A stretch of DNA of 64,000 bases. Source: Thermococcus sp. EP1. Lineage in GTDB: Archaea > Methanobacteriota_B > Thermococci > Thermococcales > Thermococcaceae. Below the pieces are notes generated by a model. That model ran no database searches, was not told the DNA's origin, and saw nothing but the letters and a program-made list of their open reading frames with translations. The stretch lies in NCBI RefSeq assembly GCF_001317345.1, contig NZ_JXCG01000004.1:62001-126000 (forward strand), read 5' to 3'. Positions 1 through 64,000 of this stretch are shown here, piece after piece; positions within the stretch are counted from its first letter, which is position 1, and every line of letters starts with the position of its first letter. Position numbers and translations under genes: made by a program.

Positions 1-304
1 TAACACTGATCTGAGTATCCTCTTACATGCAGGATCCTTCGCAATAGTTTACTCAATAATAGCAGTCACGGGGAAGATATTAGGCTGTGGTGTTGGAGCC
101 TTAGCAGCTAGATTTAGTCCAAAAGACGCCCTTAAAGTGGGTGTAGGAATGGTTCCCAGAATGGAGGTTGCTTTAATTATGGCCAATGTTGCACTAACAG
201 AGGGAGTATTTGACAAAGGTATCTTTTCAATCCCGGTTACAATGGTAATAATTACCACATTCGTTACACCACCCCTCCTAAAATGGGCCTTCTCGAGGGA
301 TTAG
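1..304 (+). CDS. Cation:proton antiporter, C-terminal part (partial)
   Basis: Only the last 100 codons are in the window; the gene starts upstream. The sequence ends with the stop TAG at 302-304. The reading frame begins at base 2 and shows hydrophobic segments and the GVGMVPRMEVALIM stretch, which matches GVGMIPRLGVELAM in the next gene. It is therefore the last transmembrane helices of a CPA2 (NapA/KefB-type) sodium or potassium/proton exchanger of the cell membrane. The next gene starts one base after the stop, so the two form a tandem duplicated pair read as one unit. The transported ion cannot be told from sequence. Confidence 0.85.
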   Translation, partial: NTDLSILLHAGSFAIVYSIIAVTGKILGCGVGALAARFSPKDALKVGVGMVPRMEVALIMANVALTEGVFDKGIFSIPVTMVIITTFVTPPLLKWAFSRD

Positions 305-305
305 T

Positions 306-1469
306 ATGGAGACAATACTTGTGATTGCCCTAATGCTTGCAGTGGCCAAACTTCTTGGGTGGGTATTTGAAAAAATCGGCCAACCCGTAGTCCTCGGACA
401 AATTTTAGGTGGATTACTCATAGGGATTTTTGCAGAAAGTAATGAGATAATTAGAGAGTTCTCTAACCTTGGAGTTCTCCTGCTATTATTCCTAGCAGGA
501 ATTGAAAGCGACCTTACCGAGTTTAAGCGAGTTGGAAAGCCGAGTGTCCTCGTCGCTGGAATAGGGGTAGCATTCGCCTTTATGCTTGGATTTTTAGTTG
601 CATATCCATTTGTAGAGTTCCACGAAGCTCTCCTTTATGGTGCAATAATGACCCCAACAAGTGTCAGTATAACCGTGAAAGTCCTAATGGAACTTAGGAA
701 ACTTAGAACTAGAGAAGGTACAACTATTTTGGCTGCTGCAGTTGTTGATGACGTATTAGGAATACTTGTCCTAACTGTAATAATATCTCTCCTCCGTGAG
801 GGGACTATCGATTATAAAACTATCCTCGAGATTATTATTGAGGTTAGTGGATTCCTAGCAGTTTTTCTGTATTTTGGCCCAGTTTTTGCAGAAAAGGCTT
901 TTAGAAGAATTTCCCGCATAGACTTGCCTGAATCTACGACTGCATTTGCAATAGTATTTCTAATAATTTTTGCTTACATGGCCGAACATCTAAACCTAGC
1001 CTCTATTCTAGGAGCGTATTTAGTAGGACTAACGATTGGGCAGACAAACTATCGGAAGCAAGTCGAAGATCATGTAAGCATTCTTGGTTACTCTCTGTTT
1101 ATCCCCCTTTTCTTTGTAGAAGTGGGAATGAGAATTGAACTCAGTTATATTTTACATGCTAGCCTTTTCGCGATTTTATACACTATTGCCGCAATAATGA
1201 GTAAAGTCGTTGGCTGTGGAGCTGGGGCATATCTAGCAGGTTTTGATTTCAGTGCCTCCCTAAGAATTGGAGTTGGAATGATCCCTAGACTTGGTGTTGA
1301 GCTTGCAATGCTTACAATAGCCCTAGCAAGTGGTGTCATTGGTACAGACGCCCTAACAATAGCTATATTCATGGTATTCGTGACTACGATTTTAACACCT
1401 CCCCTACTAAAATGGGTCTACTATTCAAAAGCCCCTTCTATCAAAACAGTTAAGACGTCAGAAAAATGA
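306..1469 (+). CDS. CPA2-family cation:proton antiporter
   Basis: A 387-residue polytopic membrane protein, the length expected for a bare CPA2 exchange domain without the cytosolic TrkA-N/RCK domain. It would exchange Na+ or K+ for protons across the membrane. Visible signs are 11-13 hydrophobic helices, the VVDDVLG motif near residue 147 (paired Asp in the ion-binding helix of NapA-type proteins) and the GVGMIPRLGVELAM helix near residue 320, whose Arg and Glu are typical of the family. The start ATG follows the preceding paralogue's stop by one base, with GAGGGA upstream. The tandem copies may be non-identical subunits or specialised paralogues; the sequence does not decide. Confidence 0.9.
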   Translation: METILVIALMLAVAKLLGWVFEKIGQPVVLGQILGGLLIGIFAESNEIIREFSNLGVLLLLFLAGIESDLTEFKRVGKPSVLVAGIGVAFAFMLGFLVAYPFVEFHEALLYGAIMTPTSVSITVKVLMELRKLRTREGTTILAAAVVDDVLGILVLTVIISLLREGTIDYKTILEIIIEVSGFLAVFLYFGPVFAEKAFRRISRIDLPESTTAFAIVFLIIFAYMAEHLNLASILGAYLVGLTIGQTNYRKQVEDHVSILGYSLFIPLFFVEVGMRIELSYILHASLFAILYTIAAIMSKVVGCGAGAYLAGFDFSASLRIGVGMIPRLGVELAMLTIALASGVIGTDALTIAIFMVFVTTILTPPLLKWVYYSKAPSIKTVKTSEK

Positions 1470-1517
1470 AATAAAACTCTTATTAACAGAGACTCTTCTT
1501 CAACTCTTTTGAAAGAA

Positions 1518-1532
1518 AATTATTTATATTTG
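1518..1532 (+). promoter_or_regulatory. Putative TATA promoter for the 89-residue orphan gene
   Basis: The A/T-rich run around 1518-1532 (ATTATTTATATTTG) has the archaeal TATA character and lies about 55 bases before the ATG at 1587. A T-rich tract at 1480-1512 after the antiporter stop may terminate the upstream unit. Seen in sequence only; the start of transcription is inferred. Confidence 0.4.
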
Positions 1533-1586
1533 AAGAAACCATAAAAATTGTGAATGTAATATGAAAAGATTTTAGGTGTGGTATAT

Positions 1587-1856
1587 ATGGTCTATGTAAT
1601 CGTCAGGGAGGAGATAGTCAATGGGAAACTCAAAAAACTCACTCTTCTAATCGGGGATAAAGAACAGTTGAATAATTTCATTTACGAAGAATTAAACAAA
1701 TTTTATAAAGAAGGAGGGAGTTTTTCAAAGAGAAAAGAAACTGAAGACAGACTTTATGAAGTTTGGGAGCTACGCAAGTCTACTGGAGAAATCATCGAAC
1801 TAAGATTCTATGTGTTTGGGAACGAAGATACAGATGTCATTGAAATGGTGAGCTAA
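1587..1856 (+). CDS. Hypothetical protein, 89 residues
   Basis: I do not recognise a named family. The protein is acidic and soluble, with alternating charged strands and helices (MVYVIVREEIVNGKLKK at the start, ELRFYVFGNEDTDVIEM at the end), suggesting a small alpha/beta fold, perhaps KEOPS/GYD-like in size but without diagnostic motifs. The ATG at 1587 is preferred over an in-frame GTG at 1578 because AGGTG at 1574-1578 sits eight bases before it. It lies alone between the antiporter pair and a tRNA gene on the other strand. Confidence 0.7.
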   Translation: MVYVIVREEIVNGKLKKLTLLIGDKEQLNNFIYEELNKFYKEGGSFSKRKETEDRLYEVWELRKSTGEIIELRFYVFGNEDTDVIEMVS

Positions 1857-1897
1857 TCCCTCCAACTTACCTATTTCTCCAGAATAGAAAAAGTCTA

Positions 1898-1975
1898 TGG
1901 TGCGGTGGCCGGGATTCGAACCCGGGTCACCGGCTTGGGAGGCCGGTGTCCTAGACCAGGCTAGACTACCACCGC
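1898..1975 (-). tRNA. tRNA-Gly (anticodon CCC)
   Basis: On the minus strand a full cloverleaf is visible: acceptor GCGGTGG pairing with CCACCGC, a D-arm, anticodon stem CCGGC/GCCGG with loop CTCCCAA (anticodon CCC, reading GGG), and T-arm with GGTTCGAATCC. The 3' CCA is encoded (1898-1900). No intron. Confidence 0.97.
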
Positions 1976-2010
1976 TCAACGAAGAATAATACAAAAAAGG
2001 TTTAAAAGCT

Positions 2011-2436
2011 TTACTTTAGGCGCTCCAAGATTATGGAAGGACAAACTTTTGTAACTCCGTCAATTTTTCCTATTTTATTTGACATTATATCTGCTAAATC
2101 TTCTCCATCTTTTGCCCATATTTCTGCCATGATCATGTGGTCCCCACTTGAGAGGTACAATTCCCTAACAAACTCAAATGCTTTCAGTTTTTCAGCAACT
2201 TCAAAAAGCTTTTCCGGTTTTGTATCAACGCCAGTAAGACTTATCAAATTATAACCGAGTTTTTGTGGATCCACTTTAATACTATACTGACGTATGACCC
2301 CCTTTTCTTCTAATGCCCGTACTCTCTTCCTGACTGCTGTTTCACTTATACCCAGGGTCTTTGCTATTTCTGTGAAAGGCATCCTTGCATCTTTTGTCAA
2401 CATTTCAATTATGACCTTATCTCGTTCGTCTAACAT
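2011..2436 (-). CDS. lrpA: Lrp/AsnC family transcriptional regulator LrpA
   Basis: 141 residues, the normal length for an Lrp. An N-terminal winged helix-turn-helix (about residues 1-60, with [23 protein letters not shown] as recognition unit) is followed by a RAM/ACT-like dimer and effector domain. The sequence is very close, from memory, to P. furiosus LrpA, including the [13 protein letters not shown] and [12 protein letters not shown] stretches. That protein represses its own promoter, so autoregulation is likely here too. The gene stands alone, convergent with nothing and followed by tRNA-Gly. Start ATG is preceded by GAGGTGGG. Confidence 0.9.
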
Positions 2437-2461
2437 AAACCCACCTCACCGTTGTTTTATC

Positions 2462-2482
2462 AAACAGGTATATTAACTTTTT
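2462..2482 (-). promoter_or_regulatory. lrpA promoter, likely site of autoregulation
   Basis: Read on the minus strand, AGTTAATATACC is an archaeal TATA element about 35 bases before the lrpA ATG. LrpA of P. furiosus binds its own promoter around and after the TATA box (established for the family), so an operator here is an inference. Confidence 0.5.
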
Positions 2483-2487
2483 GAACC

Positions 2488-3747
2488 CTATATTTTGCTT
2501 TTCAAATTTAGTTTTGCAATAATTTCAACATGGGGAGTATGAGGGAACATATCAAGGGCCACTATTCGCTCAATGAGATAACTCCCTTTAAGCTTTTCCA
2601 AGTTTTCAGAGAAGGTTTTTGGGTTACATGAGACATAAACTAGTGTCTCAGGAAGATCCCTTAGCAGTTTCTTTATGAGCTTTGGATGAAGACCCGCTCT
2701 AGGGGGATCCACAATAACAGTATCATAAACTCTTAGATTCCTCACATCTTTGTCAACGCCTACCCTAAATTCAGCATTCACATTGTTTATTTTAACATTT
2801 CTATTGGCCATTTCTACGGCAAACGGATTCACTTCAATCCCTTCTACTTGAAAGCCCCTCTTTGCTAAATAAACTCCAAAGGTTCCGACTCCAGAGTAGA
2901 GATCAAGAACTCTCTCCCCCTCTACAAATTCACTGACCTTTTTTACAAGATTAACAGCTTGATATGAATTTGTTTGGAAAAATGAATTTGGATGGATAAA
3001 ATATGTAACATCATCAAGCTTCTCCCTAATAAACTCCTCTCCCCAAAAGTTTCTTGGTTCTCCATAGGACACATCACTTTTAGTATTGTTGACACTCCAA
3101 TAAAGAGAAGTCACAAAATCAAAGTATTCAAAAATTCTTTCAGGAAGCTCCCCTTCAGCGGTTACCAAGTTTATCATAAACTCTCCAGTGAATTTGCCCT
3201 CTCGTAATACAATATACCTTAGAAAGCCCGTATTTTTCTTCAGATCCCATCGTGCCAATTTATAGTCTTCAATGAGTTCTCTTAGGGATTTTAGAGCTTT
3301 TTTACTTTTACTCCCAAACACATCGCACTTCTCTATATCAACAACATTCCACCAAGTACCTCTTTTTCTAAACCCAATACCTCTGGTTGTTATTGCAATA
3401 TCAATCCTGTTCCTATATCCATATATCTTAGGAGATGGAATCACATCAACTTGAATCTGTAAAAGCTCGAATAATTTCTGTTCTTTAAACTCTATTTGCT
3501 CTTTATAAGGAAGATGTTGTAACAAACAACCTCCACAAATCCCAAAGTATTCACACTTCGGTTCAATCCTAGAAGAAGACATCTCAACTATCTCGTAATC
3601 ATGGGCTACAAGTTTTCTTTTTTCCCTATGCCACTTCCTGATATCAACTATATCCCCTGGAGCAGTGAAAGGCACTAGTATCTTCTTCTCTCCAACCTCA
3701 GTTTCCCCAAATCCCTCAGGACTTAGCTTTTTTATCTCCACTCGCAT
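2488..3747 (-). CDS. TrmA/RumA-type RNA (uracil-C5)-methyltransferase
   Basis: 419 residues. It would methylate C5 of a uridine in rRNA or tRNA using S-adenosylmethionine. Order of parts: an N-terminal TRAM-like domain (residues 1-55), an iron-sulphur cluster motif CEYFGICGGC near residues 64-73 (C-x5-C-x2-C, fourth Cys probably in DIEKCDVF), and the Rossmann methyltransferase domain with VLDLYSGVGTFG near 285, DPPRAG near 355 and the catalytic Cys in VSCNPKTF near 378. Thermococcales have paralogues for 23S rRNA and for tRNA U54, which I cannot separate by eye. There is no ribosome site before the ATG and a TATA-like TTTTTATAGG lies about 27 bases upstream, so the message is probably leaderless. 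Confidence 0.9.
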   Translation of the reverse strand: MRVEIKKLSPEGFGETEVGEKKILVPFTAPGDIVDIRKWHREKRKLVAHDYEIVEMSSSRIEPKCEYFGICGGCLLQHLPYKEQIEFKEQKLFELLQIQVDVIPSPKIYGYRNRIDIAITTRGIGFRKRGTWWNVVDIEKCDVFGSKSKKALKSLRELIEDYKLARWDLKKNTGFLRYIVLREGKFTGEFMINLVTAEGELPERIFEYFDFVTSLYWSVNNTKSDVSYGEPRNFWGEEFIREKLDDVTYFIHPNSFFQTNSYQAVNLVKKVSEFVEGERVLDLYSGVGTFGVYLAKRGFQVEGIEVNPFAVEMANRNVKINNVNAEFRVGVDKDVRNLRVYDTVIVDPPRAGLHPKLIKKLLRDLPETLVYVSCNPKTFSENLEKLKGSYLIERIVALDMFPHTPHVEIIAKLNLKSKI

Positions 3748-3888
3748 GTGTCAAAGTTTAAAATATTCCTATAAAAATGTGCCGTCTAAAAAAGAGAATA
3801 ATTTCCCCCCTAACTTGTCAAAATGTCAACACCATGGCAAGAAATCTTTATTAGAAACAAAAACAATATATTATTTGGTGTCTTCAGA

Positions 3889-4101
3889 ATGGTTGTCAAA
3901 AAAGACATTATTTACAAACTATTAGTGACAAAAAAGAAGGCGACTTCTTTACAAAAGTTGAGTGAAGAACTGGAGACCCCAATGCCATGGCTTCTCCATA
4001 CATTAAAAAGTCTGGAATCAGAGGGGCTTGTTGAAATATTCTATGGAAACGAAAAAGCTGCAATAATGATTAAAGCAAAAACTCTTGAAGATTATTTTTA
4101 G
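3889..4101 (+). CDS. Small winged-helix DNA-binding protein, 70 residues
   Basis: The whole protein is one winged helix-turn-helix: a helix KDIIYKLLVTKKKA, a second helix SLQKLSEELETPMP, the recognition helix WLLHTLKSLESEGLV, then a beta wing ending in TLEDYF. Such one-domain proteins are common archaeal transcription regulators; the target is unknown. The frame is open back to 3823, but GGTG at 3877-3880 with eight-base spacing favours the ATG at 3889, and the extension has no fold-like features. It converges on pyrE, whose stop lies 13 bases beyond. Confidence 0.75.
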   Translation: MVVKKDIIYKLLVTKKKATSLQKLSEELETPMPWLLHTLKSLESEGLVEIFYGNEKAAIMIKAKTLEDYF

Positions 4102-4114
4102 TCCCTTATTTACT

Positions 4115-4669
4115 TCACTTTTCTCTATATTTAAAGAGCTCCCCAACTGTTACCAAGGGAATTAACGTATAACCTTCTTTTTCCAGAGATTGCTTGGCAC
4201 CCTCCTCCCGATCAACAACCACAATGATAGCCACTATATTCGCACCCGCCCTCTCCAAAATCTTAGCTGCTCTAAGTACACTACCTCCCGTTGTTGTAAC
4301 ATCCTCTACAAGAAGGACTCTATCCCCTCTTTTTACCTCTCCTTCAACTTGTTTTCCCGTTCCATAATCCTTCTTCTTTTTACGTACTATTAAAAGAGGC
4401 TTATCAGCTATTAAAGCTAATGAAACTGCAATGGGGACTGCCCCAAGCTCTGGACCTGCTACTTTATCATACTCAAGACTAAAGCTCTCTGCTTTAGCTT
4501 TTATAAGAGAAGCAATTATCTTTAAGGCCTGAGGATTTGTTATAAGTTTTTTAATATTAATATAATAGTTGCTTTGTTTTCCTGAGCTAAGAACAAAGTT
4601 TCCAAATTCAATAGCACCCTCTTTGAAGATCAGCTCAATCAAACGGTCCTTTTCTTTTGACATTTCCAT
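4115..4669 (-). CDS. pyrE: Orotate phosphoribosyltransferase
   Basis: 184 residues. It joins orotate to PRPP to give OMP, the fifth step of UMP synthesis. The PRPP-binding signature [13 protein letters not shown] is near residue 120 and the catalytic-loop lysines [11 protein letters not shown] near 99. Candidate starts are GTG 4678, ATG 4669 and ATG 4663; the CCACC at 4675-4679 (GGTGG on this strand) rules out the GTG, and ATG 4669 has five-base spacing. pyrE is divergent from pyrB and shares its promoter region, so both arms of the pathway can respond together. Confidence 0.93.
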
Positions 4670-4705
4670 GTAAACCACCCCTACATTTCCAAAAATATGT
4701 TAACA

Positions 4706-6117
<1,412 letters not shown>

Positions 6118-6126
6118 GGATTAAAC

Positions 6127-7392
6127 ATGATAATTAAAGGCGAGATACTATCTCACAGCTATCAAGGAAAAGGATACATTGTAATAAAAAATGGAATAAT
6201 CAAAAAAGTCCAGCAAGATAAGCCTAAAGAAAAAGGAGAATTTATAGATGCAGGAGACAAACTCGTGATCCCTGGCCTAATAGACATGCATGCTCATTTC
6301 AGAGAACCAGGTTATGAACATAGGGAGACTATAGAAAGTGGCTCAAAAGCTGCTGTCCATGGAGGAGTTACTACTGTGGCGATAATGCCAAACACAAGTC
6401 CTCCACTAGATAGTATTGAAACCATTGAATATGTAAAAAAACGAGCCCAACAAGTGGGACTTATCGATATTCTCCCAGTAGGAGCAATAACAAAAAAGAG
6501 ATATGGAAAAGATCTTGTAGATTTTGAAACCCTAGCTCCACACGTAGTTGCATTTAGCGATGATGGAACAACTCCTCAAAGTTTTAAAGTGTTTCTCAAG
6601 GCAGCACAGCTTGCAAGAGTCGTAGGAAAGCCAATTGCTGACCATGCAGAGATAACAGAATTATCCGGGGGAAGTATAAGGGAGGGTAAATTTTCAAAGG
6701 CTTACGGAATAAGTGGAATCCCAGATATTGCTGAATCAATAGCTGTTGCAAGGGATGTTGAGATTGCCCGTTATACTGGAGCTCACATCCACGTCCAACA
6801 CTTATCTACAAGTGCTTCTGTCAAAATTCTAAGAGACGCGAAGAAAAGAGGAGTGCCAGTAACAGCCGAGGTAACTCATCACCATCTACTTTTTACTGAT
6901 GAGGATTTAAGAGACCGATCTCCTTTTAAAAAAATTAATCCTCCACTTCCAAGAAAAGAAGATCAAGAAGAGCTTATAAAGGGCCTCTTAGATGGTACAA
7001 TCGATATAATAGTTACTGATCACGCACCTTATTCAAAAGAAGAAAAATCTACAAATATAGAAGAGGCTCCATTTGGAATAAGTGGTATCGAGACCCTCCT
7101 TTCTTCACTTTTCATTATAGCCGAGAAATACGAAATACCCTTTAAGGTTCTTTTGGAGAAAGTTACTTGGAAACCAGCTCAACTTTTTGACTTGGGTCTT
7201 AAAGGAGATATTATCCCCGGATATTCCGGAGATATTGTGATACTCGATCCAAGCAAAACATGGAGGGTTAATGAAGAGAATCTCTTTTCAAAAGGTAAAA
7301 ATACACCATTTTTAAACAAAACTCTTCCGGGAGTTATTGAATTAACGATTAAAAATGGCAAAATTGTGTACAGGAGGGATAGTATTGATTGA
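6127..7392 (+). CDS. pyrC: Dihydroorotase
   Basis: 421 residues, class I dihydroorotase that cyclises carbamoyl aspartate to dihydroorotate. Amidohydrolase-fold metal motifs are clear: DMHAHFREPGYEHRE near residues 53-67 (HxH plus substrate Arg), the HLSTSAS histidine near 225, and IVTDHAPY near 297 with the catalytic Asp. Nine bases separate it from pyrI, with TGAGGA before the ATG. Its last codons overlap the pyrK start. Confidence 0.96.
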   Translation: MIIKGEILSHSYQGKGYIVIKNGIIKKVQQDKPKEKGEFIDAGDKLVIPGLIDMHAHFREPGYEHRETIESGSKAAVHGGVTTVAIMPNTSPPLDSIETIEYVKKRAQQVGLIDILPVGAITKKRYGKDLVDFETLAPHVVAFSDDGTTPQSFKVFLKAAQLARVVGKPIADHAEITELSGGSIREGKFSKAYGISGIPDIAESIAVARDVEIARYTGAHIHVQHLSTSASVKILRDAKKRGVPVTAEVTHHHLLFTDEDLRDRSPFKKINPPLPRKEDQEELIKGLLDGTIDIIVTDHAPYSKEEKSTNIEEAPFGISGIETLLSSLFIIAEKYEIPFKVLLEKVTWKPAQLFDLGLKGDIIPGYSGDIVILDPSKTWRVNEENLFSKGKNTPFLNKTLPGVIELTIKNGKIVYRRDSID

Positions 7393-8092
7393 AGCTGAAC
7401 TTAAGAAAAAGAGAATAAGTGGCGACTATGGATTTTTTATTTTCAAGCTTCAGGAAGAGATAGAAAACCCAGATGCAGGGCAATTTGTAATGCTTAAGGC
7501 CCCAGACGAGCCAATTTTAGCAAAACCATTCTCCATATACTCATATAAGAATAGAGAACTCGTATTGTTTATAAAGCGCGTTGGGAGACTAACGGGGAGA
7601 ATATTCTCAAGTCCTATTGGAGAAATTTTCTATGTAAGAGGACCTCATGGAAATCCCTACGTTAGCTCAATAGATTTAACGAAACGATACATTCTAGTTG
7701 GAGGGGGAAGTGGGATTTCCCCATTAAACTTCTTTTCTGAACTCCATCCAGAGTTAACATATACAAAATTATATGGATTCAAAGAAGGACATATAAGAAA
7801 ACTCTTTAATGAAAATGAACAGAAACATCTCGTAATAGAGGAAGAAACCGGACATACCGTTGTAGATGTTCTTAACGAGCTAACTTCAGAAGAAGTTGGA
7901 ATAATAGCCTGTGGTCCTATTCCAATGCTAAAAAACTTGCCTAAAAATGCGTATGTATCTCTTGAAGCTGTAATGGGATGTGGGGTTGGAACGTGCAAAA
8001 GCTGTGCCGTGAAGACTATAGAGGGTGTGAAGCTCGTCTGCAAAGATGGCCCCTTATTCAAAAAGGAGGAGATAACATGGGAGTGGATTTAA
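7385..8092 (+). CDS. pyrK: Dihydroorotate dehydrogenase electron-transfer subunit
   Basis: 235 residues from the TTG at 7385. It carries FAD and a [2Fe-2S] cluster and passes electrons between PyrD and NAD+ in the class 1B enzyme. N-terminal FAD barrel with KPFSIYSY, an NAD(P)-binding half with ILVGGGSGISP near 108, and the cluster motif CGVGTCKSC near 197 with a fourth Cys in VCKDGPL. AGGAGGG at 7372-7378 sits six bases before TTG 7385; an ATG at 7355 is also in frame but lies before that site. It overlaps pyrC by 8 bases and pyrD by 16. Confidence 0.93.
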   Translation: MIEAELKKKRISGDYGFFIFKLQEEIENPDAGQFVMLKAPDEPILAKPFSIYSYKNRELVLFIKRVGRLTGRIFSSPIGEIFYVRGPHGNPYVSSIDLTKRYILVGGGSGISPLNFFSELHPELTYTKLYGFKEGHIRKLFNENEQKHLVIEEETGHTVVDVLNELTSEEVGIIACGPIPMLKNLPKNAYVSLEAVMGCGVGTCKSCAVKTIEGVKLVCKDGPLFKKEEITWEWI

Positions 8093-9006
8093 GCATTGAA
8101 GTATTCGGAATACAGTTTAAAAACCCAATAGTGCTGGCCTCTGGGCCTGCAGGGTTTGGTTTTGAGCTCCAACCGTACTTAGACTTCTCAAAAATTGGTG
8201 CAATAACCCTAAAAACAATTACAGTGAAAGCTAGAGAGGGAAACCCACCTCCACGACTCGTAGATGCGTATGGAGGGGTCATAAACTCCATAGGGCTCCA
8301 AAACCCAGGTATTAAAGGATTTATCACAGATATCGTGCCCGAGCTTAATAAGCTTAATACCATAAAGATCGGTAGTATAGCCGGCTTCAATCTTGAGGAG
8401 TGGCAACTTCTGGTAGAAGAGATGGACAAGATAAAAGAAATACCACTCATCGAACTTAATCTCTCCTGTCCTAATATCAAGGGAAAAAGACGTTGGGCAG
8501 AAGACGTGAAACTTACACAAGAAGTTGTGAAAACTGCTAGAGAGTTAACAAATAAGCCAATAATAGTCAAACTTGCTCCAGATGTCACAGATATAATAGA
8601 GATTGCAAAAGCAGCTGCAGAGGCAGGAGCGGATGGACTAACTATTGGAAATGGTATTCAAGGCATGAGAATAAATGTTGAAACTGGCTTACCAGTACTC
8701 AAACTCAAAACAGGAGGCCTAGGTGGGCCAGCTATAAAACCAATAACCCTTGCAAGAGTATTTAAAACGAGTGAGGTATTGGATATACCAATAATAGGTA
8801 TAGGCGGAATCATGAACTGGCAGGATGCTCTCGAATATGCTATGGCAGGAGCATCGCTTTTAGGAATAGGAACGGCTGTAATGGTGGATCCAAAGAGCCC
8901 TACAACAATCTTAAGTGGAATTGAAGCATTCCTCAAGCGGAAAAAGATAGAAAGATTTAGGGACATAATTGGAATAGCCCACAGAGGTGGATTCAGTGTT
9001 TCTTGA
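8077..9006 (+). CDS. pyrD: Dihydroorotate dehydrogenase, class 1B catalytic subunit
   Basis: 309 residues. FMN-dependent TIM barrel that oxidises dihydroorotate to orotate. The catalytic Cys is in NLSCPNIKG near residue 129, the FMN/orotate Lys in VKLAPDV near 163, and phosphate-binding glycines in IGIGGIMN and IGTAVMV near the end. A Cys catalytic base and the pyrK neighbour mark class 1B. AGGAGG at 8064-8069 selects the ATG at 8077, which lies inside the 3' end of pyrK. Confidence 0.96.
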   Translation: MGVDLSIEVFGIQFKNPIVLASGPAGFGFELQPYLDFSKIGAITLKTITVKAREGNPPPRLVDAYGGVINSIGLQNPGIKGFITDIVPELNKLNTIKIGSIAGFNLEEWQLLVEEMDKIKEIPLIELNLSCPNIKGKRRWAEDVKLTQEVVKTARELTNKPIIVKLAPDVTDIIEIAKAAAEAGADGLTIGNGIQGMRINVETGLPVLKLKTGGLGGPAIKPITLARVFKTSEVLDIPIIGIGGIMNWQDALEYAMAGASLLGIGTAVMVDPKSPTTILSGIEAFLKRKKIERFRDIIGIAHRGGFSVS

Positions 9007-9748
9007 GAAATACAGAAAAGCTAGAGATAAGAACAATTCCATCCTTGTAGTAGGTTTGGATAGTGACATAGACAGGATCCCCAAAAAATTCAGGAATATT
9101 ACAGAATTCAATGAGCATGTGATAAAAGAAACTGCAGATCTCGTATGTGCATACAAAATAAACATTGCCTTCTATGAAAAACTTGGTTGGAGAGGGTACA
9201 AAGCCTTAGAAGAAACAGTAGAGCTAATAAAACAAGATACAAAAGTTCCAATAATTCTGGACGCCAAACGGGGAGACATAGGAAATACTGCAAAAGCCTA
9301 TGCAGAGGCTTATTTCGACAAACTAAAAGTAGACTCTGTAACTGTAAACCCCTACATGGGACGAGATGCCATAATTCCATTTTTAGAAAAAGGACATGTG
9401 TTCATCCTTCTCTTAACTAGTAATGAGTCTGCACATGAGCTCGAAATATCTGTATATCCAAGAGTGCTTGAACTTTCAAAAGAGCTTGAACGCATCTACC
9501 CCAAAAAAGTGGGAATTGTTGTTGGAGCTACAAAAGAGGATTACATAAAAAAAGTTTCCCAAGAAAGTGAGACTCTTCCATGGTTAATTCCCGGAATTGG
9601 AACACAGGGAGGAAATCCAAAAATCCTTGAAGAACTAAAGGGGAGAGATATCTTAGTAAACGTGTCAAGAGCAATAATATTTGCAGAAAATGTTAGAAAC
9701 ACCGCAGAAAAATTCAGAGAGATTCTAAACAAATACTACTTAGGATAA
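8996..9748 (+). CDS. pyrF: Orotidine-5'-phosphate decarboxylase, type 2
   Basis: 250 residues. It decarboxylates OMP to UMP, the last step. The active-site signature is [10 protein letters not shown] near residue 87, with the upstream Lys in [10 protein letters not shown]; phosphate binding is by PGIGTQGG. This is the longer type 2 (TIGR02127-like) form seen in some bacteria. From memory, Pyrococcus and most Thermococcales carry the short type 1 enzyme of about 210 residues with DLKLADIPNT. The gene nonetheless ends the pyr operon normally: GTG 8996 with AGAGGTGG at 8983-8990 five bases upstream, overlapping the pyrD stop by 11 bases. Gene replacement by transfer is inferred. Confidence 0.93.
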
Positions 9749-10452
9749 TAATCCTCCAAATATCCAAACTTTTTCAAAATATGCAGAATACCCTCTGCTC
9801 CCCCTTCTCCATAAGATTTATTTGTGACATAATCCGCTTTCTTTTTAAGACTCTCTGGAGCCTGAGCCACTGCAACTTTATACCCTACAACTCTGAAAGC
9901 ATCAAGATCATTTTCTCCATCACCAATATGTGCCACTTCTTTTGGAGTTATGCCCAAACTTTGACATGCTTTCTTTATCCCCTCTCCTTTGTTTACATGT
10001 GGCTGTTTTATATGAATAGCATATCCACTGTCCACAGCTATGAGATCCAAATTCAAGTCCTCTATAATGGCCCTAACGACTTCTACAGGTACCGTTCTCT
10101 TTATTACAAGACCTGCTCGTCTTTCTCCATATTTCATCGTATCACTCATTTCAGCATTAGGATAACGTTTTTTCAGTTCACTCCACAAAATCATTGAATC
10201 GCCCATGTCACCAAGAAAAATACGATTATTTTTCCTGTCCCCTATCACTCCCCCATCTTCAGCAATAAATGGGCCAGTAGTACCAATTAAGACGCTCGTA
10301 GCATAAGCAAAGCATGCACTATTCCCAGTGACAAGCATAACAGGTACTCCAAGAGTCTCTGCTAGTCTTATGGCTTCAACAGCTTTTTCATGTAATCTCC
10401 TATTTGGGTATGTTATCGTCCCATCTATATCTACCGAGATTGCCTTAATCAT
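9736..10452 (-). CDS. pgp: Phosphoglycolate phosphatase (archaeal HAD type)
   Basis: 238 residues. HAD superfamily phosphatase of the TA0175/COG0561 type, removing phosphate from 2-phosphoglycolate or a related small substrate. Motif I DIDGTIT at residues 8-14, motif II TGNS near 43, motif III Lys in the LKKKADY region, motif [12 protein letters not shown] near 177. A C2-type cap lies between motifs II and III. Its 3' end overlaps the 3' end of pyrF by 13 bases, convergent. Gene directly follows truD's end by 11 bases on the same strand order (truD lies upstream at higher coordinates divergent in function, but co-oriented). Confidence 0.88.
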
Positions 10453-10463
10453 GATATCTCCTC

Positions 10464-11729
10464 CTAATGATCTTTCATTATCTCTCTCATAACACTTGTA
10501 GCATAAACCCCTTTGGGAAGGAAAAATCTAAATATTAACCCTTGCTCGAAGGCCCTATACTTAAATTCTTTTGGTTTGATTAGAAGCTCTCTCCTACCAC
10601 CAGCCTCTGCGAGAATTGAGAGCTGTTTCATTTTAAATTCATCCATGCTTATTCCCTCCTCTTCCAAGATTTCCCTTTCTATTTTACCCATCTGGCCCTC
10701 GGCAAGTCTTGAGGCAAAACCGAAAATTGGTCCAGTTACCATAGCCTCTCCTCGCCTAATCCTCTCATTAACGAATCCTAATGACCTCTTTGTAACCTTA
10801 AAGGTCTTACTCCGAAGTGGAAGGCCTTTTTTCACTTGACAGACTATATCACCCACAAGAGCCTCATTAAGGGGTAATTCCTCTTCTATTCTACGGGATA
10901 ACACTTTATTGAACAAATAGGACTGATAAGAATGAATGAATATCCGCACTATAGGTCTTGGAAGAACTGCAAAGGCTTTTTTCCAGCTTTTGGTTTCTCT
11001 ATACCTGTAAAGCATTGCCCTTTCATACCGGAGAAAATTAGGAAACTCTTCCAAAGCTTTTTCTACATTCTTAGTTTCTAAAAAATTCTTCCTAGCTTCA
11101 TCACCCATCATGTCTCCAGTATACTCGCCCAAAAACTTTAAAGCCGCCTCTTCAAAGTTCCCTTTTAGTAAAAGCTTCCCAACTTCATGATTGATAACTC
11201 TTCTCTCTCCAAAACGCTGATAACCAAAGTAATTCGGGAACCCTCCCTTAGACCTCAATTCCTTTAGAATCTCACGTGTTCTATTTAGTCCTTTGATAGG
11301 ATCGACATCCCTAACAATTATTTGAAAATGATTCCCAAGGAGCATGCCAAGCTTTAGAGGTTTTCCAAATCCTACAAACTTTAGAGAAATGTCTTGTATA
11401 TCTAAGGCATCAACACGCTCTTTAACCTCTTCTAGGTTTTCTGTACAAATACTAATATACTGATATGTCACAGCGTGTCTGTCTTTAGTCCCAGCGAATC
11501 CAATAGTTTTATAATCAACGCCACTGCGTTTGGCAATTTCCTTTACAGCTGCCATTGTTTCCCAATTCCGCTTTTTCATGATGTAGATCAAACATTTGTT
11601 CCCTCTATGCACGGCCTTTGGAATAACTTCTTTAACTACAAAATCCTCTGGTCGAGACTTGATTCTTCCACCGATACCTGCCAATTGACTTAAATATTTG
11701 AATTGAGCAAAGAATTCTCTATAGTCCAT
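10464..11729 (-). CDS. truD: tRNA pseudouridine(13) synthase
   Basis: 421 residues. Converts U13 of tRNA to pseudouridine. The TruD signature [14 protein letters not shown] near residue 80 contains the catalytic Asp, and NYFGYQRFG near 165 and the TRUD insertion domain follow. The ATG at 11729 is chosen over a TTG at 11747 because the latter would overlap pth2 and lacks a spaced ribosome site. It follows pth2 by ten bases and precedes the phosphoglycolate phosphatase gene by eleven, so the three probably share a transcript. Confidence 0.95.
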
Positions 11730-11739
11730 TTTCTCCCAC

Positions 11740-12096
11740 TCACACAAGCTTTAAATCTCCAGTGACTTTATTAACTAGTTCTTCAGGGCCAGGGCCAATT
11801 GCCAAGCACGTTATCGTGCCTGGAGGGATTTCTGTTAATCCTGCATCTCTTATTAGAGCTGTCGGAAGCCCAAATTTCTCAGCTTCAGCTTTTAGTTTAA
11901 ATAGATCACTCTCACTATCTACCTTTACTACGACCTTTTTCTGGCCCTCTTGGAACCATGGTTTAAACCACTCTGGTTTCTCTTTATACGCTTTAAAGGC
12001 TGCTGTGACTGCTCCATGAGCTACTTGGACTGCTAACTTTCCCTTACTGAGTTTTAAGTCGTTCCTAACTACTACGACTTGCTTATACTTGAACAT
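11740..12096 (-). CDS. pth2: Peptidyl-tRNA hydrolase, type 2
   Basis: 118 residues, the usual size of archaeal Pth2. It frees tRNA from stalled peptidyl-tRNA. The conserved [17 protein letters not shown] stretch near residues 10-26 holds the catalytic Lys/His region, and [15 protein letters not shown] near 92 is a family hallmark. ATG 12096 follows GGGATGTGA. First gene of pth2-truD-pgp. Confidence 0.96.
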
Positions 12097-12151
12097 TTCA
12101 CATCCCAAGAGAACCAAATAAAAAGGAGTATATAAAAGTTAAGAAAAGACT

Positions 12152-14206
12152 TCAAAGTTGTTCTTCTTTACTCTGAATTTCTTCAGTTTTTTGAGCTTCC
12201 TCTTTCTTTGGAATTCCTCCAGGTCTCCTCTTCTTTCTTCCAAGTTCTTTGAGAGCTTTATCATATTTTGACTTTAGGTCCACATAATTGTATCCTAGAA
12301 CCGCTGAAACTATAATGAAGAGAACTGTAAGAATTGGCCACCAGCTGATACCCTTTTCGGGTAAGTATGCAAGAGTGATATTTTGGAGAGCTTCTGCCAG
12401 CGTGACCTTACTATCATTATCCAATTCAGCGAGAGTGCTGTTCACATAGGATGGAAGTTCATCTGGAGCTGGATAAACCTTTACTTCCTTAATCTCAATT
12501 GCTGGTGGGAGGGAGTTCACTACAACTAGATTTCCAAAGCTCTCCTCGTGCCAATTTCCTAGAGGGTCTTGATAAACTAGTTTCGCATTTATTATGGCAT
12601 TATCTGCTTTTAGTATTGCATAATCACTTTCAAGAGTCTTTGTTTCACCAGCTTTAATATCACCAACGTATAGTTTTATCTCTCCATCCATACTATCAGG
12701 AAGCTCTAGTTGCAGGGTTGCATTCTTGATAAACTCATACTTCGGGTCTTTACCTTCTGCAGAGATTGTGAATTTTAATTTGACGGTTTTCTCTTGGGTA
12801 TGGACATAGGTGCTCCATGTACCGTTGAAGGCCTCTCCTGTTACAGAAAGCTTTGGAAGAGCATAAACGGTTATCTGAATTGGTTTTCCAGAGTCCTCTT
12901 CTTTTTCAGCACCTCTTTCATCGTGATATTTGACAACTACTGGACCAAGACTATATTTACCAACTTGGGTTGGTTTTAAGACATAAACTAAAACAGGCAT
13001 TTTAGTGAAAGGTGGCAACGTACTAAGAGTCCAAGTTCCAATTTCACTCCCTAATTCAAATCCAGTAGGTATTGAGGCAGCCACATTAACATTATCTGCC
13101 CTTCCACGTCCACTGTTCTCAACATCTATGAACACCAAAAGTTCATCCTCATCCAATAACAATTCTGTTGAAGAGGTGCTTATGGCAACATGTATTTCAG
13201 GATCTCTGATAATTGGGGTTGTCTCAGCCCCTTTTGGTGCGTAAATTCTCACATATGCTCGTTTATACTCACTTTCATAACTGAGTACTTCCAAAGCCAA
13301 TGGTGCTTCAGACATTATGTACCCTGTACCTCTCCTAACTTCAAAGGTTTTGATAAGATTATTCTCTTCATCAAAGACAGAAAAGCTAGAGTAATATCCG
13401 ACTGTATTAAGCTTTACTGTGTAACTAGTCTCATTAAGAGTTATTGTGAGATTTTCCCCTTCGTACATGATGTCATTATAAACAAGTTCAGTCGGCTCTG
13501 CACTTGGGGCACTGGGCGTAGTACCACCAGTCTCCCCTTCACCCAATTGGAAAACTGTAGTTGGATATTTTGGAAGATACACATCAAAAACTGCATAACT
13601 GGTAGTTGCGTTTTTGAGGTAAAGATATAGGTACGGAGAGTATTGGAAATCACCATTTAGCTTGTAAGCGACACCATAATGGTCTCCCTCAAAAATAGTT
13701 TGAGTTACAGTTTCATAAGGCAATTTAATTTGGACATCTACCTTATTGTCATAAGTGTTGGTCACTTTTATTTTTATAGCCGGAATTACTACATCATTGA
13801 ACTTATAAGGCAGAGAGTACTCCCCATTTTTGGTAATATTTACATCCCCTTGGACTAACTCTAGATCCGATTCTAAGGATATCAAAATTTTTTGATTGCT
13901 TGCCAATATCCACGAAACCCTGACATAAAATATTGGATTTTGAGCATCAGGTACTGGAAGAGAGTACCCAGTGGGGAGCACTTTACTCGTGACAGGACTT
14001 CCATCTTTAGCATAAACCTTTATTAGTGCTTGAGTCCACGCCTGATCTACATCTGCAAATTGAATCTTATAATCACCAAAAGTCACTGATTCTCCCAAAC
14101 CGAGCATTACTTGATCAATGCTAGCTTTTCCAACACTAGCTGATTCCACATAAGGCACAAGTGAAAAAATCAGCAACCCCATCATAATCAGAGGCAATTT
14201 TTTCAT
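12152..14206 (-). CDS. Secreted membrane-anchored surface protein (COG1361-like)
   Basis: 684 residues. Begins with a signal peptide (KK then a hydrophobic run, probable cleavage after VES near residue 22), followed by a long extracytoplasmic beta-rich region with CARDB/NEW3-like repeats (for example VFIDVENSGRGRADNVNV and the LPKLSVTG segment), one transmembrane helix near 622-642 (WWPILTVLFIIVSAVLGYN) and a lysine/glutamate-rich cytoplasmic tail of about 42 residues. This resembles archaeal S-layer-associated COG1361 proteins; the role is unknown. GGTGGAGGAG before ATG 14206 decides the start; an upstream in-frame extension into aspS is rejected. Confidence 0.85.
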   Translation of the reverse strand: MKKLPLIMMGLLIFSLVPYVESASVGKASIDQVMLGLGESVTFGDYKIQFADVDQAWTQALIKVYAKDGSPVTSKVLPTGYSLPVPDAQNPIFYVRVSWILASNQKILISLESDLELVQGDVNITKNGEYSLPYKFNDVVIPAIKIKVTNTYDNKVDVQIKLPYETVTQTIFEGDHYGVAYKLNGDFQYSPYLYLYLKNATTSYAVFDVYLPKYPTTVFQLGEGETGGTTPSAPSAEPTELVYNDIMYEGENLTITLNETSYTVKLNTVGYYSSFSVFDEENNLIKTFEVRRGTGYIMSEAPLALEVLSYESEYKRAYVRIYAPKGAETTPIIRDPEIHVAISTSSTELLLDEDELLVFIDVENSGRGRADNVNVAASIPTGFELGSEIGTWTLSTLPPFTKMPVLVYVLKPTQVGKYSLGPVVVKYHDERGAEKEEDSGKPIQITVYALPKLSVTGEAFNGTWSTYVHTQEKTVKLKFTISAEGKDPKYEFIKNATLQLELPDSMDGEIKLYVGDIKAGETKTLESDYAILKADNAIINAKLVYQDPLGNWHEESFGNLVVVNSLPPAIEIKEVKVYPAPDELPSYVNSTLAELDNDSKVTLAEALQNITLAYLPEKGISWWPILTVLFIIVSAVLGYNYVDLKSKYDKALKELGRKKRRPGGIPKKEEAQKTEEIQSKEEQL

Positions 14207-14244
14207 CTTTTTCTCCTCCACCAACTTGTTTCCTAAATTCATAA

Positions 14245-14262
14245 AAAGGTAAAAGAATATAA
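14245..14262 (-). promoter_or_regulatory. TATA element for the surface protein gene
   Basis: AGCTTTATATTCTTT on the minus strand lies just after the aspS stop and about 45 bases before ATG 14206, giving the surface protein its own promoter separate from aspS. Confidence 0.5.
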
Positions 14263-14267
14263 AGCTC

Positions 14268-15584
14268 TTATGGTTCCAACCTTTTTCTGTCCCTTGGGAA
14301 TAGTATGACTTCTCGGATATTGCCCAAGTCAAGCATTTGCTTGACCAATCTCTCAGCACCGAGACCAAAACCTCCATGCGGCGGCATGCCATAACGGAAT
14401 GCTTTTAAGTAGAAATCAAAGCTCTCTACGTTCAGTCCTTTTTCTGCTATTTGAGCCTTTAGTTTCTCATATCTGTGTTCTCTCTGACCGCCAGAGGTTA
14501 TCTCTATTCCCCTATACTCAAGGTCAAATGACCTTGAGATCTCTGGCTTATTGTCATACTTCATAATATAGAAAGGCTTGGCACTACTAGGATATTGATA
14601 TATGAAATAGAGATCTTCATCATAGGCTTCTTTAATATAACGGCCAAGAAGTTTCTCCCCTTCAGTGTCTATATCTTCTCCCCAAGGAATGTCTTTTCCT
14701 AGGTCTCTTAGGATTTCAAGAGCTTCAGTATAAGTAATCCTTCTGAAAGGAAGCTTTGGTTCTTCAAGTTCAAAATCAAGAACTCTTAGTTCCCTCTCAT
14801 TATGCTCTCTCACATAAGCTATTACATGTGCTATGAGGTGTTCAAGAAGCTGCATCACTTCATCTTCGTTCTCTATAAACGCCATTTCTCCATCAATACT
14901 CCAAGCTTCATTCAAGTGCCTGGTAGTGTTGTGTTCCTCAGCTCTGAATATTGGGGCTATTTCAAAGACTCTGTCTAACCCTGAAGCCATCATAATTTGT
15001 TTGTAAAGCTGTGGAGACTGGGCCAAAAAAGCATCTCTCTCAAAGTATTTCATAGGAAAGAGTTCAGTTCCACCCTCTGTAGCTGTAGCTATTATCTTGG
15101 GAGTGTGAATTTCTACAAAGCCTTCCCTATAAAAGAAGTCTCTAACTGCTCTAAAGACACTTGAACGGATTTTGAATATTGCCATAACTTCTGGCCTTCT
15201 TAGGTCTATAAAACGATTATCAAGCCTAGTATCTAGTTCAGCTTTAATCTTTCCAGTTGGATCTAAGGGGAGTGGTGTCCCGGCTTTTGAAAGAATCTCA
15301 ATTTTTTCAGGAATAATCTCAAAACCTAATTTTGCTTTTGGAGTAAAGTTAACAACTCCTTCAACTGAGACTACATCTTCACTATTGAGTTTTGGTATAA
15401 GTTTAAATAGCTCTTCAGAGACTTTCTTTTTTGGAGCGGTAATTTGGGTTATACCCTCTCTGTCTCGTATCCATAGAAACTTTATTCCACCTAAATCCTT
15501 AACTTCATGCACCCATCCAGCTACCCTTACCTTTTTCCCATTCAATTCTTCAGTGATTTGACTTGAATAGTGTGTCCGATACAT
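14268..15584 (-). CDS. aspS: Aspartyl-tRNA synthetase
   Basis: 438 residues, archaeal class IIb enzyme. N-terminal OB-fold anticodon domain (residues 1-100, with [23 protein letters not shown]), then the catalytic core with motif 2 [14 protein letters not shown] near 215 and motif 3 [12 protein letters not shown] near 410. The Trp in RVAGWVHE is one position used in T. kodakarensis to read tRNA-Asp discriminately, so a discriminating enzyme is plausible. GGAGGT precedes the ATG. It follows the KH gene by 23 bases and may be cotranscribed with it. Confidence 0.97.
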
Positions 15585-15607
15585 GCTTAAACCTCCAAAA
15601 AATAGAA

Positions 15608-16118
15608 TCAGATAAAAGAGATCTTTACGTCAGAGCCAACGATTTTAGATAAGATATCTTCCAAAATTTCCTGCCTCTCAGGGAGCTTCTGCTTATCCCT
15701 TCTAAGTATCAAGACCTTGTAGTACTGTCCAGCTGGAGCATACACTACATTAACTCCAAAGACACTTGCAGGGTATAATAAGTCTATCGCCAGCTTTTTG
15801 ATGTCTTCAGTCCCTTTTATTTCCATCCCTTCAATTACCCTCACTCTCTTTCCAAGCTCCCCTCATAAGGAGCTTGATATTTTTGCCACCCTTCCCAATG
15901 ACAAGAGGGACATTTCCCTCTCCTACCATTATAACTACTAGGTCACCAGCCTCTACTGCTTTTTTAAATTCTACATCAACATCTCCTAAGAGCTTGTAAA
16001 GCATCCTTGAAATCCTAACATCCATCTCAGAAATAACTCCCTCTTGCAGTTTCTTTTCATCTGCTGGACATAAAATATCCTCCGTTTTAAGACACACCTC
16101 ACAGATTGGTGCTTTCAT
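15608..16118 (-). pseudogene. KH-domain RNA-binding protein, interrupted by a +1 frameshift
   Basis: The gene reads from ATG 16118 through an N-terminal Cys motif (CEVCLKTEDILC near residues 6-17) and a KH core VPLVIGKGGKNIKLLMR, then shifts frame at a run of four G (CCCC at 15859-15862 on the plus strand) and stops at 15831. Dropping one G restores MRELGKRVRVIEGMEIKG and an open frame to 15608, total 169 residues. From memory, intact Thermococcales homologues continue exactly this way. Either a real mutation, a sequencing error in a homopolymer, or slippage. If unrepaired, the KH domain would be cut in half. Upstream of aspS. Confidence 0.85.
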
Positions 16119-16174
16119 TAGCTCACCTCCCAGTTATTTGCAAAAAATGAACATAAGCTAACACTCTTTTGTAG

Positions 16175-16190
16175 ATGTTATTTAAAAACC
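16175..16190 (-). promoter_or_regulatory. TATA element for the KH gene/aspS unit
   Basis: TTTTTAAATAAC on the minus strand, about 55-60 bases before ATG 16118, which is preceded by GGGAGGTGAGC. It lies just after the terminator-like region of the HD gene. Confidence 0.45.
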
Positions 16191-16201
16191 TTATCCCATC
16201 G

Positions 16202-16231
16202 CAAAAAGAACTGAAAAGTGAGCTGTTCACT
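16202..16231 (-). terminator. Probable terminator of the HPS-PHI to HD operon
   Basis: On the minus strand AGTGA/TCACT form a short hairpin (arms 16217-16221 and 16227-16231) followed by TTTT and then TTTTT separated by CAGTTC. Archaeal termination is driven by such T-runs. It lies about 45 bases after the HD gene stop. Confidence 0.4.
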
Positions 16232-16274
16232 CTAAAATTAAGACTTCAAAAAAGATGTATCTCACAAGAAAACC

Positions 16275-16889
16275 CTAAAGCTCTCCTTCAATTTCCTTCT
16301 GTATTCTTTTAATGAATTCCTCCACGAACTTGTGTCTTTCGTTAGCAAGCTTCTTTGCACTTTTGGTATACATCAAATCTCTAAGTTTCAATATTTTCTC
16401 TTCAAAGTGCCTTAACGAGACATCTATATCTCTTCCATGTTCTCCAGAATACATGAATACTCTTGCGACTCCGATCGCACCTATAGCATCAAGTTTATCC
16501 GCATCGCTTAGTATTTTTGCCTCAATGGTTTTTGGTTCCGGGGGTTTTGAGAACCGGTGAGCTTCTATTGCATGAACTACTTCCTCTATTTTGGGATATC
16601 CAAGAGAACTCAAAAAGCGACGGGCAATTTTTGCACTTTCTTTTGCATGATCCTCTACAATTCCCTTGTCTTCCAAAGGCCGTGCAATATCATGAAGCAA
16701 TGCTGCTAAAGCTAGAACCTCAAGATCAGCCCCCTCCTCCTTTCCTAAATGTAAACAAAGATTAAAAACTCGTTTAATATGGGAAAACCCATGAGTCCCC
16801 TCTCTTTCAAAGAAATTTCTAGCGAATTGCTCTGCTTTTCGTATAAGTTCCAAACTAGCATTATTATGAATATATTCCTCGATTTTCAT
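16275..16889 (-). CDS. HD-domain phosphohydrolase
   Basis: 204 residues. Metal-dependent phosphohydrolase of the HD superfamily (COG1418/YedJ-like). Ligands are visible in order: H in HGFSHIKRVFN near residue 35, the HD pair in ALLHDIARP near 67, two further His in EDHAKESAK and EAHRFSK, and the last Asp in AKILSDADKLDAIGA near 129. The substrate, likely a nucleotide or phosphomonoester, is unknown. ATG 16889 is preferred (GGGTGAG upstream) over GTG 16898. It is the last gene of the six-gene operon, starting within a few bases of the DUF4392 stop. Confidence 0.88.
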   Translation of the reverse strand: MKIEEYIHNNASLELIRKAEQFARNFFEREGTHGFSHIKRVFNLCLHLGKEEGADLEVLALAALLHDIARPLEDKGIVEDHAKESAKIARRFLSSLGYPKIEEVVHAIEAHRFSKPPEPKTIEAKILSDADKLDAIGAIGVARVFMYSGEHGRDIDVSLRHFEEKILKLRDLMYTKSAKKLANERHKFVEEFIKRIQKEIEGEL

Positions 16890-16894
16890 CGTAC

Positions 16895-17704
16895 TCACCC
16901 AATTCTACTCTCTATTATCGAATTAAGCAAGGTCAAGATATTCTTATGAAGTTCAAATGGAATTCCATCAACGCTAAGCTGAGGTTTTTTAACAACACCG
17001 TCTATAACTCCTACAGAAATTAAGGCCTCCAAAACCCTCCTTTCATCCCAATCTTTCAAGAGATTTTCTTTCACTTCAAGAGAAACTTGGGCAATCAAAC
17101 CATAAGCACCCCAATTGGAAACTGCAGCAAGTATTAATTCATCAACTTCTATAATACTAGTTATTTTCTCTCCAAACCTGATGTACTTCCTAATGAGTTC
17201 GGCAATATTTCCCATTCCTATCTCATTTCCTCCGTCCCCAATCCCAATGGTAGGTATCCCAAGCTCTCTCGCTTTCAAAAATAATTCATCAAAAGGTGGC
17301 ATTTTAATTTCTAATGCACTCATCGAATAATATTTTCCATCCTTTGCCCGTCCAGGGGTTTCAACACTTATCAAAAGAGAGTATTCCTCAACTGAAGGAT
17401 CCTCTGTAAAATTAACTTTGAATCTGTTGAGGGCCCTTTTTATTTTTTCACACGTTAATATCTCTGCCTTCCCTCCAAGTTTTTCAATTGTCTTATATAG
17501 GGCCAACGCACCAGGTGGGCCGTCAGTTTCTACTATTTGCATTGGAGGTATTGGAAAACATGTCACAATGAGAACATTATCCAGATTTTTTAAAAAAAGA
17601 TCTTTGGCATCCTCTAAAAAATTGAAGTTTTGCTTTCGATATTCCAAATAAACTTTCAAAATGTCCCGTCCATAGATATCAGTGTTGATTAGATGCGCAA
17701 TCAT
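16895..17704 (-). CDS. DUF4392 / D-glutamate cyclase-like protein
   Basis: 269 residues. The signature GIGDGGNEIGMGN near residue 168 and PPMQIVETDGPPGALAL near 58 place it in the DUF4392 family, whose mammalian member is the C-terminal domain of mitochondrial D-glutamate cyclase. Whether an archaeon uses D-glutamate or a related compound as substrate is unknown. Lies three bases after the 59-residue gene and overlaps the region before the HD gene, so it is part of the same message. Confidence 0.82.
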   Translation of the reverse strand: MIAHLINTDIYGRDILKVYLEYRKQNFNFLEDAKDLFLKNLDNVLIVTCFPIPPMQIVETDGPPGALALYKTIEKLGGKAEILTCEKIKRALNRFKVNFTEDPSVEEYSLLISVETPGRAKDGKYYSMSALEIKMPPFDELFLKARELGIPTIGIGDGGNEIGMGNIAELIRKYIRFGEKITSIIEVDELILAAVSNWGAYGLIAQVSLEVKENLLKDWDERRVLEALISVGVIDGVVKKPQLSVDGIPFELHKNILTLLNSIIESRIG

Positions 17705-17707
17705 CTT

Positions 17708-17887
17708 TCATTCCCCAAGCTCATATACAATTATTTTGATCTTTTTTCCCTTTATGACCTCTTTAAGTTCCCACCATAGATTAGTAGGGCGTTCTTGCTT
17801 ATGCACCAACTCATCCCCATTTTCCAGTTTCACTAGCTTCTCTTCAAATTTTATGAAAATCCCTTCCTTATTGAATATCTCCTTCAT
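17708..17887 (-). CDS. Small orphan protein, 59 residues
   Basis: Not recognised. The protein is highly charged: begins MKEIFNKEGIFIKFEEK, contains a Trp pair in TNLWWELKEVIKGKK and ends with a strand IKIIVYELGE; the layout strand-strand-helix-strand suggests a small independent domain. Its ATG (17887-17885) overlaps the HAD gene stop as ATGA, and its stop lies three bases before the DUF4392 start, so its placement inside the operon is strong evidence that it is real despite its size. Confidence 0.75.
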   Translation of the reverse strand: MKEIFNKEGIFIKFEEKLVKLENGDELVHKQERPTNLWWELKEVIKGKKIKIIVYELGE

Positions 17888-18531
17888 TTTTCAAATCCCC
17901 CCAGTATACTTCTAAGCTGATGAAGGCTCCTAATTTCGATGGTAGCAAAATTATAATCCTCTACGCCTTCACGATTTATCCAGATAGATGTCATGCCAAC
18001 ATTTCTAGGGCCATACACATCCTGATTTAAATCATCTCCTATCATTACAGCTTCTCTCGGTTCTATTCCTAACTTCTCACACCCATATAAAAATATTCTA
18101 GGGTCAGGCTTCACAGTTTTTACATCTTCTCTTGTTACAATAACATCAAAGTACTTATCAAGTTTCGTTATCCTGAGTTTCAATCTCTGATACTCTGGAC
18201 CACTAGTTATTACCCCCAACTTATATCCCTCTTCTTTTAACCACTCCAACGTTGGGATTACATCCGGAAACACTTGAATTTTGTGGGGATAACTCTTTAT
18301 CAGCTCTTCATACCTAAACTCGAGTCCAAAGCTCTTAAAGAAAAAATTCCAATCATGCCATTCGTAAGTATTTTTTCTTTCTGCGATTTCTCTAAGAAAT
18401 TTTAGTCGAGCATCACCTTTGGATATTCCGAGCTTTTTTGAGAGCGTATCATATACCTGTGGAAGAAATAGCATAATGAGAGGTCTTTCTGTTAAGAGAG
18501 TTCCATCTATGTCAAAAAAGATAGCTTTCAT
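17884..18531 (-). CDS. HAD-superfamily phosphatase (subfamily IA)
   Basis: 215 residues. Motif I DIDGTLL at residues 7-13, motif II TSGP near 109, motif III Lys in VKPDPRIF near 140, motif IV GDDLNQDVYG near 165; helical C1 cap between motifs I and II. This is a haloacid-dehalogenase phosphatase of the kind often labelled glyceraldehyde-3-phosphate phosphatase or phosphoglycolate phosphatase in Thermococcales; the substrate cannot be read from sequence. One base separates it from the FtsZ-like gene upstream. Confidence 0.88.
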   Translation of the reverse strand: MKAIFFDIDGTLLTERPLIMLFLPQVYDTLSKKLGISKGDARLKFLREIAERKNTYEWHDWNFFFKSFGLEFRYEELIKSYPHKIQVFPDVIPTLEWLKEEGYKLGVITSGPEYQRLKLRITKLDKYFDVIVTREDVKTVKPDPRIFLYGCEKLGIEPREAVMIGDDLNQDVYGPRNVGMTSIWINREGVEDYNFATIEIRSLHQLRSILGGFEK

Positions 18532-18532
18532 G

Positions 18533-19288
18533 TTACCACCTCTTAACTAAGAGAGAAAGTATCTCAACGCGGTTGTTTAAGCCCTCTTCCATTTTTATTC
18601 CCCAGATTATGTCCTTTTCTTTCAGGAAATTCTGAAAATTATAAAGTATTTTATGCGCATCGCTTAAGGGAACGTTTTCTCCTACAAGAATGTTTATCAA
18701 GCCTTTATCCCAGATTCCCCAATGCCATTCAAAGTTAACTTTAGTTAGCAACCGTAAGATCCCTACATTATTACCCCTAACTATGTTGAAGAAGTCAGCA
18801 TAATCAACATTTACCAACATTTGGTTTTCAAGATAATAATGAAGCCTAGTGAACATAACTCCAATATTTTTTGCTGCCATTTGAAAGGCCGTTTCTAGTG
18901 AAACATCTGTGTAATCGTGCAAGAATTCCCATAAAGAATCATAGAATACTGTATCGAATTCCTGGGCCCACCATGGTTTCTTTTCATATATTAGCTCTTT
19001 TTGAGGAGTTAAGATGTACGCAAGTTTTAATGGATTTTTGGGCAGGTAATCAAGAATAATCTCCAATATTTCAATATTTATTGGCTTATTTTCTAGCACA
19101 ATCCACAGAACTGCATTGTCTGGAATGTCCCAGAAGGTCTTCCTGATTTTCTCTCTGAATGAGGATTTCCCCAATAAGTAATAAGAAGGGTTTATGGAGA
19201 ACTTTAGAACATCTTCTATTCCAATATTTTGGACAACCCTATTGCCATTGTTCCCAATCCCAATAAAAATATGAGGAAATGAAGACAT
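18533..19288 (-). CDS. Degenerate FtsZ/tubulin-superfamily protein
   Basis: 251 residues, about 100 shorter than FtsZ. N-terminal FIGIGNNGNRVVQN (8-21) resembles the FtsZ first nucleotide loop; the GGGTGTG signature expected near 63-72 is absent (LWIVLENKPINI). Then SLETAFQMAAKNIG (130-143), a T7-like catalytic loop VNVDYAD (159-165), and a C-terminal domain 196-248 with INILVGENVPLSDAHKI and DIIWGIKMEEGLNNRVEI that follows the FtsZ pattern closely (compare NISGG, IIWG, D-V). It may be a non-GTP-binding partner of a filament. The start is ATG 19288 with GAGTGA upstream; GTG 19297 overlaps the HPS-PHI stop. Assignment rests on motif order read by eye. Confidence 0.65.
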   Translation of the reverse strand: MSSFPHIFIGIGNNGNRVVQNIGIEDVLKFSINPSYYLLGKSSFREKIRKTFWDIPDNAVLWIVLENKPINIEILEIILDYLPKNPLKLAYILTPQKELIYEKKPWWAQEFDTVFYDSLWEFLHDYTDVSLETAFQMAAKNIGVMFTRLHYYLENQMLVNVDYADFFNIVRGNNVGILRLLTKVNFEWHWGIWDKGLINILVGENVPLSDAHKILYNFQNFLKEKDIIWGIKMEEGLNNRVEILSLLVKRW

Positions 19289-19293
19289 ACGAA

Positions 19294-20514
19294 TCACTCT
19301 AATGTAGCATGTTTTCTCTTCATATCCTTTTCTGTCTTTTGGAACGTGGCCATCAATAGAGCTATTATACCATCTAAAAACAGCATTGTTGAATCTTCAA
19401 AAAGCGTTCCCATTGGGGCTATCCACTTATACTCTGTGAGCATTTGTCTAGCAATGTAGTCAGTGGGGATATCTGCTTTTGTTCTTCCTGGTATTTCTAC
19501 CACCACATCGGAAAGCTTCCCAAGAGTTGAATCCTTATATGAGGTTATTGCTACAACTTTTCCCCCTTGTTTTTTAGCAATCTCTGCTGCATCGACTATA
19601 GTTCTGGTTTCACCACTCCCACTGATTGCTATAAGGAGGTCCCCTTCACCAAATGCAGGGGTTATTGTTTCACCTACAACATAAACGTCAAAGTCAAGGT
19701 GCATTAACCTCATTGCAAATGCTTTTCCTACTAGACCACTTCTCCCAGCACCATAAATAAATATTTTATTTGCTCCAATCATTGCGTCTACCATTCCCCT
19801 GACTTGCTCTAGTTTTAAAGAATCAGCTACCATGTCGATATGGTCTGTGATATCGTGAATCGCCTTTCTAATCGTCTGCATGTATTCACCCCAGAAGAGG
19901 TCAAGTATCTTCTTGGTAATACCTTCAGGGTCTTTCGTCTTTGTTATTGCTCCTCCAACTATGATAATGGTAGCACCTGCTTCTATAACCGTGGGGATTG
20001 TCTCTAAATTTAACCCACCAGCCACGGCAACCGGGACTTTTACTGCCTTTACAACTTTTTCTAGATCTTCAAGTGGATCCTTTCCTTGAGCTTGTTCATC
20101 TATTCCCGTATGAACAAGAATATAGTGAACTCCCATCTTTTCAAGTTCTTTTGCTCTTTCTACCTTATTCTTAACTCCGATTAAGTCTACCATCACCTTT
20201 ATTCCATACTTTCTACCTACAGTAACTGCGTCTTTTATAGTTTTGTTGTCAGCAACCCCAAGTATTGAGACGACATCTGCACCATGTCTAGCTGCCATCT
20301 CTACCTCAAGTGCCCCTGTGTCCATAGTCTTCAGGTCAGCCACTATTTTTCTATCAGGGAACCTTCTTTTCATAAGTTCTACTGCTCTCATGCCTTCCTT
20401 CTTTATGAGTGGTGTTCCAACCTCGAGCCAATGAGCCCCACCACGAGCTGCTTTTTCTGCTATAGAAATAGCCTGTTCTATATCCGTTAAGTCAAGTGCC
20501 ACTTGTAAGATCAT
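19294..20514 (-). CDS. hps-phi: Bifunctional 3-hexulose-6-phosphate synthase / 6-phospho-3-hexuloisomerase
   Basis: 406 residues, two domains. Residues 1-210 are the HPS TIM barrel (QVALDLTDIEQAI at the start, VADLKTMDTG near 60, GGLNLETIP near 165); residues 215-406 are the PHI SIS-domain isomerase (FIYGAGRSGLVGKAFAMR, ISGSGETRTIVDAA). Together they interconvert ribulose-5-phosphate plus formaldehyde with fructose-6-phosphate. In Thermococcales, which lack the oxidative pentose route, this supplies ribulose-5-phosphate and releases formaldehyde (established knowledge). GGGGAGGT upstream fixes ATG 20514. First gene of the six-gene operon. Confidence 0.97.
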   Translation of the reverse strand: MILQVALDLTDIEQAISIAEKAARGGAHWLEVGTPLIKKEGMRAVELMKRRFPDRKIVADLKTMDTGALEVEMAARHGADVVSILGVADNKTIKDAVTVGRKYGIKVMVDLIGVKNKVERAKELEKMGVHYILVHTGIDEQAQGKDPLEDLEKVVKAVKVPVAVAGGLNLETIPTVIEAGATIIIVGGAITKTKDPEGITKKILDLFWGEYMQTIRKAIHDITDHIDMVADSLKLEQVRGMVDAMIGANKIFIYGAGRSGLVGKAFAMRLMHLDFDVYVVGETITPAFGEGDLLIAISGSGETRTIVDAAEIAKKQGGKVVAITSYKDSTLGKLSDVVVEIPGRTKADIPTDYIARQMLTEYKWIAPMGTLFEDSTMLFLDGIIALLMATFQKTEKDMKRKHATLE

Positions 20515-20561
20515 CTTAACGTACCTCCCCAATGATCCTCAAACTTAACATCAAGAGGGTT

Positions 20562-20576
20562 ACTTTTAACTTTAAC
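20562..20576 (-). promoter_or_regulatory. Putative promoter of the HPS-PHI operon
   Basis: AGTTAAAAGTAACC on the minus strand is a weak TATA-like element about 55 bases before the ATG at 20514. No TGM (TATCAC-N5-GTGATA) sugar-regulon site is seen here. Confidence 0.35.
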
Positions 20577-20601
20577 CCCTTCACCACTAGTCACTCTCTC
20601 C

Positions 20602-20617
20602 CATAAATTTAAAAATA
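20602..20617 (+). promoter_or_regulatory. TATA promoter of the ureohydrolase-like gene
   Basis: ATAAATTTAAAAATA at 20603-20617 lies 31-45 bases before ATG 20648 and is a good archaeal TATA. It diverges from the HPS-PHI operon. Confidence 0.5.
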
Positions 20618-20647
20618 ATAAGCCCAAAATAGCCTCACGTGAGAAAT

Positions 20648-21376
20648 ATGGTCACTTTCATTCCTTTTGGAGAAAAACCAAATAGAGAGGGAGTCATATA
20701 CGCCCTTGAACTACTTAGAAAAAATAAGATAATACAGGATTTCATGGTGGTCGAATCAAGTAATGTTGAACTCTTAGCTGATAGGCTCCCGTTCGACAAA
20801 TGCTACATAGTGGGAGATCACTTAGCCACTTATGGAATAATTAAACGTGTTAAACCACGATCATTGATAAGTATCGATGCCCATACTGACTTAATGCATG
20901 ACTACCTTGACCATGGCTCATGGCTTGCTTATAGCTTAGAAGAGCGACTAATTGAGAGAGCAAGTATAGTTGGGCCAGTGTTAATGATTCCCACAACTGA
21001 GGGGACAAGCTTATGGACACGGCGAGTTAGGATATTTCCAGCTCTCCCAAGGAGCAGACGTGTAAGAGGGACATGGAGAGCATATAAAAGTTTAAGAACT
21101 TCCTCTCTCGAAGAAATCATCAAAGATATGAAAAAATACCTAGGAGATGAAGTATACCTAACCGTTGATATGGATGTTTTAAAACCAGAATACAAACTCG
21201 CTAGGTTCCAACATGGAGAATTAACATTAGATGAATTGACTAGTATTGTAGAAGAGATTAAAAAGAATTTTAATATAATTGCATGCGATATTGCTGAGGT
21301 TTCAGACAGAATAAAGAGATCTAAACTAGGAAAGAAAGCCCTAATTGAGCTTTATACAACTCTTATGGGGGAGTAA
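20648..21376 (+). CDS. Arginase/agmatinase (ureohydrolase) superfamily protein, short form
   Basis: 242 residues, compared with about 290-300 for agmatinases. Metal motifs are recognisable: GDHLATYG near 58 (GDH), SIDAHTDLMHD near 78-88 (DAHxD), TVDMDVLKPE near 175-184 (DxD), and DIAEVSDR near 215 where agmatinases have an E-x-N/D element. It is therefore a probable Mn2+ hydrolase of a guanidino or related C-N bond, or a histone-deacetylase-fold relative; the substrate is unknown. ATG 20648 is preferred over GTG 20639. UPF0148 follows after one base. Confidence 0.72.
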   Translation: MVTFIPFGEKPNREGVIYALELLRKNKIIQDFMVVESSNVELLADRLPFDKCYIVGDHLATYGIIKRVKPRSLISIDAHTDLMHDYLDHGSWLAYSLEERLIERASIVGPVLMIPTTEGTSLWTRRVRIFPALPRSRRVRGTWRAYKSLRTSSLEEIIKDMKKYLGDEVYLTVDMDVLKPEYKLARFQHGELTLDELTSIVEEIKKNFNIIACDIAEVSDRIKRSKLGKKALIELYTTLMGE

Positions 21377-21377
21377 T

Positions 21378-21698
21378 ATGGTACTCAGTGATAAGGAAAT
21401 TAGAGAAATAATAACACCCCTCCTACTTTCAGGAGCAAAGATGCTTGATAAGCACTGCCTCAGATGTGGCTCCCCACTATTTGAACTAAATGGGAAGGTA
21501 TTCTGCCCTGTTTGTGAGCACAGAAAAAAGCATGGAGAAGTCGAGTTAAAGAGTGTTGAGGAAAATTTGATACAAAAACTGAACATGTTAGCAAACACCC
21601 TTCCCAATGATGTTAATGAGTTAAGAAAGTACTTAGAAGTTATGGACATGATAATCACACTGCTAGAAAAATACAAGAGAATGGAGGGGAGAAAGTGA
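21378..21698 (+). CDS. UPF0148 / ZNRD2-like zinc-ribbon protein
   Basis: 106 residues. An N-terminal helix, a zinc ribbon CLRCGSPLFELNGKVFCPVC near residues 29-48 (C-x2-C and C-x2-C), and a helical C-terminus. This matches UPF0148, related to eukaryotic ZNRD2/SSSCA1; the function is unknown. ATG 21378 follows GGGGGAGT. Its stop overlaps the next gene's GTG. Confidence 0.85.
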   Translation: MVLSDKEIREIITPLLLSGAKMLDKHCLRCGSPLFELNGKVFCPVCEHRKKHGEVELKSVEENLIQKLNMLANTLPNDVNELRKYLEVMDMIITLLEKYKRMEGRK

Positions 21699-21907
21699 AG
21701 CTTATGAAAATCTTAGAAATTCTAAAAAATGAAGAAGCGACAGTTGAGGAGATTGCAAATAGAACAGGAATGAACATCCCCCAAGTAAAAAGACTTCTAT
21801 TAAGACTTTTGAGCCAAGGGAAGATAGAGAGTCTCGAGAGGAATGGAAAATTGGTTTGGAAAGCTAAAGAAAAGGATGAAGCTGAAGAGAAATTCAAGTA
21901 TATCTAA
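21695..21907 (+). CDS. Small winged-helix protein, 70 residues
   Basis: One wHTH domain: ILEILKNEEATVEEIANRTG, recognition helix MNIPQVKRLLLRLLSQ, wing GKIESLERNGKLVWK, and a charged tail. Probably a DNA-binding regulator or an accessory protein. GTG 21695 overlaps the preceding stop (GTGA) with GGAGGGGAG three bases before; ATG 21704 is an alternative. Its 3' end overlaps the trmBL2 3' end by four bases. Confidence 0.75.
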   Translation: MKLMKILEILKNEEATVEEIANRTGMNIPQVKRLLLRLLSQGKIESLERNGKLVWKAKEKDEAEEKFKYI

Positions 21908-22698
21908 GCTTTCTCTGCTTTTTCCCAGTATTCATTGAATTTGCTCTTGAATAGTTCGACTATTCTGAAGTCTTTAATCCATACTTGGGTTTCATAATTA
22001 AAGTATCTAGCGGCTAGATCTTCTAAAGCGAAAAAGACTTCCTCATCACAAATCAACATTGGGAGCTCTATCTTATCAAGAACTCTAAGTTCCAGTTTTC
22101 CGTCTTTATAATAATCCATGATTTTTGAAGTCTCAAGTCTAGGAAGGAGTTGCTTTAAGACAAGCAATTTTGCTTTAACTCCCTTATCCACTGCGGCAGC
22201 TATCTCTTTATCAAGATTTGCTGCAACATACCCATTATCAGCAAGTAGTATTTCTTTTTCAACTTCTTCTAACATTTCTTGTGTCTTTAAAGTTGAATTT
22301 CTAATTCCTCTTACCACCCAAACTCTTTCAACGCCATATTTTGGAATTTCAGTTTCTATTAGAGGTGTCATTAGTTCTATAAGTTCCTCCTTTGCCTTTT
22401 TCTTTGCTTCAAGTTCTTCTTTAACCCGCTCTTGCCAGTCTTCTATAAATTTCTCCAGAATGTTCTTAGGATGTACAGGCCTATATTTATTGGCCTTTCC
22501 AGGCTGGCTTAGCGCAAATCCCTTCTTCTCCAAGCTTCTCAGCACATCATATGTCCTAGGAGCTGGAACCTCTGAAACACTCGCTAGCTCTGCAGGTGTA
22601 AGAATTCCAAAACCTACTAAAGCAACATACGCTCTGGCTTCATATAAATTCAACTCAAAATGTTCCTGTAGAAGTTCTACAATTTTTTCTTTTACCAT
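21904..22698 (-). CDS. trmBL2: TrmBL2 chromatin protein / global transcription regulator
   Basis: 264 residues, the exact length I recall for TrmBL2. N-terminal wHTH with LTPAELASVSEVPAPRTYDVLRSLEKKGF (about 35-63), then a coiled helix ERVKEELEAKKKAKEELIELM and a PLD-like C-terminal domain. TrmBL2 of T. kodakarensis and P. furiosus is abundant, binds DNA with little specificity, stiffens it into thick fibres and lacks the TrmB sugar-binding domain. ATG 22698 is preceded by GAGGTGG. Its long upstream region holds a TATA element. Confidence 0.93.
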   Translation of the reverse strand: MVKEKIVELLQEHFELNLYEARAYVALVGFGILTPAELASVSEVPAPRTYDVLRSLEKKGFALSQPGKANKYRPVHPKNILEKFIEDWQERVKEELEAKKKAKEELIELMTPLIETEIPKYGVERVWVVRGIRNSTLKTQEMLEEVEKEILLADNGYVAANLDKEIAAAVDKGVKAKLLVLKQLLPRLETSKIMDYYKDGKLELRVLDKIELPMLICDEEVFFALEDLAARYFNYETQVWIKDFRIVELFKSKFNEYWEKAEKA

Positions 22699-22978
22699 TT
22701 TAACCACCTCTTCTTTTTATAAAAAAGTCGACGATCTATATAAATTTTTCTTATCACTGTTAGTTGCTCTTTTTCTACATAACGATTTTATTTAGAATGT
22801 ATGAGTATGCAATTCTGCTACTATTAATATTATTAAAAATACACTATGATAAGTGTAATTGATTTTTTACATACAATTCATTAAAGATAACAAAATTTTG
22901 AGCAAAGTGAGTGGGATTTACCACAAATGTTTCCCAAAACTTTATAATACCTTTGTCTCTCACTCCTCATGACGGCAA
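22699..22978. promoter_or_regulatory. Intergenic region between trmBL2 and the Toprim gene
   Basis: 280 bases with no gene. On the minus strand AATTTATATAGA (22736-22747) is the trmBL2 TATA, giving a leader of about 20-25 bases. On the plus strand CTTTATAATACC (22940-22951) is the Toprim gene TATA. Between them, TACACT/AGTGTA (22840-22845 and 22852-22857, six-base loop) is an inverted repeat that could be an operator. The rest is A/T-rich with no coding potential or RNA motif that I can see. Confidence 0.5.
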
Positions 22979-23359
22979 ATGAACGCCGAAAATTATAAAA
23001 GACTCAAACAACTTATAGATAAATTGCGAGAGTTTGATGGTGTTATCCTGGTAGAAGGAATGCGAGACGAGGTGGCTTTACGAAAATTGGGGGTCGAAAC
23101 GGAGATAATTAAACTTTCCCGCTTGCCATTAGCGGAGATTGCACTAACAGCCTCTCACTATCATGATATAATGATATTAACGGACTTTGACAGAAAGGGT
23201 GAAGAACTGGCAAAGAAATTAGCTCAATATTTAGAAGGGTACAAATGTAGAGTCGATGTCGAAACAAGAAAAGAGTTCAAAAAAATAGCAAAAAAATACA
23301 TTAAAGGTATTGAAGACCTATATGGATTATATTTACGGGCCGAAAATCTCCGTTTCTGA
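22979..23359 (+). CDS. Toprim-domain protein (UPF0292)
   Basis: 126 residues, a stand-alone Toprim domain: Glu motif GVILVEGMRDEVAL near 20-33 and the DxD motif ILTDFDRKGEEL near 63-74. Toprim domains bind Mg2+ in primases, topoisomerases and nucleases; in archaea this small protein sits next to dnaG, suggesting a shared role in primer or RNA processing. The TATA at 22940-22951 predicts a very short leader, fitting the weak ribosome site before ATG 22979. Confidence 0.88.
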   Translation: MNAENYKRLKQLIDKLREFDGVILVEGMRDEVALRKLGVETEIIKLSRLPLAEIALTASHYHDIMILTDFDRKGEELAKKLAQYLEGYKCRVDVETRKEFKKIAKKYIKGIEDLYGLYLRAENLRF

Positions 23360-23465
23360 CCCCCAACAGGAGGGGTATGGATTGAAGAGAAAGAAGACTA
23401 CAATCCAGCAGATTTTGCTTGATAAGCAAAGAATGTTAAAAAAGAAGGAAATAGAAGGTGATAGC

Positions 23466-24791
23466 ATGGCTGCGAAGGATGATTTTGGAACAACAAAGTA
23501 TGTAATCCACGCAGAATTTGAAGCAAGTGGAATTGTCGAACGACCAGATGTTGTTGGTGCTATTTTTGGACAAACTGAAGGCTTACTCGGAGATGATTTG
23601 GATCTAAGAGAACTGCAAAAAACTGGAAGAATTGGAAGAATAAAAGTTGATGTTCATACGAGAGCTGGAAAAAGTTATGGAAATATAACAATCCCTTCCA
23701 GTCTAGATAGGGTAGAAACTGCGATTTTAGCAGCTGCCTTAGAAACTATAGACAGAATAGGACCATCAGAGGCTAGAATCAAAGTAATGAGGATTGAAGA
23801 TGTTAGAGCAACAAAGAGGAAGTACATTATTGAAAGAGCTAAAGAGATTCTGGAGACCCTTATGGAAGAAGAAATCCCAGAGACCCAAGAGATTACTGAA
23901 GAGGTCAAAAAAGAGGTACGGGCTAAGGAACTTATTGAATATGGCTCAGAAAAACTCCCTGCAGGACCTCATGTACCATTCTCAGATTCAATAATTGTTG
24001 TTGAAGGGAGAGCTGACGTGCTTAATCTCCTCAAACACGGAATAAAGAACGCTATAGCCGTTGAGGGTACCTCAATTCCAGAAACTATAATACGACTCAG
24101 CAAAGAAAGGATTGTTACAGCTTTCACTGATGGAGATAGAGGTGGGGAACTAATACTCAAAGAACTTCTTCAAGTGGCAGATATTGACTACGTCGCTAGG
24201 GCCCCAGAAGGAAAAGAAGTTGAAGAACTAACCAAGAAAGAGATAATTAAATCCTTAAGGAGCAAAGTTCCAGCAGAACAAGTAATCAATGAACTATTTG
24301 CAAAGGGTAAAAGCTTTTATGAACTCGTAAAAGAGAGGGAACAACAGAAGGTTGCTCCTGCTGAAAAAATAGAAACCCCAGTTGAAAATAAACCCGAAGT
24401 ACCTGCAGAAATTCATTCAGAAGCTCCAAAGGTCGAGACTCGAGCCCCCGAAAGGGAAGAAAAGAGAGAAGAGAGATTTATAAAACCAATAAAAATATCA
24501 AAACCTCCAGAAATTGATAAATTCAACCAGTGGGTTGAGGAAGTGAAAAAGGACTCAAAGGCAATCTTATTAGATGAAAATAAAAATATCATTGCAGAAA
24601 TACCAGTAAGAGACCTTTCAAGTTCATTGAACGATAAAGAGGATGTATATGCAATAATTTTCAATGGAATAATAACTCAGCGGCTTATTGATATAGTTAG
24701 TGAGAAAGGTGTTAAATATCTAGTAGGTGCAAGGAAAAGCAACGTTGTTAGAAGGCCGATAAACCTCAAAATACTTACTTTCGCTGAGTAA
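23466..24791 (+). CDS. dnaG: Archaeal DnaG-like primase/exosome subunit
   Basis: 441 residues. N-terminal archaeal domain (TTKYVIHAEFEASGIVERPDVVG onward), a central Toprim domain with IIVVEGRADVLNL near 176 and FTDGDRGG near 220, a low-complexity Glu/Lys/Pro hinge near 290-345, and a C-terminal domain that in Sulfolobus binds the exosome. It synthesises short RNA in vitro and, as exosome cap, recruits poly(A). ATG 23466 with GGTG five bases before matches the family N-terminus. A TTG at 23382 with AGGAGGGG six bases before is in frame and would add 28 basic residues. Confidence 0.93.
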   Translation: MAAKDDFGTTKYVIHAEFEASGIVERPDVVGAIFGQTEGLLGDDLDLRELQKTGRIGRIKVDVHTRAGKSYGNITIPSSLDRVETAILAAALETIDRIGPSEARIKVMRIEDVRATKRKYIIERAKEILETLMEEEIPETQEITEEVKKEVRAKELIEYGSEKLPAGPHVPFSDSIIVVEGRADVLNLLKHGIKNAIAVEGTSIPETIIRLSKERIVTAFTDGDRGGELILKELLQVADIDYVARAPEGKEVEELTKKEIIKSLRSKVPAEQVINELFAKGKSFYELVKEREQQKVAPAEKIETPVENKPEVPAEIHSEAPKVETRAPEREEKREERFIKPIKISKPPEIDKFNQWVEEVKKDSKAILLDENKNIIAEIPVRDLSSSLNDKEDVYAIIFNGIITQRLIDIVSEKGVKYLVGARKSNVVRRPINLKILTFAE

Positions 24792-24815
24792 GCTCTTTTA
24801 TATTTTTTCTTTGAA
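24792..24815 (+). terminator. T-rich terminator after dnaG
   Basis: CTCTTTTATATTTTTTCTTT immediately after the dnaG stop is a T-rich tract of the archaeal terminator type. The opposing L24e gene ends about 65 bases further on. Confidence 0.4.
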
Positions 24816-24879
24816 AGCTTTATCCATTAAAGGCTAAATACACCATCAATTCAAAATTAAGAAGAAAAATGAAGAAAGA

Positions 24880-25083
24880 TCACTTTTTCTTTGCTCTTTG
24901 AAGTTTTGCCTCTTCAAATGCCTTTGTCCATTTGAGTTTTCTTGGGTTTCTGCCCATAAAGAAGTACTTTTCACACTTCCTCGAACAGAAGAAGTATACT
25001 CTCCCATCGTTTCTAACATACATTTTTCCTGTTCCAGGCTCGAATTCCTTTCCACAGTATGAGCAAACGTTCCACCTTGCCAT
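24880..25083 (-). CDS. rpl24e: 50S ribosomal protein L24e
   Basis: 67 residues. TRASH/L24e zinc motif: CSYCGKEF near 7-14 and CSRKCEKYF near 33-41, followed by the basic tail [12 protein letters not shown]. Large-subunit protein. Five bases after rps28e in the L7Ae-S28e-L24e group. In Pyrococcus the group usually continues into ndk and infB (recalled); here the next gene is the convergent dnaG. Confidence 0.97.
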
Positions 25084-25088
25084 TTACA

Positions 25089-25301
25089 TCACCTTCTTGC
25101 CTTAATTTCTCTGGCTTCTCTTTCAGTCTCTCTGAGGATAACTATGTCTCCAATTCTGACTGGGCCTTTGACGTTTCTTCTGATAACTCTCCCCTTGTCC
25201 ATACCTTCAAGAACACGAACCTTTACTTGAGTAACCTCTCCAGTAACTCCTGTCCTTCCTACAATCTCAATAACCTCTGCCGGGTATCCCTCGTCTGACA
25301 T
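25089..25301 (-). CDS. rps28e: 30S ribosomal protein S28e
   Basis: 70 residues, OB-fold small-subunit protein: [27 protein letters not shown] followed by [25 protein letters not shown], ending in a basic tail. A TATA-like GTTTTTATATTTACA (about 25323-25337, minus strand) and GAGGTGTGAG before the ATG suggest it can start its own message as well as be read from L7Ae. Confidence 0.97.
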
Positions 25302-25369
25302 TTCTCACACCTCTAATGATTGTAAATATAAAAACTCGCTCAATTTAATGAGAGTGAGGAAAAGGGAGC

Positions 25370-25741
25370 TCACTTAGCGAGCTCCCTAACTTTCATTGCG
25401 ATTTCTTCAACAAGTTCACGAGCCTTACCAGGCTCGATTATAGCAACACTTGCAGATGGAACTTCAATACCTGCAGCAGCTCCAAGCTCCTTCTTACTTG
25501 GAACATAAATATAGGGTATCTCTTTTTCCTCACAGAGGGGTGGTAAGTGAGCCACAATCTCTTCGGGATCAACATCTTCAGCTATTACTACAAGTTTAGC
25601 CTGGCCCCTCTCAACAGCCTTTGTTGTCTCGTTTGTACCTTTCCTAACCCTTCCAGTGTCTCTTGCAACCTCAACTGCTTCAAGAGCCTTCTCAGCAAGC
25701 TCTTTTGGAACCTCAAACTTTACGTAACTTGGCTTTGCCAT
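25370..25741 (-). CDS. rpl7ae: 50S ribosomal protein L7Ae
   Basis: 123 residues. Binds kink-turns in 23S rRNA, in C/D and H/ACA guide RNAs and in RNase P. Visible: [27 protein letters not shown] near 35-61 and [17 protein letters not shown] near 76-92, the kink-turn contact loops. ATG 25741 follows GGAGGGATGTGAA. It is a partner of the C/D-box RNA proposed at 37171-37237. Confidence 0.97.
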
Positions 25742-25799
25742 TTCACATCCCTCCAAACTTCATCGTTCATCGAGTCATCAAGTTAGGGAAGGATGCTTG

Positions 25800-25814
25800 C
25801 TTTTTAAATCTTTC
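25800..25814 (-). promoter_or_regulatory. TATA promoter of rpl7ae
   Basis: AAAGATTTAAAAAGC on the minus strand, about 60 bases before ATG 25741; a typical ribosomal-protein promoter of this order. Confidence 0.5.
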
Positions 25815-25857
25815 CTTTCTTTTAAGAAGGAGAATTAGAAAAGGCAAAAGAAAAGAG

Positions 25858-28719
25858 TCAACCCTCATATATCACATACTCTTTATCAGCTATAAACACA
25901 GGTTCTACTCTTATCCCTCTAACCTCTACTCTATCGCCATATTTTTCTTTGAGCTTTTCAATATATGGTTGGATGACAACTGGGAAGTTAGCTTCTCCTT
26001 TGAACTCCAGTACTTTGTCACTTGTAGTTAGTCCATCAGCAATTTTTTCATAGTGAATTATATCCATATGGGGCTCAAACGCTGCATTCGGGTCGTCTCT
26101 GCTCTCCCCTTTAGTTCTAACAAGATAAATTACTGTTGCCCTAAGATAAAGTCCAAGGTTTGAATAATCTTTCCTGAACCCTGCTTTTAATTCAAGTTCC
26201 CCACTCTGACCATCTCCAAAAACTCTTATTGGATTCGTTATTTTGCCGTCTACTTTAGGAGCTTCAGTAAGGACTCCAACTGGGCCTTTCTGTATAAGAA
26301 CTAACTGGTATCTTGTAGCATTTGGTAGTTTTAATTCAACTTCTAATGGGGTCTCATTAAGATGGTTAACGTTGACATTCTGGGCTATTACTTGTTCACT
26401 TACAAGCTTATCTCCATTGTATGCCCTTAGTTTTATTGTGGCGTCCTTTATGTCCCTTCCAAATGCTGAAATATAAAGTTTGGCCTTATACTCTCCTGGC
26501 GTAAGCTTTGAAATCGACTCCCAGCTACCATTCTTATAAATCTCAATTTTATAAATGCCAAATGGAGTAAATTTATATGTATTCAAGTCATTCGTACTTT
26601 TCACAAGCTGGAAGTTCGAACGTAGCTTTCCAACAAATCGTGCCTCTGTACTAATAGGAACTCCAAAAGCTAGTTTCATGAAATTACTTGTTGCCACTTT
26701 ATGGTAAACAGCAACAGCGTAATTCGGAAAGACATAGACAACGTATGGAAAGTTCCCTTTCCCGGGTATAACCTCCCCAGTTTGCAAATCTACTGTTTGC
26801 ACAGGTTCTCCTTGCTGATTACCAGCTATTATTATTCCTACTTTCTTCCCATCCTGTTCAACTATCTGGAACTGAATACCATAAGGACTATAATACGCCT
26901 TCTCCCCAATTTTCTGATTGAATGGAAGAATCATACCAGATTTATCTCTTTCAGTCCTTGTTATTGCTCCTCCCAAATAACTAATAGCATTGAACTTAGC
27001 CCAGTCTTGTATCCACACAATAAAATAATTAAGCTGCCAGCTTTCAAAGTCCACTTCACTCTGATTCCCATCATTTGCAAGGAAGCGGGCTATTATATAG
27101 TCCCTATCTCTAGCATGACCACCATCTGCACTTGCTCTTCTATTACCCAACAAAGAGCTTTCAATCCAGTATCCATAATCCCACCATGAGGTTGCAGTAT
27201 CGTATTCATGTGTATTTTCCCTAAGCCATTCAAGGGTTTCCTCCCAACTCGGAGTCACTGCATCTCTACTAACCTTTGCAGACTTATAGGTCGTGTTTGC
27301 CCCAACTATTGGTATGGGTATAAAAAGAAGTATTAACAATACAGCGTAGAGTGCTTTTGTAGAGGCCTTTTCCTGCATGGATTCCACGATCCTAAAAAGT
27401 TCGCCAACTAAGATACCGAAAGCAAGTAATACTGCACCTGAAGCGAGGAAAAGAAATCTTACAGCAGTCCACATTAGATAAACCGAAAGTCCATAGAATA
27501 CCAACATGAAAAGATTATCACTTTTCACATCACTTTCATTAAGCGTGTTTTTAAAGAATTTAAAGCCTACTATTGCGATCCCAACAAGAGAAAGTAAAAA
27601 GACTAATCCATCAGTACCCTTAACTGAGTAATACCTCCTTACGTCTTCCCACGTAGTTTTTGCCAGCTCTTGAACAGTCTCATATACTTGGGTTGATTGG
27701 TATGCACCGCTCATTAATGAGAAAAGCTTGGGACCAACATAAAGATAGGCTCCAGTAATACCCAATAGGGTAACAACAGCAACAACACCGAATCTATGGG
27801 TTCTGTCAGAGTAGTTAAGGTATTTCCCTCCATAGAGCATGAGCACTGTAAGCAATGTCAGTCCAAGGAAAACTTCAAATGCGAATTTTATATGTCCCCC
27901 AACTCTCACGATTCCGTTGAATGTTAATAAGTAACCTATGAGAAGAATTGCTAAATAAGCTGGATAGAAGTCTCTAACGAACGTCTTTACTTCATCAATT
28001 TTGCCAAAGATAAACGTTACTACTACATAGAGACTTGCGAATCCTAGAAGCACCATAAGACCAAATGGAGAACCATTCCAAACTGTAAGCATTAGCACAC
28101 CAGAGATTATAAAAAGACCTCCAAATAAGGATTTCTTTCTCAGATCACTGCTTTCAAAGTAGTAGAACATGAATAAAGCAGAGAAAATAAAGAACATTAA
28201 GAACGGCCCATCACCTCTAGCATTTCCTGAAAATGTCCTTGTCCAGTGAGCTACTGAAAACATCATGGCTAAGGCTGCCCAAATGCCAGCCCATTCCGAA
28301 TGGAGTTTTCTCCCAAGGAGGTAAATTCCAATTATACTGAAGAACCCAACAAGAGGGGGCCATGCTTTAAAAACCCCAATTGCATCAACTCCAAAGGCGG
28401 AGAACATTTTATATAGTATTGCTGGGAGTATGTATAAACCTAGTGGCTCTTTCACAACAGAACCAAATGGAGCATCAGATAATGGATAATACTTAGGAAT
28501 CCACTCTTGAATTGCGAGTTTATAAATCTCAAAGTGATAGAATGTGTCTGGATCTATAAAGTACTTAGTTTGACCTGTTGCAGCCCTAATTTTGTACCCA
28601 ATAATTCCAATAACAATCACTAGTATGGGAAACAAATACACTCTAACTTTTGAGAAATCAAAAGATGAGGAGGATTTTTCCCCTCCTTTAGATTTTTCCT
28701 TAACTTTCGTCTCCACCAT
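25858..28719 (-). CDS. aglB: Dolichyl-phosphooligosaccharide-protein glycotransferase (AglB)
   Basis: 953 residues, the long archaeal form. It moves the lipid-linked glycan onto Asn in N-x-S/T. A cytoplasmic Lys/Ser-rich head, 13 or so transmembrane helices (residues 30-480) with the first DxD-type loop FIDPDTFYHFEIYK near 55, and an extracellular C-terminal domain with the WWDYGYWIE signature near 512 and beta-rich segments to the end. GAGGTGATTTAAA precedes the ATG. It follows glmS by 11 bases; GlmS makes the precursor for UDP-GlcNAc, so the pair links glycan supply and transfer. Confidence 0.96.
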   Translation of the reverse strand: MVETKVKEKSKGGEKSSSSFDFSKVRVYLFPILVIVIGIIGYKIRAATGQTKYFIDPDTFYHFEIYKLAIQEWIPKYYPLSDAPFGSVVKEPLGLYILPAILYKMFSAFGVDAIGVFKAWPPLVGFFSIIGIYLLGRKLHSEWAGIWAALAMMFSVAHWTRTFSGNARGDGPFLMFFIFSALFMFYYFESSDLRKKSLFGGLFIISGVLMLTVWNGSPFGLMVLLGFASLYVVVTFIFGKIDEVKTFVRDFYPAYLAILLIGYLLTFNGIVRVGGHIKFAFEVFLGLTLLTVLMLYGGKYLNYSDRTHRFGVVAVVTLLGITGAYLYVGPKLFSLMSGAYQSTQVYETVQELAKTTWEDVRRYYSVKGTDGLVFLLSLVGIAIVGFKFFKNTLNESDVKSDNLFMLVFYGLSVYLMWTAVRFLFLASGAVLLAFGILVGELFRIVESMQEKASTKALYAVLLILLFIPIPIVGANTTYKSAKVSRDAVTPSWEETLEWLRENTHEYDTATSWWDYGYWIESSLLGNRRASADGGHARDRDYIIARFLANDGNQSEVDFESWQLNYFIVWIQDWAKFNAISYLGGAITRTERDKSGMILPFNQKIGEKAYYSPYGIQFQIVEQDGKKVGIIIAGNQQGEPVQTVDLQTGEVIPGKGNFPYVVYVFPNYAVAVYHKVATSNFMKLAFGVPISTEARFVGKLRSNFQLVKSTNDLNTYKFTPFGIYKIEIYKNGSWESISKLTPGEYKAKLYISAFGRDIKDATIKLRAYNGDKLVSEQVIAQNVNVNHLNETPLEVELKLPNATRYQLVLIQKGPVGVLTEAPKVDGKITNPIRVFGDGQSGELELKAGFRKDYSNLGLYLRATVIYLVRTKGESRDDPNAAFEPHMDIIHYEKIADGLTTSDKVLEFKGEANFPVVIQPYIEKLKEKYGDRVEVRGIRVEPVFIADKEYVIYEG

Positions 28720-28730
28720 TTTAAATCACC

Positions 28731-30536
28731 TCATTCAACGGTAACCGACTTTGCCAAATTCCTAGGTTTGTCCGGGTCATTACCTCTAAGTATCGCTAAA
28801 TGATAAGCTAGCAACTGCAGTGGTACTATATACACAATAGGACTTAAAAGTTCATCTATTTTTGGCATCTTTAGAAACACTTGACTTACTTTCTTAAGTT
28901 CCTCGCTATCCCCAAGACTTATAACAAACCCTTTTCTTGCGTTGACTTCCTGTATATTAGAGATCATCTTCTCGAACGTCTTTCCAGTGGGAGCAATTGC
29001 AACTACTGGAACTCCATCTTCAATTAGGGCCAATGGGCCATGCTTGAGTTCGCCCGCAGAAAGGCCTTCTGCATGAATATAACTAATCTCCTTAAGTTTT
29101 AAAGCACCCTCAAGGGCTGTTGCTACACTCGGACCCCGTCCAATATAGAAAAAGCCCCTTTTCATTACTAATTGCTTTGCCAAGCTCTTTATCTTATTCT
29201 CATAGCCTAAAACTACCTCAACATATTTTGGAAGTTCTTGAAGCTGTTTTTCAAGGCTCATGAGGTACTCTCTATCTACCGTATTCAATTTTTTAGCCAG
29301 TGCTATTGCAAGCATCATTAAAACCGTAAGCTGTGTTGTATAAGTCTTAGTAGCAGCGACACCTATTTCTGGCCCGGCATGTGTATATAGAACAAGATCA
29401 CTTAGCCGAGTTGCCATACTTCCAACAACGTTTACAATGCTCAAAACTTTTGCACCATTCTTCTTAGCAAGCCTTATCGCCGCTAACGTATCAGCAGTTT
29501 CCCCACTTTGAGTTATGGCTATCACAAGGGAGTTTTCATCCACTATATCTTCAAATTCATATCTAAATTCGCTTGCTTCCTCTACCAAGACTGTTTTATT
29601 CGCTAAACGCTGAAGCAGGTATTTAGCAGCAATTCCCGCATGGTACGACGTCCCCATTGCTACTACAAATATCTTCTCGTACTTTGCTATCTCTTCTGCC
29701 ACTTTATTTATTACTTCAAGATTTCCATGTATTGCATCTTTTACTGCTCTCGCTTGCTCATGGATCTCTTTAAGCATGAAATGAGCATAACCTTGCTTCT
29801 CTGCCATCTCAAGGGTCCAGTTAATCTCATGGATTTTTTTATCCTTTATATCTCCCGTCTCTAGGTCTTTCACCACAAAAGAATCCTTATCCACAATTGC
29901 ATACTCTCCATCATCTAAGAATACTACTTTATTTGTATAGGGGAGAAAAGCGGGGATATCGGATGCTGCAAACATTTCATTATTCCCTACTCCAAGAACG
30001 AGGGGGCTTTCATTTCTAACAAAATACAAATGGTCCCGATCCTCTGTATATATAATACCCAGTGCAAAAGATCCCTTGAGTCTCAAAAGGGCCTTTCTCA
30101 ATGCTATCTCAAAGGATTTTGATCTTGTTAACTCCTCTTCAATTAAATGGGCAATAATTTCAGTATCAGTATCACTCTTAAACTTATGACCCCTCCTTTC
30201 GAGCTCTTCCCTGAGTTCAATATAATTTTCAATTATCCCATTATGAACGACTGCTATCTTACCTGTGCAATCAGTGTGAGGATGAGCATTAACATCATTA
30301 GGGATACCATGAGTGGCCCATCTTGTATGACCAATCCCTCTCTTCCCTGGAAGTTGAGCAAGGCCTAATCTCTCCTTAAGTTCGTTTATTTTACCCGCTC
30401 CTTTTTTTATGAAGAGTTTTCCATCTTCCGTTACTACACCAACTGAATCATATCCTCTATATTCAAGTCGTTTAAGACCATCAACAAGAATTTCAGCAGC
30501 TTCTTTCTCTCCAATGTATCCTATTATTCCACACAT
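28731..30536 (-). CDS. glmS: Glutamine:fructose-6-phosphate aminotransferase
   Basis: 601 residues. Makes glucosamine-6-phosphate from fructose-6-phosphate and glutamine. The N-terminal glutaminase starts with the catalytic Cys2 (MCGIIGYIG), and includes RGYDSVG and GHTRWATHG; two SIS isomerase domains follow ([15 protein letters not shown] near 293; [18 protein letters not shown] near 468) and the family ending NLAKSVTVE. Lies upstream of aglB in one transcription unit. The promoter is covered by a palindrome (30588-30608). Confidence 0.97.
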
Positions 30537-30789
30537 TTCACTGCCCCCTCATTTGCACTGTAAATCGTAATATTCTAGAATAGATTAAAAGGTTTCCCTA
30601 AAACCTTTGCTGCATCCAATCTAAGTTCAAGCTAAACATTTGCTTTTCGGTTAGAATAGTTCAAAACAATTTCTATCCCTTTTAAGTCTCTGAAAATTGG
30701 AGATTATGCCAACATGTCCTTCAAGAATAATTGGAACACTTCCAAAAAATCTATATATTTGTTTGAATGGTATTAGTTTGGGTGGGTAA
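30537..30789. promoter_or_regulatory. Intergenic region with a palindrome over the glmS promoter
   Basis: 253 bases without a gene. AAAGGTTT (30588-30595) and AAACCTTT (30601-30608) form a perfect 8-base inverted repeat with a five-base gap; read on the minus strand it runs directly into CCTTTTAATCTA, the most likely glmS BRE/TATA. On the plus strand CTATATATTT at 30751-30760, with GGTGGG at 30782-30787 (ATG 30790), serves the small gene. The middle part shows nothing else. Confidence 0.55.
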
Positions 30790-31008
30790 ATGAATAGAAC
30801 CCTTGATGAATTCATTAAAGGAGATATTAAAATCAGCAAAGAAAATTCATTAAACAATAAAACTCGAAAAAAGAGGCTCAAATCCACAAAACTAGATCAA
30901 TTCCTACCTAATGAACATATAGACTACTTCAAGGCTCTTAGAATAGGTTCAAAGAGAATACAAAGAATGAAGATAATCGAGGTTTCGGCCAAAAAAGAGG
31001 AAAGCTAA
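30790..31008 (+). CDS. Candidate TIP-like (Thermococcales inhibitor of PCNA) small protein
   Basis: 72 residues, basic and probably largely unstructured. It has two PCNA-binding-like motifs: RTLDEFI at residues 3-9 and TKLDQFL at 33-39, both of the archaeal x-x-x-L-D-x-F-[IL] form without the leading Gln. It lies divergently next to glmS-aglB. I recall that TIP of T. kodakarensis (TK0808, about 64 residues), a small protein that disturbs the PCNA ring, sits beside glmS, so synteny and size agree; I cannot align the sequences here. Strong start: GGTGGGTAA before the ATG. Its stop overlaps the next gene's stop by four bases, convergent. Confidence 0.55.
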
Positions 31009-32141
31009 TCAATAGATTCAGCGATTATTGCCTTATCATTGAATTTGAATAGATATGCTCTTTTATCCCCTCTTAATCCTTGTTCTATTCTTCTTCTAAC
31101 TTTCCAGTATTCAGTGTCGGGTATGGAGATTTTAAGGGTAGCTCTCCCATATCCCTCTCTTTTTAGAAACTCATTAATTTTTACTGGATGGAACTCCAGA
31201 ACACTTTGAACCACGTAGTGTCTTTTGAAGTAATCACTCTTTATTTCTTCGTCACTTGTAGCTAATACTCGCCTTTTTTCCCTCATGAGCATCCAGAGGT
31301 TACCATCAACTATGTGAAAAAGCTCATTTATTAACCCTGCATAATTAATGCTCTGAGGAATTTCATATAAATACTCTCTAACTTCCTCACTCCATTTTAC
31401 AATGTCTTCTAGATTTGGATCGCTCTCTAGCCTAATGCCTTGGGGCAATATAACTGCCGAACGTTCTGCTTTTGCTAGGGGCTCAAAGTAGAAGGTTAGT
31501 CTATTAAGTGCACCATAGAGATCTATGTATTCAAATTCACCGTTCCATGGAATCTTCTCCCTCCTTATCTGGGGAGGAAGGTCAAAGATGAAAGCATCTG
31601 TTTTATGTTTATACGCTTCATAAACCTCAAGAGGACTAGGTAAAAGGTCTTCAAGCCTCCTCTCAGGCATTTTCGGTGGCCTGGCAGGATCAGAGAAGAT
31701 AATATCTGCCTCTACCTGGTTAACAATTTCTTCCTTCAAGCTATCACCATGGATGAAAGTGATTTTATCTCTAACATCGTATTTCTCAGCATTTTTCATT
31801 GCATAGAAAAGCTTCTTCTTATCTATATCAATGGCATATGCCTTATCAGCATATTTTGCGAAGAAGATGAGCTGAATTCCCACTCCACAGCTTACATCTG
31901 CTATGCTCTCTGGTTTTACCCTTTTAGCCCTGTATTCTGCAACGATCTCGTGGGTAGCGTATCTAAGTCCATCTAAGTCCATCCACAGATCTGTTCTTGA
32001 GAATTTGTTTTTTGCTTTTATTCTAGCCCTTGCTATTTCAATTATCTCATCGGCACTCTCCTTCGGGAGTCTCGCCCTTATTTTTTTCTCATCAAGCCCC
32101 TGTTTTATCATCTCAACAACTTCTTTGATATATTCCTCCAT
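31005..32141 (-). CDS. Class I SAM-dependent methyltransferase with THUMP-like C-terminal domain
   Basis: 378 residues. A helical N-terminal region (1-75), a Rossmann methyltransferase core with [18 protein letters not shown] near 85, DID acidic tip ([11 protein letters not shown]) and [16 protein letters not shown] near 147 (a DP-x-R motif like those of RNA methyltransferases), and a C-terminal domain near 290-378 of the type called THUMP-like in Pfam. It may modify tRNA or rRNA; no target is evident. Confidence 0.8.
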
Positions 32142-32225
32142 GCTACCTCACTATTCTTCCTATTTTCGGAATTTTTAAAGATTTGTGCGAAAGGGTTTAA
32201 AGAGAGTTGGATTAAATCTAGTGGG

Positions 32226-33782
32226 ATGGGGATGAGGGAACTTAAGAAGAGACTCTACTTTGCATTGGTTGCTTTGATAATACTTGGAACCTTTTGGTAT
32301 TCATATGAAAAAGCCTCAAGCTCAGAACTTTATGATTATATTGGAGACGAGGTGTGGTATATCCCAGCTGCTAGAAATGTTCTCCACAAACTTGGCTTTG
32401 AACTTCATTATCTAAATGAGACAACGAATTCAGAAGGTGTAAATATCATCTCTAAGGGTACAATAATCAAAGGATACGTGAAGGTGAGTGCATTTGGATT
32501 TGAATTCACAAGGCCATATACGAGAAACGTTGCTTTCCAAACCCCTCCTCTTCTCTCTAAAATAGGGGTAAAACTTGAATTTACACCATTAAACAAAACT
32601 CAGACATCTAATTTCGATGAAATTAAATTTAAAATAGAAGTGATAGCCAAGAGATACAACTATACGTACTATAAACCATATGCCAACTTCCCTGGAGTTT
32701 ACTATGAGATTCCCCAAGAAAACATTGATGAATTTATAGAAGAAGTCAAAAAGATAGAAGAAATTGAAATTGTAAAAGGCTTTCGATATCCTGATAAAGA
32801 GAACATCCAGAACTATCTTAACACCGAACATCCGTTTCTTGGAAAAGACATTATAATGCTAGGAATGCTCATAGAGGACAAACCTATTTTTTGGCGTCTC
32901 CCTGGACTGATAGAACATGCCATCATAAATCTTATCGTCTTTTTAGTAACATATAAAATCGTGAAAAGTTATTTGGCAGCTTTCATAGCCTTAGTATTTT
33001 CTGCATTTGATCCTTTGCTATATGCAACTTCTCTTGCTGCCATGCTCGATATTCACGTAGCGTTTTTCACCGCTGTTTTTATGTATTTCTTAATTCTCGA
33101 TAGGTACAGTTTAAGTGGGAGCTCAATCGGGCTTGCAGCTTCCACAAAACTCAATGGAGTATTTTCTTATCCAGTACTAGTTATAAAAACACTCAAAGAG
33201 AAAACGGAGCTTAAAAAATGCCTAGTTTCTCTAATATTCTTACCTGCAATTGCTTTCCTCCTCCCACAACTGCCAATAATTATGGCGATAGGGTTCTTCC
33301 CATGGCTTTCAGAATTTATCGGAAGCTTTGGATGGCACTTAAGTTACAAGGGTGATCATCCTGCAAATTCACCCTTCTGGGAATGGTTCATAAGCCTCAA
33401 ACCTTTTGCCTTTCATTACAACCCCGACATATTTGCAGCGACCGATCCCATTTTAATGCTCTCAATGATCGTATTTATCTTTGCGATTCCATATGCTGCT
33501 ATAAAAAGAAGAAAACTCCTAATTCCTTTCGGAATCTTCTGGAGCACTATAGCCTTCTATGCACTCCAATGGATCCTTGGAGGTAAGACGCAGTTTAGTT
33601 TCTATGCAACTCCCTTAGTCCCTCCTGGAGCTGTAACGTTGGGAGTAATGGCCTATGAGATAATAAAATGGGAGTATTTCAAGAATTCTATCCAAATGTA
33701 CTGGAGATGGACAAAAGGCATTCTCTTGTGGATATGGGAAAAAATTCAGAAGTTTAAGACCTTTTTAAGAAATCTAAAATAG
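32226..33782 (+). CDS. GT-C type membrane glycosyltransferase
   Basis: 518 residues (ATG 32226; ATG 32232 is equally placed). First helix at residues 10-28, then the acidic motif YIGDEVWYIPAARN near 38-51, an unusually large extracytoplasmic insert (about 60-205), HPFLGKDII, then seven or eight transmembrane helices (235-480) with DIHVAFFTAVF. The layout is that of PMT/GT39 polyprenyl-phosphate sugar transferases, here with a lumenal insert between the first helix and the rest. It may add sugar to lipid-linked glycans or proteins outside the cell, in line with aglB nearby. Overlaps rnhB by 29 bases, convergent. Confidence 0.75.
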   Translation: MGMRELKKRLYFALVALIILGTFWYSYEKASSSELYDYIGDEVWYIPAARNVLHKLGFELHYLNETTNSEGVNIISKGTIIKGYVKVSAFGFEFTRPYTRNVAFQTPPLLSKIGVKLEFTPLNKTQTSNFDEIKFKIEVIAKRYNYTYYKPYANFPGVYYEIPQENIDEFIEEVKKIEEIEIVKGFRYPDKENIQNYLNTEHPFLGKDIIMLGMLIEDKPIFWRLPGLIEHAIINLIVFLVTYKIVKSYLAAFIALVFSAFDPLLYATSLAAMLDIHVAFFTAVFMYFLILDRYSLSGSSIGLAASTKLNGVFSYPVLVIKTLKEKTELKKCLVSLIFLPAIAFLLPQLPIIMAIGFFPWLSEFIGSFGWHLSYKGDHPANSPFWEWFISLKPFAFHYNPDIFAATDPILMLSMIVFIFAIPYAAIKRRKLLIPFGIFWSTIAFYALQWILGGKTQFSFYATPLVPPGAVTLGVMAYEIIKWEYFKNSIQMYWRWTKGILLWIWEKIQKFKTFLRNLK

Positions 33783-34428
33783 TAGATTGCGCTTCTTTAT
33801 TTTTTAGTTTTTCTTCGATTTTTTCCAAGGTTTTCCAGCTTTTCCTTACTATGGGCGGAAAAACACCATGCTTCTTATAGTATTCCTCTAGAAATCGTCT
33901 TGTAATTGGGTCACTGGGATAACCGGATCCTATTTCTCCATAAGCTTCCTTGAGTTTTTCTATTGCTCTATCTCTCGTAACTTTCGCAAGAATTGAAGCT
34001 GCTGCTACTGGAATATACTTAGAATCTGCCTTATGCTCCGCTACTATCTTGGGAGAAAATGATAGTCTCTTCCCAATTACCTCTCCAAAACGTTCTTCCT
34101 TCACATCAGCAGCATCTATATAGAGGACATCAGGTTTGAGATTAAGTGAATTTAAGACCTTAATAAAGTTTTCAACTTCAAATTCGTTCATAGTACCTTC
34201 TCTATTATCTATCTCCTCAGGAGAAATCTCTAAAATAAAATAATCATCAACAAGTCTGATTATTTCCTTAAAAAGTTCTTCTCTCTTCTTAGGACTCAAT
34301 TTTTTCGAATCTTTAACTCCTAAAGTTTCAAGGTTAGAGAGTTTTGACTCATCTACAACTACAGCCGCTATTACAAGTGGTCCTACAACAGGGCCCCTTC
34401 CAGCTTCATCTATGCCTCCAAGTTTCAT
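33754..34428 (-). CDS. rnhB: Ribonuclease HII
   Basis: 224 residues. Removes RNA from RNA/DNA hybrids and single ribonucleotides. Active-site GIDEAGRGPVVGPLVIAA at 5-22 (Asp/Glu), YIDAADVK near 104 and the last Asp in KVTRDRAIEKL. The C-terminus ends with QSTILDFL (residues 214-221), a textbook PCNA-interacting peptide (Q-x-x-I-x-x-F-L). Follows the ABC permease gene by five bases on the same strand. Confidence 0.96.
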   Translation of the reverse strand: MKLGGIDEAGRGPVVGPLVIAAVVVDESKLSNLETLGVKDSKKLSPKKREELFKEIIRLVDDYFILEISPEEIDNREGTMNEFEVENFIKVLNSLNLKPDVLYIDAADVKEERFGEVIGKRLSFSPKIVAEHKADSKYIPVAAASILAKVTRDRAIEKLKEAYGEIGSGYPSDPITRRFLEEYYKKHGVFPPIVRKSWKTLEKIEEKLKNKEAQSTILDFLKRS

Positions 34429-34433
34429 TTTTT

Positions 34434-35255
34434 CTACCTCCTTAAAACTAAAGTTCCATAAACCAAACCAAGTATTATAGTGGCTATTCCACTCGGTGGA
34501 ATATCAGTAAAATATGCCAATATTATAGAAAGTACCTGAACTGAGAGAGTTAAGCCCAAGCTAATCCCTAAGATCTTTCTAAGATCATTACTCAACATTA
34601 ATGCTATTGCACCAGGTAAAACTGCAATAACTTGAAGGGTTATCAATCCCACAGTTCTAACTATCAATGCTCCCGTAGCTCCTACCACCACATAGAGAAG
34701 GGTAAGATAAAACTTTGCATTGCCAGAGTAACTCTCAAGCCCTTCAGCATCAAAACTCACATACAAAAAGTCCCTATAAAAGGCAAGCATGACAAAAAAT
34801 ATTACCACCCCACCTAGGATCAAAAAGAGTAGATCATTGAGTGTAATTAGGAAAAGTTCACCTGTAAGATAAGAAACTATACTTTGAGAGAATGCAAAGT
34901 AGGGTTTGAGTGCCATTACCTTATACAAAATTCCGAAACCTAAAACCGTAAAACCTGCTATAAAGCTAGCTATTATTCCTATTGCTGTATCACTCCCAAA
35001 CCCCCTATCTTCAAGAAATGCCACCAAGATTACTACAAAAATTGTAACTATTAATGCCATCCAAAGGATTAGAGAAAGGTTTTCAAAAAGTAATCCGAGT
35101 ATCATACCCAGAACCGCACCAAGGAGTAGAGAATGAAAGATAGCATGAGTTAAAAACGCCAGACCTTTCATATTTATTAAGGGACTAAGCATACCTAACA
35201 GTACACTAACCATTATACCCCCCAAAAGAGCTCTAAGTAGATACTCGGGGATCAC
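34434..35255 (-). CDS. Metal ABC transporter permease (ABC-3/ZnuB family)
   Basis: 273 residues with about eight transmembrane helices. Family signs are GLAFLTHAIFHSLLLGAVLG near 30 and IVRTVGLITLQVIAVLPGAIALML near 198, the cytoplasmic coupling segment. Imports Zn2+ or Mn2+ with the ATPase encoded just upstream, whose stop it overlaps by four bases. No substrate-binding protein gene is adjacent. Confidence 0.88.
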   Translation of the reverse strand: MIPEYLLRALLGGIMVSVLLGMLSPLINMKGLAFLTHAIFHSLLLGAVLGMILGLLFENLSLILWMALIVTIFVVILVAFLEDRGFGSDTAIGIIASFIAGFTVLGFGILYKVMALKPYFAFSQSIVSYLTGELFLITLNDLLFLILGGVVIFFVMLAFYRDFLYVSFDAEGLESYSGNAKFYLTLLYVVVGATGALIVRTVGLITLQVIAVLPGAIALMLSNDLRKILGISLGLTLSVQVLSIILAYFTDIPPSGIATIILGLVYGTLVLRR

Positions 35256-36034
35256 TTTTCCTCCCTCCTATGCAAGTGTACATCACCTATAAAACAGTAC
35301 ATTCTCTCGCCAACTTTAACAGCTTTAGAAAGAGGACCGTATACCTTTGTTATTATCTCGTCTTTAAGTACATCTTCGGGAATCCCAAAGGCTATGAGAC
35401 GTCTGTTAATGAGCATTATTTTATCACCAATCTCCGTTAGAGGGTTTGGATCATGAGTGGTTATGATTACTGTAATACCTGTCTCATGTTTTATTTTTGC
35501 TATAACAGAAACAACCTCAACCCTCGCGCTAGGATCAAGAGCTGATAGAGGCTCATCTAGCAAGAGTAATTTAGGCTTTGATACAAGTGCTCTTGCAAGT
35601 AAAACTCTCTGTTTTTGTCCTCCACTAAGTTCTGCAAACCGTTTGTCCTTTACTCTCTTAAGACCCACAAATTCTAGTGCCTTTTCCGATTCTTTTAATA
35701 TTTCTTTAGGGATGCTAAAATGAACCAGACCTTTCTTATAGAGTGCACCCATAGCAACTACTTCGATAGCCTTTAGGGGCACACGTTCATTTAAAGAATG
35801 ACTTTGAGGAACATAAGAGATAATATCTCTAGCTTTAACCGGAGTTTTTCCAAATACTAAGAGTTTTCCTCTGTACTCTTCATGGAGCCCAGCAATGGTC
35901 CTTAAAAGCGTGGTTTTTCCAGCACCATTCGGGCCCAGCAGAAGAAGAGTCTCTCCAGTATTTAGCTCAAATGTCACATCCTCAATTGCTCTATAACTAT
36001 CATAATAAATGTTCAGATTTTCAGCTATTATCAA
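35252..36034 (-). CDS. Metal ABC transporter ATPase (ZnuC-like)
   Basis: 260 residues. Walker A LGPNGAGKTTLLR near 33-45, signature LSGGQKQRVLLARAL near 136, Walker B LLLLDEPLSALDP near 157, His switch TTHDPNP near 191. Energises the permease encoded downstream. The ending YCFIGDVHLHRREEK, with clustered His, may be a metal-sensing tail but is common in these proteins. GAGGGTGG precedes the ATG. Confidence 0.92.
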   Translation of the reverse strand: MIIAENLNIYYDSYRAIEDVTFELNTGETLLLLGPNGAGKTTLLRTIAGLHEEYRGKLLVFGKTPVKARDIISYVPQSHSLNERVPLKAIEVVAMGALYKKGLVHFSIPKEILKESEKALEFVGLKRVKDKRFAELSGGQKQRVLLARALVSKPKLLLLDEPLSALDPSARVEVVSVIAKIKHETGITVIITTHDPNPLTEIGDKIMLINRRLIAFGIPEDVLKDEIITKVYGPLSKAVKVGERMYCFIGDVHLHRREEK

Positions 36035-36085
36035 TTTTCCACCCTCAATTAGGTTTACCTAAAAAATTTAAAAAGTTTATGGAGA

Positions 36086-36202
36086 TTAAATGCCAAATAC
36101 TCCTCTAATCTCGTTAATCACAAGTTGTACGGCCATTGAAGCTAGAATTGCCCCCATCCTCCTAATAACTGCAAAAAAACTACAAAGATATAGAGAAAAA
36201 CC
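36086..36202 (-). pseudogene. C-terminal remnant of a MarC/SnatA-type transporter
   Basis: Read on the minus strand, one frame gives about 36 codons to the stop TAA at 36086-36088, with a segment AVIRRMGAILASMAVQLVIN and ending RGVFGI. This matches, from memory, the C-terminal helix of MarC-family proteins; SnatA, a neutral amino acid transporter of Thermococcus KS-1, belongs to it. An in-frame TAA lies just upstream and no start is present, so only the tail survives. Not expressed as a protein; a relic of a deleted gene between ftsY and the ABC operon. Confidence 0.55.
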
Positions 36203-36226
36203 TTAAAAAACAAAAAGAATTCCATT

Positions 36227-37129
36227 TCACTCACCAAATAACCGTTCAAGCATCCACTTTTCATCAAAAGGCATTAAGTCATCGTAACCCTGTCCAACAC
36301 CTACAAAAAGTATTGGGGCACCTATAGCATGACTTATACTTAATGCTGCTCCTCCTCTTGCGTCTGCATCTAATTTAGTCAAGATAACTCCATCAATTTT
36401 AACCGCATCGTTAAACTGCCTTGCCTGCTCTATTATTGCATTTCCAGCCAACGCATCTCCGACAAACATGACGAGATCTGGCTTAGTAACTCTCGCTATC
36501 TTCTTCATTTCGTCCATTAAATTTCTATTAAGTTCATTTCTTCCGGCTGTATCAACTAGGACGACATCAATTCCTCTTGCTTTTGCATGCTCTATAGCAT
36601 CGTAAGCTACTGCAGCGGGATCAGATTTATAGCCGTGTTTTATGATCTTAACACCTACTCTTTTTGCATGTTCCTCCACCTGCTCTATGGCACCAGCTCT
36701 AAAAGTATCACTAGCTGCTATAACCACGCTAAGTCCGTGTTTTTTAAGCCAGTTTGCAAGCTTTGCTATAGTTGTCGTCTTTCCGCTCCCATTAAATCCA
36801 ACAAAAACTATTACAAAGGGCTTTTCTTTCTTTGATTTTATTATTTCCAACAAATCTATTCTTTTTTCTGGGGTTAAGACCTCAAGAACTGCATCTCTAA
36901 CAGCATTTTCAACAACTTCTCTCTTATTAGTGCCAATTTTAACCTTTTGTCCTACAAGTTTTTGTTTTATTCTCTCTTTAAGTTCATCTACAACTTCTAG
37001 TGCAACATCTGCTTCTAGAAGTTCTAGTTCAAGGTCCCATAAGGCATTTTCCACATCTTTCTCACTTATCTCTGTTTGAGCAACTTTATCAACGAATGAG
37101 CTTAACTTTTCCTTGAGCTTTCCAAACAT
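36227..37129 (-). CDS. ftsY: Signal recognition particle receptor FtsY
   Basis: 300 residues. SRP-type GTPase that docks SRP54-ribosome complexes at the membrane. N domain (1-85), G domain with P-loop [15 protein letters not shown] near 109, [12 protein letters not shown] near 139, DTAGRNELN near 197 and [12 protein letters not shown] near 251. The acidic A domain of bacteria is essentially absent, as usual in archaea; it begins with an amphipathic helix [21 protein letters not shown] (CTTTATAAATG, minus strand, near 37158-37168) lies about 35 bases upstream, directly after the sRNA. Confidence 0.97.
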
Positions 37130-37170
37130 CTGCCGCCACCGGATTTATGATAATGCGTCACATTTATAAA

Positions 37171-37237
37171 GATAAGCCTCAGCGATAGCTGGTATCATCA
37201 CATTCTCAGTTCCGAAACCGTTCTTCATCGGCTGTTT
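37171..37237 (-). ncRNA. C/D-box guide RNA (candidate sR)
   Basis: Minus strand: C-box-like CCGATGA (37225-37231), D' CTGA (37206-37209), four-base spacer, perfect C' GTGATGA (37195-37201), 12-base guide (37183-37194), D CTGA (37179-37182), with AGCC/GGCT terminal stem closing the kink-turn. The D guide reads TACCAGCTATCG, complementary to CGATAGCTGG, a highly conserved 23S rRNA domain II sequence. By the N+5 rule it would direct 2'-O-methylation of the A in GATAGC. The D' guide (37210-37224) has no target I recognise. C box departs from RTGATGA at two positions. TTAAATGATAAAG upstream may be the promoter. Confidence 0.72.
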
Positions 37238-37319
37238 TTTGATACACTTTATCATTTAAGGACTTTTTGATGGCGCAGAAAATATAAAGCAAAGTTAAAA
37301 ACTATAATGGGTGAACAAT

Positions 37320-38843
37320 TTGATCAAGGCATACATAAATGGAAAAATTTACACATCCTTTCAACCAGTGAAAATCGTTAATGGACTTGTTGTGGCTAAT
37401 GAAAGGATAATCTATACAGGAAACTGTGAAAAAGCTATGAAAATTGCAAGAGAACTCCAAGGGGAGATAATAGACTTAAAGGGAAGAATAGTATTGCCTG
37501 GTTTTATAGATTCCCACATACATCTAACTGCTCTTGGTCAATCTCTTCAAATGCTTAACCTCAAAGAAGCAAAAAGTATAGAAGAGTTGAAAAAAAGGCT
37601 TAAAGAGTATAGTGCAAAGGTGGAAACAAGCTGGATTCTTGGTTTTGGGTGGGATCAGGAGAGACTTGGAAGATATCCAACTAGAAAAGATATAGATGAG
37701 ATTATCCAAAACAAACCTGTTCTCTTATATAGAACCTGCTTCCATGTAGCTGTTTTGAACTCCAAAGCCATAGAGATTACAAAACTAAACGAGGAAGAAG
37801 ACGTCGATCTTGAAAAGGGGATAGTAAGAGAAAATGCCCTTGAGAAGGTTAGAAAAATTGTAAACAAAACTCTAAGTGTAGAAGATTATAAGCATTTTAT
37901 TGAGAAAGGAGTAAAGTTTGCCTTATCTCAGGGAATCACAAGCATTGGTTTCGTCAGTGTAAACGAAAAAAGTTTAAAAGCCCTCATAGAGTTGGATAGT
38001 GAAGGAAAACTGCCCATTAGAGTTTTTCTCTATCTGAACCCATCACTTCTTAAAACCATGAAAAAACTTGGTCTAAAGAAAGGAACTGGAGGTAAAAAGG
38101 TTAAAATAATGGGAATAAAAGTTCTTGCGGATGGTAGCCTCGGGGCTAGGACAGCATGGCTTTCAAAACCCTATGCTGACGTTCCCACAAACGGACACCC
38201 AAATATAAGTGAAGAAGAGCTTAGAAAAATAGTCAAAGAGGCTCATGCACTTGGTCTCCAGATGGCAATTCATGCTATAGGAGACAAAACCACAGATATG
38301 ATACTAAGAATCTATGAAGAGTTCAAGAGTGATTTAAGGCCCCGAATAGAGCATGCCTCCATTTTGAGAGAAGACCAGATGAAAAAAATGAGAGAACTCG
38401 GAGTTGTCACCTCAGTTCAGCCCAGATTTATAATAAGTGATTGGTGGGCTGTCAAACGTGTTGGAAAAGAAAGAGCAGGATGGATATACCCATTCAAAAA
38501 AATGCTCAAAAGAGGGATACCCATTGGATTTGGAACAGATTCCCCAATAGAACCTATTAATCCTTGGGAGAGTGTTTATGCCGCAGTGACAAGAGGAAAA
38601 TTTGAAGGAATCGAGACTTATGAATATACAAAAGAGGAGTGTCTAAGCCTGGAGGAAGCCATGAAGGCTTATACATATGGATCAGCCTATATAATGTATG
38701 TTGAAAATGAACTTGGAAGTTTAGAGAACGGAAAGTTTGCTGATTTTATTGTGGTTGATAAAGACCCCTTTGAAGTGAATGAAAAAGAGCTAAAGAGCAT
38801 AAATGTTCTAGAAGCCTATGTTGGAGGCCTAAAGTATTATTAA
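37320..38843 (+). CDS. YtcJ-like metal-dependent amidohydrolase
   Basis: 507 residues. Amidohydrolase 3 family: DSHIHLTALGQSL near 67 (HxH), bridging Lys in IKVLADGSLGARTAWL near 270, MAIHAIGDKTTD near 320, RIEHASIL near 345 and GTDSPIEPINPW near 403 (final Asp). Hydrolyses an amide, formamide or ester; substrate unknown. TTG 37320 is favoured because GGGTGA (37309-37314) stands five bases before it; GTG 37311 is the alternative. Overlaps the peptidase gene by 15 bases, convergent. Confidence 0.85.
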   Translation: MIKAYINGKIYTSFQPVKIVNGLVVANERIIYTGNCEKAMKIARELQGEIIDLKGRIVLPGFIDSHIHLTALGQSLQMLNLKEAKSIEELKKRLKEYSAKVETSWILGFGWDQERLGRYPTRKDIDEIIQNKPVLLYRTCFHVAVLNSKAIEITKLNEEEDVDLEKGIVRENALEKVRKIVNKTLSVEDYKHFIEKGVKFALSQGITSIGFVSVNEKSLKALIELDSEGKLPIRVFLYLNPSLLKTMKKLGLKKGTGGKKVKIMGIKVLADGSLGARTAWLSKPYADVPTNGHPNISEEELRKIVKEAHALGLQMAIHAIGDKTTDMILRIYEEFKSDLRPRIEHASILREDQMKKMRELGVVTSVQPRFIISDWWAVKRVGKERAGWIYPFKKMLKRGIPIGFGTDSPIEPINPWESVYAAVTRGKFEGIETYEYTKEECLSLEEAMKAYTYGSAYIMYVENELGSLENGKFADFIVVDKDPFEVNEKELKSINVLEAYVGGLKYY

Positions 38844-39887
38844 ATCCCTCTCGGCTTTAGTAAGTCTTTTTCCCTTTTTCTTTACAATAACATCATCCTC
38901 TATTCTAACGCCCCCTATCCCAGGAAGGTAAATTCCGGGTTCAATTGTAAATGTCATGCCATCCTCAAGAACAGTTCCACTAGTAGCACTTATGTAAGGC
39001 TCCTCATGCACTTCCAACCCAAGACCATGCCCAGTTCTGTGGATAAAATACTTCCCATAACCAGCTTTAGTTATATAATCTCTCGCTGCGCTGTCAACCT
39101 CCCTAGCCATTATTCCCCTATGAACGCTTTGAAAGGCCCGTTCTTGAGCTTCTTTTACGATTTCATAAATCTCCTTAAGTTTTTCATTAACTTCACCAAT
39201 CGCTACAGTTCGTGTTATATCAGAACAATAGCCCTTGTATTTTGCTCCAAAGTCGAGGATTACAAGATCTCCTCTCCTTATTTTCCTTTCACCGGGTGTG
39301 TGATGGGGATTTGCAGCATTCTTACCTGCAGCAACTATGGGATCAAAAGCCATGCCCTCAGACTGTTCTCGAAGTAAAAACTCTATTTCCAAGGCTACTT
39401 GTTTTTCAGTTTTACCTTCTAAATCCATGTTAATTACTTCATAGAACACTTCATCAGCTATTTGAGCGGCTTTTTTCATTAGTTTTGTTTCTTCCTCATC
39501 CTTATATATTCTCATTTCTCTCGTAACTATACTCAGGGGAAAGAGTTCGTAATCCTTAAGAAGGTGCTCGATATTAATAAGAAAACTTGCTCTCATTGTA
39601 TCTTCAATCAAAATTTTTCCGGTCTTCAAATTTAAGGATGAGAGCACATTATCTAAAATTTCATATGGATTTTCATTGTCGCTCCAGAAGATCACTTCTT
39701 CCCATTCTATTTCATTCTCATATAGTTTAGGGGCAATTAGAGTACTTTCTCCCTCCTTATTAACAACTAAAAGAAAAAGTCGTTCTTCTGTCGCTTGAGG
39801 CTTCATCCCCGTGAGATAATATAGGTTAGTGCTTGGCGTTATTAAAGCTCCATCGTATCTCCCAAGATAACTCAAAAATCTCTTCAT
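38829..39887 (-). CDS. Xaa-Pro aminopeptidase/dipeptidase (M24)
   Basis: 352 residues. Creatinase N domain then the pita-bread catalytic domain with the five ligands: ILDFGAKYKGYCSDITRT (two Asp), HRTGHGLGLEVHEEP (His), TIEPGIYL (Glu) and GGVRIEDDV (Glu). Cleaves X-Pro bonds in peptides, in the cytoplasm. It is not the well-studied prolidase of P. furiosus but a paralogue, judging from its different N-domain. Several in-frame starts exist (GTG 39908, GTG 39896, ATG 39887); ATG 39887 keeps the full domain. Confidence 0.88.
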   Translation of the reverse strand: MKRFLSYLGRYDGALITPSTNLYYLTGMKPQATEERLFLLVVNKEGESTLIAPKLYENEIEWEEVIFWSDNENPYEILDNVLSSLNLKTGKILIEDTMRASFLINIEHLLKDYELFPLSIVTREMRIYKDEEETKLMKKAAQIADEVFYEVINMDLEGKTEKQVALEIEFLLREQSEGMAFDPIVAAGKNAANPHHTPGERKIRRGDLVILDFGAKYKGYCSDITRTVAIGEVNEKLKEIYEIVKEAQERAFQSVHRGIMAREVDSAARDYITKAGYGKYFIHRTGHGLGLEVHEEPYISATSGTVLEDGMTFTIEPGIYLPGIGGVRIEDDVIVKKKGKRLTKAERDLIIL

Positions 39888-39923
39888 TCTCTTCACAATC
39901 CCCACCACATTTCAATAGTAAGC

Positions 39924-39937
39924 AAAATTTATAAGGC
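39924..39937 (+). promoter_or_regulatory. tRNA-Arg promoter
   Basis: AAAATTTATAAGG is an archaeal TATA about 30 bases before the tRNA 5' end at 39961. Confidence 0.6.
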
Positions 39938-39960
39938 CTCCTCCAAAAGTTTCCTTGGAT

Positions 39961-40038
39961 GCCCCGGTGGCCTAGTCTGGATAGGGCGCGAGGCTGCGGA
40001 CCTCGAGGTCCGGGGTTCGAATCCCCGCCGGGGCGCCA
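39961..40038 (+). tRNA. tRNA-Arg (anticodon GCG)
   Basis: Acceptor GCCCCGG/CCGGGGC, anticodon stem CGAGG/CCTCG with loop CTGCGGA (anticodon GCG, reading CGC/CGT), T-loop GGTTCGAATCC, encoded CCA at 40036-40038. No intron. Confidence 0.97.
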
Positions 40039-40097
40039 AATTTTTGAATAGACTTTTCTAACCCTAAACCAAAACTCTCTTCGCTCTAAGAAAAGAT

Positions 40098-41408
40098 TTA
40101 AATATAAGCTCTGAAGAGCTCCAAAGCTTTTTTTACCTCTTCCTTAACACCTAGCAAATAGACCAAAAACCCTATAAAAAAGAGACTTTTTGAGATAAAT
40201 ATCAAGCCCTGAACCGATACTGCTAATACAAATGGGAAATAGGATCTAGGAGAAATCCCAATGTTCTTATATGAAATCCATGCCGTCATGAGAAGTATTG
40301 CCAAATAACCCAATAGTAGACCTAAAACAGCCCCATATTCCTCAAACGGCTTTATCAATGTTAACCATGAAACTAATGAAATTATCGCGCCAAAAATAGC
40401 CACAAAAGTTCCCTCTCTCACGTACTGAGTTGAATTCAATGCAACTATGCTAGGATTGTAAGCTATATACGTTTCAACTGCCATGAGGGCAAGATAGAAC
40501 TCATTACCAAGAGTAAACCCAAAGAGAACTGAAAGAAGCTCTCTCCCCACAAGTATTAGAATAAAAACAATAAAAGCCACAAAAAGTGAGAGCATCTTTG
40601 TGGATTCTTCAGCAAGCCATCTAACGTAGTTCATTTCATTCTTCCCATATTTATAGGAATAAAGTGGCATTATAGCAGATTGAAACACTTGAGGAAGATA
40701 TGTCAGTAAAAAAGCCGAGGAAAGCGAAGCTGAAACAATACCTGCAACAATAGAACCAGCGAATTTTTCACTCAAAAAGTATGGAGCCTGAACCAAAAAA
40801 ACGCCCGAGAGCGTCCCAAGAAAAGCAAAAGAAGAATACCTAGTAAGAAGTTTGAAATCCTCAAATTTAGGCTTTCCAAGAAGTTTATTTTTGAAGAGAT
40901 AAATGAACCCAGAAATGGTAATAACTAAAAGTAGGCCTATATACGGAGCATAATAATTTTCAAACAAAAAACCACCTATGAAAAAAAGAAAAGAAACACA
41001 CATCACATAGGCATAAACCTCACCCCTATGAAGGCCATAAATAAAGCTTCTAAAAGTTAGTTGGAATGCTCTAAGAAGAGCTATTACTCCGAGAAATAGA
41101 TTAAACGGAATCAAACAAAACCCCACAAACGGAAAAGCGAATCCTATTGTGGTTATGGATTTTATCTTTTCTTTTTCAGCTTTTGCCAGAAATTCAGAAG
41201 TATACTTTCCCAATGCAACTGCAAAGAAGCTCAGTGGAATTGCAAGAAGAAATGCTTGAGAGATTAAAGAGTTTGCCCTCCCAAGAATTTCAATGCCAAA
41301 CTTTCTTGAAATAATGACACTATAAATGAACCTACTAGCACCAAAGATAGCGAGAGCAACGATGCTTGCCAAAGAATGCCTCAACATTAGTTTTCTCTCA
41401 TAACTCAT
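40098..41408 (-). CDS. Polysaccharide/lipid-linked oligosaccharide flippase (MOP superfamily)
   Basis: 436 residues with 12-14 predicted transmembrane helices. N-terminal SRFIYSVIISRKFGIEILGRANSL follows the pattern of Wzx-type flippases, and loops are short and basic on the cytoplasmic side. It could turn the dolichol-linked glycan used by AglB to the outside, but Thermococcales hold several such proteins and the link is inferred. Stands alone after tRNA-Arg; FUN14 gene is 26 bases upstream on the same strand. Confidence 0.8.
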   Translation of the reverse strand: MSYERKLMLRHSLASIVALAIFGASRFIYSVIISRKFGIEILGRANSLISQAFLLAIPLSFFAVALGKYTSEFLAKAEKEKIKSITTIGFAFPFVGFCLIPFNLFLGVIALLRAFQLTFRSFIYGLHRGEVYAYVMCVSFLFFIGGFLFENYYAPYIGLLLVITISGFIYLFKNKLLGKPKFEDFKLLTRYSSFAFLGTLSGVFLVQAPYFLSEKFAGSIVAGIVSASLSSAFLLTYLPQVFQSAIMPLYSYKYGKNEMNYVRWLAEESTKMLSLFVAFIVFILILVGRELLSVLFGFTLGNEFYLALMAVETYIAYNPSIVALNSTQYVREGTFVAIFGAIISLVSWLTLIKPFEEYGAVLGLLLGYLAILLMTAWISYKNIGISPRSYFPFVLAVSVQGLIFISKSLFFIGFLVYLLGVKEEVKKALELFRAYI

Positions 41409-41433
41409 AAAAGAAAATCAGATAAAGCAAAAT

Positions 41434-41736
41434 TTAACCTTTGCGGAATCCAAGGTAGAACCCAGCTACAAATGCTCCTGTTCCTGGAAGAATTCCTACC
41501 GCCCTCTCAGCCAAAGTTAAGGTTGATGTTGTTGCGCTTTCTGCAAGATTGAAAAGGGCATCGGTATTAATACTTATAACTCCTTTTTGTTGAAGCCAGA
41601 AAAGGCTCAATATATAAGCTCCTATCAAAGTAAGTACTATTTTGATGAACTTTTTAAGCGCATACCCCGTTATAAAACCCACAACTGCTCCTATTCCCAT
41701 GTCACCCATTATTCCACTAATATCGAAGTTCATCAT
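41434..41736 (-). CDS. FUN14 family membrane protein
   Basis: 100 residues. Two or three membrane segments: GIGAVVGFITGYALKKFIKIVLTLIGAYILSLFWL near 16-50 and the C-terminal ILPGTGAFVAGFYLGFRKG, which is the FUN14 hallmark. Function in archaea unknown (eukaryotic FUNDC1 is a mitophagy receptor). GGTGAGGC precedes the tandem ATGs (41736, 41733). Divergent from padR. Confidence 0.85.
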   Translation of the reverse strand: MMNFDISGIMGDMGIGAVVGFITGYALKKFIKIVLTLIGAYILSLFWLQQKGVISINTDALFNLAESATTSTLTLAERAVGILPGTGAFVAGFYLGFRKG

Positions 41737-41888
41737 GCCTCACCGTTTATCTTTTTGGAAATAATTGATTAAATACTTTTGCTTTTTGATTTTATAATAA
41801 CAAAATGTTTAAATGCTATGAAATCCAGATATTTACAATACATAAAAGTTTTAATGTTAGATAATATACACCATCAAAGGTGATACAG

Positions 41889-42212
41889 ATGACGACTCCC
41901 ATGGATAGACTGAAAGAGAAAATAACGAAAGAAGTTCTTTGGATGTACATACTGAGACTTCTAAAAGATAGAGCAATGTACGCATATGAACTTAAAAATG
42001 AAATAAAAGAGAGGTTTGGATTTGAACCCGCTACTGTAAGTAGTTACGTTGTTTTATACAAACTTGAACACGAAGGATACGTCACCTCAGAATGGCAAGA
42101 AAGTGAGACTGGAAGGCCCTCGAGAAAATATTACAAACTTACTGAAAAGGGAGAAAAGCTCCTCGAAGAAGGAATAAAATTTATAGAAGAATTATTAGAG
42201 AAGCTCAAATGA
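41889..42212 (+). CDS. PadR family transcriptional regulator
   Basis: 107 residues. PadR winged helix: ILRLLKDRAMYAYELKNEIKERFGFEPATVSSYVVLYKLEHEGYV, wing SETGRPSRKYYKLTEKG, and a C-terminal dimerisation helix. Target unknown; the divergent FUN14 gene is the obvious candidate. AAAGGTGAT five bases before ATG 41889. Its end lies two bases before the end of rpl40e on the other strand. Confidence 0.88.
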   Translation: MTTPMDRLKEKITKEVLWMYILRLLKDRAMYAYELKNEIKERFGFEPATVSSYVVLYKLEHEGYVTSEWQESETGRPSRKYYKLTEKGEKLLEEGIKFIEELLEKLK

Positions 42213-42214
42213 CA

Positions 42215-42373
42215 CTAACGTCCAGCTCCTCCTCTTGGCTCTCTAGCTTTTGCTCTTAGTCCCTTGTATCCGCACTTTCTGCATTTTTCTGCTTTCCATG
42301 GATTAGTAGCACCGCACCTCATACATATATATTTCCTAAATATCCTTGCCTCAGCTTCAGGAAACCTCGCCAT
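42215..42373 (-). CDS. rpl40e: 50S ribosomal protein L40e
   Basis: 52 residues. [31 protein letters not shown] with zinc ligands C-x2-C (CMRC) and C-x2-C (CRKC), and basic ending. Start ATG 42373 follows GGAGGGAATTAAA. Promoter AAAGCTTAAAAAG lies near 42420-42433 on the minus strand. Confidence 0.97.
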
Positions 42374-42455
42374 TTTAATTCCCTCCATGATCTTGACTGT
42401 GTTCACTTACAAGCATTTCTTTTTAAGCTTTACCTTTTTTATATTATCCACCGAA

Positions 42456-42468
42456 AGCTTTTTAATCA
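42456..42468 (+). promoter_or_regulatory. tRNA-Leu promoter
   Basis: AGCTTTTTAATC about 25-35 bases before the tRNA 5' end at 42491; T-rich but well placed. Confidence 0.45.
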
Positions 42469-42490
42469 AACCTTGCTCTTTCACTTATGA

Positions 42491-42578
42491 GCGGGGGTGC
42501 CCGAGCCTGGCCAAAGGGGACGGACTTAAGATCCGTTGCCGTAGGGCTACGCGGGTTCGAATCCCGTCCCCCGCACCA
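42491..42578 (+). tRNA. tRNA-Leu (anticodon TAA)
   Basis: Class II tRNA with long variable arm (TTGCCGTAGGGCTACGC). Acceptor GCGGGGG/CCCCCGC, anticodon loop CTTAAGA (TAA, reading TTA), T-loop GGTTCGAATCC, encoded CCA at 42576-42578. Confidence 0.97.
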
Positions 42579-42667
42579 GTTTTTATAGAGATTCTGAAAT
42601 AGTTTTGTGTATAAAACTATCATTTGAAATTCGGATATTTTTTTAAGGAAAAATTTTTATTTTCGAA

Positions 42668-42680
42668 TTATCATTTTAAA
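42668..42680 (+). promoter_or_regulatory. TATA element of the DUF257 gene
   Basis: ATTTTAAATAC about 20-30 bases before ATG 42697, which has GAGGTG seven bases upstream; leader is short. Confidence 0.4.
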
Positions 42681-42696
42681 TACTAGAGGTGAAAAA

Positions 42697-43362
42697 ATGC
42701 CAACCTTTCTCTTTATGCCTGAAGTGGAAGCGGTCTTCGAAGAACTTAGATTTGGCGAAGGAGTTTTAATAGAGTACAATTCCCTCACCCATCCAGATTT
42801 GTTGCTTTATATGCTTATTCAGTGGGCAAAAAAGAGAGAGTATAAAGTCGTCGTTGATGATAATCTTGATACATTTTACACTTTCAAGACAACGCTTGAT
42901 CTATTAGGTCTTGATACCAGAATTTTAGAAGATATATTAGTTATAAAAACTGGTGGAAGAAAGAGAGTTGGCAACGTTATCGGACAAATTCCAGTTAATG
43001 ACGTTCGTGTAGAATCTACTAAGTATATAAGCCTCTTTAGTTCCACAATAGAAAAAGGGAATGTAATTAACCCGGTGTTGGGCCTTGATAGGGCCTTTTA
43101 TATACACAGTTCAAAAGAAGAAATCATGACATTATTGGGCAATGCTATAGCTTTTAAGGGAGACAAAAGAAGAATTGCATTCTATTTTGTCAATATTGAT
43201 GTTCTTAACAAGATCCATCCAGCAATTTTATCTTGGCTTGAGGAGCTTGCTACAACAGTAATACGAGTTCAGGGACATTTAGAAAAAATGAAAGTAATTA
43301 TCATAAAATCAATAAACGGACCTCTAACCGGAAAAGAAATAGTTGTATCACTCAAAGCATGA
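42697..43362 (+). CDS. DUF257 family protein
   Basis: 221 residues. RecA/KaiC-like alpha/beta fold without Walker motifs: GEGVLIEYNSLTHPDLLLYMLIQWAKKREYKVVVDD near 20-55 and IAFYFVNIDVLNKIHPAILSWLEELATTVIRVQG near 160-195 follow the DUF257 pattern, a family found mainly in Thermococcales. Related to the DUF835 proteins, one of which is at 50575-51417. Function unknown. Region 43363-43481 after it holds nothing that I can identify. Confidence 0.8.
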   Translation: MPTFLFMPEVEAVFEELRFGEGVLIEYNSLTHPDLLLYMLIQWAKKREYKVVVDDNLDTFYTFKTTLDLLGLDTRILEDILVIKTGGRKRVGNVIGQIPVNDVRVESTKYISLFSSTIEKGNVINPVLGLDRAFYIHSSKEEIMTLLGNAIAFKGDKRRIAFYFVNIDVLNKIHPAILSWLEELATTVIRVQGHLEKMKVIIIKSINGPLTGKEIVVSLKA

Positions 43363-43481
43363 AAACTTACCTCCTTGCATTAAGAACAAGCTTATCAAAG
43401 AAAATCGAGATCCCAGAAGTAGGGGTGTAGACTCAAAAACATCTCTTCTAAATATAGATAGTTAAAAATAAAACTAGATAA

Positions 43482-44315
43482 TCAAAGGTTTCTTAAACCT
43501 GGAAACCAGTATTTTCTACCTCTTTTTTCCTTCTCTTCATCCCATTCAGCCAATATCTTAACAGCTTCGCTAGCAACTAGGGCAGCTTCTTTTTCACCCT
43601 CTTTTCCAAACTGATTGGTTACTCTATTAGCAAAAACTGCACAAACACAACCTGCCCTAAGTCCATAAATATTCGCCAGAGTATAAAGTGTTGCTGCTTC
43701 CATTTCAAAGTTAGTAACCCTTGCTTGCCTTAAATCATCTATAAGGTGTTTTGCAAAGCTTGGGAAGTAACCATTTAAACCAGGTCTTGCCTGACCAACA
43801 TAAAAGCTATCTGTAGAAGCTGTTATCCCCACATGATATCTAACACCTAAACTCTCAGCAGCTTCAATAAGAGCTAACGTTACCTCAAGGTCAGCTGCAG
43901 CTGGATACTCTATTCTAACATACTGTTTTGATGTCCCTTCCAGTCTAACGGCTGCTTTTGCTATTATTAAGTCACCGATTTCTATACCTGGTTGAATTGC
44001 ACCAGTAGAACCAACTCTTATAAATGTATCCGCTCCTATAGCAGCCAATTCTTCAATTGCTATAGCAGTAGAGGGTCCACCAATTCCTGTGGAAGTAACG
44101 CTTATAGGAACTCCCTTGTATTTGCCTGTATGAGTTCTATATTCTCTATGAAAGGCTATTTCCTTGGCTTCATCCCAAAGGGTACTTATCTTAGGGACTC
44201 TCTCAGGATCACCCGGAAGAAGGACATATCTGGCAACATCTCCGGGTTTACAAGCTATATGATATTGATATCCTTCTTCAGTTTGAGGCCTGTCTGCTGG
44301 CATGAACTTCTTCAT
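43482..44315 (-). CDS. udp: Uridine phosphorylase (PNP/UDP family)
   Basis: 277 residues. Splits uridine with phosphate to uracil and ribose-1-phosphate; archaeal members feed the pentose-bisphosphate pathway for AMP and nucleoside degradation in T. kodakarensis. Motifs: VLLPGDPERVPKIS near 30-43 (phosphate Gly-Asp-Pro), STGIGGPSTAIAIEEL near 87, RVGSTGAIQPG near 110 and the substrate Glu region VTNFEMEAATLYTLA near 197. GGAGGTGAGG precedes ATG 44315. Divergent from the threonine synthase-like gene. Confidence 0.92.
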   Translation of the reverse strand: MKKFMPADRPQTEEGYQYHIACKPGDVARYVLLPGDPERVPKISTLWDEAKEIAFHREYRTHTGKYKGVPISVTSTGIGGPSTAIAIEELAAIGADTFIRVGSTGAIQPGIEIGDLIIAKAAVRLEGTSKQYVRIEYPAAADLEVTLALIEAAESLGVRYHVGITASTDSFYVGQARPGLNGYFPSFAKHLIDDLRQARVTNFEMEAATLYTLANIYGLRAGCVCAVFANRVTNQFGKEGEKEAALVASEAVKILAEWDEEKEKRGRKYWFPGLRNL

Positions 44316-44345
44316 ACACCTCACCTCCAGAGTTATTTTAGAAAA

Positions 44346-44361
44346 GACCTATATAAATGAA
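44346..44361 (+). promoter_or_regulatory. Shared TATA between udp and the threonine synthase-like gene
   Basis: CCTATATAAATG at 44350-44361 is nearly symmetrical (TTTATATAGG on the other strand) and lies about 30 bases before each start, so one element may serve both divergent genes. Confidence 0.5.
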
Positions 44362-44387
44362 ACCCTTAATAATAGAGAGGTGGTACT

Positions 44388-45434
44388 GTGTTAAAATGCC
44401 AAACATGCGGAAGGATTTATGAGAACTTCAAGATTATATGTAAGTGCGGTGGAGTTCTAGACTATATCAGTGAAATTGAAAATAACTTTGATTCCCTACT
44501 CAAAAAAGAGTTCCTAGATGTTAGAAGATATCTAGAGTTTTTGCCTGTAAAAGAAGAATTCCTACCAAAGTTGATACTTCCAATAACCCCAATTGTGAAA
44601 AGAGAGATTAATGAAATTCATGTTTTTTTCAAGCTCGAATACCTTATGCCAAGTGGCTCTTTTAAAGATAGAGGCACTTATGTAACGATAGCAAAGTTAA
44701 AAGAGGCAGGAATTAAAGAAGTTACTTTGGATTCCTCAGGCAATGCTGCTTTAAGTTTAGCCCTATTTGGAAAAAGTGAGGGGATAAAAACCCATATCTT
44801 TATTCCAGCGTATACGAGCGAAGGGAAAAAACAACTGCTCAAATTTTTTGGAGCAGAAGTGCATGAAATCCAAGGTTCACGGATGAAGGTACATGCAATG
44901 GCCAGAGAATTCAAAAAAGGACTTTACATCTCCCACTGGTATAATCCGTATTTCATTGAGGGAACTAAAGTGATAGCATATGAAACATATGAACAAATAA
45001 GAAGCATTGACTATATATTAACTCCCGTAGGTAGTGGAAGTCTTTTTTTAGGAGCTTATAAGGGATTTAAAGAACTAAATATTCTTGAAAAAATCGAGAT
45101 TCCAAAAATGATAGCTGTCCAAGGAAAAGGTTATGAAAGTCTTTGTGAGAGGAGTGATGAAAGAAGCAATTTAGCAGAGGGAATAGCGATCCCTGAACCA
45201 CCAAGGAAGAAGCAGATGATCGAAGTTTTAAAAACAACCCATGGAACATGCGTCTCCGTTGGAGATAGGGAGATCAAAAAAGCGCTTAATGAATTAATCT
45301 CTATGGGATTTCTTGTTGAACCAACTTCAGCAACAGCTTATGCAGGATTTAAAAAGCTTTTAAACGAGGAGTACTTTGAAAAGGGTTCTAAAGTTCTAAT
45401 ACCTCTAACTGGATCTGGACTAAAAAACGTTTAA
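44388..45434 (+). CDS. Threonine synthase-like PLP enzyme
   Basis: 348 residues, shorter than standard threonine synthase (about 390-410). N-terminal zinc-like motif CQTCGRIYENFKIICKC near 4-20, the PLP Lys in LMPSGSFKDRGTYVTI near 86-101, PLP-phosphate glycines in PVGSGSLFLGAYKG near 207. Makes threonine from phosphohomoserine, or acts as a related beta-replacing/eliminating enzyme. Start is GTG 44388 with GAGGTGG upstream. Confidence 0.82.
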   Translation: MLKCQTCGRIYENFKIICKCGGVLDYISEIENNFDSLLKKEFLDVRRYLEFLPVKEEFLPKLILPITPIVKREINEIHVFFKLEYLMPSGSFKDRGTYVTIAKLKEAGIKEVTLDSSGNAALSLALFGKSEGIKTHIFIPAYTSEGKKQLLKFFGAEVHEIQGSRMKVHAMAREFKKGLYISHWYNPYFIEGTKVIAYETYEQIRSIDYILTPVGSGSLFLGAYKGFKELNILEKIEIPKMIAVQGKGYESLCERSDERSNLAEGIAIPEPPRKKQMIEVLKTTHGTCVSVGDREIKKALNELISMGFLVEPTSATAYAGFKKLLNEEYFEKGSKVLIPLTGSGLKNV

Positions 45435-45435
45435 A

Positions 45436-45510
45436 TGGAGCCGGGAGGGGGATTTGAACCCCCGTAAAGCGGATCTGCAGTCCGCCGCCTCGCCTCTAGG
45501 CTATCCCGGC
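45436..45510 (-). tRNA. tRNA-Cys (anticodon GCA)
   Basis: Minus strand: acceptor GCCGGGA/TCCCGGC with T discriminator, anticodon stem CGGAC/..ATCCG with loop CTGCAGA (anticodon GCA), T-loop GGTTCAAATCC, encoded CCA. It starts two bases after the threonine synthase-like stop and lies 22 bases from tRNA-Ser, with which it is probably cotranscribed. Confidence 0.96.
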
Positions 45511-45532
45511 ATTTTACCCTAAAGAAGATTTT

Positions 45533-45619
45533 TGGCGCCGCGGCGGGGATTTGAACCCCGGAGGGACCACGCCCATCGGCTTAGCAGGCCGACGCCATAC
45601 CAGGCTAGGCTACCGCGGC
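45533..45619 (-). tRNA. tRNA-Ser (anticodon GCT)
   Basis: Minus strand class II tRNA: acceptor GCCGCGG/CCGCGGC, anticodon stem TCGGC/GCCGA with loop CTGCTAA (GCT, reading AGC/AGT), long variable arm TGGGCGTGGTCCC, T-loop GGTTCAAATCC, encoded CCA at 45533-45535. The TATA GATTTAAATACC (minus strand, about 45645-45657) is 25-35 bases upstream. Confidence 0.97.
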
Positions 45620-45718
45620 ATGCTCAACATTAAGGAGTCTGGGAGGGTATTTAAATCTTTCGCAAATGGCAACGCTAGAATCTATGAGTATGCACAGAGT
45701 GCCTTTTTGACGCCAGTA

Positions 45719-45743
45719 TTAAAAAACCATTGACAAGAAATGG
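45719..45743 (-). terminator. Terminator of the aor-moaD-radical SAM operon
   Basis: On the minus strand CCATT-TCTTGTC-AATGG forms a hairpin directly followed by TTTTTT, nine bases after the radical SAM gene stop. It looks like an intrinsic terminator. Confidence 0.6.
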
Positions 45744-45751
45744 CCAATAGT

Positions 45752-46879
45752 TTAAAAGAACTTTCCATACATATGCTGAGGTATTGGGCAGAATATCAAC
45801 CGCCTTCCCCACAAACAATCTGCACAACTGGGCTCATTACCCCAACAATCAACATCACTCGTAGTAACAAAGTCACATGACTCTCGAAGGGAACAATCTG
45901 TACAAGAGGGGTAGGCATAATTCTTCATGATAAATCGGAACCAAGTATAACGCCTACTTCTCCATATGTCGCTTAATCTTTCCTCTTTCACGTTTCCAAA
46001 AGAATACGCATTGACCTTTTTCTTTCTTCCAAAAATGTACTCATAGTAAGTATGAAGAAATCTGTAGCATGGGGCTACCTCACCATCCCATCTAATAACA
46101 GCAGCATTATTTTCATCAAACTCGCATCTTCTTTCACTCTTCAGCTCAAAATAGGGGATCTTCATATATAATCCATAATGAGCCATTTTTTCAAGCTCCT
46201 GGACATAGTACTCCATGTCAACACTACCATCATAAACAATGTCGTTTATTTGTTCTTCAGCCATTGGAATTAAATTTGAAAGCAACAGAGTATCAGCACC
46301 GATATCCCTAAGATAACGAGCTATTTTAGATAGTTGATTATAGTTTTCTTTAGTTACAACAACCTCAACACCAATAGAAGGTTTCCCTGTCCCATACTTC
46401 TTTTTTAATCCCACTAATTTTTGTATTTTTTTGGCTGTAAGAGCAGCGGCTAAATGTCCAAGAGTTATGGCACCAGAAACATTTGGAACAGTGTCCATGG
46501 AAAAATAAATCAACTCTACTCCAAGCCTTACAAGCTCTTCAAGAACCTCATCTGTAAGCAAAGTACCATTTGTCGAAATTCCTAAGGCAAAACCTCTTCT
46601 TTTTACCTCCCTAACCATCCTAATGAACAGAGGATGTACAGTAGGTTCTCCAATACCCCCAAAAAGTATCATCTCTAGCTTTGGAAATTCCTCTGCATCA
46701 TCAAGAATTTTTAAAAACAGATCCCAATCCATGTCTCCTTCTTCATCTTCCCAATATTGTTTAAAACACATTTTACACTTTAGATTACACCGGCTTGTTA
46801 TTTCAATATAAAGATACTTCATGTCAAGTTTGGGTTTTATTGTGACTTCTGCATCCCAGAGTTTGAATTTATGCTCCAT
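45752..46879 (-). CDS. Radical SAM/SPASM protein associated with tungsten AOR (Cmo-like)
   Basis: 375 residues. Radical SAM cluster CNLKCKMCF near residues 32-40, SAM glycines LFGGIGEPTVHPLF near 73, and a Cys-rich SPASM C-terminus (CYRFLHTYY, then CTDCSLRESCDF through CWGNEPSCADCLW). Genes of this type neighbour aldehyde ferredoxin oxidoreductases and are annotated as cofactor-modifying (cmo) in P. furiosus. Last of aor-moaD-cmo; one base from the MoaD-like gene. It may mature or bind the tungstopterin, but the reaction is not known. Confidence 0.88.
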   Translation of the reverse strand: MEHKFKLWDAEVTIKPKLDMKYLYIEITSRCNLKCKMCFKQYWEDEEGDMDWDLFLKILDDAEEFPKLEMILFGGIGEPTVHPLFIRMVREVKRRGFALGISTNGTLLTDEVLEELVRLGVELIYFSMDTVPNVSGAITLGHLAAALTAKKIQKLVGLKKKYGTGKPSIGVEVVVTKENYNQLSKIARYLRDIGADTLLLSNLIPMAEEQINDIVYDGSVDMEYYVQELEKMAHYGLYMKIPYFELKSERRCEFDENNAAVIRWDGEVAPCYRFLHTYYEYIFGRKKKVNAYSFGNVKEERLSDIWRSRRYTWFRFIMKNYAYPSCTDCSLRESCDFVTTSDVDCWGNEPSCADCLWGRRLIFCPIPQHMYGKFF

Positions 46880-47131
46880 TTAACCCCCTCCAGCGGGGGG
46901 GAATACACTAACTGTATCATCTTCTTTCAAGGGAGTTTCAGGGCCTTGGAGATGCTCTATGTTACGACCGTTAACAAGTATCATAAAACCTTTCTCAATT
47001 TCCTTTTTGAAACCAGGAAAAAGCTCATCCATTTTATCCAGAAGCTCCCTTACGGTCTTAACCCCATTTATCTCCATAGCCCTCTTTCCTGTGAATCCTA
47101 TAAGAGTTGCAAAAAGCTTAACTTTTACCAT
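46880..47131 (-). CDS. MoaD/ThiS family sulphur carrier protein
   Basis: 83 residues, ubiquitin-like fold. VKVKLFATLIGFTGKR at the start, VRELLDKMDELFPGF helix, and a C-terminal tail SVFPPAGGG with the terminal Gly-Gly that is adenylated and thiocarboxylated to supply sulphur for molybdopterin dithiolene. Situated between aor and the radical SAM gene, so probably dedicated to tungstopterin synthesis for the oxidoreductase. Confidence 0.92.
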   Translation of the reverse strand: MVKVKLFATLIGFTGKRAMEINGVKTVRELLDKMDELFPGFKKEIEKGFMILVNGRNIEHLQGPETPLKEDDTVSVFPPAGGG

Positions 47132-47176
47132 TATTCCTCACCTTAAAAATATTTCACTTCAATAACATTAAAAATT

Positions 47177-47200
47177 TTTTATGAAAAAAATTTCATAAAA
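47177..47200 (-). terminator. Hairpin between aor and moaD (attenuator or terminator)
   Basis: TTTTATGAAA (47177-47186) and TTTCATAAAA (47191-47200) form a perfect 10-base inverted repeat with a T-rich surrounding, just after the aor stop. A TATA-like AAATATTTTTAAGG follows before moaD. It could end most aor messages or stabilise their 3' end, keeping aor far above the two accessory genes. Confidence 0.5.
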
Positions 47201-47209
47201 GAAAAAGAC

Positions 47210-49027
47210 TCACATAAATTCATCAAGACCAAGCTCTTTAAGCTTCTCTTCTGGAATCTTTCCGTCTTCACTCCATCCACGAAGTGCATAGTATCTTGGA
47301 AGCATTTCTTTAAGTCTAACTGTGTGTCCTTTGTTTGGACCTTCTGGCATTGGCTCTTCAAGGAAGCGTCTTGGAAGAGTATCGTCTTTAGCTGGATCAA
47401 GGCCCGCTTTAAGGTTGAAGAGTCTCTCTGCATTCCAAATTCTTTCTCCAATCTTAAGATAGTCGTCAGTGCTAAAGTCCCAACCAAGACCTGCGTTGAG
47501 CAAATCAGTGTAGTCATCTGCCCCTAAACCAAATGTCGTGAATAGACACAATCCAGCAGCATCTATAACTGCAGTAAGGTGCTGGAAGATTATAAGCATC
47601 TTTACCTTCTCATCTCCTATGTCGTGTGGGTCCATTTTATATGGATATCCAAGAATTTCTGGACTTATCATGTAGTTCTTTATGTGACATCCACCACGAT
47701 TGTTGGTTGCGTAACCTAATCCATGTCCTTCAGCACCTCTTGGGTCATATGCTGGGAGTTCCATTTTCTTAACTCCCATAAAGTACTCTGTTCCATTGTA
47801 CATCTCAGCTAACCTGTATCCTCCTTCAGCAAGCTTGTCTCCAAAGCCTTCTCTCTTGGCTATCTTCTCGATATAGTAGTGAAGGACCTCGCTGTTACCA
47901 AACCTAAATGGCGGAGCTTCCCCAAGATCCTCATCTTTTATTAGTCCTTTTTCGTAAAGCTCCATAGCCGTTGCCAATGTTCCACCAGTTGATATAGTAT
48001 CCAGACCAAATTCATCACACATATGATTAGCTTCAATTATAGTTGCTAAGTCATTTATGCCCATGTTTGAACCAAGTGCCCAAATGCTCTCGTATTCAGG
48101 CCCCTCAGTCTCTCCAACAGTGGGGAGTTTATTAACCCTTGCACATCCAATGGGACATGCAAAACAAGGTTTATTCCTAATAAGATACTTAGCAGCCATT
48201 GCTTCACCACTTTGTTCATAAGCGTATTCAAATACTCCTGTTTGGAAGTTCTTATGTGGATAAAGACCATTTTCATTTATTATATTCACTAGTACTGCAG
48301 TTCCAAACTTGGGCAATCCTCCACCACCAACTGGATCATTCCTTATCTTGTTCACCTTCTCTCTAACAACTTGCATGAATTTTTCCTTATCCGCAATAGG
48401 AACTGTTTTAGTCCCTTTTACAGCAATAGCTTTGAGTTTCTTACTCCCCATTACTGCTCCCGGGCCTCCTCTACCAGCAGCCCTGTGTTCATCATTCATC
48501 ACTGCCGCAAATTTCACAAGATTCTCACCAGCTGGACCAATTTCTGCTATTCGGATATTCTTATCATTAAGCTCTTTTCGTATAATGCTCTCAGTTTCTC
48601 CTGTAGTTTTACCCCATAGATGAGAAGCATCTTTAAGCTCTATGTGGTCATCGTTTATGTAAAGATAGACAGGCTTTTCAGACGCTCCTTCAATTACTAC
48701 CGCATCATAACCTGCTTTCTTGAGTTCTGCTCCAAAATAACCACCGGAGTTTGCAAATGTAATATACCCCGTAAGCGGGCTCTTAGTTATAACATTGTAT
48801 CTCCCTCCGGTAGGGGCGCTTGTTCCTGAAAGCGGTCCTGCCGCTATTATCAATTTGTTATCCGGGCTCAGTGGATCTACAGTCGGATCCATTTCTTTTA
48901 GAAGAAGATATATCCCAAGTCCTCTGCTACCAAGCCATTTCTTTGCAATTTCTTCATCCCAACTTTCTACTTTTATTTCTCCAGTCGAAAGATTCACTCT
49001 AATATATTTTCCCCAGTTTCCATACAT
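47210..49027 (-). CDS. aor: Tungsten-containing aldehyde:ferredoxin oxidoreductase
   Basis: 605 residues, same length as P. furiosus AOR and very similar from memory. Oxidises aldehydes to acids and reduces ferredoxin, using tungsten bis-pterin and a [4Fe-4S] cluster. The N-terminal domain AAGPLSGTSAPTGGRYNVITKSPLTG binds pterin phosphates; cluster ligands are in CFACPIGC near 287-294 with the fourth Cys in GLCLFTTFG near 494; DPRGAEGHGLGYATN contacts the second pterin. ATG 49027 follows GAGGTGTTT. First gene of the operon. Confidence 0.97.
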   Translation of the reverse strand: MYGNWGKYIRVNLSTGEIKVESWDEEIAKKWLGSRGLGIYLLLKEMDPTVDPLSPDNKLIIAAGPLSGTSAPTGGRYNVITKSPLTGYITFANSGGYFGAELKKAGYDAVVIEGASEKPVYLYINDDHIELKDASHLWGKTTGETESIIRKELNDKNIRIAEIGPAGENLVKFAAVMNDEHRAAGRGGPGAVMGSKKLKAIAVKGTKTVPIADKEKFMQVVREKVNKIRNDPVGGGGLPKFGTAVLVNIINENGLYPHKNFQTGVFEYAYEQSGEAMAAKYLIRNKPCFACPIGCARVNKLPTVGETEGPEYESIWALGSNMGINDLATIIEANHMCDEFGLDTISTGGTLATAMELYEKGLIKDEDLGEAPPFRFGNSEVLHYYIEKIAKREGFGDKLAEGGYRLAEMYNGTEYFMGVKKMELPAYDPRGAEGHGLGYATNNRGGCHIKNYMISPEILGYPYKMDPHDIGDEKVKMLIIFQHLTAVIDAAGLCLFTTFGLGADDYTDLLNAGLGWDFSTDDYLKIGERIWNAERLFNLKAGLDPAKDDTLPRRFLEEPMPEGPNKGHTVRLKEMLPRYYALRGWSEDGKIPEEKLKELGLDEFM

Positions 49028-49259
49028 AAAGAAACACCTCGATGTACTATATGTTATACTTTATATATAAAAATTTAGGAAATCAGAAATGTTAATATAT
49101 TGTAAAAAAGGTTAATTGAATAGTTAACGTCCAAACCTCTTCTCGTCTTGAAACCCCCCAATCAAAAGACGGAGAAGTTTGACTGTGTGTCAAGAAGAAA
49201 CATAAATCAAAAATCAATATACCAGTAGAGCTCAACAAACTATAAATAATATATTTTCA
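49028..49259. promoter_or_regulatory. Intergenic region between aor and nre
   Basis: 232 bases. On the minus strand TTTTTATATATAAAG (49059-49073) is a strong TATA for aor. On the plus strand CTATAAATAATATA (49240-49253) serves nre. Between them GTTAA-N8-TTAAC (49111-49128) and a longer imperfect inverted repeat (arms 49132-49149 and 49165-49181, CAAACCTCTTCTCGTCTT against AAGACGGAGAAGTTTG) stand upstream of both promoters. They may be regulator sites or a structured RNA; I recognise neither. Confidence 0.5.
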
Positions 49260-50513
49260 ATGAATCTAATGATGGAGCTTTTTAACTCAAAGCTGTGTGC
49301 TCTTTGCAAAGGGAGAAAATTGCTATGTGGGCGGCCTACTTGTCCGATTCTTGAACGTTTTAGAGTAGCTAAAAGTATAGAGGAAAAAATTAATCGTAGG
49401 GATATATTTGGCTCTTCTCCCCCGAGTATTTTCGTTGGAGAATACGGCTATCCAAAAGTTCGCATTGGCCCTTTAGTGCCACCTATAGAAGGGAATACCT
49501 CCCACCTCGACAGCCCTTTAAAATGGGCAGATAAAACAATAAAAGACATTCTTTACTATCGCTCTTTACTTGTTATGGGTGAGATGAAAGCGGATGTCAA
49601 TATAAGGAAAAGTGGAAGACTTCTAAGTGAAGTACAAGAATTAGCCATGTCAATAAAACCTGTGGATAGTGAGATTCTACTTAAAAAGAAGCCCGTGTTG
49701 AAAGTTCTCCCAAGTGAATTTGCACCTCCCATAGGCCCAAAAGCCGAACTCCTCGACTTTGAACTCACTGAAAATCCAAAAATTCCAAAAAGAACGGACT
49801 ATATCGTTAATGACGAGTTAAAAGCTGAACCAGCTATTATGCGTCTATATAACTGGGGGTTTGATGAGTACTATATCATAAGACTTCTTTCTGCCGGAAT
49901 CTTAGGACTCCACAGAAAACTTGTCCCTACAAGATGGAGTATCACAGCTGTACAAGATACTATAGGGAAAAAACTTAGAAAAGAAGTTCTTCATTACGAA
50001 CTAATAAATGAATTTGAGGTCTATTTTCATGAATTTCTTGGAAACAGATACGCTGTTATCCTACTGCCAGAAAGCTACGCATTTGAACTCCTTGAAGTAT
50101 GGCTTAAGGGATCCCTCTTTGGAAGTGGGGAACCTGAGGTTCTTCATGACTATGAAGACTTTCGTGGAATTAAAGGATATGCAGAGCAAACTACTGGAGC
50201 GTACTACGCTGCCCGCCTAAGTGTTCTTGAAACTCTGAGAAAAAGAAGAAGACAAGCTCGGATACTAGTATTTAGGGAAATTACCCCAAGATACTATGCC
50301 CCTGTGGGAGTTTGGCAGATAAGAGTGGGAGTAAAGAAGGCTATGGAAAACCTCATAGGAAGATTCAACACACTACAAGAAGCCTTAAACGAAGTTAAAA
50401 AGTTCCTTGAACATCCATTTAATCAGTATCTTAAAAAAAGCTGGATTCTAAAGATGGAAAAACAAAGAACCCTCGATTACTACTTAAATTACCATAAGGT
50501 AACTTTTATATAG
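49260..50513 (+). CDS. nre: Archaeal Nre DNA-repair protein
   Basis: 417 residues. N-terminal zinc-like motif CALCKGRKLLCGRPTCP near 13-29, the Nre core with VGEYGYPKVRIGPLVPP near 57, and a C-terminal PCNA-binding candidate QRTLDYYL at residues 402-409. Nre proteins of halophiles take part in repair of DNA damage together with PCNA. ATG 49260 has no ribosome site, and the TATA at 49240-49253 would start transcription near 49268-49272, so the real start could be the in-frame ATG 49269 or 49272 of a leaderless message. Confidence 0.88.
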   Translation: MNLMMELFNSKLCALCKGRKLLCGRPTCPILERFRVAKSIEEKINRRDIFGSSPPSIFVGEYGYPKVRIGPLVPPIEGNTSHLDSPLKWADKTIKDILYYRSLLVMGEMKADVNIRKSGRLLSEVQELAMSIKPVDSEILLKKKPVLKVLPSEFAPPIGPKAELLDFELTENPKIPKRTDYIVNDELKAEPAIMRLYNWGFDEYYIIRLLSAGILGLHRKLVPTRWSITAVQDTIGKKLRKEVLHYELINEFEVYFHEFLGNRYAVILLPESYAFELLEVWLKGSLFGSGEPEVLHDYEDFRGIKGYAEQTTGAYYAARLSVLETLRKRRRQARILVFREITPRYYAPVGVWQIRVGVKKAMENLIGRFNTLQEALNEVKKFLEHPFNQYLKKSWILKMEKQRTLDYYLNYHKVTFI

Positions 50514-50574
50514 CTCCAAAGCTTAACATAAATAGGCCTTATTCTGCTAGAGGGGCCCCAAGAAGGGATGGACT

Positions 50575-51417
50575 ATGGCTGACCTAATAGGAGCTATCAA
50601 TGCAATTGGAAACTTAATCCTTCGGTTTATTATCGTAGCCCTAGCCCTCCTGGTTCGAAGAGAACTTAGGAAGAGAGATCTACATATCCTCAAGTTTTAT
50701 GATCTATTGGTAATTAGTTTCATCGTCTATGCTATATCAAAGATATTCTTTTTACCTCTCAACTTAGATAGAGCTGGTCTCATTGATATAGATGAGAAAA
50801 CTGCTAGAACATTAAATGGTATTGCTAACTTCCTAATAAACATTTTTGGGATACTTTTAGTCTATGCTTGGATAAAGCTGTTTAAGGGTTTAACTCAAAG
50901 ATATAGGCTTATACCTATTGTCCAACCATTCCCTGGCGAACTCGCTAAGACCCTTCCCCCGGGAGTTTATATAACAAAGCACTCAGGAGAATTCTGTGAA
51001 AAGTGCAAAACTCTGTTACAAGGAAGAAAAGCGATCATAATAACACGACGGAAACCTGAAGACCTAAAATCAAAACTAGGGGTCGAAGTTCCAATTCTCT
51101 GGTTAGCAAAAGTTGAAGGTCCTGGTGTAATTTATCCACGCAATCTCGAACGCCTTGCACACGAACTCATCTCTTTTATGAGATCAGAAAAAGGACCAAA
51201 AAGTATCATAATTGATGGTCTTGAATACCTAATGGTTGAGAATGATTTTGAATCAGTGTTTAAGTTCTTGACGTCTCTAAAAGATTACGCTATCCTCACC
51301 GATACCGTGATAATCGTTCCAGTGAAGAAAGAAGCCCTTGAGAAAAGGAAATATGCATTACTTTTAAGAGAATTCCCAAAATTGGAAGAGCTTGAAGCTG
51401 TTCAAAAGGAATATTAG
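50575..51417 (+). CDS. DUF835 membrane protein
   Basis: 280 residues. Three N-terminal membrane helices (residues 7-27, 41-61, 80-104), a short linker and a cytosolic DUF835 domain (about 110-280) with PGVYITKHSGEFCEKCKTLLQGRKAIIITRR and IIIDGLEYLMVENDFESVFKFLTSLKDYAILTD. Related to KaiC/RecA-like folds without Walker motifs; common in Thermococcales with varied N-terminal parts and thought to be signalling or scaffold proteins. GAAGGGATGG before ATG 50575. Confidence 0.82.
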   Translation: MADLIGAINAIGNLILRFIIVALALLVRRELRKRDLHILKFYDLLVISFIVYAISKIFFLPLNLDRAGLIDIDEKTARTLNGIANFLINIFGILLVYAWIKLFKGLTQRYRLIPIVQPFPGELAKTLPPGVYITKHSGEFCEKCKTLLQGRKAIIITRRKPEDLKSKLGVEVPILWLAKVEGPGVIYPRNLERLAHELISFMRSEKGPKSIIIDGLEYLMVENDFESVFKFLTSLKDYAILTDTVIIVPVKKEALEKRKYALLLREFPKLEELEAVQKEY

Positions 51418-51483
51418 AGATACAAACTACCTCCAAGCTTCACCAAAGTTAAACTTTTTAACTTTTTTATTTCACTTTTACCC

Positions 51484-52602
51484 ATGAGAAAAAAACTAGC
51501 CTTGATAAGTATTGACGGCAATGGGATGTATAATCTAAAACACATGCCCTTTTTAAGTGAACTTGCAGAAAAAGGTTTCTTCGAAGTTGTAGAGTCTATT
51601 TTCCCAACCCTTACAGATTTAGTTCATACAAGTGTTGTGACTGGAGTTACTCCCAAAAAACATGGTGTGGTTGAGAATGGATATTATGATAGAATAGCTG
51701 ACAGAAAAGTAAACTTTTACGAGTATGAAGTGGCGTTTAATCCTCATGAAGTTATAAAAGCAAAGACAATAATCGATATTTTAAGAGAAACAGGAATAAA
51801 AAGTGCCTCTGTAACAGCGTATACAATGCCCCCTTTTAGTAACACTCACATTAGAATCTTTCCGCCATTCTTCAGTGATAACAATCTTTATCGTAAACAT
51901 GGAAGGGATTGGAGAAAAGATCGCTGGGTTTTGAATTCAGCTCTCTATTTATACGAGGAATGCAAACCCGACCTCTTATTAGTACATTTTGCTTCTATAG
52001 ACGGAATGCAACATGATTACGGCCCTCTAAGTGATGAGACTATGAAAGCTGTGGAAACTGTTGATACCGCCCTAAATACACTCTGGGAAAGATTGAGAGA
52101 TGAGTATGCTTTTATAATCTTTGCTGACCACGGGCAAGAAAGTGTTCATACATGGGTTAATCTAAGGGTTTATCTCAAAAAACATGGTATTGAAACACTA
52201 CGGGTTTCCTCTGGTGGAGGGGTTCATGTCTATTTAAAAGACTCTAATGAGGCTGAAGAAGCATATTATCTATTAAAACGAGCACCAGGGACTAAATATG
52301 TATTTTTCAGAGAGGATTTGCCCCATTTAGATACTCCTCAAAGTGGAGAACTCATAGTCTCAGCCAAAGAAGGTTACTGGTTCTGTTCCCACAAAGTATG
52401 TAACGGGATAAAAGGATCAAGTTACTGGGTAAAAGGCATGCATGGGTCTCTAAATGAACCCGTGATAAAAGTCCCCTTGATTTTATGGGGCTTTGAGAAA
52501 GCAAACTTAGAAAATGCAACTCTTTATGATATCGCTCCTACAATACTAAAGTTCTTTGGCATGGAAAAGCCGAAGGAAATGATCGGAAAAAGCTTACTAT
52601 GA
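51484..52602 (+). CDS. Alkaline phosphatase superfamily phosphodiesterase/nucleotide pyrophosphatase
   Basis: 372 residues. Metal and nucleophile motifs in order: LISIDGNGM near 8 (Asp), FPTLTDLVHTSVVTG near 40 (Thr nucleophile), LVHFASIDGMQHDYG near 166 (Asp/His), FADHGQES near 219 (Asp-His) and GMHGSLNEP near 320 (His). No signal peptide, so probably cytoplasmic. Cleaves phosphodiester or phosphomonoester bonds of an unidentified substrate. Stands alone, with 66 bases of A/T-rich leader region before it. Confidence 0.85.
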   Translation: MRKKLALISIDGNGMYNLKHMPFLSELAEKGFFEVVESIFPTLTDLVHTSVVTGVTPKKHGVVENGYYDRIADRKVNFYEYEVAFNPHEVIKAKTIIDILRETGIKSASVTAYTMPPFSNTHIRIFPPFFSDNNLYRKHGRDWRKDRWVLNSALYLYEECKPDLLLVHFASIDGMQHDYGPLSDETMKAVETVDTALNTLWERLRDEYAFIIFADHGQESVHTWVNLRVYLKKHGIETLRVSSGGGVHVYLKDSNEAEEAYYLLKRAPGTKYVFFREDLPHLDTPQSGELIVSAKEGYWFCSHKVCNGIKGSSYWVKGMHGSLNEPVIKVPLILWGFEKANLENATLYDIAPTILKFFGMEKPKEMIGKSLL

Positions 52603-52726
52603 AACTATGGAACTCGTAAAGTAAAACCAAAATATTTCTAATATTCAGCCAAAACCGTATATACCTTGAGGTTCACTTTCTCAATAGAAAAATCAACTCT
52701 TTGTAATCACATTTTTTAATCAATCA

Positions 52727-54022
52727 ATGAAAGGAGGTAATTTTACGGAATATGAATATATAGTGGTAGGTTCCGGTGCCGGAGGGGCAACCATAGCAAG
52801 AGAACTCAGTAAAAGAGGAAAAAATGTCCTAATTGTCGAAGCTGGGAAATATGAAAGGAAAATCGGAACATTTAAGGATTCTCTCAGGTATTTTGAAACG
52901 ACCGGATACAAAACTCCAAGAACTTCCAAGGAAGGAGTTATTCTGTGGAGAACTATAATGGCTGGTGGTTCTACTGTTGTTTCCTGTGCAAATGGAACAA
53001 GGTGCCTTCAAGAAGAGTTTAAAGACTTTGGAATAAACCTAGAAAAAGAATTCCAGGAAGCAGAAAAAGAAATGAAAATTGCTCCCACCCCAGAGAGTCT
53101 ATTATCAGAAGCTTCCTTAAGGATTAAAGAAGCATCAGAAGAACTAGGGTATACAATGGAACCAATGCCTAAATTTTTAGACTTTGCTAAATGTGCCAGA
53201 TGTGGGAGTTGTACTTTTGGATGCTTTCAAGGAGCAAAGTGGACTGCATTGGATTACCTAAATGACGCCATAGCTAACGGTGCCAATGTGATTTACGAAA
53301 CTAAGGTAGAGCAGATCATCTCAGAAAACGGAAATGCTAGAGGCATTAGGGGAAAAGGAAAGAATGGATACGTGGAGATTAAAGGTGACAATATCATACT
53401 AGCAGCAGGTGCCTTAAGTACCCCTATAATTCTCCAAAACTCTGGAATATCCGAGGCAGGAAGAAATTTGTTCATTGATATTCTTGTAAACGTGTACGGG
53501 AAAGCAAAAGGGTTGAACCAAGTAAGCGAACCCCTTATGGCTCTTGTGAATCATGAGTTTCATGAGGAAAAAGGATTCATTCTCTCCCCCCATATAAACG
53601 CTAACAAAACAGTTAGATTCATGGAAGCGGGAATGAAAGGCTTCATGATGCCCACAAACAAGCTCGTAGGAATAATGGTAAAAACTGCAGATGATGCATC
53701 AGGTAGAGTTTACCCTGATGGAAGTGTTTCAAAAGCAATGACCAAAGATGATTGGAAACGAGTAAATGAGGGTTCATCAATAGCAAAGGAAATCTTAGAA
53801 AATATCGGAGCTGAGCCTAAGTCTATATTAGTCTCAAAACCCCAAGGGGCACACGTCGGAGGAGTAGCTGCTATTGGAAATGTAGTTGATGAGAATCTTG
53901 AAACAAAAATAAGAAATCTATATGTCTGTGATGCAAGTGTTTTGCCAAAAGCTCCTGGATTGCCACCTATTTTGACAATAGTGGCTTTAGCTAAGTGGCT
54001 TGGGAAAACATTAGTTCACTAA
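52727..54022 (+). CDS. GMC-type FAD oxidoreductase with Cys motif
   Basis: 431 residues. FAD-binding YIVVGSGAGGATIARELSKRG near 11-31, LIVEAGKYE near 36, CARCGSCTFGC near 158-168 (C-x2-C-x2-C-x3-C, ferredoxin-like), and the C-terminal PQGAHVGG and ASVLPKAPGLPPILTIVALAKWLG. The usual G-[NH]-P catalytic residue is Pro here. Substrate probably an alcohol or sugar, acceptor perhaps ferredoxin. ATG 52727 lacks a ribosome site; AGGAGGT (52732-52738) is inside the frame and six bases before an ACG codon at 52745, which would give the ordinary family start. Confidence 0.8.
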   Translation: MKGGNFTEYEYIVVGSGAGGATIARELSKRGKNVLIVEAGKYERKIGTFKDSLRYFETTGYKTPRTSKEGVILWRTIMAGGSTVVSCANGTRCLQEEFKDFGINLEKEFQEAEKEMKIAPTPESLLSEASLRIKEASEELGYTMEPMPKFLDFAKCARCGSCTFGCFQGAKWTALDYLNDAIANGANVIYETKVEQIISENGNARGIRGKGKNGYVEIKGDNIILAAGALSTPIILQNSGISEAGRNLFIDILVNVYGKAKGLNQVSEPLMALVNHEFHEEKGFILSPHINANKTVRFMEAGMKGFMMPTNKLVGIMVKTADDASGRVYPDGSVSKAMTKDDWKRVNEGSSIAKEILENIGAEPKSILVSKPQGAHVGGVAAIGNVVDENLETKIRNLYVCDASVLPKAPGLPPILTIVALAKWLGKTLVH

Positions 54023-54068
54023 CTTTCTCTTTTTCCAGAAATTTGAGAATAGAGAAGAAAAGAAAATA

Positions 54069-54716
54069 TCATCTAGAGGATTGTGCAATCCTCTCAATTT
54101 CTTCTTTCTTGCTGTATGCGAAACTCTTTGTATCTTTGTTAGCTGCAGCTATAATTTCTTCAGCCAAAGCTTCAGCGTAACTTATCTTGTTCTTATAACA
54201 CTTAGCGCTTGCACCAAGGGCAATATTTCTTAATGCAACATCAAGCCTTCTCATTGGAGAAATGTCGACAGCAAGGTGGTATCTAACTCCACCAAACATG
54301 ATGTTTGTGGTATCTTCTCTTGGAGCAGAGTTCTCAAGAGCCTTAACAAGAACTTGAATTGGGTTCTGCTTTGTTCTTTGCTCAATAATCTTGAATGCCT
54401 CTTTTACAACTTCATAAGCCTTTACCTTTTTGCTCATCAATGAGCGGTGTTCTCTCCTCATGAAGTGACCGCCAATTTTGTAACTTGAAGCACCACTTCT
54501 CATGACCTTGTTAATTAGTCTTTCAACTACGTGAACGTTCGCTTTGCCAAACTGTTTCTTCGCATGCCTTCCGTGGCTGTGGGGAAGGATTCTTGGTTCA
54601 AGATTAATGTAAGGTCTAAGAGATGGATCCTCAACGACAACTTCCTCAACACTCCATCTACCAAAGACCTTGAGATCTTTTGGTATGAAAAATCTCTCTT
54701 CTAGTGATTTGGCCAT
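54069..54716 (-). CDS. rps7: 30S ribosomal protein S7
   Basis: 215 residues, archaeal length. S7 head-domain protein that binds 16S rRNA 3' domain: [39 protein letters not shown] and [20 protein letters not shown] 54716 follows AGGTGATGCTA; the upstream frame overlaps rps12. Last gene of the rpoH operon here; the tuf/rps10 genes often next in archaea are not present. Confidence 0.97.
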
Positions 54717-54721
54717 TAGCA

Positions 54722-55165
54722 TCACCTTCTTGGCTTTTCTTTTTTACCTTTAACTATTTCTTTGAGGGAAGTTCTGTTAACAATGACAACCTTGTATCTA
54801 ATTCCTGGGATATCACCCATAGATCCACCTTTTGGACCACCAATTCCCTCAATGATAACCTCATCGTGCTCGTCAATGTGTTTAATAGCACCATCACCAG
54901 GAGTGAACGCAGTGATTACCTTACCATTCTTGATAAGTTGGACTCTAACAGCCTTTCTCATACCTGAGTTTGGTTGCTTAGCTTCAACTGCTATTTTTTC
55001 TAAGACTATTCCTCTCGCCTGTGGTGCACCCTCAAGAGGATCGCTCTTCTCCTTAAGTCTAAGTACTCTTCTCTTATAAGTTATGTCACTCCATCTGAAC
55101 TTCTTTCTCTTAAGTTTAAGCTTTCTTCCAGCAAATTCACCGTAAGGGGCTTTCTTTCCAGCCAT
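54722..55165 (-). CDS. rps12: 30S ribosomal protein S12
   Basis: 147 residues. Decoding-centre protein: [37 protein letters not shown] and the PNSGMRK loop. GAGGTGATGATC before ATG 55165. Five bases before rps7. Confidence 0.98.
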
Positions 55166-55175
55166 GATCATCACC

Positions 55176-55613
55176 TCAAATTACTACAACTTCCTCAATT
55201 CCATGATGCCTCTCCATTAGTTCCTTGACAAGATTTATATTTTGCCCTCCCTTACCAATGGCTCTCGGCTTATCACGCTGATTGACATCAAGGAGGGCAA
55301 CCTTTTTCCCATTTTTCTTTTCAGTTATGTGTACTTTTTTAACCCTTACGCCCATTGTTTTATAAATGTTCTTAATGAATTCTTCTGGATTTTCAGAATG
55401 CTCTATTAATTCAATATCCTTACCAATCATGCCTTGTACCCTTTTAACATTGCTTCCTCTTTTTCCTAATGCTAGACCCATCTCACCATTCTTTATAACG
55501 AGGACTAGCCTGTTCCTTGCCGTGTCAATTAAACAGTCGAGAACTGTAGCTCCTGTAAGACTCTCAAATAGTGCAATATATTTTATCTGATCAGTGTTTA
55601 GTTTTAGTGGCAT
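55176..55613 (-). CDS. nusA: NusA-like KH transcription factor
   Basis: 145 residues: two KH-type segments ([16 protein letters not shown] near 52, [15 protein letters not shown] near 118) without the N-terminal RNA polymerase-binding and S1 domains of bacterial NusA. Archaeal NusA binds RNA and is always in this operon. GGAGGTAAGTGAAA precedes ATG 55613, which overlaps rpl30e's region by being within its 3' end neighbourhood. Confidence 0.96.
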
Positions 55614-55615
55614 TT

Positions 55616-55918
55616 TCACTTACCTCCAGCTAATGAGAGTATTTTACTTTCTCCTGGCTCTACTATTGCCATTGAAGCTATTACGAAGGGTTTACCTAGG
55701 AGCGTTCCTAGTTCCACACTAGTCCCCTCAAATTCATATACCGGTATGCTGCTGAGCTTTGCATAATAGTTGATATCATCCTTAACCTCCTTTGGTGCAT
55801 TTTTAGCTATGATTATAAGCTTAGCTTCACCTGTCTTGGCAAGCCTTATAGTCTCATTTGATCCAAGGATAACCTTCCCTGTCTCAATAGCTTTTCTAAG
55901 TTCGAATGCTAAATCCAT
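55616..55918 (-). CDS. rpl30e: 50S ribosomal protein L30e
   Basis: 100 residues, L7Ae-fold: [33 protein letters not shown] and [21 protein letters not shown]. Kink-turn-binding large-subunit protein. Between rpoA2 and nusA in the operon. Confidence 0.97.
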
Positions 55919-55932
55919 TACCTACACCTCCT

Positions 55933-57120
55933 TTACTCTTCTTCCACCGGTTTTTTAATTGGTAATTTCATTGCCAACCTAACGATCCCCGTTCCTACTG
56001 GAACGGGTTGACCAATTAGGACATTCTCCACAACTCCATTGAGGGGATCTACTTCTCCCCTTTCAGCAGCTTGAATCAAATGCTGAACAGTAATCTCAAA
56101 CGCCGCTCTTGCGAGCACGCTTGCCTTTGCACCTACGATACCATGTCTTCCAATAGGTCTCACAATACCATCAATAGTCATCATATCAGCGACGAGCATG
56201 ATGTGTCTCACATCAACCTCAAGACCTTGCTCCTGCATTGTGTTAACTATTTCCTCAATTATTGCGTTTCTTGCTGCTTCAATACCAAGTACCTGAGCTA
56301 TTTCGTGAATATTGTTTGTTTTCGTCCTTGTGGGATCAACACCCGGAACTTTGAGTACTTGCTTGAAGTTTGAGCCCTCTGTGTAGATAACGTATTCGTC
56401 ACCCTCTTTTCTGATGACTGTTTTTCCTACGCCTGAGAGTCCTTTTAAGCGATGCTTTTTAACTTTATCGGCAAGTCTTCTAAGAGTTGAAACATTCTTA
56501 GCTTTTTTCAGTCTAATTGTCAAGGTAGTACCTTCGGACTCTATCTCGGCAGATTTAAATGAGCGTTCAATTTTCGCTTGAATCTTCTCCATGGTTAAAC
56601 CACTTTTTTCAAGTCGCTCTGGATCTATATCAACTACAAATTCCATGTTAAGTATATCTAGAGTCATGCTTCTTGCAAGACTTTCTAGTGTAGTTCCCTC
56701 AATCCGTTTTGCAACTTCACGGGCTTTTTCACTATCATACCTATGCTCTTCATCAAGATACACTGTCATAATTGGTGTTGATGGATTCTTTCTAGCATCC
56801 ACTATCTCAATGATTCTTGGCAAACCTAAGGTAACGTTAATTTCAGCTACACCAGCATAATGGAAAGTGTTTAGCGTCATCTGTGTAGAGGGTTCTCCTA
56901 TGGATTGCGCTGTCACAGTGCCCACAGCCTCTCCAGGCTCTACTAAGGCATGTTCATATTCCTGAACGACTTCATTAATTATTGCCTCAACTTCTGCCTT
57001 TTTCAGTTTGTATTTCTCACTATAGGAGACCAACTTCTCCAAGAGCTCCTCCCTCAACTTCTCTGGCAGGTTGGAGGCTTTACTTTCAACAAGCTTTTTG
57101 ATAGTTGATCGTGATACCAT
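55933..57120 (-). CDS. rpoA2: DNA-directed RNA polymerase subunit A''
   Basis: 395 residues, C-terminal part of the largest subunit split from A' in archaea. [34 protein letters not shown] near 55-88 is the trigger loop region, and [15 protein letters not shown] and [33 protein letters not shown] are strongly conserved. ATG 57120 follows GGGGTGAAGGTC. Six bases from rpoA1's stop. Confidence 0.98.
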
Positions 57121-57125
57121 GACCT

Positions 57126-59843
57126 TCACCCCTTCTCCCTGAGCTTTATCAATGTTCTTGTTATAATCCTATCAATATCAACAGTTTTTCCTCCCCAACT
57201 CTTCATTGGGTCCACTCCGTCCTCACCGTATCTGAACTGCACAACAATTCCTGTTGGGTCTCTCACAGTCCCATCATAGTCTACTTTGAGATCCTGCAGG
57301 GCGTTTATAAGTCTACGTTGCATGTAACCACTTTGTGCTGTTCTAACAGCAGTGTCAACGAGACCTTCTCTACCACCCATTGCGTGGAAGAAGTACTCCT
57401 GAGGTGTTAAACCGCTCTTATATGAGTTTACTATGAAACCTTTTGCTCTTGCACCAAGGTCTCCAGGCTTGAAGTGGCTTAATACTCTGCTCCTATACCC
57501 TCTATACAGCCTCTTACCTCTAATAGACTGCTGACCAAGCATAGCGGCCATCTGAGTGATGTTGAGAATCTTACCTCTTGCTCCAGTTTTGGCCATGATG
57601 ACAGTGTGATTATTCATACCTAAGTACTTCTCTGCCACTTTACCAGCGTTATCTCTAGCCTCAGATAGAACCGCCATTATCCTACTTTCAAGAGTTTCCT
57701 CTAAGGTTTTACCTGGTAAAGGCTCTAACTCTCCATTCCTGTATGCCTCTATAAGTCTCCGTACTTTATCCTCTGCTTCCATTATTATTTCTCTAATTCT
57801 TGCCTTAGCCTCTCCAGGAAGATCTTCATCGTCTATTCCAGTAGTGAATCCTTTGTGGGTGATAACCCATATTGCCAATTTCGTCACTTGATCGAGGAAC
57901 TGTCTAGCTCTCTCAACACCATACTCTCTAACTATAATGTCCAACAACTTACCATCTTCTCTACCATATGCCTTCTTGTCTATTGCACCACTAAGCAATT
58001 TACCTTTTAAGATGTAAACAAATCCGTCTGTAGCCACCTTTCTAATCTCTTCTTCGCTTGGAATGAGTTTCTCTTCAATAAGCTTTTCAATAGGCTCACA
58101 TTGAGACGGGTCATCACATAATTTGTTTTTATACCATACTGTTAGGTCTTCAGGGAGTAGCAGGGAGAATATAGTCTTTCCACTCCAGTATTCAACGCCA
58201 TTTTCAACTTTATCTGGTTTTGGAAGCTCTTTTACCTCAACTCCTGCGAACATTAGCATATGCTCCACTTCATATTTAGTGAAATATGCCCCTTCCCTAG
58301 TTAGGAGGTATCCTCCCGATATGTGGTCTTGAATACCTCCAATAATTGGCCCACCGTACCTTGGAGATAAAATATGATTCTGGACTTCCATCAAAATCCT
58401 AGCTTCTGCTTGGGCCTCTTCTGTTTGTGGTACGTGAAGGTTCATTTCATCTCCATCGAAATCAGCGTTATACGGTGGACAAACTGCTAGATTGAGCCTA
58501 AACGTCCTATATGGCATTACTCTAACCCTATGGGCCATGATACTCATTCTGTGAAGTGAGGGTTGTCTATTGAACAGAACAATATCCCCATCTAGGAGAT
58601 GTCTTTCAACAGTCCACCCAATATCAATCATGTTGGCGATAGTCTCTCTATTGCTTTCCATGAGACGAATCCTTCTACCTTGTGGGTCTATAACATAGTT
58701 TGCTCCAGGATATTTTTCTGGGCCATTGAGAATCATTTTCCTTAATTTTTCAATATTGAATTCAGTGACTTTTTCTGGAATAGTAAGCTCCATTGCCACT
58801 ACCAAAGGAACTCCCACTTCATTTATACTTATCATGGGGTCTGGACTGATTACTGTACGAGCAGAGAAGTTAACACGCTTACCACTAAGGTTCTTCCTGA
58901 ATCTTCCCTCCTTACCCTTAAGTCTTTGGGCAAGAGTCTTAAGAGGCCTTCCACTTTTGTGTTTTGCCGGAGGAATTCCTGAGGTTTCATTGTCAAAATA
59001 TGTAGTAACGTGATATTGCAGAAGATCCCAAAGGTCTTCGATAATAAGTTGTGGGGCTCCAGCTTCAATGTTTTGCTTTAAACGTGCGTTAATTCTTATA
59101 ATATCAACAAGTTTGTGTGTAAGGTCATCCTCAGCCCTTATACCACTTTCAAGTGTTATTGAAGGTCTCACATTGACTGGTGGAACTGGCAGAACTGTAA
59201 GTATCATCCACTCAGGCCGTGATTTCTCAGGATCAAGTCCCAAAAGTGGCAAATCCTTATCGATAATCTTCTCAAACCTATCTCTTATCTCACTAGGCAT
59301 CATTCTGTGTCTATATTCGTTTCCTTCTTCGTCAGTTCTTATCTCCCAATATATTGTTGGTCTCTCAAATTTTATTGGAAATTGAGGGGCCCCACAGTGA
59401 GGGCATACCATTCTTTCTTTTGCTTTTTTATGAATCTCTGAGATTAATGCATCAATTTCGCTCTTTCTAGCCTCGTTTATACTCAACTTAGCCATATACT
59501 CTTCAATCTCATCATCTGTAAGCTTAATTCTTCCACATTCCCTACAAGTGCTCTCAAGAGTCCTGTAAATTGTTTTAGCAAATCCAACGTGGATCACTGG
59601 TCTTGCGAGTTCTATATGTCCAAAATGACCAGGACACTCCTTATAATTGGCACCACAAGTTTCACATCTAAGATTAGGGTCTATGACCCCCAATCTTCTA
59701 TCCATTAGACCCCCATCTATTGGATAGCCATCCTCTGAGTAAGTGTCTGGAACTGTGATTTCTGCAGCACTCATTTTTCTAATTTCTTGAGGGGAGAGCA
59801 CACCAAACTCAATACTCCCAATGACCTTTTTCATTGAATGCAT
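57126..59843 (-). CDS. rpoA1: DNA-directed RNA polymerase subunit A'
   Basis: 905 residues from ATG 59843 (ATG 59834 also possible). N-terminal clamp zinc sites [17 protein letters not shown] and CRECG...CPHCG, the catalytic [10 protein letters not shown] motif binding two Mg2+ near 455, and the bridge-helix region. No intein, unlike some Thermococcales genes. It overlaps rpoB's stop region. Confidence 0.98.
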
Positions 59844-59848
59844 GACTA

Positions 59849-62800
59849 TCACACCCTCTCCTTAAGTTTTAATGATGGTCTAATACCCATCGCCTTTATC
59901 TCGTCAAGCAACAACTTGAATGCATAACTCATCTCTACCCTACTTATATTCTCCTCTTCTCCACATACGGGGCAGTAAACCTTATCCCTACGCTTATCTT
60001 CGACTGCTAAATGTCCACAGCTCTCACATACCCATACTTCTGTCTTATCGCTTTCCTCTAGCAATCTTTCAACTAATAGCATTGATGCCCCATGTCCTAT
60101 AAGCACATCACGTTCCATTTCACCAAATCTTAAACCACCTTCTCTAGCTCTACCCTCAGTTGGTTGCTTTGTAAGAACCTGTACTGGTCCTCTTGAACGG
60201 GCGTGGAGTTTATCAGCTACCATATGGTGGAGTCTCTGGTAGTAGATGACACCTACAAAGATATCTGCCTCAAGCTTTCTCCCTGTGATTCCATCATACA
60301 TAACTTCTCTTCCAGAGTGCTTGAAGCCAAGTTCTTCTAGTTCTTTTCTAAGTTTTTCCTCTGGTTCTCCAATAAATGCAGTTCCATCGATCCTTCTTCC
60401 TTTTAGAGATGCTACCTTTCCACCTATTGCTTCAATTAGCTGACCAACAGTCATACGAGATGGAATACCGTGTGGATTAACTATGAGATCGGGTACTATT
60501 CCATTCTCTGTCCAAGGCATGTCCTCCTGAGGAACTATAAGTCCAATCACACCCTTCTGTCCATGTCTTGAGGCAAACTTATCTCCAAACTCTGGGATTC
60601 TAAGGTCTCTAACGGTTACCTTAACGAGTTTAGTACCATCTCCTGTTTCGGTGATAATAACCTTGTCCACAATACCCTCTTCTCCGGGTCTCATTGTAAC
60701 ACTTGTTTCTCTTCTTCCCTGTAAGATTCCAGCTCCCAAACTGGTTTGTTCTTCAAGGAATCTCGGTGGAGATGTTCTTGCAACTAGAACATCTTTTCCC
60801 CCAACCTTTGATTCTGGGAATGCTATTCCATCTTCATCAAGATTTCTATAGTACTTTTCACCTAAGAATCCTCTAACGGTTGGATCTGGGATTTCAAACT
60901 TATCAGTTTGTCCACCCATGTATTTCTTTTCTTCAGCTTCATATGTCCTGAAGAATGTTGATCTTGCCAGTCCTCTCTCAATTGAGGCCTTATTCATAAT
61001 AACAGCATCTTCCATGTTATATCCACTATAGCTAAGAATTGCAACAACAAAGTTTTGACCAGCAGGCCTTTGTTCAAAACCTACAGCTTCCATAATTCTC
61101 GAGTTAACAAGTGGAACCTGTGGGTAATGCATCAAATGACCTCTAGTATCAACTCTTATTCTGAAGTTAGCCCATCCCAAACCAAGGCTCTGCTTGGCCA
61201 TACCAGCTCCATAGGTGTTTCTTGGAGCAGCATTGTGCTCCGGATATGGAACGAGCGAAGCAGGTAATCCTAGGATGGCAGCAGGCATTATTTCCAAATG
61301 TGTATGCTCCTCACTAACTTCCCACGGCCAAGTGGCAACGTAAGCATTCTCTTCTTCCTCAGCATCGAGGTATTCAATAACACCCATTCTCACCAAATCG
61401 CTCCATTTTAATGTTCCGTTCTTTATCGCTTCTATATGCTCCTTGGTCAATTTTGGAACACCATTTTCCACTATAATGAGGGGTCTTCTGACTCTACCAT
61501 CGTCGCTGTTGATGTAAATTTCCCTGACATCTTCATAGTATGCTACGTTTATCACATCGCTTATCCTTCCTGCCCGTCTGTCGTCTTTTATTCTGTTAAC
61601 CAATGCCACACCATCTCTGTAAGTACCAATAAGAACTCCATTAAGGTAAATTCTCCAGTCCTCCGGTTCAGGCCTTTTCTCCTCAATATGAACTATTCCA
61701 AGACTCTCTAAATATGCAAACACTTCTTCCTCAGAAATTGCTGTAGTAATCTGGGCCATAAGAGATAAGTTCTTAACCAGTCCACAATTGGGACCTTCTG
61801 GGGTCTCAGTGGGGCATATTCTTCCCCAATGGGTTCCATGCAGATCTCTTGCCTCAAAATGAGGCTGATCTCTGCTTAATGGAGAAGTAACTCTTCTTAA
61901 GTGAGAAAGTGTGGACATGTAGTTAGTTCTATCAAGCAATTGACTAACACCAGTCCTTCCTCCCGGCCAAGCCCCGGTTGCAAGAGCATGTTCAATTCTT
62001 TCAGTTAATACATCCGGTCTCACAGAGTTCCTCACAAACCTTTGGATATCCTGAAAAGTATATTTTTCTCCTTTTCTTTGGTAAGTCTTAGTTAGTTGAT
62101 ATTGCATGTCCTTCACAAGTTGACCAAATGCAACTCTGAAGAGATCTCTTAAAAGGTCACCAGCGAGTTTAAGTCTTTTACTGGCATAGTGGTCTTTATC
62201 GTCTTCGCCTCTTAGTCCAAGTGAAAGTTCAATAACTTTGAGTGCCATCATTCCTAGATAGTATGCCTTCTTTATCCTGTCTTCAGGGGTCACTCCCATG
62301 TGTGGAAGGAGATTGTTGTCAATTATTGATTGGGCCCTTCTAAGCCGGTATTCTCTTGGTTGTCCAGGCATTGCTTTTTTCCCAATGTAATCCAAAGCCT
62401 CTTCTTGAGTTTGTACATCACTTGCATCTTCCAAGTTATCAAAGAGAACTTGTTGAACTTCAGGGTTATTGCTCACGGCATCAACTATCTCTTTATCACT
62501 TTCGAGTCCAAGGGCCCTCATAAGGTGCACAAACTTAATAACTCCTGGTACATTGGGGATTGAAACATACAACAACCCATCTTTTCTTCTTTCCACAGTT
62601 ATTAATGCCCTATAACCATGCCTATATGAGAAACACTTTGCTATATACCTATTCTGCCTTTCATCAATTTCAACAAGAGTTCTGTTTGGAGCTAAATCCT
62701 CGATAGATACAATAACCCTTTCAGAACCATTAATAATGAAATATCCTCCTGGATCTCTTGGATCCTCTCCATATGCTATAAGCTCTTCAGCACTTAGGTT

Positions 62801-63205
62801 GTAAAGGCGACAGATTTTAGACTTAAGCATTACCGGAAGTTCTCCAATCCTAACTTCCACAGGTTCTTGTTCAATTCCCTTTACGACTGGTATCATCTCC
62901 AAGAAAATTGGAGCGGAGTAAGTTAAATTTCTAATTCTAGCATCTATAGGGTATAAAGGTTTTCTTTGCCCGTGGGCTTCCTGGAATTCTGGCTCTCCAA
63001 GCCTTATCCTTCCAAATTTAACTTCAAAGTCTGGTATATCTGGCTTAACCCCACCAAATTCGTTAATTACCTCTTGCATTCCATGGTCAATAAAGGCATT
63101 ATAAGAATCAAGATGCTGTCTTACAAGCCCTTTTTCATTCCAGTAGCTTTTCATAACATGCCAAAGATCATCCGGAGTAACCTCAACAACAGTAGGACCT
63201 CTCAT
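59849..63205 (-). CDS. rpoB: DNA-directed RNA polymerase subunit B
   Basis: 1118 residues, undivided B subunit as in other Thermococcales. Begins [15 protein letters not shown]; conserved [20 protein letters not shown] near 475, [12 protein letters not shown] near 725 and the C-terminal zinc site [22 protein letters not shown]. Forms the catalytic pincer with A'. The next upstream gene, rpoH, lies 17 bases away. Confidence 0.98.
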
Positions 63206-63222
63206 GTTCTCACCTCAAAACC

Positions 63223-63471
63223 TCAATCTTCAACAACAATCCTATAATAGTAATAAACCCCCGCAGTAGGGCTTTTTCTTTTTATTTCTATTACATCCCC
63301 AACCTTAGCCTCAAGTGCTTGAACTACCGGATCACTTGCCTTGATTTGTGGTAACTGAGAAGGCTTAATATTGTATTTTTTCAGTAATTCTTCCTTCTCT
63401 TCCTCATTGAGTACCCTATGCTCAGGAACTAACACATGATCAAATATTGTAAAGGTTTTTTTCGCCGTCAC
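63223..63471 (-). CDS. rpoH: DNA-directed RNA polymerase subunit H
   Basis: 82 residues, archaeal homologue of the C-terminal half of eukaryotic RPB5: [26 protein letters not shown] and [35 protein letters not shown]. Start is GTG 63471; the GGGGGC before it is a weak ribosome site. First gene of rpoH-rpoB-rpoA1-rpoA2-rpl30e-nusA-rps12-rps7. Confidence 0.97.
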
Positions 63472-63536
63472 AGAGAATTGCCCCCTTTAAAATTTTTTAG
63501 AAGGTACACCCTCTCACTACCTCCAGCTTTTAATTT

Positions 63537-63554
63537 GAGTATATAAGCTTTTCG
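63537..63554 (-). promoter_or_regulatory. Promoter of the rpoH operon
   Basis: Minus strand CGAAAAGCTTATATACTC: BRE plus TATA, predicting a leader of about 45 bases before GTG 63471. It matches 17 of 18 bases of the tRNA-Thr/Pro promoter at 63844-63861. Confidence 0.65.
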
Positions 63555-63631
63555 AGAGTTTAGTCTGAAGGAGGGTTTATATTGTTTGCGTAAAGTTTAA
63601 GAATTCCCTTGAAACGCATGAGAGGCTATTG

Positions 63632-63649
63632 ATGTGCGCTTATGCACAT
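63632..63649 (-). terminator. Hairpin after tRNA-Pro
   Basis: ATGTGC (63632-63637) and GCACAT (63644-63649) form a perfect six-base stem with a six-base loop, five bases after the tRNA-Pro CCA. No long T-run follows on the minus strand; it may be a processing or stabilising element instead of a terminator. Confidence 0.35.
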
Positions 63650-63654
63650 TTTGA

Positions 63655-63732
63655 TGGTGGGGCCGCCGAGATTTGAACTCGGGTCACGGGCTCCCAAAGC
63701 CCGCAGGATAGACCAAGCTACCCCACGGCCCC
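63655..63732 (-). tRNA. tRNA-Pro (anticodon TGG)
   Basis: Minus strand: acceptor GGGGCCG/CGGCCCC, anticodon stem CGGGC/GCCCG with loop TTTGGGA (anticodon TGG, reading CCA), T-loop GTTCAAATC, encoded CCA at 63655-63657. Eleven bases after tRNA-Thr in the same unit. Confidence 0.97.
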
Positions 63733-63743
63733 ATTGTAATGAC

Positions 63744-63820
63744 TGGAGCCCCGGGCGGGATTTGAACCCGCGGCCTGCGGATTACAAGTCCGCCGCCCCA
63801 CCAGGCTAGGCTACCGGGGC
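63744..63820 (-). tRNA. tRNA-Thr (anticodon TGT)
   Basis: Minus strand: acceptor GCCCCGG/CCGGGGC, anticodon stem CGGAC/..ATCCG with loop CTTGTAA (anticodon TGT, reading ACA), T-loop GGTTCAAATCC, encoded CCA at 63744-63746. First of the Thr-Pro pair. Confidence 0.97.
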
Positions 63821-63843
63821 ACCGAAATGAAGAAGGCCCTAGT

Positions 63844-63861
63844 GAGTATATAAACTTTTCG
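63844..63861 (-). promoter_or_regulatory. Promoter of the tRNA-Thr/tRNA-Pro pair
   Basis: Minus strand CGAAAAGTTTATATACTC, about 25-40 bases before the tRNA-Thr 5' end at 63820. Nearly identical to the rpoH promoter. Confidence 0.65.
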
Positions 63862-63877
63862 CTAAAACCATACCGTA

Positions 63878-63890
63878 AGCTTTATAAATG
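63878..63890 (+). promoter_or_regulatory. tRNA-Asn promoter
   Basis: AGCTTTATAAATG is a good TATA about 30-40 bases before the tRNA-Asn 5' end at 63919, divergent from the Thr/Pro promoter. Confidence 0.6.
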
Positions 63891-63918
63891 CACTTATACT
63901 CCCTATCATTGGGTTCGT

Positions 63919-63994
63919 GCCGCCGTAGCTTAGTCGGTAGAGCGCCGGACTGTTAATCCGGTGGTCGCCCGTTCAAGTCGGGCCGGCGGCGCCA
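63919..63994 (+). tRNA. tRNA-Asn (anticodon GTT)
   Basis: Acceptor GCCGCCG/CGGCGGC, anticodon stem CCGGA/TCCGG with loop CTGTTAA (anticodon GTT, reading AAC/AAT), T-loop GTTCAAGTC, encoded CCA at 63992-63994. Confidence 0.97.
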
Positions 63995-64000
63995 ATCAAT

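Follow-up and report, generated by a model that had tools for sequence, protein, structure and literature searches.

A Degenerate FtsZ in the Thermococcaceae

The window analyzed here, a stretch of 64,000 nucleotides of Thermococcus sp. EP1 (contig NZ_JXCG01000004.1, positions 62,001 to 126,000), encodes a protein, termed pseudo-FtsZ, that sequence comparison places in the FtsZ/tubulin superfamily as a shortened and highly divergent member. A survey of related genomes shows it to be a lineage-specific, single-copy and degenerate paralogue of FtsZ. The protein can be viewed as one half of FtsZ's composite active site, set apart from the other half by evolution, and the location of its gene between genes for sugar-phosphate enzymes suggests that central metabolism and the cytoskeleton may be connected in a way so far missed.

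The gene is real and its likeness to FtsZ is more than chance. The original prediction gave the correct coordinates and named no strand; the strand is minus, and inspection of the open reading frames found the plus strand over the same interval riddled with stops (Table 1). Translation of the minus strand returned the predicted length of 251 residues and each of the motifs that had been read from it: GIGNNGN (residues 10–16), LWIVLENKPINI (61–72), SLETAFQMAAK (130–140), VNVDYAD (159–165) and IIWG (227–230).

Table 1. Positions in the window of the pseudo-FtsZ gene, its conserved or altered segments, and neighboring genes.
Feature	Position	Strand	Residues	Remarks
pseudo-FtsZ gene	18533..19288	−	1–251	ATG at 19288, stop 18533–18535; single copy
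T1-like glycine loop	19241..19270	−	7–16, IFIGIGNNGN	G10 and G12 invariant; kept as GIGxxG
S4 to H4 junction	19073..19108	−	61–72, LWIVLENKPINI	8-residue T4 GGGTGTG loop absent (global profile alignment)
S6-T6	18929..18955	−	112–120, DTVFYDSLW	most conserved segment, mean pairwise identity 0.91
T7 synergy loop	18794..18820	−	157–165, MLVNVDYAD	N160, D162, A164 and D165 invariant in 61 genomes
Family-specific segment after H8	18701..18769	−	174–196	replaces FtsZ helix H9
Fused 3-hexulose-6-phosphate synthase/6-phospho-3-hexuloisomerase (HPS-PHI), upstream	19294..20532	−		NF041755, E 9e-164
HAD-family hydrolase, downstream	17884..18531	−		near TIGR02253 (CTE7), 169.2 bits against a cut-off of 169.75
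D-glutamate cyclase-like C-terminal domain protein	16895..17704	−		PF14336, E 1e-66
Arginase/agmatinase-like protein	20639..21376	+		245 residues; under agmatinase cut-offs

Evidence for FtsZ Ancestry

Taken alone, the window protein is matched marginally by FtsZ models: the TIGR00065 ftsZ family (E 0.0055, 16.1 bits) and Pfam FtsZ_C (E 0.11, 13.2 bits) both score below their cut-offs (295.2 and 27, respectively), and Methanocaldococcus jannaschii FtsZ1 is reached at E 0.17 (phmmer). A PF00091 search of its own genome recovered three other genes and not pseudo-FtsZ. Among the 61 orthologues, 44 match TIGR00065 at E ≤ 0.01, the best at 1.9e-8. When the 61-member profile was compared with the PDB, M. 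jannaschii FtsZ1 was found at E 1e-7, the match being split into three collinear segments of which the N-terminal was very weak; FtsZ was the sole family among the significant matches, and the other matches with E < 0.2 were likewise all FtsZs. In the genomes of the same strains, this profile found FtsZ2 with E down to 2.4e-10 and FtsZ1 at about 2e-4. Profile-profile comparison (hhalign) gave a probability of 97.2% for FtsZ2 and, for the collected tubulin-superfamily proteins, 98.0% in local alignment (residues 127–247) and 98.7% in global alignment (residues 1–251), with scores of 97.8 and 84.0 against maxima of 24.9 and 10.2, respectively, over 40 trials with shuffled columns. A single Thermococcus CetZ sequence reached a probability of 1.0% (hhalign), so the protein does not resemble CetZ more than FtsZ. 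The statistical weight lies mainly in residues 117–247, and the alignment of residues 1–110 is plausible but weaker. The predicted FtsZ-superfamily ancestry was thus borne out by the 61-member profile and by the PDB, genome and profile-profile comparisons. In a phylogenetic tree, the pseudo-FtsZ sequences form a single clade, set off by a very long branch (3.4 changes per site), and the tree does not single out its parent among FtsZ1, FtsZ2 and CetZ.

The predicted structures are of low confidence and speak neither for nor against the fold. The first AlphaFold2 model had a pLDDT of 50.6, its input holding only four closely related sequences, and Foldseek returned unrelated folds for it, none at E ≤ 0.001, which for an input of such low confidence says nothing on the fold. 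Adding seven FtsZs from viral contigs gave a second model with a pLDDT of 40.8, the lower value being probably due to misalignment of residues 65–110. The predicted order of helices and strands is nonetheless compatible with the FtsZ core minus H9. Individual loops were consequently placed by alignment of sequences, and for residues 1–110 this alignment is weak. The marginal matches of the window sequence and the two predictions lacking a confident tubulin fold would fit an unrelated alpha/beta protein that resembles FtsZ by chance. Such an origin is the most improbable of the alternatives considered here, because FtsZ stands out, with strong statistical support, in the profile searches of the PDB and of the genomes and in the profile alignments.

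Loss of the Nucleotide-Binding Parts and Retention of the T7 Half-Site

The original prediction held that the GGGTGTG tubulin signature had been replaced, and this loss extends across the 61 genomes. In the global alignment, the position of T4 is an 8-residue gap between WIVLE and NKPINIE, and all listed variants at this site are without GGGTGTG. Examination of the GTP contacts revealed a wider loss than had been described. T3 falls within a 26-residue gap and is deleted; the T2/H2 motif NTDAQ of FtsZ, with its Mg- and K-contacting residues, has become NPSYY (D46 and Q48 equivalents replaced); the EGxxR segment with the H5 arginine is not kept (R143 equivalent replaced); the position of the guanine-contacting Asn is occupied by R17; and NDKL in T6 has become DSL. 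In Staphylococcus aureus FtsZ, the residues that are lost or replaced in pseudo-FtsZ hold Mg, K, the gamma-phosphate and the attacking water from the nucleotide-bearing side (PMC8936486). We infer that pseudo-FtsZ would be capable of neither normal GTP binding nor normal polymerization.

The T7 half-site had been described as intact, and the catalytic motif NxDxAD is indeed present in every orthologue (61/61). Its N160, D162 and D165 are the counterparts of N208, D210 and D213 of S. aureus FtsZ, which act from the other subunit on the GTP of the neighbor, at an interface formed with H8, S9 and H10 (PMC8936486). Mean pairwise identity within the family is 0.88 for T7 versus 0.32 for H2/H3 and 0.35 for H6-H7, and it is 0.66 for the C-terminal half (T7 plus the C-terminal domain) versus 0.51 for the N-terminal nucleotide-binding half. 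In FtsZ1 and FtsZ2 of the same group, the two halves are balanced (0.93 and 0.93; 0.84 and 0.84). Outside T7, parts of the old pocket are also conserved, and what is left of it may still have a ligand: S1-T1 and S5-T5 have mean pairwise identities of 0.69 and 0.61, and D117 in S6-T6, which aligns with the Asp of the FtsZ NDKL motif, is invariant. The segment that takes the place of H9 has nine invariant residues, three of them tryptophans (N174, G176, I177, R179, W188, W190, G191, W193 and G196).

The genome that encodes pseudo-FtsZ also encodes FtsZ1 (G000:C4:131146-131628), FtsZ2 (C18:15219) and CetZ (C1:232500), with FtsZ1 on the contig of the window, about 5 kb past its end. In two other genomes (G018 and G027), PF00091 matches four genes instead of three, and the additional one may be the divergent superfamily protein that PMC9856176 mentions as strain-specific. 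In another family of the class, one locus (L072, G061:C5) encodes a 329-residue FtsZ-like protein with GGGTGSG and a T7 loop (SLINIDLADI) and without long N- or C-terminal extensions; taken as a single sequence, it is a closer match to the pseudo-FtsZ profile than the FtsZ1 set.

Distribution and Genomic Context

Orthologues were sought in 101 related genomes, 61 of which belong to the Thermococcaceae (G000–G060). Each of the 61 has one full-length copy of pseudo-FtsZ, at about 47–100% identity. No orthologue was found in the other families of the class, where the profile touches only true FtsZ-like proteins. Searches of viral contigs with the family profile and of plasmids gave no match, and a scan of GTDB contigs with the single window sequence recovered only three close Thermococcus relatives. 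Across the orthologues, 48 alignment positions are invariant, and comparison with close relatives gives a dN/dS of about 0.05. This purifying selection points to a constrained working protein and not to a decaying copy of FtsZ.

The association with a RuMP operon that had been noted for the window is a general property of the family. HPS-PHI, pseudo-FtsZ and HAD follow one another in this order on one strand in 61/61 Thermococcaceae genomes, and at three loci (L042–L044) the trio is kept while the other window neighbors tested are all absent. The stop codon of HPS-PHI lies 5 nt ahead of the pseudo-FtsZ ATG in the window; counted between the ends of the matches, the intergenic gaps are just 9–14 bases in most genomes, and the end of pseudo-FtsZ abuts the start of HAD in several loci of the Pyrococcus type. 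The HPS-PHI of Thermococcales converts fructose-6-phosphate to ribulose-5-phosphate and formaldehyde for the synthesis of ribose-5-phosphate (PMC12628685), and formaldehyde detoxification is therefore not the primary reading of the operon. A 662-residue open frame in which HPS-PHI and pseudo-FtsZ are fused (L012, G007:C13) was rejected as a gene fusion, since it arises from an extra A in an A-run and is probably a sequencing error. At two loci (L051 and L053), HPS-PHI and pseudo-FtsZ are about 870 bp apart, and inserted between them is a gene on the same strand that encodes a 2,3-bisphosphoglycerate-dependent phosphoglycerate mutase-like protein (histidine phosphatase), as judged by eye from the translation. 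In the window, the trio is followed by the D-glutamate cyclase-like gene, which is co-directional with an HD-domain gene and missing from L042–L044, and the short arginase/agmatinase-like gene is transcribed divergently (Table 1).

Possible Functions of Pseudo-FtsZ

The reading that we favor, tentatively, is that pseudo-FtsZ is a one-faced subunit that docks T7-first on GTP-loaded FtsZ and thereby links pentose-phosphate supply to division. Unable to present GTP to a neighbor or to polymerize in the manner of FtsZ, it would still offer the face composed of T7, H8, S9 and H10, and could bring T7 up against the end at which the cell's own FtsZ1 or FtsZ2 has its nucleotide exposed. In FtsZ filaments this is the shrinking end (PMC8936486), so a docked pseudo-FtsZ would sit there, capping the filament or triggering hydrolysis. 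If its abundance or activity were set by the RuMP unit, as the fixed trio suggests, division would respond to the supply of ribose-5-phosphate, and thus of nucleotides. Docking is supported by the FtsZ ancestry, by the invariance of the T7 residues N, D, A and D in a family that has drifted to 46% identity, by the better conservation of the C-terminal half, by the missing T3 and T4, by the presence of FtsZ1, FtsZ2 and CetZ in the same genome, by the purifying selection on pseudo-FtsZ, and by the constant trio with an HPS-PHI that yields ribulose-5-phosphate and ribose-5-phosphate (PMC12628685). It is weakened by operon partners that are metabolic enzymes and not division genes, by the loss of H9 and the gain of a tryptophan-rich motif after H8, which may give the docking face a new partner, by the conservation of T1, T5 and T6, for which a cap alone would have no use, and by the low confidence of the structure models, which leaves the loops to be placed by alignment. 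The fuller proposal, in which the exposed GTP at the end of a genuine FtsZ filament receives only T7 from a half-site subunit, tying archaeal division to the RuMP route to ribose-5-phosphate, is somewhat more doubtful.

A role as scaffold, regulator or sensor for HPS-PHI and HAD is nearly as likely as docking; it fits the operon better and the invariance of T7 less well. In one such reading, which is possible in its own right, pseudo-FtsZ would derive from FtsZ but serve the RuMP enzymes as a scaffold or regulatory subunit, binding HPS-PHI and/or HAD without any role in filaments, T7 having become a new protein contact or a site for a metal or ligand. The universal adjacency to both genes, the tight spacing and the invariant segment N174-x-G-I-x-R..WxWGxW..G adjoining T7 all agree with this. 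However, there is no apparent reason to keep an exact NxDxAD in the absence of a nucleotide-bearing FtsZ-like partner, and the slow evolution of HPS-PHI beside the fast evolution of pseudo-FtsZ gives no obvious sign of a tight one-to-one contact. Rather unlikely is a metabolite sensor whose remnant pocket (GIGxxG of T1, P95-x-x-E98-L99 of T5 and F-x-T-x-F-Y-D-S of T6) would bind a smaller ligand, for instance a nucleotide or the phosphate of a pentose or hexose, and pass the signal on to FtsZ or the enzymes. The invariant D117 and the conservation of these loops, with S6-T6 at the top of the family, would suit a sensor, but the phosphate-holding loops T3 and T4 are gone and T1, T5 and T6 can be conserved for structural reasons. 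Nucleotide-independent self-polymerization into a structural filament could draw on the FtsZ ancestry and on the retained T7 and H10/S9; it is highly improbable, given that the partner surface of T7 (H1/H2, T3 and T5; PMC8936486) is eroded or deleted. With the gene fixed in the trio, a direct connection of pentose supply with the archaeal cytoskeleton can be put to the test in Thermococcus kodakarensis, which is genetically tractable.

Comparison With Known Systems

ARC3 of chloroplasts, itself FtsZ-like and non-canonical, provides a functional precedent in that it regulates filaments of true FtsZ. It is a plant protein with additional domains and is set beside pseudo-FtsZ by description, not by sequence. 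Among archaea, a survey in 2023 distinguished three main tubulin-superfamily families, FtsZ1, FtsZ2 and CetZ; it counted one CetZ or more in each Thermococci genome and an additional divergent protein in just two strains (PMC9856176). Our searches of the literature, which included the likely Pyrococcus and Thermococcus locus tags of pseudo-FtsZ and HPS-PHI, found no description of the pseudo-FtsZ family; having lost the motif by which members of the superfamily are detected, a universal fourth member in the Thermococcaceae has seemingly been overlooked. Like pseudo-FtsZ, CetZ is an archaeal tubulin-superfamily protein, found in every Thermococcales genome (PMC9856176). Unlike pseudo-FtsZ, it keeps the GTP-binding signature (GGGTGAG in the genome studied here) and lies near type IV pilus genes.

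With archaeal FtsZ1 and FtsZ2 (TIGR00065; PF00091 and PF12327; M. jannaschii FtsZ1, PDB 1FSZ and 1W58), pseudo-FtsZ shares a core that is collinear throughout in the global alignment, including H7, T7 with NxDxAD, S9 with IIWG, H10 and S10. It differs from them in being reduced to a core of 251 residues, in lacking T3 and T4 and the D46, Q48 and R143 equivalents, in having a tryptophan-rich segment instead of H9, and in scoring far under the family cut-off. The FtsZ of Nitrosopumilus maritimus (Nmar_1262) is another archaeal protein that has lost the GTP-binding motif (AGKAGSA) and does not polymerize in yeast; it also lacks the T7 loop, which is invariant in pseudo-FtsZ (PMC3684127). FtsZl1 and FtsZl2, described by Makarova and Koonin (2010; PMC2875224), resemble pseudo-FtsZ in being highly diverged, in coexisting with normal FtsZ and in lying outside division gene clusters. 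FtsZl1 keeps the nucleotide-binding core, has no recognizable FtsZ C-terminal domain and neighbors vWA and OmpA genes (PMC2875224), whereas pseudo-FtsZ is the reverse: its recognizable part is C-terminal, and its neighbors in 61/61 genomes are HPS-PHI and HAD of the RuMP operon.
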